Shown: positions 1 to 64,000 of the stretch, in pieces | How the letters are laid out: each line of letters opens with the position of its first letter | Numbering within the stretch: the stretch's first letter is position 1 | NCBI GenBank assembly: GCA_037042915.1 | Contig: CM073200.1 | Coordinates: 1,364,001 to 1,428,000, forward strand | Direction: 5' to 3' | Source of the DNA: Auricularia sp. M13 | Lineage: Eukaryota > Basidiomycota > Agaricomycetes > Auriculariales > Auriculariaceae | Length of the DNA: 64,000 bases | Notes under the pieces: model-generated | What the model was told of the DNA's origin: nothing | The model's input: only the letters and a program-made list of their open reading frames with translations | Database searches by the model: none | Position numbers and translations under genes: made by a program

Positions 1-14
1 AACGAAATCATATC

Positions 15-714
15 TTAAAGGCCGAGGAGGGCAATAACGAGCGAGAGGACAATGTTAACGCTGCCCGTGATGCTCACGCAACTGAGGATGACATCAATAA
101 GAATTAAGCCACATGACGAGGCGATACGCACAGCGGGGCAATGATCGAGATGATGCCGCCGACGCAAAGGTTGAGCTGAACGAGCCAAGCCTGGAGCGCG
201 ATGTCGAGCGTAATGCCAGCCGTCACGTTGACCAGGATGTTGGCGAACACGCCGACGCAGCCCGAGATGCTCTGCGCCACGATCAGCCGTGCGAATACTG
301 AGGAATCTGGGAGAAACGTACGACAAGGATGTCCGCGCAGACGTGAGCAATTGCTGCGATGTGGTCCTTGTTGCTGAGGTCGACAATAACACCGACCTTG
401 ATGATAGCGGCAACGCAGGCGTGGACGAGCACGACAATCTGGCCAATGTAGACCGAGATGTCCGCGTGGACGTCAAGGTCGACTGAAGCATGATGAGGCC
501 GAGGGGAGAAAGTGAGGAAGCGGGGAAAAGAAAACGCACCCATGACCTTCACGATAGCGTCGATCTTGGCCTTGAGGTCAAGGCAGAGGTTGAGGACGAC
601 GGTAAGAGGATCAGTCGCCGTGACGGCGACCTCCCTCGAGGCAACGGGGGATGCGTACGCAACCGCGGAGAACGCGATGAGGGCAAGGATGGTGCTGGCG
701 ACGCGGGACTGCAT
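15..714 (-). CDS. Small secreted hydrophobic protein, family copy A
   Basis: Four exons on the minus strand: 714-540, 482-322, 271-132, 81-15, giving 180 residues. The start MQSRVASTILALIAFS begins a signal peptide ending near AYASP. The rest is Val/Ile/Ala/Leu-rich with short polar breaks and no hydrophobin cysteine pattern; it ends in ALLGL. Introns are 57, 50 and 50 bases with GT-AG borders. Exons 2, 3 and 4 (161, 140, 67 bases) match the two copies at 4.1 and 5.8 kb in length and phase, which fixes the model. Likely role: cell-wall, surface or interface protein. The SC15 protein of Schizophyllum commune is a possible analogue in size and hydrophobicity, but that is inference only. I do not recognise a named domain. 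Confidence 0.82.
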
Positions 715-724
715 AATGCTGGCG

Positions 725-2649
725 TGTGGGTGGGTGCAAAGAGCGACTTGGGAACGCGACAGGCAAGACTGAGAAAGCTGGGAGAGCTGAGGGAAACCGA
801 GACGAGAACTACGAGGTTTTTATACTGCAGTCCGTCATGCCGGAACCATTCGGCTCCATGGTTTCACAATTGTATTGCAGAAGCTTCTACCCCCAACCCT
901 GACCGTGGAATGATGCGCGTGTTCAGTCTCACACACTTCGGATTCTCGGCTTCGGCTACTTTTGAACTCTTCCCATGCCTTCGCTACATTATTACATAAG
1001 ACTTTGATGGCCAATCGCGCGAGGCTATCTGGGTGGCGTTGCTGCAAGATGCAGGATTTCCAATTCCTTGCATTTGCAGAGTACTAGATTCTACTAGCCA
1101 AAGTTGCACCTCCTCAGGCCGATCCCTGAGCTCGGACATTGGAAGGAGTTACAAATGTGCAGGGCTCAGCGCTCAGCCCATGTTTGCTGTGGGCGCTAAG
1201 TCTCGAAACTCGATCACTCGCGTATGGTTTTCCAATCGGCGTTCTGAGCGGCTTGAATTGAGTTAGACGTACGCGGTACCTTCGGAGCGCCCTAGATGAC
1301 ATGCGGCTTCTTATTGATGGGCTAACCTCCAACAGCAAGCTCCTAACAGGAGGGAGACAAATGCTAGCATACTGATGACATAGCAGGCGCAGGCACCGTT
1401 GGACCGTGCGGTGAACCATAAATCTCAATATGTTCACCTGAAGAACGGATGAAGCCTGGCCAGCCGCCAGGTAAAGGGGGCCGAGACCACGGGATGGGCC
1501 AGAAGCTGTTACTGGTGTGATATCCCTCGGAGTGAATACAATAGCTGATGCTCTAGCCGCCTTACTCATAAATGGAATCAAGCGGTCCGCACCAAGTCCG
1601 CACATTCTCGACGGAGGTCAATAAGTAGTGCAGCATTTCGATCCAGCGCTGGGAATTGAGAGCATCTGGCCGCATGTGGGGAACTTAAGTGCGTACCTGA
1701 CAACAGAAGTCGCTGGAGCCGCAACTGCGTCTTGGGCTTCGGGCGCCGCGGTCCAGGTTGGGTCTCGCATGACCTTGCCGTCCGATTGGATCAGGGTCGC
1801 CGACGGAGCCAGCTGCGCCCTGCGCACTTCGTTTCCCGTCGGAAGCGGGAAACGCATGCAATTTGAATCTTGCTATTTCAGTCTAGCGGAGGATTTACCA
1901 GTGGTACCTGGTCCACGATACGGTCTCGTAAAGGATGACAGATTCCCACCATCTCTACGTTGCCCGCCGTGGCATGATTTCATACTGTAACTTACCTCAG
2001 TGGGAAGCGCCGGCCACCAAAGACCACCTTGGCTGGGGACGCGAAAATGCCAGACTTCGTTTCAAACACGAAGGGAGGTATTTACGTGAGATTCTCAGTG
2101 CTTCCCGACTCGATTTACAACGCGGTGATTAGTTTTGGCCTGGTAGGCGGCAAACTGTCACTGTGTCAGGTCCAGTGCGCCCAGTCGCTGACTGAGACAC
2201 CGCCGCTTTCGAGACCTGATACGGCTCCATCGCGCCGACTCAGTTCATGGAGAGTAGGTTTCATGAATATGTAACGCCTTGACCAACTGCTAACCTGACT
2301 TGCACTTCGGGTCGCAATGGCTCAACTTCGAGGTCTACTCGCGATACAGCAGGCACGAAATTTCATGTAGAGAATAACACGCGTAGTAAAATTTACTCCT
2401 TTAGTTTATCTTGTACAGTCATTGATATTGACTTGCCAAAAGTATGGGGTTTTGTTTACATTGTTTACATTCAATTACCCACCTTCAGTCCATAAGGACC
2501 TTCAGGCCGCGCCTCGGTGGGTCTAAATTACATGCAGATAGGCGTACTTTTACGAAAGTCTCCGTCAGTTGTTCTTCGGACGGCAATTCCGCGGATAATC
2601 TCATCACCGGTGTTAACCGTTAGCGCGTCCCAAGCTTGCTTCGCGCCAT
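725..2649. other. 1.9-kb stretch without an assignable gene
   Basis: No recognised gene. On the minus strand 1857-1618 there is a 79-codon open segment with protein-like composition (MRFPLPTGNEVRRAQLAPS...), followed by GT-AG-like gaps and more open segments down to about 1114. I could not find one frame-consistent spliced model, so it is noted only as a possible short or decayed gene. Confidence 0.3.
817..824 (-). promoter_or_regulatory. TATA box of secreted copy A
   Basis: TATAAAAA on the minus strand about 105 bases before the ATG at 714. Distance and orientation suit the gene. Confidence 0.5.
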
Positions 2650-4032
2650 GTGACCGTAGCGACACCGTTGAAGGATCGCGTGAGCGAAAAGCTCGTAGAA
2701 GAGCTCATCTCGCGTCTGCGGCGCAGGTTTGCGCTGTATTGTGTCGGTAAACACGATTTTTTGACTTGCTCAGACAGGTCGTCGCCGGTCGGTGCACAGC
2801 AGACTGCAATTGAAACATTCCACGTTCTTCGCCAAGTGGTGGCTCGGGCTCGGTTCAACGATATAGAAGAGCTTGTAGCCCTTGTTAAAACAGTTGGACG
2901 CCGGCTAAAGGTGTGCCACTTGGCTATGACTCGGCGCACGTGACGCTGACAGCTGGCATGCTTCCAGAGCACGCCGTTGGCAATATTGTTCAAAGGTTTT
3001 TACCATCTACATATTCGCGAAGAGGGCTACTCATCCGGAAAGCTTTCTGCACCTATTCCCCGGGCAACATTGCTTTCTTTGGCGGATTTCATTCGACTTG
3101 CGCCCGCACGTGCGCAGACACAAGGCTCGGCTGGCGCACCGCGTTCGAACGGCATTGCTCGAGATCACATCTCAGACGGAGACTCGCTGCATAGCGACGA
3201 GGAGCCAGATGGTGACCTCAAAGGTCACCTCATGGACGGCCTGCGGGAAATCCTCGACGAGCTCAAAACGGTGTACGAGAACGTCGGGAAGAACGCAAAG
3301 GATCACATACACTCCGAGTAAGACCGGTTTAACCAAATTTACAGATACACACTCAATTAATGTGCAGTGAAATAATTTTGACAATCGGACGTTCTCGAAC
3401 CATCGAGTCATTCCTCCAGAACGCATCGCACACGCGCAAATTCACAGTTATCGTCGCTGAAACGGCACCCTCGTGCGCTTGAACCACCGTCAATACATGA
3501 TTTTAACATTACCTCAGATACTCTGGCCGTGACATGGCCGTGAGCCTTTCCGCGCAGGGTATATCCACTGTTCTTGTACCAGACTGTGCCATCTTCGTCC
3601 TCCTGTCGCGTCAACAAAGTCCTCCTCGGCGCACACGCTATACTCGCCGATGGCGGCATGTTCGCCCCGGCCGGCGCCCTCCTCTCCGCCGCGGCCGCGC
3701 GCGCGCATGCTGTGCCGGTCGTCGTGTGCGCCGGCCAGTTCAAGCTCACGCCCAAGTGGAGCGCGGCCGCCGCGGTGCACGCCGCGCGCAATTTTGCAGA
3801 CCCCGCGGCCGTGCTGCCGTTCTCCGAAGGTGTCCTTGCCGAGAAGGTCGACGTACTCAACCCGTATTGGGATTTCGTCGGCCCAGATATGATTGACGTA
3901 TACATCACCAACTATGGCGACCACGCACCGTCTTTTATACATAGGCAAGTACCGTGCGCATAAATTTATGAGTCTCTGACGATTTTCAGGTTGATCAAAG
4001 ACTTGTACGATGATGAGGACACAGAGTTGTAA
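2650..4032 (+). CDS. Translation initiation factor eIF2B beta subunit (GCD7/EIF2B2-like), with frame irregularities
   Basis: Regulatory subunit of the eIF2B guanine-nucleotide exchange factor, which recycles eIF2-GDP. Family matches in order: [31 protein letters not shown], a REEGY segment, [57 protein letters not shown], and the C-terminus [13 protein letters not shown]. Inferred introns: 2727-2777, 2911-2952, 3318-3367, 3473-3517 and 3945-3989; the last has a GC donor (GCAAGT). Oddities: no clean ATG in frame (ATG at 2648 is followed by TGA, and the open frame begins GTG at 2650). The motif [10 protein letters not shown] lies one frame away from the exon that should carry it (2953-3001). 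A frame change is also needed near 3606 between LLSR and VNKV. Either a decayed copy or local sequence error; the family call itself is firm. Confidence 0.78.
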
Positions 4033-4148
4033 TTTAGCATCAATGCATGCGCCTTTTCTTGGGCTTTTCGTCAACTGCTCATTTTGTGCAGTCTGCCCAG
4101 CTACGTATGTAGTATCCACCAGTTCAACAAGAGACGTGATTGCAGAAT

Positions 4149-4857
4149 TCAAAGATCGAGGAGGGCGATGACGAGTGGAAGGGAGAGATTGCCGACTACG
4201 GTGATGTTGACGCAACTGTGTTTGAGATGGTCAGGTCTATGGCTAGTGCTATGAGATGCAGGGCGTACAGAGGAGCGATAACAGTCAGGATACCAGAGAC
4301 GCAAAGATTGAGGCTGACGAGGAGGGCCTGCATAGCGACATCGAGGCTGGCAACCGCAAGCAGGTTGGTAAGGATGGCAGCGAAAACTGTAATGCTAGCC
4401 TGGATGCTCTGCGCGACGATGAGATGCAGAAGTCGATCAACGAGCATGCAACTGCGTACGACAATGATTTGAGCGCAGACAGTGGCAACGGCTGTAACTT
4501 GCACTGTGTCACTGAGGTCTAGGACGACGCCGACATTGACGATGGCGGTAGTACAGGCGCCCAGGATGGCCACAATCTGGCCGACCAGCAGCGAAATGTC
4601 CGCTTTGACGTCAAGCTTAGCTGGCAAGATTCGATCAGTCCGCCGCTTCACCAGACTTGTCGTCGCTTACCAAGAGCAGTGAGAACCACACTGACTTTGA
4701 CCTGGGTGTCGAGGAGGATATTGAGGCAGTCCGCCAAAGGGCTGGCACCGCGCGCGCTAACGGCGAGCTCATTGGCGCCGTCGACGGGGCTTGCGAGGGC
4801 GACGAGAGAGAACGCAAAGAGTGCGAGTAAAACGTTGCAGAGGTGAGACTGTTGCAT
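4149..4857 (-). CDS. Small secreted hydrophobic protein, family copy B
   Basis: Four exons: 4857-4671, 4620-4460, 4408-4269, 4215-4149; 184 residues. Signal peptide MQQSHLCNVLLALFAFS..., cleavage likely after ALASP or nearby. Conserved blocks shared with copies A and C: KLDVKADIS, GQIV, VCAQIIV, VFAAIL, LNLCVSGIL and the end CVNIT...VIALL. Introns of 50, 51 and 53 bases sit at the same positions and phases as in the paralogues. No catalytic motif is visible. Lies tail to tail with the eIF2B-beta gene, about 115 bases apart. Function unknown; a surface-active or wall-associated role is inference from composition. Confidence 0.85.
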
Positions 4858-5751
4858 AGTTGATCAGGTAACTGGAAAGTCGTCTGCTGTAGCAAGCTGG
4901 TGGACGCGTTGCACAGGGTGTCCCTTTGATAGTGTCACCTTCCACATTATAACACGCTGTAAATAGCGAAATAGTTTCTCCCATGCATGAATCCCACAAC
5001 GGGGCTTTTGGCAAATTGATTCCCCCCGCGGGGAGAGTGGTCATAGAAGCTGCGCGCGGTCCAACTATTCAGGCTGAATCAGGCAACGCCTCACGGTCTG
5101 GCTCTTGCATGCTACCACTTGATTCACCATTGGATGTATCCCCCGAGACAGCGTCCGATGCAAGAATTCGCTGCAGGAACCGGCTCTAATATCTTTGACT
5201 TTTGACGTCCGCGGTGGCTGAGGGTGCAAATGGCTGTCGAGTATATTGTGACACCTTTTACGCGCGGCTACTCTTTTCTCTTAGCGGTCGGCCGTGGTGA
5301 GCAAGGGAAGTCACCATGGGGCATGCAACCGGCGTCTTGGAATCTTAAACTGTAAAAATCGGTGGAAATAGAGTGCACCAGGAACCATTGCTTGACCAGG
5401 TCTTCCCATGCGGTGAAGGGTGGGAACATTCAATACATATCAGCAAGAAGCTTGGTCCCGCGAGGGTGAGCGGGATGCCTGTGATCGACAGTGCAAGATC
5501 TCACGTGTAATAAGGCAGTCCGGACGCGCCCGCTCTATGTGTGGCACCCGTGCCTCCCCATACGGAAATAGGCCCTGAGACTTTTCGTTCCTTCATGGAT
5601 TTGAATGTCCTATCTCATAGCATCGTGATATATTGCACGGATAGTTACGTGAGCTACTTTCATATATCGCGTGTGAATTAAGTCCGGAAAATGTCTGGCA
5701 ATAGTCAAGCAGGGCTACCCACAGCGCGCCGCGGCGCGTGGAGCGAGAAAT
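4858..5751. other. Intergenic region between secreted copies B and C
   Basis: About 0.9 kb with no open frame I would defend and no repeat I could see. It holds the upstream region of copy B and the downstream region of copy C. Confidence 0.5.
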
Positions 5752-6473
5752 CTAGACTAGACCGAGCAAAGCGAGAACGAGGGAGAGACTAAGGTGCGCC
5801 GTGGTAGTGATGTTGGCGCAGCTGCGTATAGCGAGTCAGTGTTCGATGCTACTGCTAGGTTAAGGACAGCCTTCAAGACGTACAGCGGAGCTATGATAAC
5901 CAGAATCCCGGAGATGCAAGTATTGAGCTTGAGAAGGAGCAACTGCAGAGCGATGTCGAGTTTGACGACAGCCTTGACGTTGACGAGGATTGCAGCGAAG
6001 ACAGAAATGCAGGCCTGCAGGCTCTGTAAAAAGATGAGCGAGTAGTTCAAACGAGCTCTAGAAAGACGGTTCGTACGATGATAATCTGCGCGCAGACAGT
6101 GGCGATGGCCTTGATTTTATCCTTGTCCTTGAGGTCGACGATGACACCGAGCTTGACGATCGCAGTGACGCAGGCCTGGATGAGCACGACAATCTGACCG
6201 ATAAGCACCGAGATGTCCGCCTTGACGTCGAGCTTGACTACGAACACGTGTTCAGCGCTCGGCGATGTTGAGAGCAACGGTTGACTTACCAATGGCAGCA
6301 AGGATTACGTCGATCTTGACCTTGAGGTCGAGGAGGAGGTTGAGGCAGGCGGTCAAGGAGTCGTTCCCACGTGCGCTGACAGCAACGTCCTTAGTGCTGA
6401 CGGGGCCCGCGTATGCGAAGAGCGAGAACGCGAAGAGAGTGAAGAAGACGCTGTAGAGACGATGCTGCTGCAT
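5752..6473 (-). CDS. Small secreted hydrophobic protein, family copy C
   Basis: Four exons: 6473-6290, 6237-6077, 6023-5884, 5821-5752; 184 residues. Signal peptide MQQHRLYSVFFTLFAFS, cleavage near AYAGP. Then KLDVKADISVLIGQ, VCAQIII, LQACISVFAAIL, LNTCISGILVIIAPL and CANIT...LALLGLV. Exon lengths 161 and 140 are identical to copies A and B, and the last exon is 70 against 67. Introns are 52, 53 and 62 bases. Closest to copy B at the N-terminus (both start MQQ), so B and C are probably the more recent pair. Secreted by prediction; role unknown. Confidence 0.85.
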
Positions 6474-6565
6474 TGTGAGGGAGATCGGCGTGGTCGCGGG
6501 GGAGAGGCTGCTTCTATCGCTGAGGAGTCGAGGCGAGCTGGGGATTGAGATTCATCGCGCAGCCA

Positions 6566-6572
6566 TTTTATA
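6566..6572 (-). promoter_or_regulatory. TATA box of secreted copy C
   Basis: TATAAAA on the minus strand, about 95 bases before the ATG at 6473. Confidence 0.5.
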
Positions 6573-6799
6573 GGTTTGCAAAAACGGGGTACAAAAGTGC
6601 GTCATAATGATACTCAGAACACGGGAATTAAAACGCTGACGGGTGGTTCTGAGAACGATGCACGTACTCAAGCGAGGTCTGACAGGGCCGCCAAACTCGA
6701 TCTGGTCGTTGTATGCGGTCATCATTACGCCGCCCATTATGCACGAGCTCAGGATACCCAGTAATAAGCTTTGAGTTTTGCCGTTCATGGGTGTGCAAG

Positions 6800-7270
6800 T
6801 GGCTGATCATGACTAGTATCCCGACGAATTCTCGGATCAGGAAAGCAAGCGATGCCCCAGAGACCGGAGAGCCCGGGACAAGTGAGCGATAGGAGGGTCC
6901 TTTGTCGATTCTGGCGAAGTGGGGCCCATCACGCATCCAATCTCCACCCAGAAGTCGGTGACAGGCGCAGGGAGCGCGGACTACGGTAGAACGCCACGAA
7001 ATTCGTGAAACACGGTGATGAGACTGCATGGACATTGCCCACGGAACCGCTGTCTATGATGTCAACAAGGCGCATGCAGTCGGAGGTTCGGGTCTGTTCA
7101 CAAGAAGAGCAATGGGCTATCAGAGATATACGTCGTTCAGAGTTTCGACCGGACAGAGGCAGAGACGAAGAGCATGGCGCGAGAGGTTGCGAACGCAGCG
7201 CGATTTGCTGTCTGAGCCCATGACAATGCTTCCCAGCCCTCTTGGCACGTGTTGTCAGTTCGGCGCTAAA
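6800..7270. repeat. Diverged duplicate, copy 1
   Basis: Aligns in the same orientation with 9880-10410. Shared blocks include TATCCCGACGA, AAGTCGGTGA.AGGCGCAG, CATTGCCCACGG, ACAAGGCGC and CGGACAGAGGCAGA. Several blocks differ by indels. Reading it on the minus strand gives matching peptide scraps in both copies (RLVD...SG.VGN.HAVSS), so it may derive from an old gene, but neither copy keeps one open frame. No terminal repeats were seen. Confidence 0.6.
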
Positions 7271-8139
7271 AACGCTCGCTCACCTGTATCACCCAGGCCT
7301 CCTGGTCGTGTTCGCGCGCGCCGCGCCTTGGCCGTGCCGTCGAACCGTGATGTTTGTTGGTGTTTGGCTGCGCGTCACGGAAGCTGAGCCCGACGGCCTG
7401 GATCCCTCATCGGGTGTCAATCGACGTACGTCGATTGCACCGTCTCACACCCCTTCTCCTCTTAAAACGCATGTATTTTTTTTTAAATACACGTGATTAT
7501 ATAGAAAGTCCTTGGATTCACTATCTTGAAGCGGTGATTTGGAAGTGAGTGCCCGTGGCATCAGAACGCGCGAAAGCAAGCTAGATACAAGACCCATGAC
7601 CTCCGGCGCGGGTTATCATCAATGTACATTATGTAAGTATAATACAAGGCCAAAGGTGTGCGTGCAGAGCAGCCTGGTCGGGTGTCCCAGGTAGCTGTGC
7701 GACAGTGGTTCGAATGAGCCTGGATTATCGAGGCTAACAAACCTGATTCTCCAGTCTCTCGTGTTCACTTCATTCTGATAACGTGGTGGGCCGTGAGCAA
7801 GTATGGAAGTGTCTTTGCCTCCAGTTTTCTGTTAAATCGAGAGCAACGACGATGTGAACTTGGTGCTATATTCCGAGTCGTTGTTGTCTATCATGAGGAT
7901 TCAGTCGTGATCCAGTCCGTCTTTCGCTCGACACAACCAGGAATCAGAGGAATAAGCTAGCGCTGTGAACGGAGCACGAACGACGGCTTGGCTGTACGCG
8001 AGGGAGCAAGATCAGAGGGGACAACGGCTCGGGGACGAAAGCAACGTCTTTTATGTGTAACCTAAGGGAAAGAGAAGGTGTCTATCTTCAGACCCACGAC
8101 AAAAAATCCGTAGCTGCGATTATCGACAAGTCACTGCTT
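7271..8139. other. Intergenic region downstream of the ice-binding-like gene
   Basis: No supported gene. It holds a T/A run near 7470-7490 and a GGTTCGAAT sequence near 7709 that resembles a pol III B box without a matching tRNA fold. Confidence 0.4.
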
Positions 8140-9093
8140 CTATCGGGGCTGCGTCACGGTAGCCTTCTGGAGCGCTACAGCGGTCTGGACGAGAATACGG
8201 CCGTGGAGCGTCGCACCAGTCTTGAGAGTGACGGAGGTGGACCCGAGTATGACACCGCTGAAATCAGCGCCTGCACCGATGCTAACCGAGTCTCCGACAA
8301 CCCAGACGATATTCTTTGCGAGGGCGCCGCCGACGAGAAGGACCTGAGCGGCGGAACCGAAGGTCAACGTGCCGGCAATTTGAAGGATCCAGGCTGCGTG
8401 AGAGATTCGTTAGCCGCAAATAGAGAGCAGAGAAAATGGCGAAGTCACTCACTGTCACGTGCACTGCCTTCAAGGACTACAACGTTGGGGACGATGACCC
8501 CGTTGGTCCATTTGTACAACCCAGGCGTAAGGATGCGGCCGTCGAGGTTGCCTGCAGCACTGTCAGATCGCGTACAATATGTGTAGCTCAAGCAATGTGT
8601 GCAGCTCACCGGCGCCAAAATTGAGGATCGTGCGGTTCGTTCTTCCGTTCGCATCGACGATTGCGGTGCCAAGGTCGAGCACGGCCTGGGTAAGCACAGA
8701 AGGCGTGGGGCTGTCGTAGTCCGCGGCGAACAGCTTTCCGACGACCTGGGTCGACGTCGAGGAGGTCGTTGGAGGCGTCGATGAGAAGCCGGTCAGGAAG
8801 GAGCCTGCGGCAGGCGACACGGCAATGTCGCCAGCTACGAGGGAGTAATGAGCGAGTGCCACCTCTCTATCCCGCCCAGGCAATATGCACGTACTGACGA
8901 CGGATCTTGGGACAGTGGAGATGCCTGTCTTGGCGAGGATCGCGTAGTTGCCGGCTGTGCGAAGGTTGACCGCAGGCGGTCCCAGAGCCACCACGCATTG
9001 AACAGCCTGCAATCGCTAGTTCAGTGGGACATCGCAACAGTGCCAGTGTAGCAAAAGTCGTACGAGAAGAGTGAGCGCAAGGATGAAGTTCAT
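8140..9093 (-). CDS. Secreted DUF3494 ice-binding-like (antifreeze) protein
   Basis: Five exons: 9093-9064, 9006-8895, 8834-8610, 8551-8453, 8393-8140; 239 residues, close to the usual length of single-domain fungal ice-binding proteins. Signal peptide MNFILALTLLAVQCVVALG. Family hallmarks in order: NYAILAKTGISTV, TGDIAVSPAAGSFLTGF, KLFAADYDSPTPSVL, LGTAIVDANGR, GLYKWTNGV, WILQIAGTLTFGSAA, GGALAKNIVW, LGSTSVTLKTGATLHGR and the TVTQP end. This domain is a beta-solenoid with one flat ice-binding face. In fungi it is exported and limits ice recrystallisation outside the hypha; adhesion or other surface roles are possible where cold is not an issue. Introns are 57-60 bases and all splice phases agree. 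Confidence 0.93.
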
Positions 9094-9154
9094 CGTGTGG
9101 TGAATCGCTGGGGATTTGGAGGGATGTGAGACTGATCTTGCAGGCGACGATGCT

Positions 9155-9163
9155 CATTTTATA
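9155..9163 (-). promoter_or_regulatory. TATA box of the ice-binding-like gene
   Basis: TATAAAATG on the minus strand, about 62 bases before the ATG at 9093. Confidence 0.55.
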
Positions 9164-9879
9164 GCTAAATAAATTTGCCGCGCAATGATGTTGGGTACGC
9201 ACCATTACGTTTCCTCGCGAGCATACAGGATCAACTAAGAATCTTGCGCCTCGCCCGCCGCACATACGCCGGACGTGTAATAGGTGCCGAGAACCATTAC
9301 GAAGGACGCACCGGTTTCCTTCTCCAGCCAGTTGTAGCCTCTGGCGAGGGAGGTGTATGTCTAATCAGAAAATCAAAAATGAGCGAGTTCTATGCAGTGG
9401 GAGACGCAGGATGGCACAAGTAGCAGACGCGAACTGCGGCCGGCACCTTGGAAGCACCATCCCGACATCTCGGGCATGAGCTGAAGGCTGTCCTGAATCC
9501 CTGACTGCGCTCTGTCAGCTTCATGGAGCTTCAAATGGCTGTAGGGGGCTCGAGGAAGTAGTGCACGTTGCGACGGAACTAGGCCCCAAGAAAAGATGCC
9601 TGCGATTCACGCGCTGGACTTTCGAGAATAGCCCACAGGGAGGTGAAGAAGGCACATATTCGTCGCCCCGCGCGGAAACTCTCGTTCTGAGCCAGTTGAG
9701 CGAGCACCATCTGCCGATCGAGGCCTCTGACGACTGCCTTCTATTGCGTGAGTTAAGGCGTATAAAGCGGTCGAACAATTGCCGTTGGGATAGTAGATTG
9801 AAAGGTGGGATAAGGCCTCGTGAAATTGCCGTGTATTAGTCCAAGCGACCAAGCCCTGTGACACATTCAAAGGCGCAAA
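9164..9879. other. Region upstream of the ice-binding-like gene
   Basis: No gene supported; short overlapping open frames only. Confidence 0.4.
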
Positions 9880-10410
9880 CTATTGCAGCGCAAGTGGCGA
9901 ACGAGTATCCCGACGAGCCACCGGACGAGCCCTCGGGCTAGTGAAGCGAGCGACTTTGCTGCGGACATGCACGGGAATCTGAGGCTTCCGCCAAGTGAGC
10001 AAGAAGAGGTCCTTGGTCGTTCCAAGCGCGCTGGCGCCAATGTGGAGCATGTCCACTTCAAAGTCGGTGAGAGGCGCAGTGTACGTCTACCAAAACGTCA
10101 CGAAATCCGTGAAACACCGATGATGAAACTGCATGGTCATTGCCCACGGGACCGCTATTTGTGGTGTCGACAAGGCGCGTGCAGTCGGGCGCCCGGGTCT
10201 TTCCATAAGAACAACCCGTGCTTCCCCAAGATCTCGATAGTATTGCTCAAACAGAGCTAGAATCCGGCCAGAGTTTTTGAGCGGACAGAGGCAGAAATCC
10301 AGTAACATGGCATGAGAGGTTGCGGAGGGCAAGGTGATTGTTTGCTTGACCCCACCGAAATAGCTCCCCAGCCCTCGTGCGTGTTGGCAGTTCCGCGTCG
10401 CAAACACTCT
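9880..10410. repeat. Diverged duplicate, copy 2
   Basis: Same-orientation partner of 6800-7270, about 3.1 kb away, with the ice-binding-like gene between the two. The nucleotide match is patchy, so the duplication is old. No intact coding frame. Confidence 0.6.
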
Positions 10411-10837
10411 GTCGTCGCTTAGGCGTTCGGAAGTTCTTGAGGTCAGTATGACCTCTGCCCTGACCTCGCATGGCTGTAGAGCGTGAGATACAGTTCCTGA
10501 GGTTAACACCCATCCGGATGTTGGTCGTGCACGGCCCAAAGGTTTCTGGGAAAAGCAATATTACGGAACCTGTCGTTTATTTTAGAAGTGGCCGCATCTA
10601 CACGGTCCTGGATCTTACAAAAACAACACGGCCTGGGTGTTCACAGGCCTCTGGACTCTACACTCGCAGACGACCCTGCAAGATTGGACCGTCATACATC
10701 AATACCAGGTTTCGCAGGTGCCTACGACAGTTGCGGTATATGTGAACGGCTTAACACGCCAGATGTACGGGCCTACTTGACGGGGCTGATGGGCATAGTG
10801 TGGGCGCACTGTGGATCGAGCTAGGTTTGCTTGAGTA

Positions 10838-10997
10838 CTGTACCGTATCGACCGTAGGTTCAGTAACGCGTAACGCCTACCTCTGAAAAATAAGGTTTGA
10901 TGTGCGGAATCGACCGCGATCTCTTATCGAGGCTCACAAAGATTAGATAAATTTTATCGGACCCCGTGGGAATGAACCTACGGTCGATACGGTACAG
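10838..10997. mobile_element. 160-bp MITE with perfect 25-bp terminal inverted repeats
   Basis: The left end 10838-10862 (CTGTACCGTATCGACCGTAG...) is the exact reverse complement of 10973-10997. Both ends are flanked by TA (10836-10837 and 10998-10999), the target duplication of Tc1/mariner-type elements. No coding capacity. Perfect ends suggest a recent insertion. Other copies should exist in the genome, since a non-autonomous element needs a transposase from elsewhere. Confidence 0.85.
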
Positions 10998-11211
10998 TAT
11001 GTCTAGATGCGCCTGGATGGATGATAGGCCCGCCTAAAAGTATAAATCACAAACTGACTGGGAATCAAGGCCCTGATGGCTGAGAATACGGGTTGGAGCA
11101 TCTAAAAAAACGCGTGAGTGGGAAATGTTCGAGGTCAAGCAGTCCCGGTCGGAGTCTGGAAGCGTGACGACCTTCTCCCCGCACCATCACAGTGCAGTAC
11201 GCTGCCCAGCA

Positions 11212-12666
11212 ATGCAAGCATCGCTCAATGGAGCCTCCTTGAAGCGTGAATGAAACTTTTCCAAACCACACAATCATTCGAGCTCTGATTAAGCCATGAC
11301 AGACAGAATTTACCAAAGCCCTGACTTGTCTCACCAAATACGGCGACGAGCTGACACTTCACGTGTACCCTGATTCGCTCGAGCTCTCGGTAATCAATAG
11401 TGCCAAGTCAGCATTCGTCAAGCTGCGGCTGCTACGAGATATCTTCGACAAGTACATTGTACCGCCGCAAGCAGATGAGGAGGTGGCAGCCGGCTCGCTT
11501 CAGACGAAGGTAAGCCAGCGCCGTAGTCAACTCCAGCCAATAACTTAGGCTCGCAGGTTCTGCTATCGAACTTGCGACCTAGCAGCGGCGAGAAAAATAT
11601 CGAATCCGTTGAACTCCAGTTGCAAGAGGGTGACGAGGACGACGAGCTAGAAACACGGTTGCTCATAAAAATTCACTGCAAAAAGGACGCGATGCGGACA
11701 CATCGTATTCCGCTCGCCCACGCGGACAATTCGCAGCCGATTTTGGAGTCCAACCCGCGTAATCGAGTCAGTATTGGAGCGCGCGCCGTGCGCGAGGTGC
11801 TCGAGCACTTTCCTACCTCCCGTATGAACAAGTCAGACCCGCAGCTCGCTTGGGATTTCGACCGTGACGAAGTTCGCGTCCGCACACGCCCGGCGGCCGC
11901 AGACAAAGGTTCAGACCTCAGCACCCAGCTCAGCATCTCAAGCGACGTTTTCGACTCCTACGACGTTCTGGACGTGCCGCTGGGCATTGCCTTTCCCTTG
12001 CGGGAATTCTCGGTAGGTCAACTCCTCTTGCAGCGTCTGTGTCTGATGAACTAGGCCGCAACGGCACTTTCAGAAGCACTGTCCACCCCGCTTGACTTGA
12101 CCATCTCCGAGCCTGGCGAGCCGCTTCAGCTTCAGATCGACCATAGCGCCATGGTGGTCACATGCATAATCAGCACGTCGGCGACGGTAACGGGGCAGAG
12201 CACGCAGCAGAGTGTGAACGTGAAGCGGCAGCGCACAGAGAGCGTTGCGCCACCCGCGAAACGCCGCGCCAGCACGCTGGTCATGGGCCGGACGCCAGTG
12301 GCCAGTCGCGCAGCAAGCGCGGCGCCGGACGGCTCACTCTTCAACCCGCAGGCGCAGTCTACGCCACGTCCGCCCACGCAGCCGAACGGCGTATCGACGC
12401 CGCTCGCCCCCGGGCAACCACTTTTCCTGCCCGGCACCGCGTCTTACCAGCACCGCACAATTGACAACGAGCCGTTGTTCCTGCCCAGCGGCACGCAACT
12501 GACGCAACACGACGAAGAAGTGCTCCGCGCGAATGGATTGGGCGACATGGACGCCGACGATGTTGCGGAGATGATGGCGGGCTTGGAGGACGACTTCTTG
12601 GAAGACGAACTGCCTGCAACCCAGGCACCTAGCGCCAAGGACTTCCGCCCTCTGTTCGAAGACTGA
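11212..12666 (+). CDS. rad9: Rad9, DNA-damage checkpoint clamp subunit
   Basis: Four exons: 11212-11245, 11307-11509, 11557-12012, 12055-12666; 434 residues. Rad9 forms the PCNA-like 9-1-1 ring with Hus1 and Rad1, is loaded at damage sites and activates the ATR-type checkpoint kinase. The start MQASLNGASLKQFTKALTC, then LHVYPDSLELSVINSAKSAF and LRDIFDKYIV, match the first PCNA-like half. FPLREFSAATALSEAL and DLTISEPGEPLQLQ match the second. The C-terminal tail from about residue 260 is Ser/Thr/Pro-rich and disordered with acidic patches, as expected for the phosphorylated Rad9 tail. The start is set by the conserved MQAS and splice phase. Introns are 61, 47 and 42 bases. Confidence 0.92.
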
Positions 12667-12981
12667 CAAAGTCTGTACCTGAATCCCTTGGGTCGCGCCT
12701 GGTGCCTGCGTGTTTTTTTAACTTATCATTTACGATATGATTCGTGCGTAGAATTGCAAATATTGATCTTGCCTTTGGTTGCTGATGTTTTGGGGCCATG
12801 TCGAATTGATCCAGTGCTGTGCTTGCTCAGAACGTTGCTTGTACTCATTCAAGTTCGTCGCTCGATTTGCCCGATGTCCAGTCTCATACTAAGAACTATT
12901 CTATACAGCCTATTATCCGTATAATCGCAGAGCACGCCCAAAGAACCTGTTGATACGTCTTCCTCCACGATGCCGTACTAA
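12667..12981. other. Short convergent intergenic region
   Basis: About 315 bases between the 3' ends of the Rad9 and F-box genes, T-rich. Nothing else seen. Confidence 0.6.
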
Positions 12982-14367
12982 TCAATCATCGAAAAGATCC
13001 ATTAGATCTTGGGCGAACTGGTCGCCTGTCTCGTCCAGAACAACACCAGCGCTGCATTCTTCCGTCCACATCTCAGAATCGTCCCTGGTCTCCACTCGCA
13101 GTGCGGCGGGCTCGTCCGCGTCGTTAATCACCTCGAAGGAGACGTTCGCAATGCCCACGCCGGCACTCGCGCGCAGTGCAAGAAACGCGTGCACGTCGTC
13201 CAGCTGGACATCACCGCCGATCTTCAGTTTCGTCAGCCCCGGGCAGACTGCAGCCCCGCGTCGTGCAATCCCGTGCAGCACTTGGGGTGTGCACTGCAAT
13301 CTTCTGAGCGCGAGGGACTTGAGCTGCGGGAATCCTACCCGCAGGAAGTCAACTATGGTGCACGGTGCAGCTGTGATCCGATGCAGGGTCAGGGAGGCGA
13401 TTGGGGCGCGTGCAAATGCCGGCGCATGTGGCAAGCCGGCGAGGCCCGTTAGGACGAGCGTGCGCAGGGAATCTACGATAGCCATGCGGGCGACCGCGTC
13501 CAGCGTCGCGGCTGAGGCGTGGCCGAGCGTCAGGCTCCGCAAAGATGGTGCGGCAGACGGCGCGGCAGGAAATGCTGCGACGAGCGGCCCTGCGGCGAGC
13601 AGAGCCAGCTCCTCCAGGCTTGGGCTTGCTCGAATGATTCTGGATAGCGTGTATGCGGTGGGCTGCATGCTGGGGTGCATGTAGCTCAGATGGAGCGACC
13701 TCAAGTTCCTGCCGCCCAGTGGACTCTCGATCCAATCCCAATGGACGCCCTGAAACTCTACCTGCTTGAGCATGGGCATCCCCCCTGTAAATAATGCAAG
13801 TCGGGGTGCGGGGAGGCTGTTATCGAGCGGGGCGCAGAGGGCTAGGTCAAGGACTTCCAGTGCTGGTGCTCCTCGGCTCGTGAAGGTCTGAGCTAGAAGG
13901 AATAACGGAAAGTAGACGTCGCAGTGAAAGACCAGGGTGCGAATGCGGTGGACGTGCGACCAGAGCAGCCGGAGTGCGCGGTGTACGTCGCTCGTCGAGA
14001 GCCAATGGACCATGCGTTGCCGTTCTTTCCGCTCAGCGACAGCGGCATTGACATACTGGATGCTGCGAACCCAGTTGATTTTGACGTTCAGGTTCGCGTC
14101 GCGTGATCGTCTCAGGTAAGCAACGTCGCGTTCGAATCTCGGTGGCACCGCTGAGTGCTCGTCAAGCTGGAAACTGATCGTTGTCCATAAGGAAGACGTG
14201 TCAAGGGCGATTGCGCGAAAACGACGACATATAGACGATAAGACATGAGCGGATGTGCGAGGGCTGCACAATTTGAAGATGGCAGATATAAGTTCGTCCG
14301 GGAGATCAACGATCGATGGTGTAGCATCGGGAGTCGCTACAGCTGCGTCCTGTACAAGTGGGGACAT
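12982..14367 (-). CDS. F-box protein with leucine-rich-like C-terminus
   Basis: Single exon of 461 residues. F-box at about residues 18-63: VDLPDELISAIFKLC, ICRRFRAIALDTSSLW. The remainder has repeated Leu-rich strands (LRSLHLSYMHPS, LEELALLAAG, LRSLTLGHA, LKSLALRRL) typical of the large Agaricomycete F-box/LRR-like family. It probably acts as a substrate-recruiting subunit of an SCF ubiquitin ligase; the target is unknown. Convergent with rad9. Intronless, with the first ATG of the open frame used. Confidence 0.88.
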   Translation of the reverse strand: MSPLVQDAAVATPDATPSIVDLPDELISAIFKLCSPRTSAHVLSSICRRFRAIALDTSSLWTTISFQLDEHSAVPPRFERDVAYLRRSRDANLNVKINWVRSIQYVNAAVAERKERQRMVHWLSTSDVHRALRLLWSHVHRIRTLVFHCDVYFPLFLLAQTFTSRGAPALEVLDLALCAPLDNSLPAPRLALFTGGMPMLKQVEFQGVHWDWIESPLGGRNLRSLHLSYMHPSMQPTAYTLSRIIRASPSLEELALLAAGPLVAAFPAAPSAAPSLRSLTLGHASAATLDAVARMAIVDSLRTLVLTGLAGLPHAPAFARAPIASLTLHRITAAPCTIVDFLRVGFPQLKSLALRRLQCTPQVLHGIARRGAAVCPGLTKLKIGGDVQLDDVHAFLALRASAGVGIANVSFEVINDADEPAALRVETRDDSEMWTEECSAGVVLDETGDQFAQDLMDLFDD

Positions 14368-14671
14368 CCCGAGACTAGAAGGGAGGAAGAGGGGTGCTAT
14401 GGAGGAGAACCTGAGTTGACAGTTTCGCTCGACTTAAAGGGCTGGTGCCACATGGAAATTCTGGACCACCGAGGCAGTTCCTTACTCTTTGTTCGTGCGG
14501 GGTATCAGAGCGCGATGATTCCTCTATTGTTTCAATACCAAACCAAATTCTAGCATCGTCCAAGCCACGCAGCAGAAAAATTAGAAATATCCTTTACTGC
14601 ATGAAGGGGCAATGGAAATACAAGAAGATACAGGGGGGAAAGTGTAACTGTTTCGCAGCAACATTCAGGTG
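14368..14671. other. Intergenic region between F-box gene and split C2H2 gene
   Basis: About 300 bases, upstream of the F-box gene and downstream of the C2H2 tail. No feature recognised. Confidence 0.5.
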
Positions 14672-14791
14672 CTAAGTTGCCCAGAAGAAGGGCTCTGTAA
14701 TATCGTGGTTGCAGAATTCATTCGGCATGGGGCTAGGGGCCAGAGCGTGCGTGCCATGATCGTGCACCCAACCGCTGAGATCCATGGATAC
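14672..14791 (-). pseudogene. 3' part of a C2H2 zinc-finger gene split by the Ty3/gypsy insertion
   Basis: Host gene fragment encoding about 38 residues (...SMDLSGWVHDHG...) and ending TEPFFWAT at a TAG (14674-14672). It abuts the left LTR. The frame continues that of the finger-bearing part at 26,943-27,660, and a shared 4-base ATAC lies at both element borders (14788-14791 and 26943-26946), as expected for a target-site duplication. The acidic/aromatic tail resembles those of the other C2H2 members in the window. Confidence 0.75.
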
Positions 14792-15567
14792 TGACGCGCA
14801 GGTTCCGGGGCAGAAGGAGCTAGGCTGTCGGGGGCGGGGACCCGGTAGGAATACTAGCCCGAATAGCACTGAGAGCGGATAAATCCCCTATATGCGTACT
14901 AAATAGACTGATCGTGTCGATAGGGAGTGTCGGGGTAGCTGTCAGAAGGTTGGCCGCCTATCTGACGCTTTGAGAACTGCTTTGAGGGATGCTGAGAGCC
15001 GGAATGAGCTGAGGGGCTGAGAACTGCTGAGAGAGAGAGGGGGGCTATATTCTGGGGATCAAAGCACGTAGTCAGAGGTTTAAGTACAGTCAGAGCGAGC
15101 ATATGGGTGACGGAGAGCCGGATCTCAAGCCGTGTACAGCAGACGGAGGCAGAAAGTCGAGACGGTGCAGGAGTGGACAAAACAAGAAAGTAAAGGTCGG
15201 AATATGCGCAGAATGGCGAGGCGAGGCGAACGGTATGCGATATGAGGGGTCAAGAACGAGAGGGAAGTAGGGAGGCGACGTCCAGACAGGGGGAGAGCGG
15301 GAGCAACGCTGCTGATGGCAGCGGCATGATTTGATAATGCTGCTGCGGTCCTCCCGGGCTGGTACGTCCGGATTAATGGTGGAATGCGAAGACGAGGGCT
15401 TAGGCGGATAGACAGGGAGCGGACGCGAGCGAGTGCGACGGGATGCGACGTGCGAGGGCTGAGAGTGGCGGTGCTGACAGCGCAAATCCTGCCAAATCGG
15501 GAAGTCCATATGCGGAAACGATGGGTTTCAGTGGTGCGTCCCTCGTTGCCACGAGCACGGCTCGTCA
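14792..15567 (-). repeat. LTR of the Ty3/gypsy element (3' LTR)
   Basis: Starts TGACGCGCAGG and ends GGCTCGTCA on the plus strand. Matches 26167-26942 along its full length. Confidence 0.92.
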
Positions 15568-15638
15568 TATCCCGGGGTACTTAAATAGTGGCCGTCCCTG
15601 GCCACCATAAAAGGCGAGAAGACAGGACTGAGACCGCA

Positions 15639-16530
15639 TGGAAACCACGAACAGCAACAGTACCCCCGACGCCGGCGAAGTGCGCGACAGCGGAGGCGGG
15701 AGCGGTAAGCACGCGTCTCCCACGTCATCGCCTGGCTGACGAGCACAGACATTTGCTTATTCTGTAACGACGGCGGTCACGAGCGCGCCGCTTGCCCGAG
15801 GATGTGAGTGTCGCGAGTCGACGGTGCCCGTACTGACCGACACAGTGCCAGCCGTCGTTTCGAAACGCGTCGGCAGTTCTATCTTGACGAGGTGGAGCTA
15901 GCGAGCGGATCCGTACGTCGAGTCCAGTGTTGACGGTCATTCATGGCTGACAGCGGCGCAGACGGTCGTCGAGAACGCGTTCTTCGGAGCACGCAACCTC
16001 CTCCTCCGTATCGGCCTCCTCACGCAGGACACACAGCGGGCACTCGAGGCAACGTCGGTGGCCGTGTTTTTCGCAGAGCTAACGCTGCTCGCGCACGTCA
16101 TCCATAAAGAGGATCCCGGTCCCTCCGTCGACGGTCAGCGACTCCACGACCTCGTCCGGGACTGTGAGCGTATGGGCGTGAGCGGCACTGCACACAGCGC
16201 GGCTCGATGTCTAATAAATAATTTCAGTTTATCATCGTCAATTACTCCGGTTGCAACAGGATTGGCAGCGACGCGGACGAGCTGTATGAGTGTTTGAAGG
16301 CGAAGCAGGGCCGGCTCTGGAAGCGCATCGAAGCCGGCGATTATTTCGACAGCGGTTTGGGCATGATCAAGAACAAATATGAGGTGTGGGAGGAGCCAGT
16401 GACAGAGGTCGGTGTCGTGGCCGCGCTCTCGCGCGCGCGGGGCGACTGGGGCGGATCGACGATCCCGCTGCGCGACTTCGTTCAAGCGCTGCGCGACGAG
16501 TTCGACAGGTCGACGCGTTACATGTTCTAG
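15639..16530 (+). CDS. Antisense zinc-knuckle gene carried inside the retrotransposon
   Basis: On the strand opposite to gag-pol, between integrase and the 3' LTR. It starts METTNSNSTPDAGEVRD and soon reaches a CCHC knuckle, CLFCNDGGHERAAC (C-x2-C-x4-H-x4-C). Further open segments share good codon composition and are separated by short GT-AG gaps of host intron size. They include FFGARNLLLRIGLLTQ, FFAELTLLAHVI and a final segment ending RDEFDRSTRYMF before a TAG. TATA-like sequences (TTAAATA, CATAAAAG) lie just upstream. The knuckle suggests nucleic-acid binding. I know no named family for it; a regulatory or silencing-related role for the element is inference. Confidence 0.55.
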
Positions 16531-16539
16531 CCGCAGTCG

Positions 16540-17643
16540 TCAGAGTCTGAGGGCATCGTCGTCGTCCGCGGTGTCTTCCTGGTTTTCATCATCGGCGGCG
16601 TCGTCGTCAATCTGTTGTATCAGTCGCAGCTGAGCCTCAGCGGCCACCAATATATCCTCGACGTCGTAGATCATGCCATAACGTGGGAAATAGGGAATGA
16701 CGCGAAAGCGCGCGCAACGCAGGATCGACACTGAGCCGTCAAGCTCGGCGATGGTGTATGCGCCCCCGCTGCGGCGGCGGACGACGACCATAGGACCGTA
16801 GTATCGATCCTCAGTCTTTTTGAGTCCTAGGTCCTTCTCAATGCGGGTGTTGCGGACGAGTACGAGCGAGCCCGGTTCGAATTTCCAGTCACGGACCGAG
16901 CTGCCGTGACGACGCATATAGTCGAGTACGTTCTTGTTGCGCGCGTCGAGCACACGCTCTCGGACAGTCGCAAGGTCGTCTTCACGGCGCTGAAGCTGCC
17001 GGGCACGCAACGTGATGAGCTCAGTCGTGGAGAGGGGGAAATCGGGCGGCTGGATGAGGTAAGTTGCCTCGGCGAGGTCGAGCGGCATGACGGGCTCAAC
17101 ACCGTGCGCCATATAGAACGGCGACATCCCCGTGATTTTGCGCACTGTCACGCGTTCCGCCCATAGTACGAGGTGGTAAACGTCGTGCCAGCGCGACATG
17201 TCGCCGTCGCAGAGCTTGACCAACGACTCGCGAACGTCGTAGTGCTTGTGCTCCACCGCGCCGTTCGCCTGCGAGTTGTAGCCAGAAATCCGTATATGCC
17301 TGATGCCATAACGACGCTCGAGCTCTTCCAGTGCTGCGACGAACGGCTTGCCATTGTCGGTGATCCACTCGTAGCAGAAGCCCCATCGGCAGAGGATCTG
17401 CTCGAAGAAGAATTCCGCGAGACTTTTCGCTGTTTCGCGGCGCAACGCGCGCGCCTCTGGCGAGCCCGTGAGGCTGCAGCGCGCCTGTACGAGATACTTG
17501 AAGCCGCGTGAATTCGGTAGGTGCATGGTGTCGATGTACACGCGCTGGAAGAGCGTAGCGATCCTCGCGACGGTCGGCGGAATCTTCAGCTTGAAGGTCG
17601 AACGCCGCTGGCAGACGTCGCACGTCGAGCAATACCAACGCAC
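16540..17643 (-). other. Integrase core region of the Ty3/gypsy element
   Basis: About 367 codons open: CSTCDVCQRRSTFKL linker, then a catalytic core with IDTMHLPN, WITDNGKPF and a C-terminal region resembling gypsy integrases. No chromodomain seen. It lies immediately left of the nested DNA transposon. Confidence 0.88.
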
Positions 17644-17668
17644 GTCCTCGGCGAGGGACCCCTAGAAA

Positions 17669-17942
17669 ACCGTGCGCAGGGTCCGTGCGCATCCGTGCGC
17701 AAGAATATTCGTGCGCAGAACTTCCGTGCGCAGGGTTAGAACTTTCGTGCGCATGAGTTTAACTTTCGTGCGCAGGGTCCAAATGTCCGTGCGCACTTTT
17801 CAAAATCCGTGCGCAGAATCCTGGTCATCCGTGCGCATGAAATGTGCTTTCGTGCGCAATTTTCACAATCCGTGCGCAGGCTCCTGATATCCGTGCGCAG
17901 TTTTCACAATCCGTGCGCAAAGTACAAAATCCGTGCGCAGTG
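17669..17942. repeat. Left subterminal array of CGTGCGCA repeats
   Basis: About 15 copies of (T/C)CGTGCGCA in the same orientation, spaced roughly 9-30 bases. Probable transposase-binding sites of the DNA element. Confidence 0.85.
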
Positions 17943-18233
17943 TGAAAAACATCAAAAATCTTTTGAAGATGTATATCATAGATGTATTTATGGCACTGTG
18001 TGCATTGATAGAGGTGCACATCTCTAGTGTCAACTATTTTAGATAAACTACTGTGCTACATGATTTGTTCGAACTTTCACTTCCACGTTAGTACAGGATC
18101 AGAAATGTTCAGCCAGCATGTCGGTTTGTGTTCTAAGCTGATTTCCTGAAGAGGCTCTAAGTAGGTACTCATAACTCAAAAGATGTTACCTGTTAAGCCT
18201 GCTGTGCCTTGGGGGTTTGCTTGCAAGGATAGT

Positions 18234-18915
18234 TGAACGTCCGGGCGCAGAGAACACTCGAACGAACAACTAGAGCCTTCGGTGCGTTATTGAGCACACC
18301 GGCTACGTCAAGTAGCACGACCGAAGGGACCACGAGCAACAGAGGACTCAGACGAGTAAGTCGGGCGAGGGAAGAACCCAGAGGCGAAGTCGAGAGAGAG
18401 AGAGATAGAGTGTGCGAGGGGCACGACTATGTCGATTTCGTAACTGGGGAGCTAGATACAAAGTCGAGGGTCTTTTATACCTGGGGAGGTGATCCGATGT
18501 AATCGGAGTGTATCCTAGAGACGAAGGAGAGGGGCCTCAAATCAATAGAGATCGTCGTCATCGGCCGATAGGATGAGTAAGAGCGAGTGGGTAAGGTATC
18601 GGGGGATCGGACGAATGACGAGAGGCGAATGACTAAGACGAGTGGAGCGAACCGGATATGAACACTATCGATACCGTAGGGACAAGGCGAGTTATCTGGA
18701 TGTATGCGAGTAAGGAGAGAAGCTAGAGAAGTGAGGGAGAGGTCTAGAGGTAGAGGACGATGAGGAGAACATATCCCGAGCATATGAACACGAGGGGAGA
18801 TAAGCCGGGTATTCGGGAGCTTGACCGAGTTGACCGAGTTGGCCGAGTGACGTAGAATGACGCCGAGTGATGCCGAGGGCACGTGGGGTCCGCGGACCGG
18901 GGCACGGGCGTAACA
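18234..18915 (-). mobile_element. Probable solo LTR nested in the DNA transposon
   Basis: On the minus strand it begins TGTTACGCCCGTGCCCC and ends CGCCCGGACGTTCA, with TATAAAA at 18473-18479 in the expected promoter position. No internal region, and I could not find matching flanking duplications, so the ends are tentative. Confidence 0.45.
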
Positions 18916-19614
18916 TTACCCTCATACAGTTATGTTATGTTAGGTTAGATTAAGCTTGCTAAGGTTAGAACTTATGTTATTTTGGTTCATGAATTCAGGA
19001 GTAATATCCTTTGCAGCCTGAGTAACCATGATTCACTCATCTACTAATAGATTCTAAGCCCTGATCCCAGTTTGGTCAAAAAATCTCAAATGAATTGTCT
19101 GGGTCAAGGAGAGACGAGACACGTGTTTTGGGCCGTGGAGTGGACCTGGAACAAGCCAAAGTTTGCTGTGTCTGCTCCACCACCTCTGTACCACAGAGGT
19201 GCTCACTTTCCTGCATCACACCACCATCCCGTCCCTTCAGATCTTCTTGTTGATTAGATGGGTTCCAACCTCATCCTCACCATGCCATCTCACAGAGGGA
19301 CTTGCACGCCCACACCATATTATACTCAAGTTGCTAGGATGTATTTTCTGTAGTTTGGACTAGTGGTTAAAATGTACATGTTCTTAATGGATTCGAAACA
19401 CCCTCAGTTCAAATCCAGTCATAGACATCCATTTTGTGGCACTCTACCTGTGTTTACTACATTCTGTAGTGTATTAACAAACTGTACTTGAGCAGTCAAT
19501 TGCAACAAGACTTATGGAAATTGTTGGTGTTTGTTAATGAACTTCAATGAGTTCAATCAAGTCGCCTAAATGTGCCAAAGTGAAAAAAATAATGCAGTTA
19601 TGCTTTATACAGAA

Positions 19615-19865
19615 TCCGTGCGCAACACACAAAATCCGTGCGCAGTGTAAGCATGTCCGTGCGCATGTCTACCATGTCCGTGCGCATGTTTCTAACATCC
19701 GTGCGCAGGGTCCAAAATGTCGTGTGCACAAAATCACAATCCGTGCGCAGTCCTCCTTCATCCGTGCGCACAGATTTACAATCCGTGCGCATGATTTCAA
19801 CTTTCGTGCGCAGTGTGAAAAATCCGTGCGCAGTCCGTGCGCATCCGTGCGCAACGTGCGCAACA
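19615..19865. repeat. Right subterminal array of CGTGCGCA repeats
   Basis: About 13 copies, plus degenerate ones, of the motif seen in the left array and in the same plus-strand orientation. Only the extreme right end (20030-20071) shows it inverted. Confidence 0.82.
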
Positions 19866-20071
19866 TGCGCACGGAACTTGAAACCAGTAATTTGACAATA
19901 TCTTGGCCAGTTTTTAAGGTTTGATAGGTTTGTGCACACAGACATGTGCGGGTAGGTGTAAGCTACTGGAATGACCTTCAACAATCATTCTAGGATGTCT
20001 GAACAGTCTTCTAGGGCAGGATTACTGCTGCGCACGGACCTCGCGCACGTGCGCACGGTTTTCTCGTGACC

Positions 20072-23000
20072 CCTCGGCGAGCCCGGGCCACCAGAACCTC
20101 TCGCGAATGAGCGCCTCAGTAGGGAACACGCCTTTGTGCCCGGTGTCGTCGTGCGCGGACTCGAGGATTGCAACGCGCCGAATGGGTTCTTGAATGACGA
20201 TCTTGTGCTTGCCATGTTCGTCGCGACGCATAAGTCGATTTTGAGTCGAAATAAAGAATTTCCCAGCCTGGCGGACGAACCAGGGAATATGCTTGGTCGC
20301 CAGTGTGGATGGTTTCTGGAACGTGCGCAAGTAGGCGTCGAAGTCGGCCAGCTGAGCGTCCTTTCGTCGAAGCGCGTCTGTGCGCGGCGGAACGACGACT
20401 GAGCCGTCTTCGAGTACATTCGTTGGAAGGGACGGGGTGAGACGCGCCGGTACGTCGGATAGCAGGACATGCGCGAAGGGGCCCGCGAAGGGTCCATCCC
20501 GGGGCACTTTGCTGTAAGCGCGCTCCCGCGCGCTGCGATGGCCGTCGGCAATGAGTCTACCAGCGCGGGACACTGTGGGAAGCGTGTGATAGGGCAGCGC
20601 GAGGTGCGCGGCGAACCAGAGACCGAGTGCGCGATCGAGCCATTCTTCCGCGTCGTCAGGCTCTTGGGGATCGTCAGGCGACGGCCGCCAACGTGACAAG
20701 CCGTCAGCGGCAGCATGGCGCTCAGCGGGTACGTGGACGATCTTGATGTTGAAAAGCTGGACGCCCGCGATCCAGCGATTAATGGTGGCGTTCGGCTGAA
20801 GGTCAGGGTGATTGAGCATGCCCTTAATGTACTTCGCGTCCATCTCCACGAGCAGAAGCTGCAGGCCGAACACGTAGATGCGCACATTGCGCAGAGCACG
20901 CCAGAGCCCATACAGTTCGATCTTCGGTTGCGAGTAGCGAGCCTCGACTTCGTTCCAGGCAATGCTGCCGAACCGCGCTGGACAGCGCTCTCCCGCGGGT
21001 CCGAGCTGCAGCAGAATAAAACCCACACCGTAGATGGACGAGTCCACGGCCAGTATGACGTCGCGGTTGCAGCGGTAATCGATGGGCTTAATGCACGGGG
21101 CGCGCGCGACAGCCTCCTTGAGTCGTAACATCGCCTCGTGGCAATCGTCGTCAAATTCGAACGGAATATCTTTCTTGACCAAGTTCGTGAGAGGGCGAGC
21201 GATGAGGGCGAAATTTCGTATCCAAAGGCGAGCAAGGCCGACGGTACCAAGGAAGGCGCGGACGTCGCTTGCGTTCTTGCAGCGCGGCCAGTCAATCACG
21301 CGCTGGACTTTGTCCTGCAGCGGACGACGACCCTCAAAGGAGACCTCGTACCCGACAACGACCAGCCGCGGCACGCAGATTTGAGCCTTCTTGCCCGAGA
21401 TCGAGGCGCCGGCGTGGCGGAGACGTTGGATGATACGGTTGAGCGAATGGGCGTACTCCCAGACGAAGCGTCGAATGCCGTCGTTGTCCGGAATCGTCTC
21501 GTACGAGCCATCGTCCCGTTGATAATGACTGCGTGGGCCTAATGGGTGCACGTCGTCAACAAAGACTTCGACGTTGTCTGGCATCTCGGGGCTGAGTAGG
21601 AATAGCAAGTTTCCATGCTGCACCGCGACCGCGTTCGAATAGCCCTGCGGTAGACATGTGAGACGTAGTGTGCCGACGAGAGTCTGGAACGTCGTGAGAT
21701 CGCGGGAGTCCGGGTGAACAAGCTGCAGGTCGTAGGAGCTGAACTGGTCGAGGGCGCCGATACAGACGCGACCCGCGCAGCGTTCAGAAACCTCGTCCGG
21801 TGATGGAAGCGTCCCTGCGTCGCGTATCGTGACGCTGTTCAACCGCTGGAGATCGTGCACTATTCGTAGAGACGAGCCGTCTTTCTTGACGACGCAAAAC
21901 CAGCCTGAACGGTACGCAGACGTCGACGGCTCGTAGACACCAGCGGCTATCTTGTCCTTCAAGAGCGCAATAACGCGATCGCGGATCGCATGTGGTATAG
22001 GAATATTCCTGTCCGTCCATGGCTCGTGCGGAACGACAGGGAACTTGATTGGAGGGAAGTAGTCACTGCGGAAACGGCGACGCTCGCGTTCCTCCCAAGC
22101 GAAGACCTCCTGGTGCCGCTCAATGATGAACTCGAAGAGCTTGACCTCTTCTTGCCAGAGGAAGTCGTCCTTGGCGAGCGCAAAACCCGCCATTCTCTCT
22201 CGAGTGAGATGCGAAGAGGTGGGTTCCCAGAGCGGCGGGCGCGTCGGTAGCGTTGGCAAACCGTCCATGCAATCTGTGGGCCGATGACGCTCGATACGGA
22301 ACTCCTCGGGCATTCGCTCCTGCAGCGGCTTCACTTTCCGCGCAACGGGCTTGTAGGGCTTCTTCGGGCGACCCGTGTCAGGTTTAGGACCGTCGGGAAC
22401 GTGACGCGCGCCATTGGCGGCGTATTCGACTTTGATTTCGGAGAAGACCTCCGCATACGATTGAAGAGCGGCCGAATCGGGTTGGGCAGGCATATACTGG
22501 ACGTAGAACATGTATTCGTCGTCGTCGTGCGGCGGTAACGAAGCATATTCTACACCAGGCGGAGGATCGGCAGACGGTGGTGCGGACGACGGGTTTGACA
22601 GCTCGTAAACGAGGCAGTCGGCAGACAGACGGACGGCTGACGGATGGACGGATGAACAGCATGACGGAATGACGGACGGGGACGCAGCGGACGGCGGATC
22701 GGACAGCACGGGGCTGGTGGGCGCAGGCGTCGCGGACAGCTCTGGTGCCATGGCACAGGCCGGCGCGTACGTCGCGAGGGAGACGCGGCGCGCGTCTCCC
22801 GGGGTACTTTGCACGATGGCAGGCGTCGCGGTGCGGACACGGTCCGCGAGGTCTTGAGGAACGCGCACTCGTGGCGCGGCGGACGCTGTGCCCGACCGAG
22901 GTGCCGCCAGGACACCTCGGCGCTGATCTACAAATTCGGCGATTAGTCTCGCGCGTTTACGGGGATGAAGGAGGTCCATCAAGTCAACAAGGAGCGGTGC

Positions 23001-23231
23001 GAGAGACGAGCGGAATAGATAAGCGGAGAACATAGAGACAATGACGAGGAATTTGGAGTGCAGGGCGTTTTCAAGCATAATCAGCACAAGATAAATGAGG
23101 GGAAGCATGGCTATACACGGGTATATGTGGAGAAATGACGGATAGACGTTCTGGAGTGGATCGGACGAGGGAAGGGGCGGCAGCGAGGTGGTGTGGTATA
23201 CGGCGGCGCCAGAACGTCCTTCCCCGCTCAA
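20072..23231 (-). other. Reverse transcriptase-RNase H region of the Ty3/gypsy element
   Basis: Long open frame with a serine/proline-rich start, RT blocks (GWFCVVKKDGSSLRIVHD, LPQGYSNAVAVQ, FVDDVHPLG), RNase H (ILAVDSSIYGVGFILLQ) and the integrase HHCC finger region (HDDTGHKG...RERFWWPG) cut off by the nested element. It follows the gag-protease frame with a 4-base overlap at 23228-23231. Confidence 0.92.
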
Positions 23232-26092
23232 AAATCCAGTGGCATGGACTCTGGGCGCGGTGACCGACGGGCGCGCGTGGGAATGCGGACTGAACGTCCT
23301 GTATTGTCGTCATTGAGCGTCAGGAAGCTGCTGCCATCGCCGCGCGTATCTTCGGTGGCACGAGCGAGCGCGAGGAATGGTCGGCCGAGCAGAAGCGAGA
23401 AGGGCGCGTCCTCAACGACATGAACGCGCAGATGGAACGTCAGGCCCGCAATAACGACCGGCAGGACGCAGAGACCGAGGGTGAGGTTCGAGGTTTTGTT
23501 GGCCGCGGTCAGGTTCACGCGGTGCTGGGCGTCGATCGGGCTGCCCAGAGCCTCCCAAAACTCCTGGCTGATGATGACCAACTGGGAGCCGTTGTCGACG
23601 ACGCCCTCGGCGCGGAAACCGCCAACGAGGCAGTCGAGATAGCGAAGAGGCAACGCGGCCTCAGCTGTGATTAGATCCCGCGAAGCGTCGGCCGGCTCCG
23701 CTTGGCGGAAATGGAACACCTCCGCTCCACGATCAGGTACCTCGCCGGCGCCGGCGTATCCGACGACGACCCGCTTCGTAGTCGACTGCTCCTTCCAATG
23801 GCGCCGCAAATACGGGCTGATAGCCAGGAGTTCCTGCACGGTGAGCACGACCTTGGACTCCATGATGCGCTCGCTGATAATTTTAGCTAGGCCTTCATCT
23901 TCCAACGGCGCCTGCAGCTTGAACTGCGGGCGCGGGGCAATAGCGGGCGCGACAGCAGGCGCAGCAGCGCGAGGCTGAGCAGGTGCGTCGCTGTCTGGGA
24001 CTTCCTCGATCGTAGCAGCAGGCACTGACCGACGGGGCGGCGCCGTTGCAGATCCCGGCGTGATGAACCGACTGGCGGGCGACACGCCCTCTGCAGCAGC
24101 GTCGCGCGCGGGGGGAATGCGGTCCACCGTGGCCTCGAAATGCGGCGGCCGGTCGCGCGCTGGTTCGACTCGAGCAGCGGCACCTGTGGTCGCGTCTTTG
24201 GTGATGTCGTTCTTCTGCACGGGACCGCCGCTGCGTAACCCGGCGCGACGCGGCTGACCGTTGACGGTGCGTCCTTTCTCGTATGCGTATGCGTGCTGCA
24301 TCATAACATCGTACCAAGCCACCTCTGCATCCTCCGAATCGAATACTGGGACGGAGAAGTTCGCGGCCGCTGTCTTGGTTGGTGCGTCAAAGAACGACTC
24401 GCCGAGTTCGACGAGCATCGCCGTCGCGCTCGCGGACGCCTTCGCCGTATACTCGGGGTGCAAGCGGTTGAATTCCAGAACCTTGTCGCGCAGCGTCGTC
24501 CCAAAACTGGTGCGTATAGTCTCGCCGTTCGGGTATACAACGCGACCCTGCTCATTCTTGATGCATCGGCCGGCCTTGATGTCCTCCGCGAGGTGAACGC
24601 ACTGCGAGATGCGGTCGTCGCCGCCGCAGTAGTAGCAGTTCGGGTAGCGGGCAGGCTGCGCCGTCGGGACGTCGACGCGAATCTGCGCGGGCGCTGGAGC
24701 GGTCGCCATGGTAGGCGCAGCAGCTTGTCCAGGTACGCCGCGCCTCTCGAGCGCGTCCATTCGAGCGTTGATGCGTTGCAGCAGCGCGAGAGTCGGATCC
24801 TCGACCTTGACGGTGACCTGCGGCGCGACAGCAGGCGGCGACGCGGCGAGCGGCTTCGCAGCGCCTGCGCGTCGTTTGCTCTCGGCCTCGGCGTCCTTCA
24901 AGATGATCTTGGCCTGCTTGAGCGTGTCCGTGACGGACCACTCGCTGCGGCGCTTGTCCTTGTGCTCGGCGATGAGGCGCGACACGAGCTCCTGCCCGAG
25001 GGATTTCTCAAGAACATCGACGTAGTCTTTCTGGACTTCCTCGTCGTGGATGGCCTTCGCGCGCTTGACGTCCGACGCGAGGGCACGGAACTCGCGAGTG
25101 AACTCGCCGAGCTTGTCGGTCGTGCGAATGATCATGGTCATAGATTTCGCAACAAAGTCGTCGTAGTCGGCGCGGCGGTAGTCGGACGGCGCCTCAGCAT
25201 CGACGTAGTCCTCGATCATTCGAGCGCGGAACGCATCCCAAGTCGTGGGCGAACGGAACTCATCGTAGCGCTCGACGAGTGCGCGCGGCTTCGCGGTCAT
25301 GTACAGGACGACTCGCTCAATGGCCGTCTGATCGTCGTACTGCGCGGCAGTGGCAAAGGTTTTGTAGTCTCGGAGGAACGCGATGAGCAAGCGCCCGTCA
25401 CCGTCGAAGTGCGGGGCGCGACGCTCCTTCGGCATCGGCATTTCAGCGGGTTGCGCCATACTTGGAGGCTGAGTGGTCGGCGGAGACGGCGGTGGTGACA
25501 GAGATGGTGCGCGAGGCGGCGATGGTGACGGCGGTGGTGGAGGAGACGGATGTGGAGGCGGTGACGGCGGTGGACTCGGAGAGCGCGGTCGCGGCGCGTT
25601 GAACCTGGCGAGGAACTCGACGACCGATGGTAGGTGAGACGAGCCCGTGAGCGAAGCGGCCGGTGCTGAAGACACACGAACAGGCTCGTAGCTTATTGGC
25701 GACGGGGACCGAGACGCGCTGCCGCGGGAATCTGAACGCGGAACACGAGTAGGACTCGGAGGAAGTGAGCGCGGCCCTTCTTCGCTGAGCTGATGCGGAT
25801 GCGGAGACCCTGTACGAGGCCTGGGTCGCGGATTGAGAAGGGCGTGCGAGCTTGAGGAGCCTGCGGTGGCGACGATCGAATGAGCGGCTGCTTGTCGCTC
25901 CGCGCGCGCGCGATCGGTAGGCGAGGGCTCGTGTACGAAGGGCTGCGCGAGCGAAGATGGGGGCTTGGGCTTGGCGGTCGCCTTGGTACGCTTGGCTGGA
26001 GGTGGTGCGACTGGACTGGCGGGCTTCGGGGCTCGGTGACGGGTCGTGGGCTGCTGACGGTCGTAGAGGTTGCGACGCGGGTCGGAGGCCAC
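23228..26092 (-). other. Gag-protease region of the Ty3/gypsy element
   Basis: 954 codons open: a Pro/Ser-rich N-terminus, a capsid-like region (RAPHFDGDGRLLIAFLRDY, DFVAKSMTMI), a zinc-knuckle-like CYYCGGDD segment, and a retropepsin-like protease (EGVVDNGSQLVIISQEF, LLLGRPFLALA). Confidence 0.9.
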
Positions 26093-26146
26093 GAGGACGA
26101 TGCGGAACTGCGGATGGGGTTGCTATGGGCCTACCTACCTGCAGTT

Positions 26147-26163
26147 CCCTGCGGTGGTCACCA
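26147..26163 (-). other. Primer-binding site of the Ty3/gypsy element
   Basis: TGGTGACCACCGCAGGG on the minus strand, three bases inside the 5' LTR. It starts with the TGG expected from a tRNA 3' CCA end. The tRNA was not identified. Confidence 0.6.
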
Positions 26164-26166
26164 GTA

Positions 26167-26942
26167 TGACGCGCAGGTTCCGGGGCAGAAGGAGCTAGGC
26201 TGTCGGGGGCGGGGACCCGGTAGGAATACTAGCCCGAATAGCACTGAGAGCGGATAAATCCCCTATATGCGTACTAAATAGACTGATCGTGTCGATAGGG
26301 AGTGTCGGGGTAGCTGTCAGAAGGTTGGCCGCCTATCTGACGCTTTGAGAACTGCTTTGAGGGATGCTGAGAGCCGGAATGAGCTGAGGGGCTGAGAACT
26401 GCTGAGAGAGAGAGGGGGGCTATATTCTGGGGATCAAAGCACGTAGTCAGAGGTTTAAGTACAGTCAGAGCGAGCATATGGGTGACGGAGAGCCGGATCT
26501 CAAGCCGTGTACAGCAGACGGAGGCAGAAAGTCGAGACGGTGAAGGAGTGGACAAAACAAGAAAGTAAAGGTCGGAATATGCGCAGAATGGCGAGGCGAG
26601 GCGAACGGTATGCGATATGAGGGGTCAGGAACGAGAGGGAAGTAGGGAGGCGACGTCCAGACAGGGGGAGAGCGGGAGCAACGCTGCTGATGGCAGCGGC
26701 ATGATTTGATAATGCTGCTGCGGTCCTCCCGGGCTGGTACGTCCGGATTAATGGTGGAATGCGAAGACGAGGGCTTAGGCGGATAGACAGGGAGCGGACG
26801 CGAGCGAGTGCGACGGGATGCGACGTGCGAGGGCTGAGAGTGGCGGTGCTGACAGCGCAAATCCTGCCAAATCGGGAAGTCCATATGCGGAAACGATGGG
26901 TTTCAGTGGTGCGTCCCTCGTTGCCACGAGCACGGCTCGTCA
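26167..26942 (-). repeat. LTR of the Ty3/gypsy element (5' LTR)
   Basis: Partner of 14792-15567. It abuts the C2H2 gene fragment. Confidence 0.92.
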
Positions 26943-27660
26943 ATACGTTCTCCCGCTCTTGATGTAATCTGTGGCTCTCTGCCGCGAACAGCGCTGGTGG
27001 TCGTGAGAAGCTGGGGTAATAGGCGTATTCATCCCAATTCTCCATAGCCAGAGATGGTAGCGGACAAGTGTTGCCAAATCGAGGAGCGGGATAATGAGAT
27101 GGGCACATACCGGCGCCCTGCTCGGGCACACAGTGCCCAGGCTGACTGGCGCCAACATCGACTCGCCGTCCAGGAGTTAGAGAAGTAGTTGCACGGGACG
27201 ACGTAACGTCGTCCTCAGACGGCCACATCGTACATGGGGGATGATACGGATGGTGTGGAGGAGGTTGACAACGACTATCCTGGTGACTGGCAGACGACGG
27301 AGTGTCCAGTTCTCCGGTTGAATTGGGAAACTCGGTGGCAAGGTACCGTCGGAAGCGAGGGATCGATTCGCGCGGAATCCCGGCATCCAAAAGAGCTGAG
27401 TCCGGCGCGTAGATGAGCGGCGTGCGAGGGAGCACGACATCGTTGCGCATGAGCCTGTGCTCGCGGCGCGCGTGGACCAACATATGTCTGGCTACATCCT
27501 CCTTGCGGCGCAAAGTCGCGTTGCATGTGAGGGGCTCATACTGAAACCTGTACCTGCAGTATCCTGGCTGGTTTATGCGTCTAGAGAGGGGCTTCCCGAC
27601 CCGTGGCGAGCGCGGGAAAGAGTTGAACGGCCCATGCGAGTGGATTGCGAACCTGCAGGG
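26943..27660 (-). pseudogene. 5' part of the split C2H2 zinc-finger gene
   Basis: Host gene fragment. One finger with first cysteine at 27558: C-x10-C-x12-H-x3-H (CRYRFQYEPLTC, then CNATLRRKEDVARHMLVH). Downstream come DAGIPRESIPRFRRYLATEF, a spacer motif shared with the other C2H2 genes here, and a Ser/Pro-rich region that runs into the LTR. No in-frame ATG lies between the upstream stop near 27,690 and the finger, so the start is probably in an upstream exon behind an acceptor such as CCCTGCAG (about 27,655). With its last 40 codons now 12 kb away, the gene is probably inactivated in this haplotype. Confidence 0.75.
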
Positions 27661-28144
27661 AAAGCTCCCCTTATACGTAGATTTTAGGGACTGTTATAGT
27701 CCCCTTACGCAGAAACAGGTGTCATTGCCTCTTAGAGCGTTGCTCCAAGGCCAATTCCGCTTTGCGCGGCGCAAACCCGTTGGCACTGATGTTTGATCAT
27801 GAGTGTCCCTTTTTTGTTGCACCTTATTGCATCTGGGAACATACCCCAGCTGAGTTGCGCCTTCCTGCATCTGCGAAGTTTTCAGGGGGGACTGAAACCA
27901 GCGGTGGCCCACAAGAGCCGACAAGCAGTACCTTCGAATACACTCGAGTACATGACTCCGATAGCTCTGTTCTCGACCAGTGTACGTTACGAAATATATT
28001 CCACACTTTTATGTGCAGCTATAGCAGGCTGGTCTTAGAATATAGTCTTTTAAGTGACGAAACTGGTTAAGCTAGGGTTGACTATGCCGTGCTCGGATCA
28101 AAGTGCAAACGCGGATTTGATCTCCGCTGGCCAGTGACCGTGAC
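27661..28144. other. Intergenic region between split C2H2 gene and F-box gene
   Basis: About 480 bases between divergent genes; shared upstream region. Nothing specific recognised. Confidence 0.4.
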
Positions 28145-29858
28145 ATGCCTTCTATATCCGAGGGACGTGTGCAAGCACTGCAACAAGCTGTCTGGGACGC
28201 TTGCTCCGAGGCCTTTTCCGAAGAGGAGCCAGGAGCAGAGTGCGTTGTTTACGAAGGGCCTGTTGAATCGCTCAATGACTCACTCATGTGCCCGCAGTGC
28301 TCGCGGCAAACGGCTCAAAGATCCCCGCCAAATAGTACTAGGTACTATCTACCCGGTTCTTCAAAGATTTGCGCGCGAGCGCAACGCCCGACGCAGCGCG
28401 ACTACGCAGCTGCCGCACGAGTTGCTTTGCAACATATTCTACTTGCTTCCTTTCGAGGACCGTATTGCTTGCGCTCACGTTTGCCACCACTGGCGAGCGA
28501 TATCACTTGCCAATCCGGCTCAGCTGTGGGACTTTATCCCGGCCGATGATCGTCCAGACGTTCTATGGGACTTGCTGGACCGCTCTGACGAGGCACCGGT
28601 AACGCTCGAGCGTGTGAAAATCACCAGCGACAAGAGCGGACTGCGCATTGGCCAGATGCTTCGAGCTCATATGGACCACATTAAATCTCTCGTCATCGAG
28701 ATACCCAACCACGACGATTACGAGGGCACCCCCGAAACGCTACATGATGCCCTCACAACTCCTGCTCCGCTTCTCGAGAAGTTTGTGGTAATCGACAAGG
28801 CAGGCGAAGGATTTGATTTCTGCGACGAGTGGTGGCTCCATGTCCTCGGCTCTCATGCCCCCCGACTCCGCGAAATCAAGCTTTACGGCCTCGGCTTCGA
28901 TGCGCTTGCGTCGTCGCTCGCTAACTCGAGTGTTAGAAAGCTATATCTCGCGAGCAACAGCTCACCGGTCACGCCTGACCGCGTTCGTGAGGCATTCTTG
29001 CTGTTTCCCCAACTGGAGGAGCTCGGACTGGAGCTCAATACGCGCGTCGAGCAAGACCGACTGCAAATCCTCGTACCCCCTCACACGTTGCGTCGCTTGG
29101 CCATTCATTTCTCCAACATTACTGCCGTAATGTCCAGCATGCTCTCCCACATTCAACATGCAGACATTCCCGAAATCGAGCTCACTTTCGACCGCACCGG
29201 TGACTGGATATACACCATCTCCATTAGCCAAATGCTGGCGGCCGTCTGCGGCCCGGTGGATAACATCGTTTCCCTGGAGCTCGGAACAGTGAACAACCCG
29301 CACTATTACCTGGACGTTCCGTTCCTCATCGTGGAGGGCGATCAGCAGCGTATCAGGCAATTTAGGAAACTTCCCATCGATGCGGTACCCGCAGGACTGT
29401 ACGGACACCTCAAGTCGCTGCGTTTGCATGTCCGCGAACTCACAGGCGAGTCGGGCCGTCGGATCTTTTCTGGTCTCACACTGCCCGCTCTCGTCGACCT
29501 CGCCATCGTTCTCGAAGAGGATTCCCGCCGTAGTCTCACTATCGCGCAGCTCATCGCGGCTATGTCGTTTCACCGCCCGTGGAAATGCCCGCTCCTGGCG
29601 AACGTCGCACTGTGTTCGCCCCCGCAGTATACACGGGTGAGCACAGTTATCTCTGCGGAGGATGTCGTACAGCTGCTTCATGGCTGCCTCCGATACGATG
29701 CGGAGAAATTGGCGTCCCTGAAGTTCTGCGGCCTGACCCTTGTACCGGCGACCGTGGACCCCGTGGACGCTCTGCGCGACCTGGCTGATGACGTACACTT
29801 CGACGAAGCAGGCCCTGACCTATCCTGGCCGCTTCAGCAACCCCTCGATTGGAGTTGA
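28145..29858 (+). CDS. F-box protein
   Basis: Two exons, 28145-28239 and 28298-29858; 551 residues. The start MPSISEGRVQALQQAVW joins through a 58-base GT-AG intron to ...ARGKRLKDPRQIVLG in phase. F-box at about residues 70-112: LPHELLCNIFYLLPFEDR, VCHHWRAISLANPAQLW. The long C-terminal part has Leu-rich strands (LREIKLYGLGFDAL, LEELGLELNT, LRRLAIHFSNI) as in the expanded Agaricomycete F-box family. Expected SCF adaptor; target unknown. An ATG in the downstream frame at 28089 would add an unspliced N-terminus, but the spliced form reads better. Confidence 0.88.
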
Positions 29859-30064
29859 TTACAGGGTACCCGCATTCTTCGCATCACGTTCATATCGGAT
29901 TTTTTGCTTCGCGTTTTTCATGTCGCTCAGCTGCTCACAGGTCGTCTTTGTATGGACGGGATCATGTAGATGAATCATTTGCACATTTATAGGTTGGAAC
30001 AGGATGCTGCGTTGAAGTGTGACCGGACTGCGTTAAGAACAAGAGGCCAGAAAATTCCAGCTAT

Positions 30065-30802
30065 TCACAGGAGCCCCAAAAGGCCGAGGACGTTGCTCAG
30101 TCCCGCCGCTCCGCCGGGAAGAGTGGTGAGGATGGAAACACTAGAAACATATATGTTACTGAAATGCAGACGTGTCATTGAGGCAGGGCGACTCACATGG
30201 GACCAATGATAACCAGGATACCGGAAATAATAACATTGAGTTGAGTGAGGAAGACCGTAAGGTTGATGTCCAAGTTAATGAAAGCGAGCAGGTTCAGAAG
30301 AGAGGTCGGGAAAACACTGATCGCTTTGCCAATGTCCTAGAACGCGCATTGGTCGGTGAGTCTATCTCTGCCGGACTACAAGAGATACATACGTTAATCA
30401 TGTCGCCGGCAGCCTGTGCAATGGCGTTCTCCGCGTCGGAGGAACCCGCGGAGCCCAGTGGAATGGGGGCGATGCCCTTGAGCGACCCCGTCAATCCCGA
30501 AATGATGCTCGTGATCTGACTGAGAATGTCCGTGGGGCTCCCGCCACTACCGGCAAGACCGGCTAGCAAAATGTGAGCGCATTTATCAAAAAAGATAGCT
30601 ATGAGGACTCACTGAGCGTGCTGAGAAGGGGGCCGATGAGGTTCTGGGCGTTGGTGAGGAGGCCGAGGATGTCGGAAAGACCGTCAAGCTGACGCTTGGA
30701 AACCTCGACGGCCTTAGCCTCAGTAGCCACCTGCGACGGCGCAGCCACAGCAAAGACGACGAGAGAGAGGGAGAAGACGAGGCTGAAGATGCGCATCTGC
30801 AT
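30065..30802 (-). CDS. Small secreted hydrophobic protein, divergent fourth member (copy D)
   Basis: Four exons: 30802-30613, 30562-30393, 30336-30197, 30158-30065; 197 residues. Signal peptide MQMRIFSLVFSLSLVVFAVAA, then a KRQ-type site (VSKRQLDGLSD) that could be cut by a Kex2-like protease. The middle is Gly/Ser-rich, unlike copies A-C. Exon 3 is exactly 140 bases, as in A-C, and encodes the recognisable block LDINLTVFLTQLN, ISGILVIIGP. The last exon starts in the same phase (INIYV...) and ends LGLLGLL. So it is a remote paralogue about 24 kb away. Secreted by prediction; function unknown. Confidence 0.8.
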
Positions 30803-30857
30803 TGTCGTGTATGTTGCTGATTCTGCGACGAGGGAGGTAGCTGGCGATTTGGCGAGC

Positions 30858-30864
30858 CTTTATA
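30858..30864 (-). promoter_or_regulatory. TATA box of secreted copy D
   Basis: TATAAAG on the minus strand, about 57 bases before the ATG at 30802. Confidence 0.5.
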
Positions 30865-32288
30865 CCTTGCTGCTGGGGTCTGTGCGATGCGCATATGCAG
30901 CCTGAGCTGCCGCAATGCCGCTACGTATGTGAAACGCGGCATGCTGGGACTTGTGTACGAAGAGAGAAGACGGTGATGCAAGAGGGAGTGAGATCGTGCA
31001 ACCGCCGGTAGAAACGCTGCAGCTTCAGTTCCGCCATTGCGAGAAGCCATCGTATATTCAAGAATATCTCAGGCACTGGCCCTATGACGCCAGCCGGTCA
31101 TATTGCTCTCAGTAAGCCGGTGCAGAGCAAAAGATTATTACGATGAAACTTGGCGAACACAGAGCCCTGCGATAGTGAAAACAGCGCCGAGGACAGTGCA
31201 TATCCAAATATTGAGCTGGTGGCTGCATAGGCACACAGGGGGGGCCGGGACATTTGTGGGCTTGGGCGGCAGTAAGGTGGGTGTGTGAACCCGGCGAAGC
31301 ATGAGTCGGAGTGACGTCGAGTCTGGCAAGGAGATTCCGGAAAGCGTAGAAGTGAAAGGCAGCAGAGTCTAGACAATCATTTCTTGGTGCATGCACGTCG
31401 ACGAGAAGCTCTTCCACCCCACCCTGCGAGTCTGGTAGCAAGTTCAGCCGACATGCTCTGCACTGAACGATACGCAGCGACGGGACAGAATACCCCGAGC
31501 GTATCCATCATTCGTGCCGTGTCCTAACGTGCGAGTTGAAACTCTTGCGGCGCTTGATATCTCCCTGGCGCCGAGGAAGAACACCGAACAGCGAGCGCTA
31601 GCTTACTGTAACGACGTCGCGACGCAGCAACGATGCTGATCGAGCCTTTGATGGGAGGTAGGTACGAGGTGATAGGAGCAGATAAGGCGCCTGTGCCGTC
31701 TGGTGCTGTTTTTTTGGCACTGGCGGAGAGTTGCAGTAAATGAGTCGTCATTATTCACAGTCCGATCCGGAACAAAATTTGTCCTTCCCTCTCCTTTCGT
31801 TTTCGAAGCAATTAGAGGTCAATTCTGTAAGTCAATCCTATTTCAGACCCATGCGGTATACCTTTGAGGTACTATCGACCTCCTATTGTCAGGGCCTAAT
31901 TTCGTGCTTTCGTGAGCAGTGCTGAGCACCTTGCCGTTTTGGTCACGCTGAGTATTGCTTCTGATTTTGTGCCTCGAAACCGATGAGTCCAGGCCTCTCA
32001 TTAGCAAATATATAAAGCCCAGCCTCTGGGCACGAATTCCTCCGCAGACGCACCGCATCCTCCCTCTCAAATGTGTCCCCCACATGGACCAGAAGTCGTC
32101 CTTGCTTCATGCGGACGAATCTCCTGTTCCCTGCGGTGGTCACCATTTGAGAGGAGGAATTGCGGAAAATTATAACCGCCGCCCGCCGACAGAGCATTGC
32201 TGCCGAAACTGCTTCGGCCGTTACTGTAAAAGTGTATAATGTAATTGTGCTCTATGACATGCAGAATATCTACAAGAAGCTTCGCAAG
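30865..32288. other. 1.4-kb intergenic region
   Basis: No gene supported. At 32126-32145 there is a 20-base string identical to the primer-binding-site side of the Ty3/gypsy element, followed by a CCATTTGAGAGG sequence. No other element parts were recognised around it. Confidence 0.4.
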
Positions 32289-33065
32289 CTACCTCCACAG
32301 AGCTTGATCCCGATTATGCTCGTCTTCTATGGTCATGGCTGAAAGATACCGGCTGTTATAGTGAGTTTGTTGCCCTGATTGTGCGCAATGGCCGGCCACG
32401 GGTTCGTAAACTATTGGAACGTGCTCGTTGCAGCTATTCAGCGGCTGCGGCCAGTCGAAAGAAGACCGCATTGGCACCGTTCCGTAGTCAGGGCTGTGGA
32501 GATGGAAAGACTCGGGCGTAGCGATTATAGCGTCGCCGTAGGTGACTCCCGGAGAGAGGCTGAGGATGGAGGACTCGACGCTCCCGGGGCACTGCGGCAC
32601 GACTCCTCCGAAGCGCGGGACATCACTGCAAGGGAAACACGCCGGGAGATAGCTCGTGCCAGAGGTAGCACATATGCCAATATCACATGCAGTCTCTCCA
32701 GGGCCAGATGGACTCCCAGTATCTGTGGCCGCTGGAGAATGCGTATTGCCACGCGCGCCGCTGGCAGGGAATTCTTTGGATATATAGCGTTGTGCTCGAG
32801 AGACAGACTGGGGAGGAACACCAATACTGACCAACTGCTCGCGCGACGCGTGCACAAGCGGCTGCGTGATTCGCCCGCCCGCGTTCATGTACGCGACCTC
32901 CTTGCGCACATGGATCAGAACGTGGCGGGCAACATCTTCCTCCCGCTTGAGTTGGCGTCCACACGGTCTCCCGTCGAGGCTGAGAGGGTTGATGTACATG
33001 CAGTGGCCGCGAATAGCGGATGGCATAGAGGACGGGGTGCTTGTGTTGCGAGGTTCGCGAGGCAT
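32289..33065 (-). CDS. Single-finger C2H2 protein, GVP-spacer family
   Basis: Taken from the ATG at 33065 (MPREPRNTSTPSS); 258 residues, no intron needed. One finger C-x12-C-x12-H-x3-H (CMYINPLSLDGRPC, then KREEDVARHVLIH), wider than a standard C2H2 at the cysteine pair. It is followed by LVSIGVPPQSVSRAQRYISKEF and a Ser/Pro-rich tail with no second finger. The open frame extends upstream to 33266; the nearer ATG is preferred because it sits just before the finger, as in the 40-kb paralogue. Likely nuclear, DNA-binding or a degenerate regulator; targets unknown. Confidence 0.7.
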   Translation of the reverse strand: MPREPRNTSTPSSMPSAIRGHCMYINPLSLDGRPCGRQLKREEDVARHVLIHVRKEVAYMNAGGRITQPLVHASREQLVSIGVPPQSVSRAQRYISKEFPASGARGNTHSPAATDTGSPSGPGETACDIGICATSGTSYLPACFPCSDVPRFGGVVPQCPGSVESSILSLSPGVTYGDAIIATPESFHLHSPDYGTVPMRSSFDWPQPLNSCNEHVPIVYEPVAGHCAQSGQQTHYNSRYLSAMTIEDEHNRDQALWR

Positions 33066-33655
33066 CGTGTGTTGTTCTCGACTGAGAACGTCAGTCAGAG
33101 ATTTATAGCCATCCGTCGAGGCTCCCGACGCTGGGCAGGCCTCGTGTGCGGGAGTCCTACCACTCTCCGTTCTAACACGGTGCTCTGTGGCATTGCAAGA
33201 CGTCGGTGAAAGGACGAGCAGGGGCGGTACAGCTTCACAGACAGTGCCACAGACATCCCACTGCACGAGTACCCGAGCACTGCAGCACTACACACCAGAA
33301 TAACAAAGTTTGATCTTCCTTCATAGCGAATCCGGAGACGAAGATAGGTTTATTATGCGCGTATTTGGCCTGCCGTGGCGGTGAGAGATGCCTCGTTCTC
33401 TCCCGCCTACTCCCGCCGAGCGCCGAAAGCTCCCGTCACGTCAACGAGCGCTACTTTGAGGCGCACATAAGACACCTCTCCGCCAGTCACGGAAGGGACG
33501 TGGGAATCTCAGAGTGAGTTCGGGTGTAGCTAAGTCAAGCAGTGCGTTGCGCCGGATGCATTCAGTGGTACAGGCTCAATTCCCCCCTACAGATACAGGA
33601 TCGGGACAACGATCCAAGATTCAAATCCCTCGGTTGGGCGCCGATTCGTAAAGCT
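33066..33655. other. Intergenic region between the C2H2 gene and the MFS transporter
   Basis: No feature supported in about 590 bases. Confidence 0.4.
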
Positions 33656-35566
33656 TCATATCTTCGTAATAGCTTCGTCGACAGAGACGAGCTCCGTGGC
33701 TTTCAGGCCGAGAGGCGAGTCCGACTCAACGCCGTCGGCGGAAGAAGTCTCAGGGTCGTCGTGGAGCGGTATCCTAGAATAGATGGAAGGTATATCAGCA
33801 GGATATCCCACATATGGCGGAACGAGCAGCGACCATGCATATGGTATTGGAACCCACTTTGCCATCTCCCGCCTGTGCAGGAACAATGTCGCCAACGTAG
33901 ACCCAATCAACAGAGGGCCGCCGATAAAGGCTGCGGTGATGAAGCCTTTGCGATACTGCGGGGCCTCGGTCTGGCGCCAGACGAGAAGAGGCAGCCACGC
34001 CTGCACAACGTAGGCCATTTGGTTCATCGATCCGATGACGATCGCCCTCTCTTCGTTGTCCGCGGTGCAAATTTCGTGCGCCCATGCGTACTGAAGACCG
34101 GAAAGACCACTATTCAGCCCAGAAAGAATGTAGCAAGCCCAGTGCCAGCCAGTCGGAATATCCCAGATCGCGAGTGAGACGTAGATAGTTATGTTTACGA
34201 TCTACGATAAGGTTGGTCAGGCGACTTCATAGGAAGAAACGATAAGCCAGTGAGGAACGTACGCCGGCGAAGATCATGGGTGGCCACCGCGCACCCCGAA
34301 GGATCGTATCGGACGACCAGGCATAAATGAGAGTAGATACTACCGCGACCGCGTTGGCGAGAGTGGGGTACGCGTTTATCTGAGCCACAGTATATTTCGG
34401 GTTGGTACTCGCTTTCAGCCATTGAGCGAAGGCTGGGGCGGCGCCGAGATTCCCATTGTTGAACGAACTAGAAAATAATATCAAACTTCTGCCAGGGTAC
34501 CTCACGGTGGACGTACATGTACAAGAGAGTGAGCACCCAGATGTGCCAGGAGGAGAGGATTCTCTTGACCTTCGCCCTGGTGTATGGCTCGCGCTGCTTG
34601 CGACCCTCAAGCCGCATACGTTTCTGAGCGAATGCCACCTCTTCCTTGCTCAGGTAAAACGGTTTCGATATCTCCGGCACGTCTGGCAAGACGAAGAATC
34701 CAGCCAAGGCGATGGGCAGAGAAATAACCCCATCGATAATGAACAGCCACTGCCAACCTCGCATGCCGCGCCTGCCTTCGAGGTTGTAGACAGCGGCCAT
34801 GAGGTATCCGGAGAACATGGTGCCGATCGAACTGCTCGTGTGGAATATGCAGCTCCGCTTGGCAAGCTCGTCGCGGCGGTACCAGCTCCCGATGATATAC
34901 TGCATGCCCGGATAGAATGTACTTTCCGCGAGACCGATGAAGAATCGAAGCACGTAGATCTGCTTTGCCGTCGAACAACGGGACAGGAGAAACGTCAAAA
35001 CGGTCCAGAGAAGCTTGCGCAATGTCAGAAATGAAAACGATGTGCGGGGCTGACAAATGTTCGCCACTGACCTCAGCGGCCGGGATCCACCTCGACGGGC
35101 GAATCTTCGTCAGAAGGATGTTGCTGGGGATTTGCCCAATGACATATCCAACGGTCCAACACGCTTGCATGATGTTCAGCTCGTCACCATAAAGCGAGAG
35201 ATCCTCTTTCCTGAAGATGGGCGAGTAAACAATCATGATACTATGGGACGGAAACACACCATACGCACATCCCAGACACGAAAGCGCTGTTTATATTGGA
35301 CTGGTCTAGGTACTTAATGAAGTATCCTGCAGGCATACGTTGTCAGAGCACAGAGGGCACGACGTCCCGGAGCACGACGAAAACGTACCGAGAGAAGCAA
35401 ACGTAAGAAGAGCGGTATCCAGCTTGAAGAGAAATCTACGTTCCTCAGGAGACTTGTTGAAGGTATCCCAAATCGCGCCCCGCCAGTTGTACTTGACATC
35501 CTTGATAGCGGTCGGCTCCCAGTCGACGTCCGAGTCGCCCCGCCTCTCGTCCAACCGACTCGACAT
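33656..35566 (-). CDS. MFS transporter, anion:cation symporter type (pantothenate/allantoate-permease-like)
   Basis: Six exons: 35566-35389, 35326-35269, 35210-35072, 35013-34517, 34467-34263, 34201-33656; 540 residues. Cytosolic N-terminus WRGAIWDTFNKSPEERRFLFK, then membrane segments with GYFIKYLDQSNINSAF, WTVGYVIGQIPSNILLTKIRP, FFIGLAESTFYPGMQYII, FHTSSSIGTMFSGYL, GWQWLFIIDGVIS and ending in LPLLVWRQTEAPQYRKGF. These are hallmarks of the fungal Dal5/Liz1/Seo1 group, plasma-membrane importers of vitamins, allantoate or small organic anions; the substrate cannot be read from sequence. Introns are 49-62 bases. One acceptor (35014) is AAG rather than the usual pyrimidine-AG, but the frame supports it. 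Confidence 0.92.
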
Positions 35567-38500
35567 GGTAGGAAACCAAGGCGAGTGTGGCTGACAAGGA
35601 TTGCATCTTAGGCAGAGTGGTTATCTTGACCGAAGCAGGCACCATGGTGCCGCCATATTGCGTGCTTCACCCTTCTTCGAACGCCCGAGGCATTGACAGC
35701 GGGTGGCTGTGGCGCCAACCCTGGAAGGTATGATTAACCAGAGCTTCCCAGAAACCTTTGCGGTCTGTACCTACTACATCCCCGCGACGTTGATACGTAG
35801 AAAATGTCACAGCAACGGGCAAACCAACATGAAAGCAACATGAAACCGACTAATGATACAACCATTAGTCTTCACGAGCAGCACAAAAGGCGGATCACTA
35901 ACGCAGAACCAGGACAGCATAATGTTATACCTAACGCGCACATAGAGATCGTCAGCATAGTGGCTGGACCCGGGCATAGCTCAACGTACCAGCCAGGGCA
36001 ATGTTGACACAGGTTCTAGATCGCGCGAGCATGCTGAATTACTGCAACACGGACAAGACGACGCCACTTTCCCGTTGTTCGCATGTCGATTTCAGAGACC
36101 GATAAGGAGCTCGATATGCTGGTGACTGCCAACGACAGGGTGAACGTCGTTCGCCTTGTCAACCACGCTTCACAGCCGACGCTCGACGAGCTAGACCACG
36201 CGATACAAGCCCAGGTCATTGCGCGCCGCATCATGTTGAGCCAAGCTATCCTCCAAGCAACCGATGGACGACGACCATCAACTAAGTGATATGCGCGGCA
36301 AGTAATCTTCGCCGGCGACGCTCGCAAGTAGGCCGACGATTGCACGCAGGTCGAGGCCAGCGACGGCCTGCGCCGCGACCTCAGACTTGAGGTCCTCGGC
36401 TTCAGGCAGACCGCGCAGCATGCCGAGCGCATACAAGCGAAAAAGCGCCTGTGGCCCGCCGGTAAGCGCGCTTACCAACCTGGACGTCTCCTCGACGCCC
36501 TCCTTCGCGCGCGGCGACGGGTTGTACTCGAGCTGGCCATGGGCTGGCAGATCGCCTTGCGGAGGTTGGGTATAAGGGACGCTGCGTTGTACTGTACGAG
36601 GCGGCCAACAATCCAGTTGGCGACGAGGACCGCGTGTACGTGGCGTCCGGATTCGAGAGCACCGTCTGCCGGATGTCGGGCACGCCGATCACGGGCAGCT
36701 ACCCGAGCAAGTCGTGGATGATCTTGCCGGCGTTCGTGGTGGACTGCTCGCAGGTAGCTGCATGACGAACGACTTGCAGCACACCAGCGCATCCGAACGC
36801 CGTATGTCCGCGATGTCGTCCCCTAATGCAATAAGGTAAGGCGGCGCAGGGCAAGAAGTCGTTCAGGATGTGCCCAGGAAAGTCGACGCGCGGAGGATGC
36901 ATATGAAGCAGAAGCAGAAGCTTTCGCGAGGTCGCGTAAGGAAGTGCCGCCCGCAGCGCGCGCCGTCGCCGTTGCGGAATATCGTCGCGGTGGTTCTTCG
37001 ATAAGCCTTTACGTCGGTCCGATGATGGTCAGAGAGGTCATGTCCAGACTCCAGCAGCCTCCCTGCACGAGATAACGACTTGGGACAGTGCAGGTGTCTG
37101 CATTCTGGGTCAATACGCATATTTGGCTTGTCTCGAATGCATACCCAGGATTCTTGAACAAAAAGAACAGCTTAGCCCAGCCGTCCGGTACATGTTGACC
37201 CTCATGGCTCGGGCAGGTGGGCGCGAGCTCTCGGAGCTGCAGCACACCGTCGTATCGACCCTGGCTTTCTCTCAAGTGCACGATACGGCTTCTTGTCGAT
37301 AAAGGTCTCGCGAAAGGAGCTCCTCTGGTCTTGACAACCTTGCGCCCTGTGCGCGTCGTCGCAATCATCAGGCTAATGTCGATATCGGAGACCAGCGGGA
37401 GCTGCTAATTCCACAGGTAAGCGAGTATGTGGCCAAATTCAGCGAGCTCTTCAGGCTCGAGACATTCAGATTGCACATCTGGAAAGGATGTGCGTTAACA
37501 TGAAGAATCCAACATGTACATGGCACATGGGTGGTAACTTTAGTTCTCCGTATAAAGAGCTAGAACAACGCAAGGTATCTAGGATACCTTGGTGCTCAAG
37601 TTCGAGCTCCAGGAAATGGCGACTATCACTGGCGACATGCGGCTCAAGCACCAGCTCACCTGAATGCGTCGGGCGCCTGCTTGTCCTTTAGAAGCTCGAG
37701 AAATATGTGCTGATATGTTCATCCCAGAGTTTTAGCTCTGAGCCCTGCCGTGATACTGGAACACATGAGTTCGCCGGAATTGCGCCGCAATCGTCATATG
37801 GGCGTACCTTGTGGGGTATGTCGCGCGCACGCGATGAGACATTGCTACGCAGGCATCAGGCGTAAAGTAGCTCGCTGGGCATATGCTCGGCGGGCGAGCG
37901 GAATGGGTACGAGAAGAAGTATCGGAGCTTGAATCAGCAGCAACCGCGTTTACCGCTTCCGCCCTCGGTTGATCTCGAGTTCGTACTTATTTCTCACTCA
38001 TCCTCGTTGGCCATGCGCAAGAGGAATACGAATGAGGGTAAGATATGAGTTTTTATGTCGGCGTATGTTCACAGTTCAGCGTAGCACGAGCATCCCTACA
38101 TAAAAGATCTCCGCAGATTTTGCCTCTGGCCTCCTATCATACCAAACCAGCAACGTACGGCACTCGAGACGAAAATAGCGCATTTACTGAAGTTGCGCTG
38201 CTTCAAATCGTCATTTTCGCTAACGGGGTCGCGTTGGAGGCGAGGTGCCGCAGGAATGAAGTCTGCGACCACGAGCAGCACCAGGCCGAACGTCTGCAAG
38301 CGCAAGCTCGTCAGAAACAGTAATGTACGCATATAAAGAAACAAACGATTCTCTTCTCATCGCATCCCTCGAGTTCTGGCGCGCCGCGACTCGTGTTCGC
38401 AGACTTCATCCCAGGCGTCGCCAAGCTCTTCGAATGTTCACCTCCTCTTTCACTGTGAATCTCGCTGGTCTGTTGTGAACGAGGTCTAGTGTGCAGATAG

Positions 38501-39281
38501 CCGACATCCAAAAATGTTGCGTCTCTCGAGCTCACTTCCGGATGTCGGTCCTCTCCACACCAAATCTCGTTCACCTTCACAGGTGGCCTACGAACGGGGT
38601 TCCATGAGCGACATGCAAAGAGACGGAGAGAAGACGGGCTTACTGCAAACTACGAGCAGGAAAGACAAGGTCAGGAGTGAGTGCGTGCGAGCCGCCTCGG
38701 AAATAGGTCAGCGCCTCGCACAGGTTTGCCGGGATTGCGACGCGGGGTGCTCACCCGTATGTGCAGTGCATGCAAACCGGAAGAAGGAAACACTACTGTA
38801 GCTCGCGTGGATCCTTCCAAACAACGGGATCGTGCAAAGTCTCCGTGTGGCGATTGCACTCTGCGCAATTCCGTGCGGAACCGTGTGACCCTGCAGTAAT
38901 AGTCCCGCGCTGACAGAATATCTTGTGAGCAGATGCCTTCACGCAATATGATTGAGTAGTGTACTGATCTATTATGCCTCGCGACCACTGTTTGTCTGTG
39001 CGTTGCAAACAGGAAGAATGCTATCATCAATCAGAAACCACCCCAGAGCTATCGGCTCTCTGACACCCGGAAAAGTGCCCGTGCATCTCATCCGCGCACA
39101 GGGTGCAAATTTTGCGCAGGGACGAGGCAGGGGTTTGAGAAGTCTTGCACTGAGAATCATAGGCCGCTCCCAGCTGAGGCAATTTCGCAGGTTTGCATGC
39201 TATGCAACAGATAGCTGACACGCGAGTGGATCGTCACCGCAAAATTTGCACTCTAAGCACTGGCTAGCCCCGTTGATTTGA
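35567..39281. other. 3.7-kb gene-poor region with a decayed coding segment
   Basis: No intact gene recognised. On the minus strand from about 36,800 to 36,280 the frame holds protein-like stretches (NWIVGRLVQYNAASLIPNL, GQLEYNPSPRAKEGVEETS, LFRLYALGMLRGLPEAEDL, GLDLRAIVGLLASVAGED) in neighbouring frames. This looks like the remains of a host gene whose family I do not recognise. The rest shows only short frames. Confidence 0.4.
36280..36800 (-). pseudogene. Remnant of an unrecognised host gene
   Basis: GC-rich with biased third positions, unlike its AT-richer surroundings. The best block is about 60 residues (LVSALTGGPQALFRLYALG and onward) ending PRISLS at a stop. Upstream blocks continue the same register of composition but in shifted frames. 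Could instead be one or two exons of a longer gene with introns I failed to place. Confidence 0.35.
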
Positions 39282-39289
39282 TATAAATA
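39282..39289 (+). promoter_or_regulatory. TATA box of small hypothetical gene
   Basis: TATAAATA about 65 bases before the ATG at 39351. Confidence 0.5.
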
Positions 39290-39350
39290 CCAGTAGCAAG
39301 TTCGCTGGGTTATAGTCAATTCGCCGGTGTCCGCCTCTTCCATTCCTAGA

Positions 39351-39908
39351 ATGCGCAATTCTACTCTGGCTTTCGACCCCGGCGGCGACACGCCGATTGT
39401 TCTAGTGCTCGTCACTCGACGAGCACGTACGGGAAACACATCGAGTGTACGCTCAGTCATCTTATTGCGCTGCTGGTCGCTCATAGATGCGTTGAAGATC
39501 GTACAGGACGCTGCCCCATCACGCTACCAGATTTTGCTCGAAGGTCAGGATGAACCTCTCATCTGCTCTCTGATCCTGACCTGCGTCAGCGACGTGGTAC
39601 GTTCAACTTTCAATCCTGATTTGACTATGAGCTCACCCTTGTGATAGGAATTATGGTTGGATCGCACCACGACCGCAGAAACACTCCTCCCGCTTGAAAA
39701 TTCAGTATCAGCTGCGATATTGAACGCGGTTGAGGAAGTCATGCGTGACTGGGAGATCCAAGCACCACTCGTGTTTGCAGTCTACGGAGGTTCTACGGCA
39801 GAGCGAGGTCAAACTCGTACACGGCGATGGAACACTCGCCCGAAGGGCAGATTCAAAGATACCACAGCACAGTCGGTATGGGTCCCCCTGTGTTTCTTGC
39901 CATACTAG
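39351..39908 (+). CDS. Small hypothetical protein upstream of C2H2 gene
   Basis: Exon 1 39351-39596 (MRNSTLAFDPGGDTPIVLVL..., LLRCWSLIDALKIVQDA, YQILLEGQDEPLICSLIL). A GT-AG intron 39597-39647 joins in phase 0 to exon 2 from 39648 (ELWLDRTTTAETLLPLENSV, VEEVMRDWEIQAPLVFAVYG). The 3' end is uncertain: exon 2 stays open to 39908, but the last 30 codons look less protein-like and may be an intron or UTR. The TATA at 39282 supports the start. No known domain. It lies about 70 bases before the downstream C2H2 ATG in the same orientation, so the two may share transcription or be one fused model. Confidence 0.55.
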
Positions 39909-39979
39909 CTAATTTCTACGTTTGTCAGAGTGACAAACCGTTGACTACAATTTTACCACCGCGCATAGATCAGATCCAG

Positions 39980-40891
39980 ATGGCAGACAACGCCTCAACG
40001 CTCGCAGAAGGGCTACAGACCGCCAACTCCTCTAGCGGTCGCATAACCTGCGTTTACATCGATCCTGTGACAGGAGCTCGTTGCAACGACGTGTCCAGTC
40101 GCCCCTACGATGTCGCAAGACACCTCAGAGTCCATGTTCGGCGCGAGGACAGCTACGATGCGTCAAATATCTACTTTTCACCGCGACTGCGAGACTCAGA
40201 CCCTCAGCGCTTGATGGACTTGGGCGTTCCTCGCAAGTCGGCCATCAGCGGATCAGCAGCGAGTGCCATGCTCGGCGACAACAAAGCAGCTCGCAACCAA
40301 AGGAGGCGCACCGGGGAGCGTGCAGCTTTGCCCCGTCGCAAGAGGAGAGGTGCGCATGCCGTCGCAGACGCGCTTGCCGTACCCGGGCAGGCGGGGCCAT
40401 CCACCGGTAGTTTCGCCGCCACGAGAAACGCATCCCTCGAAGCTCATACCAGTCCGACTGAACCCGTGCTCGCCTTTCCAGAAGTCACATTTGATGCCAC
40501 TTCAACAGAAGCATCGTTTCTCATACCGCCTGACAACAACCTCACATGGACCGACTTGTTCGGCGAGGACATACCTGCGACCACCGTATCCTCCAGATAT
40601 AGCCCACTCCCGTTTCCTTCCAGCGACCCCATGTACGCTCCAGACATGTGTGCGTGTCCGCGCACCGGCTCTCCGCACCTATCACTCATTATGAATGAAG
40701 TCGGCGACCACGAACCCTTGCGATGCGCGCTGGATGATATGAGTGCGCCGTTCCCTTTCGATGAATGGGGAATGCTTCCCCCACCACTCCCTCTGGGCGA
40801 GTTGGCGCAGCCTGACGCAGGAGGCGTGGGCGCAGTGGACGCAGGAGGTACGGGCGCAGAGGGCGTTCTACGGTCTCTGACTTTTACTTAA
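39980..40891 (+). CDS. Single-finger C2H2 protein, GVP-spacer family
   Basis: Start MADNASTLAEGLQTANSSS; 303 residues. Finger C-x10-C-x12-H-x3-H: CVYIDPVTGARC, then SSRPYDVARHLRVHV. Next RLMDLGVPRKSAISG, the spacer motif, but the following helix is altered and there is no second finger. A basic patch (NQRRRTGERAALPRRKRR) looks like a nuclear localisation signal. The tail is Ser/Pro/acidic, with WTDLFGEDIPAT resembling an activation region. The upstream frame is open to 39827 but reads as leader sequence. A transcription-factor role is inference from finger plus NLS. Confidence 0.78.
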   Translation: MADNASTLAEGLQTANSSSGRITCVYIDPVTGARCNDVSSRPYDVARHLRVHVRREDSYDASNIYFSPRLRDSDPQRLMDLGVPRKSAISGSAASAMLGDNKAARNQRRRTGERAALPRRKRRGAHAVADALAVPGQAGPSTGSFAATRNASLEAHTSPTEPVLAFPEVTFDATSTEASFLIPPDNNLTWTDLFGEDIPATTVSSRYSPLPFPSSDPMYAPDMCACPRTGSPHLSLIMNEVGDHEPLRCALDDMSAPFPFDEWGMLPPPLPLGELAQPDAGGVGAVDAGGTGAEGVLRSLTFT

Positions 40892-43535
40892 CTGATATTT
40901 GGCGGTGATCGTGCTCAACCACGATAAATCTCGGTTGCATTCTCAACAATGCAACATTCTGAATGTTTTCGAATGTGTTTCCTCCATATTTGTTCCCTTC
41001 CATATTTGTTCCCTTGAATATATAAAAATACGAAAAATGTTCATTAGTACATTGCGCAGCCCATATGGCGAAGGCTAGAAAAATTAAAAGTCCGGAAAAT
41101 CTACCCAGAGACAACAAGAATAGATAGACAAGGAATGTTGGTTTAAAGCGCATCACGTGCTGCGGCTGTCATCACAACAGAATCGCGTCAGTTGAACGAA
41201 AGGCGGATTCCTTAACTCGTCTTCGGTGACCTGTGGATGTCACCCGTTCAGAATTTGCTCAGTTAATAGACTCTCGGGCCCGGCTGCACAGCTTGGTCGT
41301 CTCTTGCATGCGGTTGAGCGTGCCTCGGAGAGAGGAATACCACAAGTAAAGCTGTGATGATCGCAGCAACGACGAGAAGGCCAACAATCAGGAGGAAGCG
41401 CCTACTTCTCGTGCGCTCGACGCAAACGCTGCTGGGCTAGGGCTTAGTGACTCTGGATGCATGCGAGCTGGGGGTAGACGTACCCACTCTCGACATCCTG
41501 CGCCGAGGGAGCAGTTGATATTGCCTTCGCAGGGTGCGAATTCTCAAGCTCTGATAACTTGGCACTATGTTTGGTCGCAGCTACAGTCGATGTGGCTGAA
41601 ATGGTTGATGCGACACTCAGAGGACGGGCAGCGCCCTGCTCCGAGCTGTCATGCCTGAAAGTCGTTCAACGAAGATCCCTTGCTTAAATTCAACAGGTCT
41701 TGAAAGTTGCTTACCCTGTTCGCATCCTGGCATCCATCGGCGAACTGGCGGCAGTAGCCTGAACAGTCGACTCGCCTTGCTCCGGTATTGGTTTGCTCAG
41801 ATTTGCGACCCGTGTATCTGTTCGTCCAGATATGTGCGTCGAAGACAATTGCAAGGGATCCTTCGAAAAAAGTCTCATTAGTTGTTGTAGTGAACTACGG
41901 ACCGCAAACATACCGTATGTGAGTCGCCTTCTGCAGGAACCCAGGTCTCCGGCGTGCGTATCAGGGAACTGTGCTGCGCTACGCCATCCAAGTCTATCGC
42001 TAAACTAGCCATCAATATATAGAAGTATCGGCGAAGGGGAGGGCGGAGAGGAGTTCAAATCGAAGAGAATGGAAAAATACGCAGGGAGTGGAGCCAGTGT
42101 TGGCTTTACAGGACGAGGCCACTGAATCCTGTGCATGTATCGGAGGGGCCGAGCGGTGCCGCAGGAGCAGCATGGCATTCGCGCTCAGGAAAAGACTCTT
42201 GTTCCAAGCTGAGTAATGCACGCAGCAGATTGCGAGCTGGACGTTGTGACAGTCGTCGAGCGCTCGCTACTACACGGAGTGTCCCGCGTATGCGAGCTCC
42301 TTATTTCTGCACGGCAGGGCTGCTTGCACAATTTTCAGCAAACACGTTGGCTGAGCTAGTGGCCCCGCAAGTTAGGAGGCGGGAACGATAGAAGCGGTGC
42401 ACAAAGCCGCCAGGGCCGTCTTTGGCCACAGGTCATACATAGATACCCCTTCCGCACGACCGGGAAAGATGGCAGAGCAGCGAAGTTAAACCTCGCACTG
42501 CGATAGACTTGGGCGACTGAGATAGCCCCAAGATTATACCAATCGCTGCTTTTACTGGGTAGCTGGTAAGAGCTCGTTGACGGGTGGCCACCAGGAATGC
42601 AGGTCAAGCGAGGGCTGTGGAAGAATCGTTGCGTGTCAGCTATGTGGCTCCAGTTTGAATCAACAAGGTTCTGCGAGCAAGCCTGAGACCCCGGTGCGCG
42701 GACTTGAAATTTTTCTGTCCGGGTTGGTCCAGCTCTTATACTTCCTCCTGCCTCCCGTGCCCGGAAGGCCCGCTGTACGGCTAGAGGTTGCGCCTCATAG
42801 CGCGCCTTTGACGCGCGAAAACCGCATTCTAAGGCAGGTGTGATGTGCTTTTCAGCCTTTTTGAGCAATGGATCAATGACCAGTTCCAACGTTTTGCAAT
42901 AGTCCATATGGATTGAGTTTCGCAGAAATATCCACGAAAGATTGACGCTGTGGGCAGTATCACGATATAGCAGGTCCCAGAACGGACCATCATGACGCAT
43001 TGCACACCAAGATGGCTCTGAGTCGAGCGGGCCGGGGTACTGCTCTGCCGAAGCATTCACATACAGTGACATTCAGCCTTCGTTCCTATGGGGTGTAACT
43101 GGGATGGATTGCTCAGCGTAAGCCCAGCGTCGCACAACTGACGCCGATTGCTTCCTGTCAACGCGGTTCGCATTCCTGATCCCGGTTTTTGATATTGAGA
43201 GTTGAGCAGCTCTCATCAACCGGTCTAGAAATGGCAGCGTTGATTTACCGTTAGCTGGCCGGCATAACGTAACGGGCGACCAGCCGCGACCTCAAGGACT
43301 GCTGCCACGTCGCCACGGTAAGTACTCACTCTTAGGGGCTTGCAGGCAATCGAGCTGATGGATTCCAGGCCACCGTCAATCTAAGCATTGCACATCGCGT
43401 GCATCAGAAGGAGAAGTGTACAATCTCGGTCACATGAGCTACACCCCGTCACTCTGCAGTGCGTTTGCCACGTCGTGCGGGCCACATATACCGCTCCGCA
43501 TTTGCGTGTGATGGTCGCCCCGACTCTGTCAATTC
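40892..43535. other. 2.6-kb gene-poor region
   Basis: AT-rich near 41,000-41,110. The longest frame is on the minus strand (43072-42356, 238 codons) with no recognisable domain and mixed composition, so it is not called as a gene. The last 300 bases are the upstream region of the GH88 gene. Confidence 0.4.
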
Positions 43536-45178
43536 ATGTTCGTCGCACTGCTTCTTTGCGTCTCTGGGGTGCTCGCCTGGACGGCCCCAGCATCGCTCTT
43601 CGACGCATCTGTCTCGAGCAAGGTATTGGCGACAGCGCAGACCGTGCGCGACCCGCCCAAATACCCGTCCATGACCTCAACGTCCGGCGTCTGGCAATGG
43701 AGCTCCCCAGACAACTGGATCACCGGCTTCTTTCCCTCGACGCTCTACCAGATGCAGAAGCGCGAGTGTCTCTGCCCAGGCTCGACGGGAAGCACAGCAT
43801 GGCTCTCGCTGGCGCGGACGTGGAGTGCTGCGATTCCTCAGCTCCACTGGAATAACCACCAGGGACACGACGTCGGTTTCATCAGCTGGCCCTTCGCGGA
43901 AGAATTATCCTTGTGCGCGACTCGGATCCCCCAAATACGGAACGTTCCTGCACCGCTGACGTTATGAATTCGACAGGGTTCGCGACAACGGCACGGCGAG
44001 CCAAAACCTCATCGAGTTTGCGCTCGAGCTCTCCTCGCGCTTCAACCCTGTAGTGGGCTGCACGCGTTCTTGGGACGGCTCGGCACCCCGTTCTACCTCC
44101 GACACGGACTTCCTCGTCATCATCGACAACATGATGAATCTCGAGACTCTGCTCCAGGCCTACCATCTGACTGCAAACCAGACGTTTTACGACGTGGCGG
44201 TCAAGCACGCCGACACGACACTGAAGAACCATATCCGAAGCGACTGGGGCAGCTGGCATGTCGTCAACTATGACTCGACGACCGGGGCGGTCAAGAAGAA
44301 GTATACCAACCAGGGGTACAGCGATAGCAGGTGGGACGCATTCCACACTCGGTGGGAGGAGACTGAGTTGTTAAATGTAGTACGTGGACACGCGGAGAGA
44401 GTTGGGCGATATATGGATACGCGAAAAGTGCGTGTTCCCGACGTCACCAATTGTTCTCTTCTCATCAACCGCAGTGTACCAATACACCAACAAGGAGTCC
44501 TACCTCAACGCAGCACGCAACATCGCGGCGTATTTCCTGAAGCGCACGCCGGCGTCGTACATGCCATGGTGAGTCGCTTCGCTTAGCCGTTTGCCAACCC
44601 GCCGACCCGTCACCCTATCCTCAGGGACTTCGACGCGCCCGCCTCGCCGACCCCACCGGCGGATACCTCAGCAGCTATGGTTGCTGCAGCCGGGCTGCAA
44701 GTGCTCTCCGCGATCGAGCACTCGCTCGTCAACTCCACGGGCGCTGCAAAATGGGAAGCTGGCGCTCAGATGGTGCGCGCGCGCCTTTCCGAACGTGCGC
44801 AAGCAGTTGACACAGATGCGTAGTTGATCACGCAGACTGCCGGATACGCGCTCAAGGCGAGCTGGCAGAGTCTGCTCGCAAACGGGACGCGCGACAACCA
44901 CAATAGCCCACACTCGAACAACACTGGGCTGCCGTACGGTGCGCCGCAGTGACCTCTCACCTCAGAGTCATGCATTCTGATCCTCCCTTGTTCTTGCTCT
45001 TGCAGCCGATTACTTCTGGGTCAAGGTGCGTTCTCCAGGTGAATAGGGGCTCCACGTATTGACGAGTGCTTCACAGAATGGCAACTTTCTCCTCGCGTCG
45101 GGCCAGACTACTTGCCCCAATGGCAAGGCTGCGAACGCAACTGGTTGTGGCATAGATCTCTTGGGACCTGCATTCTGA
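43536..45178 (+). CDS. Secreted GH88-family unsaturated glucuronyl hydrolase-like enzyme
   Basis: Eight exons: 43536-43912, 43977-44330, 44381-44427, 44475-44568, 44625-44772, 44824-44938, 45006-45025, 45077-45178; 418 residues. Signal peptide MFVALLLCVSGVLAWTAP. GH88 enzymes open unsaturated uronic acid residues left by polysaccharide lyases. Signatures: WQWSSPDNWITGFFPSTLY, GHDVGFISWPF (Asp 112) and FLVIIDNMMNLE (Asp 175), the two acid residues expected in the (alpha/alpha)6 barrel, then STWTRGESWAIYGYAK, DFDAPASPTPPADTSAAM and ADYFWVKNGNFLLASGQTTC. The 47- and 20-base exons are needed to keep the frame and restore family motifs. Likely acts on plant, algal or fungal glycuronans outside the cell. 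Confidence 0.9.
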
Positions 45179-45395
45179 TGAGGCTCAACTAAGCCGCCGG
45201 CTCCGCCTCCTCCGGAGGGCCTTTTATGCGTTTGTGCTTCGAACGGGGGTATTTGAATTTTCGCCCTACCTCCTCATCCTCTTCTCCCCTCTTTATATAT
45301 ATATCGCTGGAAAGCGAAGAAGCAGTACTATTTAATGATGATTTATTTACCATTTTATAGCCGCTCACGCGAGCAAACTGTGCTTGCTAAGTGGG

Positions 45396-46030
45396 ACGAT
45401 TCTATTGAGAAACCCCCTTTCCGGGGTTTCTACGGGGTTTTCGGCGGTGATATGACTGGATCACGGACTTTGAGATCCGGATTGCCGAACGCGAGGGAGT
45501 GCAAATTGCAGCCACCGTGTTAGTAGTGGATAGGTAGAGTCAGAAAAAAACATTCTGCAATGATCATGTCCGCCACAGCTATCTCCGTACAGAGCGGAAG
45601 GTATCTGGCAGGTGATTCTAGGCAGCTGGAGAAGTAGATGTTGCCCGTCCTGCGCCGTCAGCAGGCCTGAGGGTAGAAAAAACAGCACTAAATCAACCAG
45701 TTCTAACCCGAGAAAGGTTCTAACGGAATATGCGACTTTCCTGTGGGTTGACAGCGACAGCCACTGTTCTGCTGCCTTTATTCCGACCAGGATGCTCACC
45801 CCACTTTGAATTCCCTCAAGCGGCAGTTGAATATGTTGTCAGGTAGAATATCAAGTCAAATGACCTCTATTTCAACCCTGGACATCCTATAACCACAGCA
45901 GGAATGGCGCGAAGTCGTACAGTACGGTCGAACCGACTTTCCGGTTCATCTGATCGGATCATCTTGTCGGGTTTCCGCCTGTTATCTGCGCAGAAACCCC
46001 AGAAACAGGGGTTTCTCAATAGAATTTTCC
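45396..46030. mobile_element. 635-bp non-autonomous DNA element with 11-bp flanking repeats
   Basis: Direct repeats TGCTAAGTGGG at 45385-45395 and 46031-46041. The ends are imperfect inverted repeats containing ATTCTATTGAGAAACCCC (45399 onward, and its complement at 46011-46028), continuing to about 35 bases with mismatches. No coding frame. The 11-base duplication suits a MULE-like element. Confidence 0.75.
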
Positions 46031-46440
46031 TGCTAAGTGGGGGTATCAACTGCAGACAACCACCGACTTTTGGGTATCATCGGGCTCATGAAATCGTTAT
46101 GACTTGACATACTGCATTAAAGAGCCCTAGGTGCCTGTAGTCCATGTGGCTCAGGCTAGATCTATCAACTGTTACTGCAGCAGAGACATTGTGGGCTCGC
46201 AGGTGGCCGACGAGCGAGCTGTCGGCAAAGACCCCTCGCACAAATACGCCTCTAGGCTACGAACTCAAGCCCGATTGCTGCGAAAAAGCTTTTCTATTAC
46301 TATTAGACAATATAAGCCTTAAAATATTATATCTAGGCCGATGTAAGTGGGGAATCAGCTATATGGTTAATTTGCGTGCTAGGACCAAATTCCGGTGCTG
46401 CCACCAAGGGGCCGTCAGAATTATATTTTAGTATATACCG

Positions 46441-46486
46441 TCAGAATTTTCCGCAAGCCTGAGCTCGCTGGACTAACTAACTATAT
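46441..46486. repeat. Short dispersed duplicate, copy 1
   Basis: CAGAATTTT...CTGGACTAACTAACTA; pairs with 46724-46774 in the same orientation with several differences. Confidence 0.4.
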
Positions 46487-46723
46487 GACGTCACTATTAC
46501 CCAAAGCGGTAACTCCGCTGTCACCGAGTTGGCTCCGAGCTGCCAAACTGCCCGCCGCAGTGTCATCCCACTGTCAGAAGACCTGACACACCACTAGCAA
46601 CTGGCAAGGGCTACCAATTAATCTACCTTGAATATAAGGGACTATGTCTTCAACAGGGGCCCACTCCTTACTGTGTCTGCCAGGGCATCTCAGGACTGTC
46701 CCAGGGGCAGAAGTAGTATCAAG

Positions 46724-46774
46724 CAGAATTTTTTGCAACGGCCTGACGGCCGGACTAACTAACTAACGGTATAT
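46724..46774. repeat. Short dispersed duplicate, copy 2
   Basis: CAGAATTTT...CCGGACTAACTAACTAAC; partner of 46441-46486. Origin unknown, possibly ends of a decayed element. Confidence 0.4.
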
Positions 46775-47101
46775 CACGGGATCAATTCCTGACCGCCCCT
46801 TGGCTGCCACATGTCGCCTTCCTAGGACCACCCACTTGCGACGTGACTTCACGAATGTATACGAGATGACTTTCAGTATTGGTAGTTTCGGAGATTGAGA
46901 ATGATGATGATGCTCTGCTCGAATCCAGGGCGGGAGATGAAGCAGCTAATGAGATAATATCATTACTGAGCGACATTATAGCGTGTTACTGTACTGATAC
47001 TGTCCGTATTCGTGAAGTGACGTGAGTATGCATGCGAGCGCAAGTGTGTGAGTGTGTGCGCGAGAAGTCCATAACCCACGCATAAAGTCCATTTTTTGCG
47101 C

Positions 47102-48020
47102 TTAGCGACGCTCGGGGTTCTCGACGGGCGCTGGGCTGACGGTGTAGTCGCCGAACCAAGTCCTAAGGATAAGCCGTAAGTTCGAGTACATAGATGAGTG
47201 CATAGATGAAGACGCACTTGAGCTCCTGTTGGCCAGCGGACACCTTACGGTCAGCACCGAAGATGAGACGGTGAGGCGCGTGGTTGATCAGGCCCTTGGG
47301 ATACGCAGTCCTCGTGATCTGGTAGTTGAAGAACTGCGCGCCGCCGTCGACGAACTTGGCGGTGACCTCGCCGACGAAGACGCCGGCCGCGTCAATGGTC
47401 GCGCCGCTGACACCAATACGGTAGGTGACCTCGATCGTCTTGCCGACAGCGTCCGCGAGCGTATACTCGAGCGGGAACGCCTCGGTGTCGTTCTGCGAGA
47501 TGGCAGCGACGTAGAGGACGGTGCCTGAGGTCTCCTCGCCGGTGAACGTGCGCGCGCGGATGTCGAGCGCCTTGAGGCCCCACGCGTCGAAGTTGCGCAG
47601 GCCGACGAACGTCACCGCGGTATCTGCGCCGACGGGCACCTTGGTGTACGTCGTGCTGATGTGGAAGCGGACCGTGTGCGTGACGATGTCGGCGGTCGTG
47701 TTCGCGTGAACCGGGCCAAGGAGGAGCGCGCGCTGGTTGGTGCCGATGCCGCCCGTGATGTACGGCTCGTAGTCCGCGGTCTCGAGCTCCTTGGTCGGGT
47801 CGGCCGCGAGGTCGGCGGTGTAGCAGCTCGTGATCTTCGCCGTCGAGCTGCAGCCCCCGCGGGACATGAAAGCAGACGCGTGGTAGGTCGCGCCGAAGTC
47901 GTCCGCCATGTTAGTCACAGAGCCGCGCGTACCGTCATTATAGAGGTTGTACTGTTGGCGCGATTGAAGGGGAGAGGCCACGACGGCAGCAGCGAGAGAG
48001 AGGGCAGTGAAAGCGCGCAT
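47102..48020 (-). CDS. Secreted protein of unknown function
   Basis: Two exons, 48020-47218 and 47162-47102; 287 residues. Signal peptide MRAFTALSLAAAVVAS with cleavage before PLQSRQQ. The body has alternating hydrophobic/polar strands (VTHTVRFHISTTYTKV, GTVLYVAAISQNDTEAF, KTIEVTYRIGVSGATI) and suggests a beta-sandwich, perhaps carbohydrate- or ligand-binding. Two cysteines (GGCSSTAKITSC) are close enough for one disulfide. The end VSPAPVENPERR comes from the short last exon, joined in phase through a 55-base intron. The open frame extends upstream to 48107, but the ATG at 48020 starts the signal peptide directly. I do not recognise the family. Confidence 0.82.
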
Positions 48021-48123
48021 TGCGGGAGGTATAATTAGGGTAGGTAAGGGGGGGCGGTAAAGGTGAACAGGTAAAGCTTGACAAGGATGTCTTGCGATGG
48101 TCTTCAAGAACGAGACACCTGGC

Positions 48124-48132
48124 GCTTTTATA
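48124..48132 (-). promoter_or_regulatory. TATA box of secreted unknown gene
   Basis: TATAAAAGC on the minus strand, about 105 bases before the ATG at 48020. Confidence 0.5.
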
Positions 48133-49525
48133 GCTGGAGGGGAATGCTGCGCAGTCGCATGCCCATGTGCAGCAGCGCTTGTACAGCAATTCAGCGCCTG
48201 GTCAGCGCCCGAGCGTAGTAATCAAACAGGACCCGACCCTGAAATCTCGAGTCGCCCATGAATATCCGTGAGCGCCGAGAGTCTGAAAATAGCTGTCAGT
48301 AATTGAGAGAGGAGGCCTACTGTTGACAAGATGCTTTGGAGCCTGTACGGACGCGAAGCTAGCTGAGTCGCCACGACACGTCAGTCATCAGGATGCGAAG
48401 TCATTTCAGTGAGCATACATGCGTTTCAAAGTATAGCAGGCCCAGAGCATGAGCCAACGTGCAAGAGCATGGAATGTGGAATCGAGCCTGAGTATTTGCA
48501 GCGAGCCTTAGAAACTCCTGGACCAGGTTCTAGAGGCAAAGGACCTCTGGACAAAAATACATGCGCCGAGCTCAAGCCGGCACAAACATCCAGGTTTCGA
48601 TGAATTTGTGAAGTTCCTGGTGAAGACGAGACGTAGGACCAGATGGAGCCGGAACGGGCAAACGGCAAACCATCATTCCGCAGTGCGGAATCGGGCCGGC
48701 GGGCGGCTGGCGAGCGCACGTAGCCCGAGCCTGCATTGCACAGCGTAGTATACAAACATTAAAAGGGCAGTCTCACAACCGGAGTACTTATAGGAAACTA
48801 GTTTTCTGTACCCTTTCTCAGTCAGTTGAATGATACTGACTGGGAATGAGAGCGAGCATTCATGCCGGGCTCAGGTTATACACAGAATTAGACTACCTGT
48901 TATTGTCGTTTATATAGAGACCCCTTTACCCGGGAAATGGGCCGCGCTATTATCTATATAGCACACACTGACAAGATTGATCAAGAATTCAAGCTTAATC
49001 CGAGTCTCACTTTAGCTTGCCACAGTGCCACTGGGACCTTTGCTCTCTATTTTGTACCTTCCGACCCAATTCCTACCGCTCCGTCCAAGGGCGGCCACGT
49101 ATGACGCGCGAAAGCGTTGGAGTCCGAAATGTCTCCGCGCTTTGTTCTCCGACCACGATGTTCCCGTGACCCTGGGAAATTCTGCACAACGGTGTACACA
49201 GGTTTAGAGGGTCACAATCCAATATCTATCGCCGTCTCTGCGGAACTTTCAAGCGACCCTTGGTTGCCCGACTCTGGTACCCCGCGCCGTGACCCTCGGG
49301 CTGTCTGTTTGCTACATACTCTGGTCATGGTGTTCTGAGCGCGGCGACCGCGCAGGGGCATTCAGCAAGTCTGGCCTTTGAATATCGATGCCCTGGAAGC
49401 ACTTGACTGCGCGTTGCTACGAACCTAGACAATACTGGCTGGATTCGGGGATTCCAATGACCAGTGTATAAATACTCAAGCGTACAGGATTTGATCGACA
49501 TTTACATGGTACTGCACTACTCCAT
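48133..49525. other. 1.4-kb intergenic region
   Basis: Only short frames; a few short palindromic stretches near 48,500-48,560. No gene or element supported. Confidence 0.4.
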
Positions 49526-51114
49526 TCAGCTGAACACCTTTTCGAAATACTCGCGCACATCGTCGCCAGCGTAGCCAACGTACATATCTGGTCGTATTAC
49601 GACGAAGGCAGCATCTCCCGCATCTACTGGCGACGCATCCGGCACGTTCGTAATACGCGTGTAGGTTTTCGACGCCTCAGGTGCCGCGCCGCCCGATACA
49701 TCCCAGGTCTCCGAGAGTTGTGCCCATTTGGCTCCCTCAGGTGGACCGCCCCAGGACTTGCCCGCAAGAGCGAGTATGACGAACTTGCCGTACTGGCCCT
49801 GGAGCACGCTGTATAGCCGCTGGCCCTCGCCATCCTCCGCGGCCGAATGCAGAAACACGTCAGGCATCCGGTGGCCTGGCCAGAAAATGCCGTGCGGTTG
49901 GCCGCTCACGAGCGCCGTCGAGCCTTCTGGGTACGCCACACCCATGCCCGTGATGTACCCGGCGTTCTTCTGGATGAGCTTGACGTACTCCTCGGCCGTC
50001 CGGACGGTGCTGCGCACCAGCTTCGCCGCGACGTCGATGACGCCGACGGCGCACGTGCGGCGCTCCGTCTCGTAGCTCTGCCATATGGCGTCTGTCGCGT
50101 GGCCCTGGAGCGCGAGGCTGAGGCGCCACGCCAGCGCGAAGCCGTCAGCCAGACCCGTGTTGAGCCCCTGGCCGCCGTTGACGCTGTGGATATGAGCGGC
50201 GTCGCCGGCGAGCGCGATGTGCCGATGCGGCGAGAAGTACGTGCGTGCAACACGCTCCTTGACCTCGAAGATGCTGAACCACTCGGTCCTTAGGAAGTCG
50301 ACGCGGTACGGCGTGAGGAATTTGCGGATTTCCTCCTCGATGCGCGGCTGCTCGGCGATGGAGTTGTCCTCGAGGAGCGTGTAGAAGCGCGCCATGCCGC
50401 GCTCGCGTGGGATCCACGAAATGCGCGCCTGGCCGCGGGCCTCGAAGGTGATGATCTCGGGACAGACGGGGAAGTTGGTGTCGATGAAGGTGTCGAGGAC
50501 GTGCCAGACCATGTTGGGCTTGTCGCCCTCGAACGGGATACCCAGGGCGTTCCGCACCATGGACTTCGCGCCGTCCGCGCCGACGGCGTACCGGCTACGC
50601 ACGACCTTGTCGGCGAACCGGGTGCGCACGAAGACCTCGCCGTCGACTTCGACCTCCTCGATCCCCAGTGCCTCGTGGTTGTGGTGGCATTCTGTGTCGA
50701 GCAACGTGTGCATCGCAGCCTCGACGTCGGACTGGCCGATCATGAGGAAGTTGGGCCGCGCGCAGTTCTTGAGCGTAACCCACCAGGCGTTCTGGCGCGA
50801 TGCGAAGCGCCCGTTGGAGAACGTCGAGCTCGTGTTGCACTTGAGCCCCTTCGACTCCAGCTTGTCCAGTACGCCGAGGACCTCCAGCGTCTGCTGGCTG
50901 CGCGCATTAAGCGCATCCGCACGCCCAACTGGCAGCGAGGTGGGCGCCTTATCCGCGATGAATACCGAGTGGCCAAGCTGCCGCAGGAGGATCGCGACGC
51001 TCAAACCGGTGGGACCGGCTGCCACCAGTAGACTTCAGTAACGACCCCACAGGTTGTTGGACCGCGCTCACCGCCCACAATCGTAACGTCCGCATACACC
51101 TCCTCGATGGTCAT
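49526..51114 (-). CDS. FAD-dependent aromatic-hydroxylase-type monooxygenase (PheA/TfdB group)
   Basis: Two exons, 51114-51072 and 51018-49526; 511 residues. Uses NAD(P)H and O2 to hydroxylate an aromatic or related substrate. The dinucleotide fold IVGAGPTGLSVAILLRQ is rebuilt across a 53-base intron, which fixes the start MTIEEVYADV. The DG motif VGADGAKSMVRNALG and the FAD motif HIALAGDAAHIHSVNGGQG followed by LNTGLADGFALAWRL are intact. A thioredoxin-like C-terminal domain is plausible from the 511-residue length. Divergent from the isocyanide synthase gene with about 1.16 kb between starts, so the two may be co-regulated and act in one pathway. Substrate unknown. Confidence 0.92.
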
Positions 51115-52275
51115 CTTGGAATGGGGGAATGGTCCCTCCGGACGGGATATCGCGGGGAATATGGCCTCTGCATCGCTTAGATGATCCAATCCTGATCGTC
51201 GTGCGTGTCAAGACAGCGCTATTTGGCATTATTTGTTTGACTTTCCGCCATGGTATCCTTCCGTATTCTCTTGTGGCTGGTATTTATTGCGACCCCCGTC
51301 TGCACGTCGCGGGACAAGGTGCAAGCGTCTGGCGGAATCGGGGAGTTCAACTAACAAGCACTTACCGAACCCCAACTGTCTGCTATCTTGATAGGTACCA
51401 CCTCAGAGCACGGATCAAGTTGCTGTTCAGTGTTCACAAGAATCTGGCAGGCAAATTGCACGCAGACCGCTCGTTCCCTCAGTTTTTTTTTTTTTTTTTG
51501 CAATCCTGCAAGAGTAACAAGTGCGTTGGCATAAGTTATGAAGCATGTACTCTCCCTGACCTCCACTCTGGCACTCACACCTTCAGCACATGCCTGCGGA
51601 TGGCGCAAGGCTTTGCACAGATACGCCGTTCTAATATTGGGCCCGGGATATACATTGTATGTCAGCAAGAAGGCGCCGGTGATCATACCTACATGTGCTC
51701 GACGAGGATGCGACAGGCTCCGCAGCACCTTCTCGGAAGGAACTTCGCTCTTTCAGCAGCTCCGACTCCATGCATGCATGGCACGGCTGTGTTCGCGTCA
51801 GGATTCGAGAACAGTGTCCGCGCGCCGGTACCTGGTTGCAATCCTAATGTGCATAGTCTAAACGAAGAGCAAGTACGCTTTCCTCTTCAGCTTCAGTGGA
51901 ATTCACAGCCTGTTACTCGTGTGGACTCTTTGGTGCGTCTCATTCGGGCGTCTTATGCACTTGCGTCTCGGGTTTTCTGAATTGCTTTCAATTGTTCCAG
52001 GGTCAATAAGTATCGACATGGACTCATGGATCTATGCGCGATAATATCAAACCTCCTATCACGTACCATCCTTTCATCGCCATCATGTTCGTGACACTGG
52101 CGCGACGAAGGCGTTTGTCAACAACGACCGGTGATGAGCTCGCATGCCTTGTGAATCCCAACTGTCAGTGCCGTATATCTCGGTACCCTCATTTGCCGGG
52201 CAGAATCTCTTCGTTTCATTTCTTCTTCTTCTTCCTCCTTTCATATTCCCTGTGGCATAGATTCGCGCAACAGGA
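51115..52275. other. Divergent upstream region between flavin monooxygenase and isocyanide synthase genes
   Basis: No supported gene (a long plus-strand frame at 51129-51980 has no protein-like composition). It holds a T run at about 51,483-51,500 and a pyrimidine-rich tract at 52,220-52,250 just before the isocyanide synthase start, a common core-promoter feature in filamentous fungi. Confidence 0.5.
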
Positions 52276-54268
52276 ATGGCTGCAGCAAGCTCGACTACGC
52301 ACACGGCAGAAGCCATCCTCGCGGTCGTGGAGTCGTACCGCCTCAAGGCATCCCCGTTCGACCCCGCGATCATACCCCGGAGCCGCGAGACGTTTTTACC
52401 GCTCATCCAGAGCGCTGTCGAGCAGCAGAAGCCCGTTTCGTTCACGCTCCCTGCATTCCCGTTTAAATCGCCCAATACCACCGATAAGGTGCTGGGCGTC
52501 CTCCCAGACAAGGCGGAGGAACTGTCGCTGTTGCACCTTCAGGGGTTCTGCAACAACATTAAAGACGTTTACCTGCACGGCGCCGAGCTGACTATCGTCT
52601 CCGATGGTATCGTGTACAACGGTGCGTTGTTTCGCACGAACGAGGTTGCAGATCGGAATGTTGAACGTGAATTTGCAGACCTCTTAGGCGTTGCGGACGC
52701 GACGGTATGGGCGTACGGCGAACGATTGCGCGCGATGGCATCCGAGCTCTCGTGCGGGTCGCTGCGGTTCGCCCGGCTGGCGACCATGCTCAAGGGGAAG
52801 CTGCCCGCGGACGTTCTGGAATACCACGACACGGACAGCTACGAGAAGGCCGCGCCGGTTGTGCGCGAGACGCTGGTCGCGGAGTATGCCACGCCCGGCT
52901 ACGACGTGTCCACGGACATTGCGCAGGACGAAAGCGTCAAGGCGACGTACCGGGGGTACCTCAAGTACCTCGCGAACGACTTGGCGGAGGCGCTCGACGT
53001 GTCCGACGGCGCGTCTAACTGCTCCGGCGCCTCCGACTCGTCCGACGCGTCGACCGGCAGCAGGAAGGCGTTCAAGCGGCGAGTATCCAAGGTCGCAAAG
53101 CAGATGATTGCGCGCGGCAAGGTACGTAGACAGAGCGAGTTACTGTGGACGCGAGACTGATTGTGGCGTGCACCAGTGCTATGCTGCATGCGTCAAGGAG
53201 GCCTTCCCTGACCATGTGCGGCTGTCGATACACGCCGCCAACAGCGCGACTAAGATACCGATATCCGTCGTGCCCAACGCGGCCAACAGGCCCGTCACGC
53301 CATGGCACTGCGTAATGACCTGTCGGCTGGACGGCGAGCTCGTGCCCATGACGCGCAAGGACGCCGCGGCGCGCGATGACCTGGAACTGGTGCAACAGGC
53401 GGACGGTCGGCTGTGGTGCTACCGCGAGAAGTCGGCGCTTTATGACCCCTTCATCGCGGCCGGCGCGTCCATCGAACACACGTACCCGTGCGGCCTGCTC
53501 ATCACCTTCCCGCGCGGCACGCCGTTCGCAGCCGCGGACATGAAGGCGACGCGCGGGCTGTCCGACTACAACTCGCCCGTCGTCCTGCGTGGGCTGGCCG
53601 GTACGACGGATCGCGCGGCATTCCTCGCCAAGGGGCGCGAGATGGGCGAGATCATGAAGTGGAAGTTCGGCGAGCTGCTCGAGGTCAAGGACGGCGGCGA
53701 GAACACGCGCGGGCTGAACAACGTGCTTAGCACCGAGCCGATGCCGTTCCACTACGACGGCCTGTTCAAGATGGTCAACGGCGTGTCGACGCCGCCGCAC
53801 TACCAGATGTTCGTCGCCGTCACCGCGAGCCCGAAGGGCACCGGCCACACGCTCTTCGCGTCGTCCGCGCGGCTGTTCCAGCACCTGCACGGCTGGACGG
53901 CCGAGTCGCTCAAGCCGCACACCTTCCGCGTCGACTCAGAATCGTTCGAAGGCTCTCATTTCGGCAAGCTGCCGCTCGTCGTCGAGCACCCCGTCACGGG
54001 CGTGCCCTGCATCCGGTACCACGAGGACTGGCCGCAGGAGCGCACCCGCTTCCAGGAGACGCGCATCAACATAGAGGACGTCGACGCACCGACAAATGTT
54101 TCCATCCGCACAGAGCTGGAACGGGCGCTGTACGACTGGCGCGTTTGCCTTCGTATTGGCTGGGAGCAGGGTGATATCCTCGTCAACGACAATATCCTGA
54201 ACATGCACACGCGCGAGGGGTATACGTCCCAGTTCGGCCGCGAGCTGTGGCGCTTGCACGTAGACTAG
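52276..54268 (+). CDS. Fused isocyanide synthase (PvcA/DIT1-like) and 2-oxoglutarate/Fe(II) dioxygenase (PvcB/TauD-like)
   Basis: Two exons, 52276-53121 and 53177-54268; 645 residues. The N-terminal module (to about residue 385) matches PF05141: TAEAILAVVESYRLKASPF, VLGVLPDKAEELSLLHLQGF, SDGIVYNGALF, TYRGYLKYLANDL and the family end VRLSIHAANS...KIPISVVPN...TPWHCVM. Such enzymes turn an amino acid into an isonitrile. The C-terminal module is a TauD-like dioxygenase with the iron triad HYD (His 474, Asp 476) and His 626 (NMHTREGYTSQFGRELW), which could desaturate or decarboxylate the isonitrile product. The start has a good context (GGAATGGC). Divergent from a flavin hydroxylase and followed by C2H2 regulators. 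The amino-acid substrate cannot be told from sequence. Confidence 0.93.
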
Positions 54269-54836
54269 ATGTAGCAGGTCCTTTATATAAGGCACGGCGG
54301 TGTGAGCTCGACCCGCTGCGCATTTGCACGAGCAAAAATCTCTGGTCGAGGCGTAGAGCAAGAGAGAACCGCCGGTATCATTCGCTTCAGACAAAGCCAT
54401 TGATATTAGCTGGATGATCACGCCCAAGGCGCAGGTCTACGGACGGGCGTTTCGTCGGTGACGGAGGGCATCTCCAGATGTGCGAAACGCGATCCCATGA
54501 TAATTCCAGACTGCAAGAAACGCCTCGAGAGAGCAGAATTCGAGACAATGACACCCATATTTAAGCCGGAGTCACGTGAAAAGGACATTTGACTCCCCCG
54601 CACACACGATACGGCGTATTGACCCGGATGATTGTGGTAAAAGGGAGAGTGACGGAGGCAAACCGACGCCTATCCACAAGTTTAATTCCAAAGCCCGAAG
54701 TATTGGTATCTGAGAGGGAAAGACGGTATAAGATGCTTATCAATTCTAACGTTACGAATACAGTGCGAAAGCAGGCATGGTTACTAGTGTACATGAGCAG
54801 AGAAAATGCGGAGCACGAGGGCGAGGTAAACGTCTA
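54269..54836. other. Convergent region between isocyanide synthase and C2H2 gene
   Basis: About 570 bases with no gene; the 3' regions of two convergent genes. Confidence 0.5.
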
Positions 54837-55598
54837 TTATGCTTCATGACTCGCAGCCCAAGTAGCAATGAGAGTCTCCCAATCGTCTAGGGAAGGCAGC
54901 TCCAACGCCGGAGCCAGTTCCAGAGGGAGCGGCCATGCGTCTTGGTTGGCTGGTATCGACGACGGCGTGTCGAAGAGGTCGAGCCCCAAGTCGACACTCA
55001 CGCCCAATGCCGGCGGGGACGCGGTAGGTCCCAATCCCAGTCGAGACAGGAACTCGTCGACCGGTATCATAGGGTCGAGGAACTCTCCTGGCTGCGCCGG
55101 CGGCAGCGGCGCAGGGGCGGGAGAGCCGTGTTTCTGCTCGATCTCGTGCCGCACGAGCGCGTCGCGGCGACTGAACGCCTTGCCGCACCGTGCGCACCGG
55201 TTCGTCCTCTCCAGCAGCTCGTGTACGCGGTAGACAAGGTCGCTCGGTACGCCGGCACCCATGATGTCTTCGTCGCTCGCGGAGGCGACGGAGGAATGAT
55301 GCGCGGAAACAAGATGCCGGATGAGGTCGTAGGGGCGAGTGTATGACTTGGTGCACCCAGGTAGACGGCAGGGCCAGCGTACGGCGTTAGATGGCGGCGT
55401 GTGCGAGGATGCAGGGGATCCAGCAGAGGTGGATGACGGTGATCCAGATGCCGACGGGGAATCGCTTGAGGATGGCGAGCGTTGATATGGTGCGGTAGTT
55501 CGCGCTGTGCGCCTATGTTTTCGCGGGGGTGCAGAAGGGGCTTGCGATGTTGTCGCTGAGGCGGCCGAAACTGCATGGGAGGTTGAGTGCGGGAGCAT
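54837..55598 (-). CDS. Two-finger C2H2 regulator, GVP-spacer family
   Basis: Single exon, 253 residues, from MLPHSTSHAVSAAS. Finger 1 C-x4-C-x12-H-x4-H (CRLPGCTKSYTRPYDLIRH...HH), then a spacer with MGAGVPSDLVYRVHELLERT, then finger 2 C-x2-C-x12-H-x5-H (CARCGKAFSRRDALVRH). A basic stretch APPRKHRRTARTT before the fingers is a probable NLS. The tail ends LPSLDDWETLIATWAASHEA, shared with the paralogue at 58 kb. Convergent with the isocyanide synthase gene; a cluster-specific regulator is a reasonable inference. Confidence 0.85.
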   Translation of the reverse strand: MLPHSTSHAVSAASATTSQAPSAPPRKHRRTARTTAPYQRSPSSSDSPSASGSPSSTSAGSPASSHTPPSNAVRWPCRLPGCTKSYTRPYDLIRHLVSAHHSSVASASDEDIMGAGVPSDLVYRVHELLERTNRCARCGKAFSRRDALVRHEIEQKHGSPAPAPLPPAQPGEFLDPMIPVDEFLSRLGLGPTASPPALGVSVDLGLDLFDTPSSIPANQDAWPLPLELAPALELPSLDDWETLIATWAASHEA

Positions 55599-57990
55599 AG
55601 TTGTCTAGACAGCTCGTGAGGTCTGTAATGCCGATGCCCGTCAGCATCCTGCAATCTCTCCCCAACGCATGTGACTTTGAATAGATCTCACCTGTGATCG
55701 ACAGCGGCGGTTCGATGTTGGACTTGTACGGCTTGCCTGGCAACAATAAGAAGGTGGTTAGTACAACGGCAACGTCGCAGTGTAAGGTACCACGCACGAA
55801 CTGATAATTTTGGACCTGAACTCTCGAGTGCGAATGCTGCGATGAAGAATGCGAATTCGAACCATTAGCCATCTGCCCTGACGCGCAAAAAGGTGGAGAC
55901 TTACCAACTACGAGAGCAGGAGGGCGCTCCTGCCTCGATGCCCGCAGGCATGTCGACGTCGAGTGTATAGTCACCTGCATCAGGGGATAACTCTGGCGTT
56001 GCGCGCTGACGGTTTTTCGGGGCGTATGGAGGACGCCTTGGGTGGCGGTGAAAGCCTCTTGCCAGCTTATAACCGTTTCCCGGGCGCCTAATCCGGCCGG
56101 ACGCGTCACGCGCGGCGCCGGATCGACCGCCGTGATTGGCTCAGCCTTTGCGCGCCTATTTGGCCACCGGTTCAGATCGGCGGCAATTCTGCACAAAATG
56201 AAAAGGCCTAGGATATCCACGATTTCGTGAGACGGCGGGATTGGATTGATTCCACAAGATACACATGCTGACAGTGAGTAACATTTTTACTCATTCTTGT
56301 GTCTACAATTGCACACCAGGCTAGAGCCGCGAATGATATCTTCAAAACATCCATGGCATATGCGAAGGAGACCAGACTGGAAGGTATCTCTACGCATTTC
56401 TAGAAACTATACGATACAGCGCCACAGAAACATTGTTTCAGACAAATACTGTACATGCATAGCATCTTCAGCTATTGGACTTGTGGCTCAGCGCGTAACA
56501 TGGTCGCGAACATGTCCTTGTTCTCCTTCGTGGCTGGTTCCGAGTCCGTGTATTCTGTGTCGTTGTGGGTACCCTAGTGATAGGGACTGCACGGTCGAAA
56601 ATGTGAGACTGAGATTTGAGCTGGGCTCTGGAGGTCTGGGATTCTGGATTATACGTGGGAAGACCACAACATGTGAGCTGTCAATGTGTACATGGCGCTT
56701 AAAGCCACGAGACCATAGTCTCGGCTCCCCCAACCGCCGCACCTGACAGTGCACCCGAAGCCTCCCTTATCGCAGTCTACTCTGACTCCACATTCTGCAC
56801 ACCTAGGCCTCGAGCCTCGGGGATCAGCAGCCAACGGCCCAGTAATGTCCGATAACCCAGTGCACCGCTGCGCCCAACTCGCCTCGGGCAAATGCTTGTA
56901 AGTACAGTACTAGTAGGACGCCGACTCCCGAGTGCATTGCACGCGGCGGACTCGGAACTCAGTCCCTCAACAGTCCAACCACCCACACACACAAAGGCGG
57001 CACAGTCAGCTACTGTTCCACGCACCAGGCCATCTGCGCCGTCGACGGGAGGCTGTACCAGAAGGCGGCCGGGTGCGGCGGCTGCGAGTTGCGTGCGCAG
57101 TGAGTCGGTTCCAGGTTGTAGTCTGGGCTCAGATTGATCATTTCGCTACTGCAGAGCGCGCGCGGATAACCTCGCGATGATGCTGCTGGCGCTCGGCCGG
57201 GGGTCGTGAACGCAGTGCGCTTGCACAATCACACGCCACGAGACTGGGAGATGGTGTTACTATGAGTCTCTCTGCGCGGGACGGCCAATGAATTGCCCAT
57301 GTACAGTATGAATGTCGAGTCCAGCTTCAAGTGAAGTCGTCTCCGAAATAAAGGGCGTCAAAGTAGCGTCACAGCCCAAACTACTCCCTCCTGCCTTTAG
57401 CATCAGCAAGGATCGCGGGCCGAGATTAAATCTCTTGGAAACGAGGGGAGCGAGGGATAACTGATTTAAGCTGTGCGACTTGGTTCCGAGAACAACTTGA
57501 ACGTCGAAGATCAGCGCTCAGCTGGCCCGAGTCTGTGCATAAGAACGACTCGATGCAGCGTCGCGCAAAAGCACCGTGTACAGCGCGGGACAGGCATCAG
57601 ACGAACACCAGATTCCTAGAGTGCCAGAAACGCGCTGACAGCTTCCGGAGGCAACTTAGGCGGGAGCGTTCCGAAGTTGTCCCAAACATTCCGTGATAAC
57701 ATTTCCAGTCCAGGCTTTGCAGACGGATAACGTTCGCCATGAAGAGAGACACGAGACAGACAGCATGAGCGATTATAATCTATGCATTTCTTGCGGAGAG
57801 GTAGCGAGGTAGAGAAAGAACGAAAGAGGCAATACAAGTACACAGCTTCAGATAAAGCAGGACGAGACGAGATAGCGGGATTAAGATCGCGAGTCAGAGA
57901 CGTATACACAGCGGGTTGACCCAAAGCAAGGCAAGGCAAATTTTTGACGAAGAAGCTCGGATGAAGAGCGCGGCACCCTCAGAGACGTCG
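55599..57990. other. 2.4-kb region between two C2H2 genes
   Basis: Mostly upstream region of the 54.8-kb regulator. At 56,850-57,104 on the plus strand there is cysteine-rich, possibly spliced coding sequence (NPVHRCAQLASGKC; then GGTVSYCSTHQAICAVDG, KAAGCGGCELRAQ and a TGA) that could be a small secreted protein, but start and splice sites do not resolve. Nothing else supported. Confidence 0.35.
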
Positions 57991-59073
57991 TCAACTGCTC
58001 TCCGGCTGCGCCTGCGCCCAGGAGGTGATGAGCGCCTCCCAGTCAGCGAGCGACGGCATGCCCGGCATCGACAGCGGCGCGTCGGCGTCCGAGGCGGGGA
58101 AGGCGAACGCGTCGGCGTCGCGCAGCAGCGGCGCGTCGGGTACTGGCGCAGGCGGGAGGTGCATGTCCAGCGGCGACATCGTCATCGGCATCGGCATCGA
58201 GGCGACCGCATCCAGGTCCAAGTGCAAGCCGAGGTCCAGGTCCGGCGCAATGACAGGCGCGGGCGCGGGAGCAGGAGCTGGCGCAGCATCGGGCACGGGC
58301 ACGGGTACGAGCGCCCACTGAAAACCGGGCGGGGGTGCCCCGGCGGGCTGCTGGACGACGACCACATCCGGCTGCGCAGGGACGCGCCGGTGGCCCTGCT
58401 CGTCCATATGCCGGACGAGCGCGTCGCGCCGGCTGAACGTCTCGCCGCACACCTCGCACGCGTTCCGGCGCGCGAGCAGCTCGCGCACGCGCGCCACGAG
58501 GTTGAGCGGGACGCCCGCGCAGAGGATCATGCCGTCGAGCTCGGCGGAGTGGGAGGAAGAGAGGGCGGCGTGGTGCGCCGAGTCGAGATGGCGCACGAGG
58601 TCGTGCGAGCGGCCGTACGACTTGGTGCACCCCGGCATGCCACAGGGCCAGCGTTTTGCAGTTGCTTGGGGAGGGGGTGGGGTGGAGGATGATGAGGATG
58701 ATGAGGTTGGGGAAGCAGACGAGGAGGGAGACGCAGACGAAGAGTTGGAAGAGGAGGATGCGCGTTCAGAGACAGACGGGGTATACGGCTTCGGCCGCGC
58801 CTGGCGATTACGCTTGCGCGGCGGCGCGCATGCCACCGTCGCTGCCTGCGGCGTTGTGGCCACTACAGCATTGGAGAGCACATGAGAGAGGTTCGCGTTG
58901 GAGATGTAGAGCATCGTGGCGGGCGCTGGCGCAGCTGAAGTTCCAAGAACCGTCGTTGACGATGCAAGAACTGTTGGCGTCATTCCAGGAACCGTGCTGG
59001 ACGATGCAAGATCTGTCGGCGTAGTTCCAAGGAACATTCTGTGGTGGGAGGGCGAGGGCTGCTGCTGTGTCAA
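57991..59073 (-). CDS. Two-finger C2H2 regulator, paralogue of the 54.8-kb gene
   Basis: Single exon, up to 360 residues from the ATG at 59073; the ATG at 58914 (MLYISNANLSHVLSN) aligns with the start of the 54.8-kb paralogue and would give 307. Finger 1 CGMPGCTKSYGRSHDLVRH...HH, spacer LCAGVPLNLVARVRELLARR, finger 2 CEVCGETFSRRDALVRH. NLS-like APPRKRNRQARPK, a long Ser run, and an Ala/Pro/Asp-rich tail ending SLADWEALITSWAQAQ. The extra N-terminus holds a repeated unit (TPT.LASS.TV.G), so the longer form may be real or leader sequence. Same orientation as its paralogue, about 2.4 kb apart. Confidence 0.85.
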   Translation of the reverse strand: MTQQQPSPSHHRMFLGTTPTDLASSSTVPGMTPTVLASSTTVLGTSAAPAPATMLYISNANLSHVLSNAVVATTPQAATVACAPPRKRNRQARPKPYTPSVSERASSSSNSSSASPSSSASPTSSSSSSSTPPPPQATAKRWPCGMPGCTKSYGRSHDLVRHLDSAHHAALSSSHSAELDGMILCAGVPLNLVARVRELLARRNACEVCGETFSRRDALVRHMDEQGHRRVPAQPDVVVVQQPAGAPPPGFQWALVPVPVPDAAPAPAPAPAPVIAPDLDLGLHLDLDAVASMPMPMTMSPLDMHLPPAPVPDAPLLRDADAFAFPASDADAPLSMPGMPSLADWEALITSWAQAQPESS

Positions 59074-59961
59074 GGTGCCTATGGCTTTCTGACTGCGGGA
59101 GCGCGCTCAGGTTGTGTAGCAATGTATTTGACGCGACGACTGCATGGCGGGCGGGTCAGAGACGGAGATAGCAACATGAACCAGCGCGACTGACATGAGG
59201 TGTCAAGATTCGAAGGAGACGCCTCCTCGAATGTCTGAGTCTGGAAGAGCGACGGCTCTTCAATCGTTTGAGTCGCAATGCTCGTGAGAGACGAGCGGGC
59301 TGCGAGCAGGTTCGAACACGCATATTTGCGAAAGAACGAGCAGGGCGACGCACGAGATGGGATTTCTGTCTTGACAAGCTCTTCCTTCAACGCACGAGAT
59401 ACTGTTTGTATCTTGATGAGTTCCTGCGTGTATCTCTTGTCGATCCCCTCGAATGAGAAGGCCGACGCTGGGAATGCATGGTCAAATTACTGCCCGCACG
59501 GGGAGTCGAACGCGCGACTTACCAGCGATAATAGCGTTCCAACCGTAGTCGCTGATCCAGGCCCCGAGCGCCGAACGGCGCACCGGGGATCGAGCGGGCA
59601 TTTGCTGCAAGCTTCGGCGGTCCTGCGACCGCTGGTCGACGGGCATGCGGGGCGGGAGGGGGCGGGGGGAAAGGGGAAGGCGGGCGGCGCCGAATGACTC
59701 TGCAGAGGTTATAAAGCCGGACGCCGGAAGCTGTGCGCCGATCCGGCACAGCCTTGGGTGGCCAAATGCTCCCGCTTGGCCACCCTCGGTCCCGCGGAAC
59801 AACCACCATTGCTATCGTTCGTCTCAGCACCGCCGGGCTCGATGGGACTATGCCTTGGAGTGGTACTTGCGCAGGGCCAAATCATATTGTCTGAGGTCCA
59901 GCAATAGAGAGTACCTCGCATCCACAATACACAGTCCAAGACGATGGAGACATCACATCTA
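59074..59961. other. Intergenic region upstream of C2H2 gene
   Basis: About 0.9 kb without a supported gene. A GTTCGACTCC sequence near 59,510 (minus strand) looks like a tRNA B box, but the surrounding stems do not pair. Confidence 0.4.
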
Positions 59962-61642
59962 TTATACAGCGGAGTCTGTGCGATCTACTTCTACCTTATG
60001 CCCGTTATCAGCCGTCACACTGCCACCTGGAGTGCGAGTAGATCTGGAAGCAATGCCTACGGTTGTACATTCAATCCCAAACTGTGGGGTCACCCCTGCC
60101 AGTGCAACTTCTTTTCCCTGATTATGGCCACCAACCTCGGGTGAATTTAAAAAAAAAAAAACAGATGGCCGTTGAGCGGCTGATCTAGAACCAATTCGAG
60201 TAAACCTTCAATCCCGAACTGAGGTCGTTCTCTTACCTGGAGCACAATCATCCCGCGCACGGGAATAGACGCGGAGGCGGGTTTCACCCTTGTGAGAGGA
60301 AGACTGTATGTCGTGGTATAGGAACCGAGAATCTCGGACGCCGAGTGTGGCTGAGAGACGCCAATAGCTGCACTTGAGTTGCCGCTATGGGAGGCCGCCA
60401 GTGCTTTCTAAGGCTGATTCAAAACGATAGCTCTGCACCAGGCGTTACAGCAGTGACAGTACTTACCGCAATATTTTCACGAACTTGATCCATCGTCGGT
60501 CTCTCAGCGGGGTCGTATTTCCAGCAAGCGAAGCACACGTCCCACAACTCGTCGCTCAACCCCAAAGCCGTGACTTCAGGCTCCGGGCGCGTGTGGACAT
60601 GCCCATTCAGGACCATTGACACCACGACATATTGATTGTGCTCCGGCCAGGGGTGCTTGCCAGTAAACGCCTGACAGGATTCAATTTCAAGGAACGCTCG
60701 CGAGGGGTAAGACATGGCGCGTTACCTGGAGAATTAGCATGCCGAAGGCGTAGATGTCTGTCTCGTGGGTCTTCGATCGTACACTGCCGTTCGAAGATCT
60801 TGCATCCTCAAGCAACAGCTCCGGTGCCGCAAATCGAAGAGTGTTCCACCTGCGGATCGAGGACATCGTTGTCCCCTCCGATTCAGGTTTGTCGATTAGG
60901 GTACTGAGGCCGAAGTCCGTCAAGAGCGCATTGCCTTCGTCGGAAACGAGCACATTCTCCTGCATATGTGAATGCTGTTAGCTGGCGTTTCCCACCCCCC
61001 ATAATTCTGAATCGTAAACTAACGCATTTGAGGTCTCCGTGTACCATTCCCAGGCTCTCATGCAGATGATAAACGGCGTCGGCGATTTGAAGAAGCTACA
61101 TAATAGATCAGAAAGGCGGAATTACGTGACTGGGCGGCCGTACCAGCAACGGCCTATTGGCGGAGGGATGGTTGGAAAGATATTGCAGAAGGTTGCCGTG
61201 CTTCATGAAGGGCGAGACGATGACGACTACATCGTCCAGATCCGCCGCAGCGCCGAAGCATGGAAGAATAAAACGGTGTCTTGCTCGTCGTATCGCACGA
61301 AGCTCGCGCCGGAGTCGCTACGTACGATTTAATTCGATGCATATCAGCTTCTTGGTATAGTGAACGTACCTCGCGGGCAGATTCATTCTCCTGCGTCTGT
61401 CGGATGACTTTGACGGCAACTTCTAGCCGGTCACCATCGATGAGCTCCAATTCGCCTTTGAGGATGCACGATGTGCCGCCCTTCGCAACGGCATTTGACG
61501 TTATGAGAACAGCGAACTGTTTTTCGATCCGGTGATCGTCTTCGTCTTCGTCTTCATCGAACAAGTCCGCCGTTACGATGTTGCCCTTGTTTATCACTAC
61601 AAAGCTGTAAGGATATAACAAGGCCTCGAAACTGTGAGACAT
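59962..61642 (-). CDS. Protein kinase, fungal TKL-like
   Basis: Exons 61642-61370, 61317-61144, 61095-61024, 60959-60726, 60670-60467, 60407-60237, 60117-59962; 427 residues if the last two are right. Kinase signatures: glycine-loop region AVAKGGTSCILKG, VAVKVI (ATP lysine), SPFMKHGNLLQYLS, HGDLKCENVLVSDEG (HGD in place of HRD, usual in this fungal group), LTDFGLST, RFAAPELL, DIYAFGMLILQ, CWKYDPAERPTMDQV. An acidic run DLFDEDEDEDD lies before the domain. The last two exons give a Ser/Gly-rich tail with no domain and are less certain. Probably an active serine/threonine kinase; its pathway is unknown. Confidence 0.83.
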
Positions 61643-62364
61643 ACTTGTCTGAGCCATATATGAACGGCTGTGGTGAAAAGGTCTGTAGGGAATCGAACGT
61701 CGAGGATGCGTGGGGCGACGTGGGGTGTTGTGGGCAGGCAAAGGAACGAGGCTGGCGTGTTTCACAGCGTCCAAACAGCGCTCGTGGCCTGCTCCCGATC
61801 GCATTTCCGACCGCTGCACGGCCGAGTTGAGACGTGCTCGCATTCTGAACATAGCCGCCACACGTGCCGGGAATGCACGTTGGCGCTGACATTGGAATGT
61901 GCAGCTAGGTTCTCGTGAATGGGTTCCCTAGTTATTACTAGTCACAAGCAGCCGCTTAGCGTGTCTGTGTAAGGCATTTGGTAGTTAACGAGGTTGGTGG
62001 GTGCATTGGCAGGAGGCAGACAGGATTGGTACCCCGACGATGCCGCCGTCGACGCTACCGTGACCTACCTACCTCCCTCTTACAAACTACAGCATCTTGT
62101 GCAGTCGCATACGTTCTCCCCGAGACCTCTTCTGATGCCTGTCTGCTTGGATTCAAAACGATACCGAGCGCGACGCGCGTTTGAGCGAGCCCGGGCCCTT
62201 GGCATATAAACGCAAACACCTCTAGTCGTGCAGCGATCAGTTCCGCCAGGCCATGGCTCGAGTTTCCTGGATAACTACTGTCTCTGGCTTTTGGTCTGGA
62301 TTGCACGAAGAACTATGTACTCTAACAACAATATGGAATCTGAAGTATGCCTGCCGTCCTTTTT
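61643..62364. other. Intergenic region between kinase and flavin monooxygenase
   Basis: Upstream region of the kinase and downstream region of the monooxygenase. No feature recognised. Confidence 0.45.
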
Positions 62365-63546
62365 TCATGTCTGCTTGTTCCAGCGCTCCTTGGCGGCCTC
62401 TCCGATGTTATCCCACATCTCGCTTTCAGGCTCGTAGAACGCTCCCTTGGTCGCGCCATCAGTCTCTTCCGCGTCGACAGCTGCAATCGGCGCAAAGTCC
62501 TTCTCCCACTGCGCGACTGCCGCATCCAACTCCTCGAGCGACTTGCCGCGGGCGGATACGATAGCCTCTCCGAGAAGGCGCGCGCCATGCGTGCCGATGT
62601 TGGCGCCCTTGCCCGCGAACGGCGTCATGAGGTGGAACGCGTCGCCGACGATGGTGACGCCCCTGCGGTGCGGCCACGTGTGGCCGACGGGCATCTGGTA
62701 CAGCGTGCGGCTGACGAACGAGCCCTCGTCGCCCGCGAGGATGAAGTCGCGCAGGTACGGCGCCCAGCCGCCGAAGTGCTCCATAATCTTCTTCACGGCG
62801 TCCGCCTGGCTCAGGCCGTGGAACGCCCTCTCGTCCGGCGTCGCGATCCAGGTGTACGCGCGCACGCGCCCGTCGCCGCAGTACTGCGCGTAGATGCACT
62901 TCTGCTGCGCGAACGCGTAGACGGTGCCCTTGCCGACGCGCGCGGCGAGCTCGGGGTGCTCGCTCGCCCTCCACGAGACCTCGAACCCGTTCACGCCAGT
63001 GTAGACCGGCTTGGTGTTGCTCACGAGCGGGCGCACGCGCGAGCGCCCGCCGTCCGCGCCGATGAGCAGGTCGACGACGGTCTTGTGCCCGTTGGCGAAC
63101 GTCAGCTCCCACTCGTCGGTGCCCGCGACGGGCGCGGCGGAGACGAACGCGTGCCCCCACTTGATGCTGCCCTCCGGCGCGGCGTCGACGAGAATCTTGC
63201 GCAGCACGGGGCGGTCGATCTCGGGCCGCTGCGGGTTCTCCTCTTCGTCGGGCGGCGTGAACTGGTAGAGCGACTCGCCGGTGTGGTTCGTCATGACCGC
63301 GAGCGCGCCCTCCGGCCGCCACACCTTGCGGTACACGTCGCCGACGCCCGCCGCGATGAGCGCCGCCTGGCCCGTGCTGACGTGCAGGTCGAGCGAGCCG
63401 CCGAACGTCGCGCGCGAGGTGATGTCCGCGTCGCGTTCGTAGAGCGTGGCTGGCACGCCATGGCGCACGAGGACGTTCAGAACGACGAGGCCGACTGGCC
63501 CGGCGCCGATGATAGCAATGCGCGGCGTCTTCGACTGTTCAGACAT
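62365..63546 (-). CDS. TetX-like FAD-dependent monooxygenase
   Basis: Single exon, 393 residues from MSEQSKTPRIAIIGAGPVG; an upstream ATG at 63582 would add 12 residues but lies before a better start. Group A flavin monooxygenase: nucleotide fold IAIIGAGPVGLVVLNVL, the FGGSLDLHVSTGQ motif typical of TetX and relatives, DG motif LIGADGGRSRVRP, and FAD-ribityl motif VTIVGDAFHLMTPFAGKGAN. The length matches TetX-type enzymes (about 390). Such proteins hydroxylate or epoxidise diffusible small molecules and can detoxify antibiotics. Very GC-rich compared with its flanks. Could serve the isocyanide locus 8 kb away, or act alone. Confidence 0.92.
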   Translation of the reverse strand: MSEQSKTPRIAIIGAGPVGLVVLNVLVRHGVPATLYERDADITSRATFGGSLDLHVSTGQAALIAAGVGDVYRKVWRPEGALAVMTNHTGESLYQFTPPDEEENPQRPEIDRPVLRKILVDAAPEGSIKWGHAFVSAAPVAGTDEWELTFANGHKTVVDLLIGADGGRSRVRPLVSNTKPVYTGVNGFEVSWRASEHPELAARVGKGTVYAFAQQKCIYAQYCGDGRVRAYTWIATPDERAFHGLSQADAVKKIMEHFGGWAPYLRDFILAGDEGSFVSRTLYQMPVGHTWPHRRGVTIVGDAFHLMTPFAGKGANIGTHGARLLGEAIVSARGKSLEELDAAVAQWEKDFAPIAAVDAEETDGATKGAFYEPESEMWDNIGEAAKERWNKQT

Positions 63547-64000
63547 TGTGTTGCTGTGCAAGAATCGTCGTCTTGCGACCACTCACTTTAAATGTCTCAA
63601 CGCTCCCTGAGTCGAGCCCTGCACGCGTAAGCGTGGAAGTGTGCCGGCAGCATACCCGGCCATTTTCGACCAGTCGGCGAATGTTGAATCTCAAGGCTAC
63701 GCGCAAGCCTTGCCTTTGCATTTTTCGAGGATCGGCATGAGAGCCACAATCAGAGTGACCTTTTGTAGCGGAACGCTGCCGCAGCCCAATCTTATCTGAT
63801 GACGCTTACCTAATGTTTTCCCCGAAATCCATCGGCGTTTGGATGCTGGCCCATAATTGGCAGTCTGAAGTCAACCCTGGACTGCTGAGTCGGTGGCCTG
63901 GACTGCTTAGAAAAGAGCGCATCCGGCACCGCGTGCTCACAGCCTAAAGTGGTGAGGAAAGCTTCTTTCCAACTCTCTGAGATTTCTCTGGTTCACTTAG
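63547..64000. other. Right-end region
   Basis: Upstream region of the TetX-like gene; no further gene visible before the window ends. Confidence 0.5.

Follow-up and report, generated by a model that had tools for sequence, protein, structure and literature searches.

A fused isocyanide synthase-dioxygenase gene in Auricularia sp. M13, one of two dispersed copies, is predicted to form a vinyl isonitrile

A gene at 52.3 kb in the stretch of DNA analyzed here (64,000 nucleotides, referred to below as the window) joins an isocyanide synthase to an Fe/2-oxoglutarate dioxygenase in one spliced reading frame. We named it ICS1. It is one of two dispersed synthase copies in the genome of Auricularia sp. 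M13, the other (ICS2) being located on contig 10. The protein probably belongs functionally to the ICS-DOX class and converts an aromatic amino acid to a vinyl isonitrile, as the second copy would. The positions of ICS1 and the genes around it are given in Table 1.

Both copies are already on record through an automatic survey, and their fused architecture is that of a published class, ICS-DOX, which has been described in fungi and bacteria. In the 2025 survey of Auricularia sp. Qinling M13, antiSMASH “isocyanide” cluster 22 (Ctg8 1,397,656-1,436,913) holds ICS1 and cluster 29 (Ctg10 123,365-153,057) holds ICS2 (PMC12113221, Table 2). That paper only lists the loci, with the word “isocyanide” appearing three times, as one count and two table entries; no isocyanide cluster is listed for the sister strain M12. 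The initial annotation considered basidiomycete examples to be little described. This may be true of their chemistry but not of their detection, given the Auricularia survey and the count of up to six ICS clusters in one basidiomycete genome in another paper (PMC10153163). In our search of titles and the opening lines of abstracts, no report assigned a synthase to an isonitrile from a basidiomycete. The locus leaves the picture of isocyanide synthases unchanged; what it provides is a corrected gene model and a product prediction open to a single assay.

Table 1. Features at the ICS1 locus, in window coordinates
Feature	Position	Strand	Details
Flavin hydroxylase gene	49526..51114	-	Group A flavin monooxygenase, phenol-hydroxylase/VibO-like, 511 aa; two exons, 51072-51114 (start ATG at 51114) and 49526-51018; intron 51019-51071; divergent from ICS1
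Shared upstream region, hydroxylase/ICS1	51115..52275	.	1161 bp; from gene models
ICS-dioxygenase gene ICS1	52276..54268	+	Exons 52276-52621, 52679-53121, 53177-54268; 626 aa
ICS1 intron 1	52622..52678	+	57 nt, a multiple of three and stop-free, reading as coding in the ORF list
ICS1 intron 2	53122..53176	+	55 nt, GT...AG; matching 54-nt intron in the contig 10 paralogue
C2H2 zinc-finger gene a	54837..55598	-	253 aa; zf-C2H2 1.4e-8
C2H2 zinc-finger gene b	57991..59073	-	At most 360 aa; earliest in-frame ATG at residue 13; zf-C2H2 2.2e-8
Protein kinase gene	60419..61861	-	Contains introns; outer bounds approximate, from ORFs; PF00069 4.7e-9 on ORF 60687-60965
TetX-like flavin monooxygenase gene	62365..63546	-	393 aa; FAD_binding_3 5.3e-14 (ORF 62365-63582)

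The gene model of ICS1 required one correction. We accepted intron 1 on two grounds: the contig 10 paralogue carries a 56-nt intron at the identical site, and no gap opens across this site when the spliced protein is aligned to PvcA-type synthases of known structure. Judged from these comparisons, the corrected model is one of three exons and 626 residues, instead of a 645-aa model retaining the intron.

A Pfam profile search of the protein found DIT1_PvcA (PF05141, 8.8e-80) followed by TauD (PF02668, 1e-26) in a single chain, the arrangement that characterizes the ICS-DOX (ICS-TauD) class; these scores were computed on the 645-aa model, which still contains intron 1. The PF05141 match scored 268.5 bits against a curated cut-off of 26.4, and a genome-wide search detected PF02668 at both synthase copies. 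Structural relatives of the corrected model in the PDB span both domains (PvcA 3e59, 7e-27; 7tcl, 1.2e-20; PvcB 3eat, 3.9e-16), and the entries that cover the first domain carry the name isonitrile synthase or PvcA. HxD...H is a general iron-ligand motif, and it is present in ICS1 as H455, D457, and H607 in the 626-aa numbering. The fusion of a PvcA/DIT1-type synthase to a PvcB/TauD-type dioxygenase with its iron triad, as first read from the DNA, is borne out. In an alignment with the bacterial enzyme PIsnB, both ICS1 and ICS2 match it at W74, H101, D103, G104, H250, and R265, with the residues for iron binding and carboxylate anchoring preserved.

A two-step reaction can be proposed. The PvcA-like N-terminal domain would convert the amino group of an aromatic amino acid, most likely tyrosine, to an isonitrile, and the PIsnB-type C-terminal domain would desaturate and decarboxylate this intermediate to a vinyl isonitrile. 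The product might later be oxidized at its phenol ring by the flavin hydroxylase encoded divergently from ICS1. We infer the substrate, the product, and this follow-up oxidation.

Membership in the PF05141 family alone is no proof of isonitrile chemistry, since yeast Dit1, which is similar to isocyanide synthases, has been reported not to mediate isocyanidation (PMC7345447). ICS1 might instead be a Dit1-like enzyme whose first domain forms formyl-tyrosine and whose second domain desaturates it to an N-formyl enamide for the wall or for pigment. The family is named after both DIT1 and PvcA, Dit1 is reported to make, most likely, formyl tyrosine (PMC7345447), and N-formyl tyrosine is accepted in vitro by PIsnB and PvcB (PMC9467999). 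However, the first-domain relatives of known structure are of the isonitrile synthase kind, with no Dit1 structure among them for comparison, and the dit cluster has been reported to be absent from basidiomycetes (PMC10153163). We consider a formyl-tyrosine product improbable.

For an enzyme of the isonitrile type, the outcome of the second step can be predicted from two published selectivity positions, 107 and 188, at which Lys or Arg together with Asn or His marks the vinyl-isonitrile type and Leu together with Cys marks the isocyanoacrylate type (PMC9467999). These positions are occupied by K461 and H545 in ICS1 and by K460 and H543 in ICS2, so each copy has vinyl-type residues at both selectivity positions, and both proteins are predicted to yield vinyl isonitrile. 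The residue rule is a predictor only: single swaps at the two positions left the product unchanged (PMC9467999). A PvcB-type outcome, in which plain dehydrogenation gives an isocyanoacrylate as in paerucumarin, draws on those swaps and on the high similarity of the PvcB and PIsnB active sites (PMC9467999), but the diagnostic Lys and His, rather than Leu and Cys, make it very unlikely for either copy. The aromatic pocket departs from that of PIsnB in both copies, with W102 replaced by Tyr, M105 by Leu or Val, and Y106 by Phe, three residues not described as necessary for the type of reaction. The ring bound by ICS1 and ICS2 may therefore differ.

ICS2 is 67% identical to ICS1 (415 of 618 aligned residues), and the two genes have both intron positions in common. 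Allelic copies are ruled out, as the proteins differ at a third of their residues. The substitution rates between them (dN 0.229, dS 0.734; NG86) fit constraint on both copies. They form a paralogue pair in a cultivated mushroom genus, the members of which could be removed or expressed separately.

The flavin hydroxylase gene was correctly described at the outset as divergent from the synthase gene, and the two starts lie 1.16 kb apart. Its product matches FAD_binding_3 (2.7e-54), and also Rng_hyd_C at 4e-5, which is under the cut-off of that profile (both from the ORF without exon 1). The closest solved relative by sequence is VibO of Boreostereum vibrans (7yj0, 1.4e-45), a group A flavin monooxygenase that acts on a phenol ring and forms an oxepinone in vibralactone synthesis (PMC10257657); the VibO chain has 653 residues, compared with 511 in the corrected two-exon model of the hydroxylase. 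Genome-wide, the hydroxylase has 12 matches besides itself, of which two are long (33 and 37% identical), and no close paralogue was found. It is a plausible partner of ICS1 by position only. It is conceivable, although we think it unlikely, that the two genes make up a compact pathway to a ring-oxidized vinyl isonitrile such as a catechol, with ICS2 serving a different end product. If true, this would be a P450- and NRPS-free route that parallels the pvc-type pathways of bacteria in function, and the patchy presence of the loci (two listed for M13, none for M12) would indicate that they are gained and lost rapidly.

The remaining genes downstream were as first annotated, namely, two paralogous C2H2 genes (blastp 1.7e-40) and a TetX-like flavin monooxygenase gene at the end of the stretch. 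The initial annotation did not mention the kinase gene between C2H2 gene b and the TetX-like gene, which is probably unrelated to the synthase. The TetX-like protein resembles AbsH3 (6n04, 5.3e-54) and TetX2 (approximately 1e-37) in the PDB, and its family has 30 matching stretches at about 24 genomic places, itself included. Counting the two genes themselves, C2H2 relatives were found at three places in the genome, all at the ICS1 locus; the remaining one lies beyond the window, at C8:1433870, which corresponds to about 69.9 kb in window coordinates.

The initial annotation had taken the 49.5- to 63.5-kb stretch to be a candidate metabolite locus. The fused synthase stands, and the hydroxylase is a reasonable partner by position; a locus spanning the stretch is only weakly supported. 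It had also proposed looking for the same neighbors around homologous synthases, unrelated neighbors counting against joint action. Using the paralogue in the same genome for this comparison, we found that the synthase was the sole homology between 84 kb of contig 8 and 50 kb of contig 10, a result close to the adverse outcome. A conserved cluster is thus unsupported, and it is most likely that none of the C2H2, kinase, and TetX-like genes is a conserved member of a pathway. A co-regulated metabolite cluster of the synthase, two flavin monooxygenases, and two C2H2 regulators could be argued from the divergent hydroxylase, with its lack of a detected close paralogue, from the confinement of the C2H2 relatives to this locus, and from an MFS transporter gene (PF07690, 34.5-35.1 kb) inside the published antiSMASH bounds. 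Against this, ICS2 shares none of these neighbors within the 50 kb compared, TetX-like genes are widely scattered, the kinase gene breaks up the stretch, the C2H2 trio extends past it, and neither a P450 nor a DJ-1/PfpI gene was found nearby; such a cluster has little probability.

The upstream regions were compared over 1161 bp for each synthase copy. Shared k-mers were near chance as estimated from 100 dinucleotide-model samples (observed/expected: 8-mers, 44/43.4; 9-mers, 12/10.8; 10-mers, 3/2.7; 11-mers, 1/0.7; 12-mers, 0/0.1), leaving common regulation of ICS1 and ICS2 unsupported. The copper element TTTGCTCA is absent upstream of both synthases in these regions, which are so short that they would rarely hold it by chance. 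Its loose core, GCTGD, is present at nine sites upstream of each copy. Both observations tell little about copper control, for or against.

Genes for other isocyanide-related enzymes were sought around both copies. The P450 heme motif FxxGxRxCxG, in a form not split by an intron, was absent from all six frames in 84 kb around ICS1 and 50 kb around ICS2. Among the matches listed (92 of 288 candidates scored), the nearest P450 lies 0.88 Mb from ICS1 and 0.28 Mb from ICS2. No DJ-1/PfpI (isocyanide-hydratase-like) gene is located beside the synthase: with 21 of 21 candidates scored, the nearest PF01965 match on each of the two contigs lies at a distance of over 1 Mb. XanB/IcsB of Aspergillus fumigatus has the same two-domain fusion as ICS1, but the xan cluster contains XanA, which is homologous to isocyanide hydratase, and the P450 XanG (PMC5974471), and neither gene type was found near ICS1 or ICS2.

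The bacterial systems of the rhabduscin type (PIsnB) and the paerucumarin type (PvcA-PvcB) use the same kind of desaturase, and ICS1 agrees with PIsnB at the two selectivity positions. In these systems, synthase and dioxygenase have been solved as individual proteins, whereas they are fused in ICS1. A pattern scan of genome contigs for bacterial relatives matched six stretches, none of which was confirmed. Fused bacterial forms do exist: a 617-aa protein of Burkholderia stagnalis matches both halves of ICS1.

The 52.3-kb gene of the window, ICS1, had been read as an isocyanide synthase fused to a dioxygenase, and this reading is well supported. Both halves match solved enzymes: the N-terminal half isonitrile synthases (9dhm, 4.3e-27; PvcA, 3e59, 7e-27), and the C-terminal half two further structures, 7tcl (1.2e-20) and PvcB (3eat, 3.9e-16). 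The gene families named in the initial annotation were borne out by Pfam, and its observation is confirmed with corrected gene models, although it did not mention a protein kinase gene. Because intron 1 of ICS1 (57 nt) is divisible by three and stop-free, a plain ORF reading gains 19 residues directly after the SDG motif. ICS2, the paralogous fused synthase gene on contig 10, carries a 56-nt intron at the matching position, and solved PvcA-type proteins align gap-free across the site in the spliced model.

Features of the ICS1 locus and its paralogue (window coordinates unless a contig is named)
Feature	Position	Strand	Protein	Remark
ICS1	exons 52276-52621, 52679-53121, 53177-54268	+	626 aa	
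ICS2	C10:142881-144865 (L007:4382-6366)		624 aa	intron positions same as ICS1; neighbors unrelated to those of ICS1
Divergent hydroxylase	start 51114, intron 51019-51071	-	511 aa	
Protein kinase gene	~60.4-61.9 kb			between second C2H2 gene and TetX-like gene
Third C2H2 relative	C8:1433801-1434385 (L008:5801-6385)	+		match at C8:1433870; outside window, past TetX-like gene

We took 7tcl to be the bacterial enzyme PIsnB because its numbering agrees with the substrate-holding residues that a passage of PMC9467999 describes for PIsnB. The same passage gives a rule: vinyl-isonitrile enzymes have K/R at 107 and N/H at 188, and isocyanoacrylate enzymes have L and C. Residues W425, H455, D457, G458, K461, H545, H607, and R622 of ICS1 correspond to PIsnB 74, 101, 103, 104, 107, 188, 250, and 265, and ICS2 is identical at all eight. 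Since positions 107 and 188 are of the vinyl type in both copies, both are predicted from sequence to produce vinyl isonitrile, which is a forecast and not a proof. Two points count against plain transfer of function: the aromatic pocket of both copies departs from PIsnB at W102 (here Y), M105 (L or V), and Y106 (F), and the source of the rule states that single swaps did not switch the product. The two proteins are 67% identical (415/618 aligned residues), with dN of 0.229 and dS of 0.734 (NG86), values that fit constraint on both copies.

The initial annotation had proposed, from position, that the genes at 49.5 to 63.5 kb act together as an isocyanide-metabolite locus. A 49.9-kb region around ICS2 yielded 469 stop-to-stop frames of ≥60 aa, which we ran by tblastn against an 84-kb region around ICS1 (the window plus 20 kb beyond). 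Every match at E ≤ 1e-4 fell on the synthase gene, with no neighbor in common, and the sole DNA alignment between the regions spans window positions 52,299 to 54,269. The unrelated surroundings of ICS2, one paralogue in the same genome, argue against a cluster. TetX-like genes gave 30 matching stretches at ~24 places genome-wide, some possibly two haplotypes of one gene, so one beside a synthase is weak evidence; six lie on contig 10 (64 to 291 kb), where the closest to ICS2 are ~37 and ~44 kb away. The cluster reading is weak except for the divergent hydroxylase. The P450 heme motif was absent from all six frames of both regions (84 and 49.9 kb). Of 288 P450 candidates, 92 were scored, and the nearest P450 among these is 0.88 Mb away from ICS1 and 0.28 Mb away from ICS2. 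No member of PF01965, the isocyanide-hydratase-homologue family, lies within 1 Mb of either synthase (21/21 candidates scored). The TetX-like and P450 searches also returned near-equal match pairs across C9/C12 and within C11 and C2 (e.g., C11:353253/C11:2114843 and C9:221270/C12:927151), pointing to haplotypes left uncollapsed by the assembly or to duplications in it; the reported heterozygosity of M13 is 2.34%.

Some observations favor a locus. The hydroxylase and ICS1 are divergent, with 1161 bp between them. The only other long genome matches to the hydroxylase are two, 33 and 37% identical, and its best solved relative is VibO, described in a section of PMC10257657 as a phenol-ring-acting enzyme of a mushroom pathway. 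Searches with two C2H2 proteins found three relatives genome-wide, the two window genes included, all at the ICS1 locus. The trio might point to a local family of regulators; a tandem family located here by chance is an equally good reading, since the trio runs on past the kinase and TetX-like genes. Two further proteins, at 32289-33266 (-) and 39827-40891 (+), align loosely with the C2H2 pair, sharing 18 and 26% identity with the protein of the 58.0-kb gene; neither has a Pfam match.

The locus is already in print as a table entry. For M13 (Auricularia sp. Qinling M13, GCA_037042915.1; 52,096,326 bp, 14 contigs; window at C8:1364001-1428000), Table 2 of PMC12113221 lists antiSMASH isocyanide clusters at Ctg8 1,397,656-1,436,913 (core gene M13_g11536.t1) and Ctg10 123,365-153,057 (M13_g7341.t1). 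By coordinates, ICS1 (C8:1,416,276-1,418,268) and ICS2, the only PF05141 genes found genome-wide, fall within them. A gene for an MFS transporter (window 34.5-35.1 kb) also lies inside the Ctg8 bounds, which favors a locus. In the portions of the paper covered, "isocyanide" appears three times, as one count (section 23) and these two entries. For the sister strain M12, no isocyanide cluster appears in that table, a difference that may reflect gain, loss, or differing gene calls.

ICS1 is a previously unstudied gene of an already known class. Sections of Lim et al. (PMC5974471) divide isocyanide synthases into monodomain, ICS-DOX, and ICS-NRPS forms, place ICS-DOX in both bacteria and fungi, and report that four basidiomycete species have ICS proteins. 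Passages of Nickles et al. (PMC10153163) put ICS-TauD at 36.2% of fungal ICS and cite basidiomycetes carrying five and six ICS clusters. A plasmid collection also contains a bacterial fusion protein of 617 aa. On Hymenobacter plasmid pHsw1 (L015:2209-7223), an annotated isonitrile synthase, a TauD dioxygenase, and an FAD-dependent oxidoreductase are consecutive, loosely paralleling the three functions in the window.
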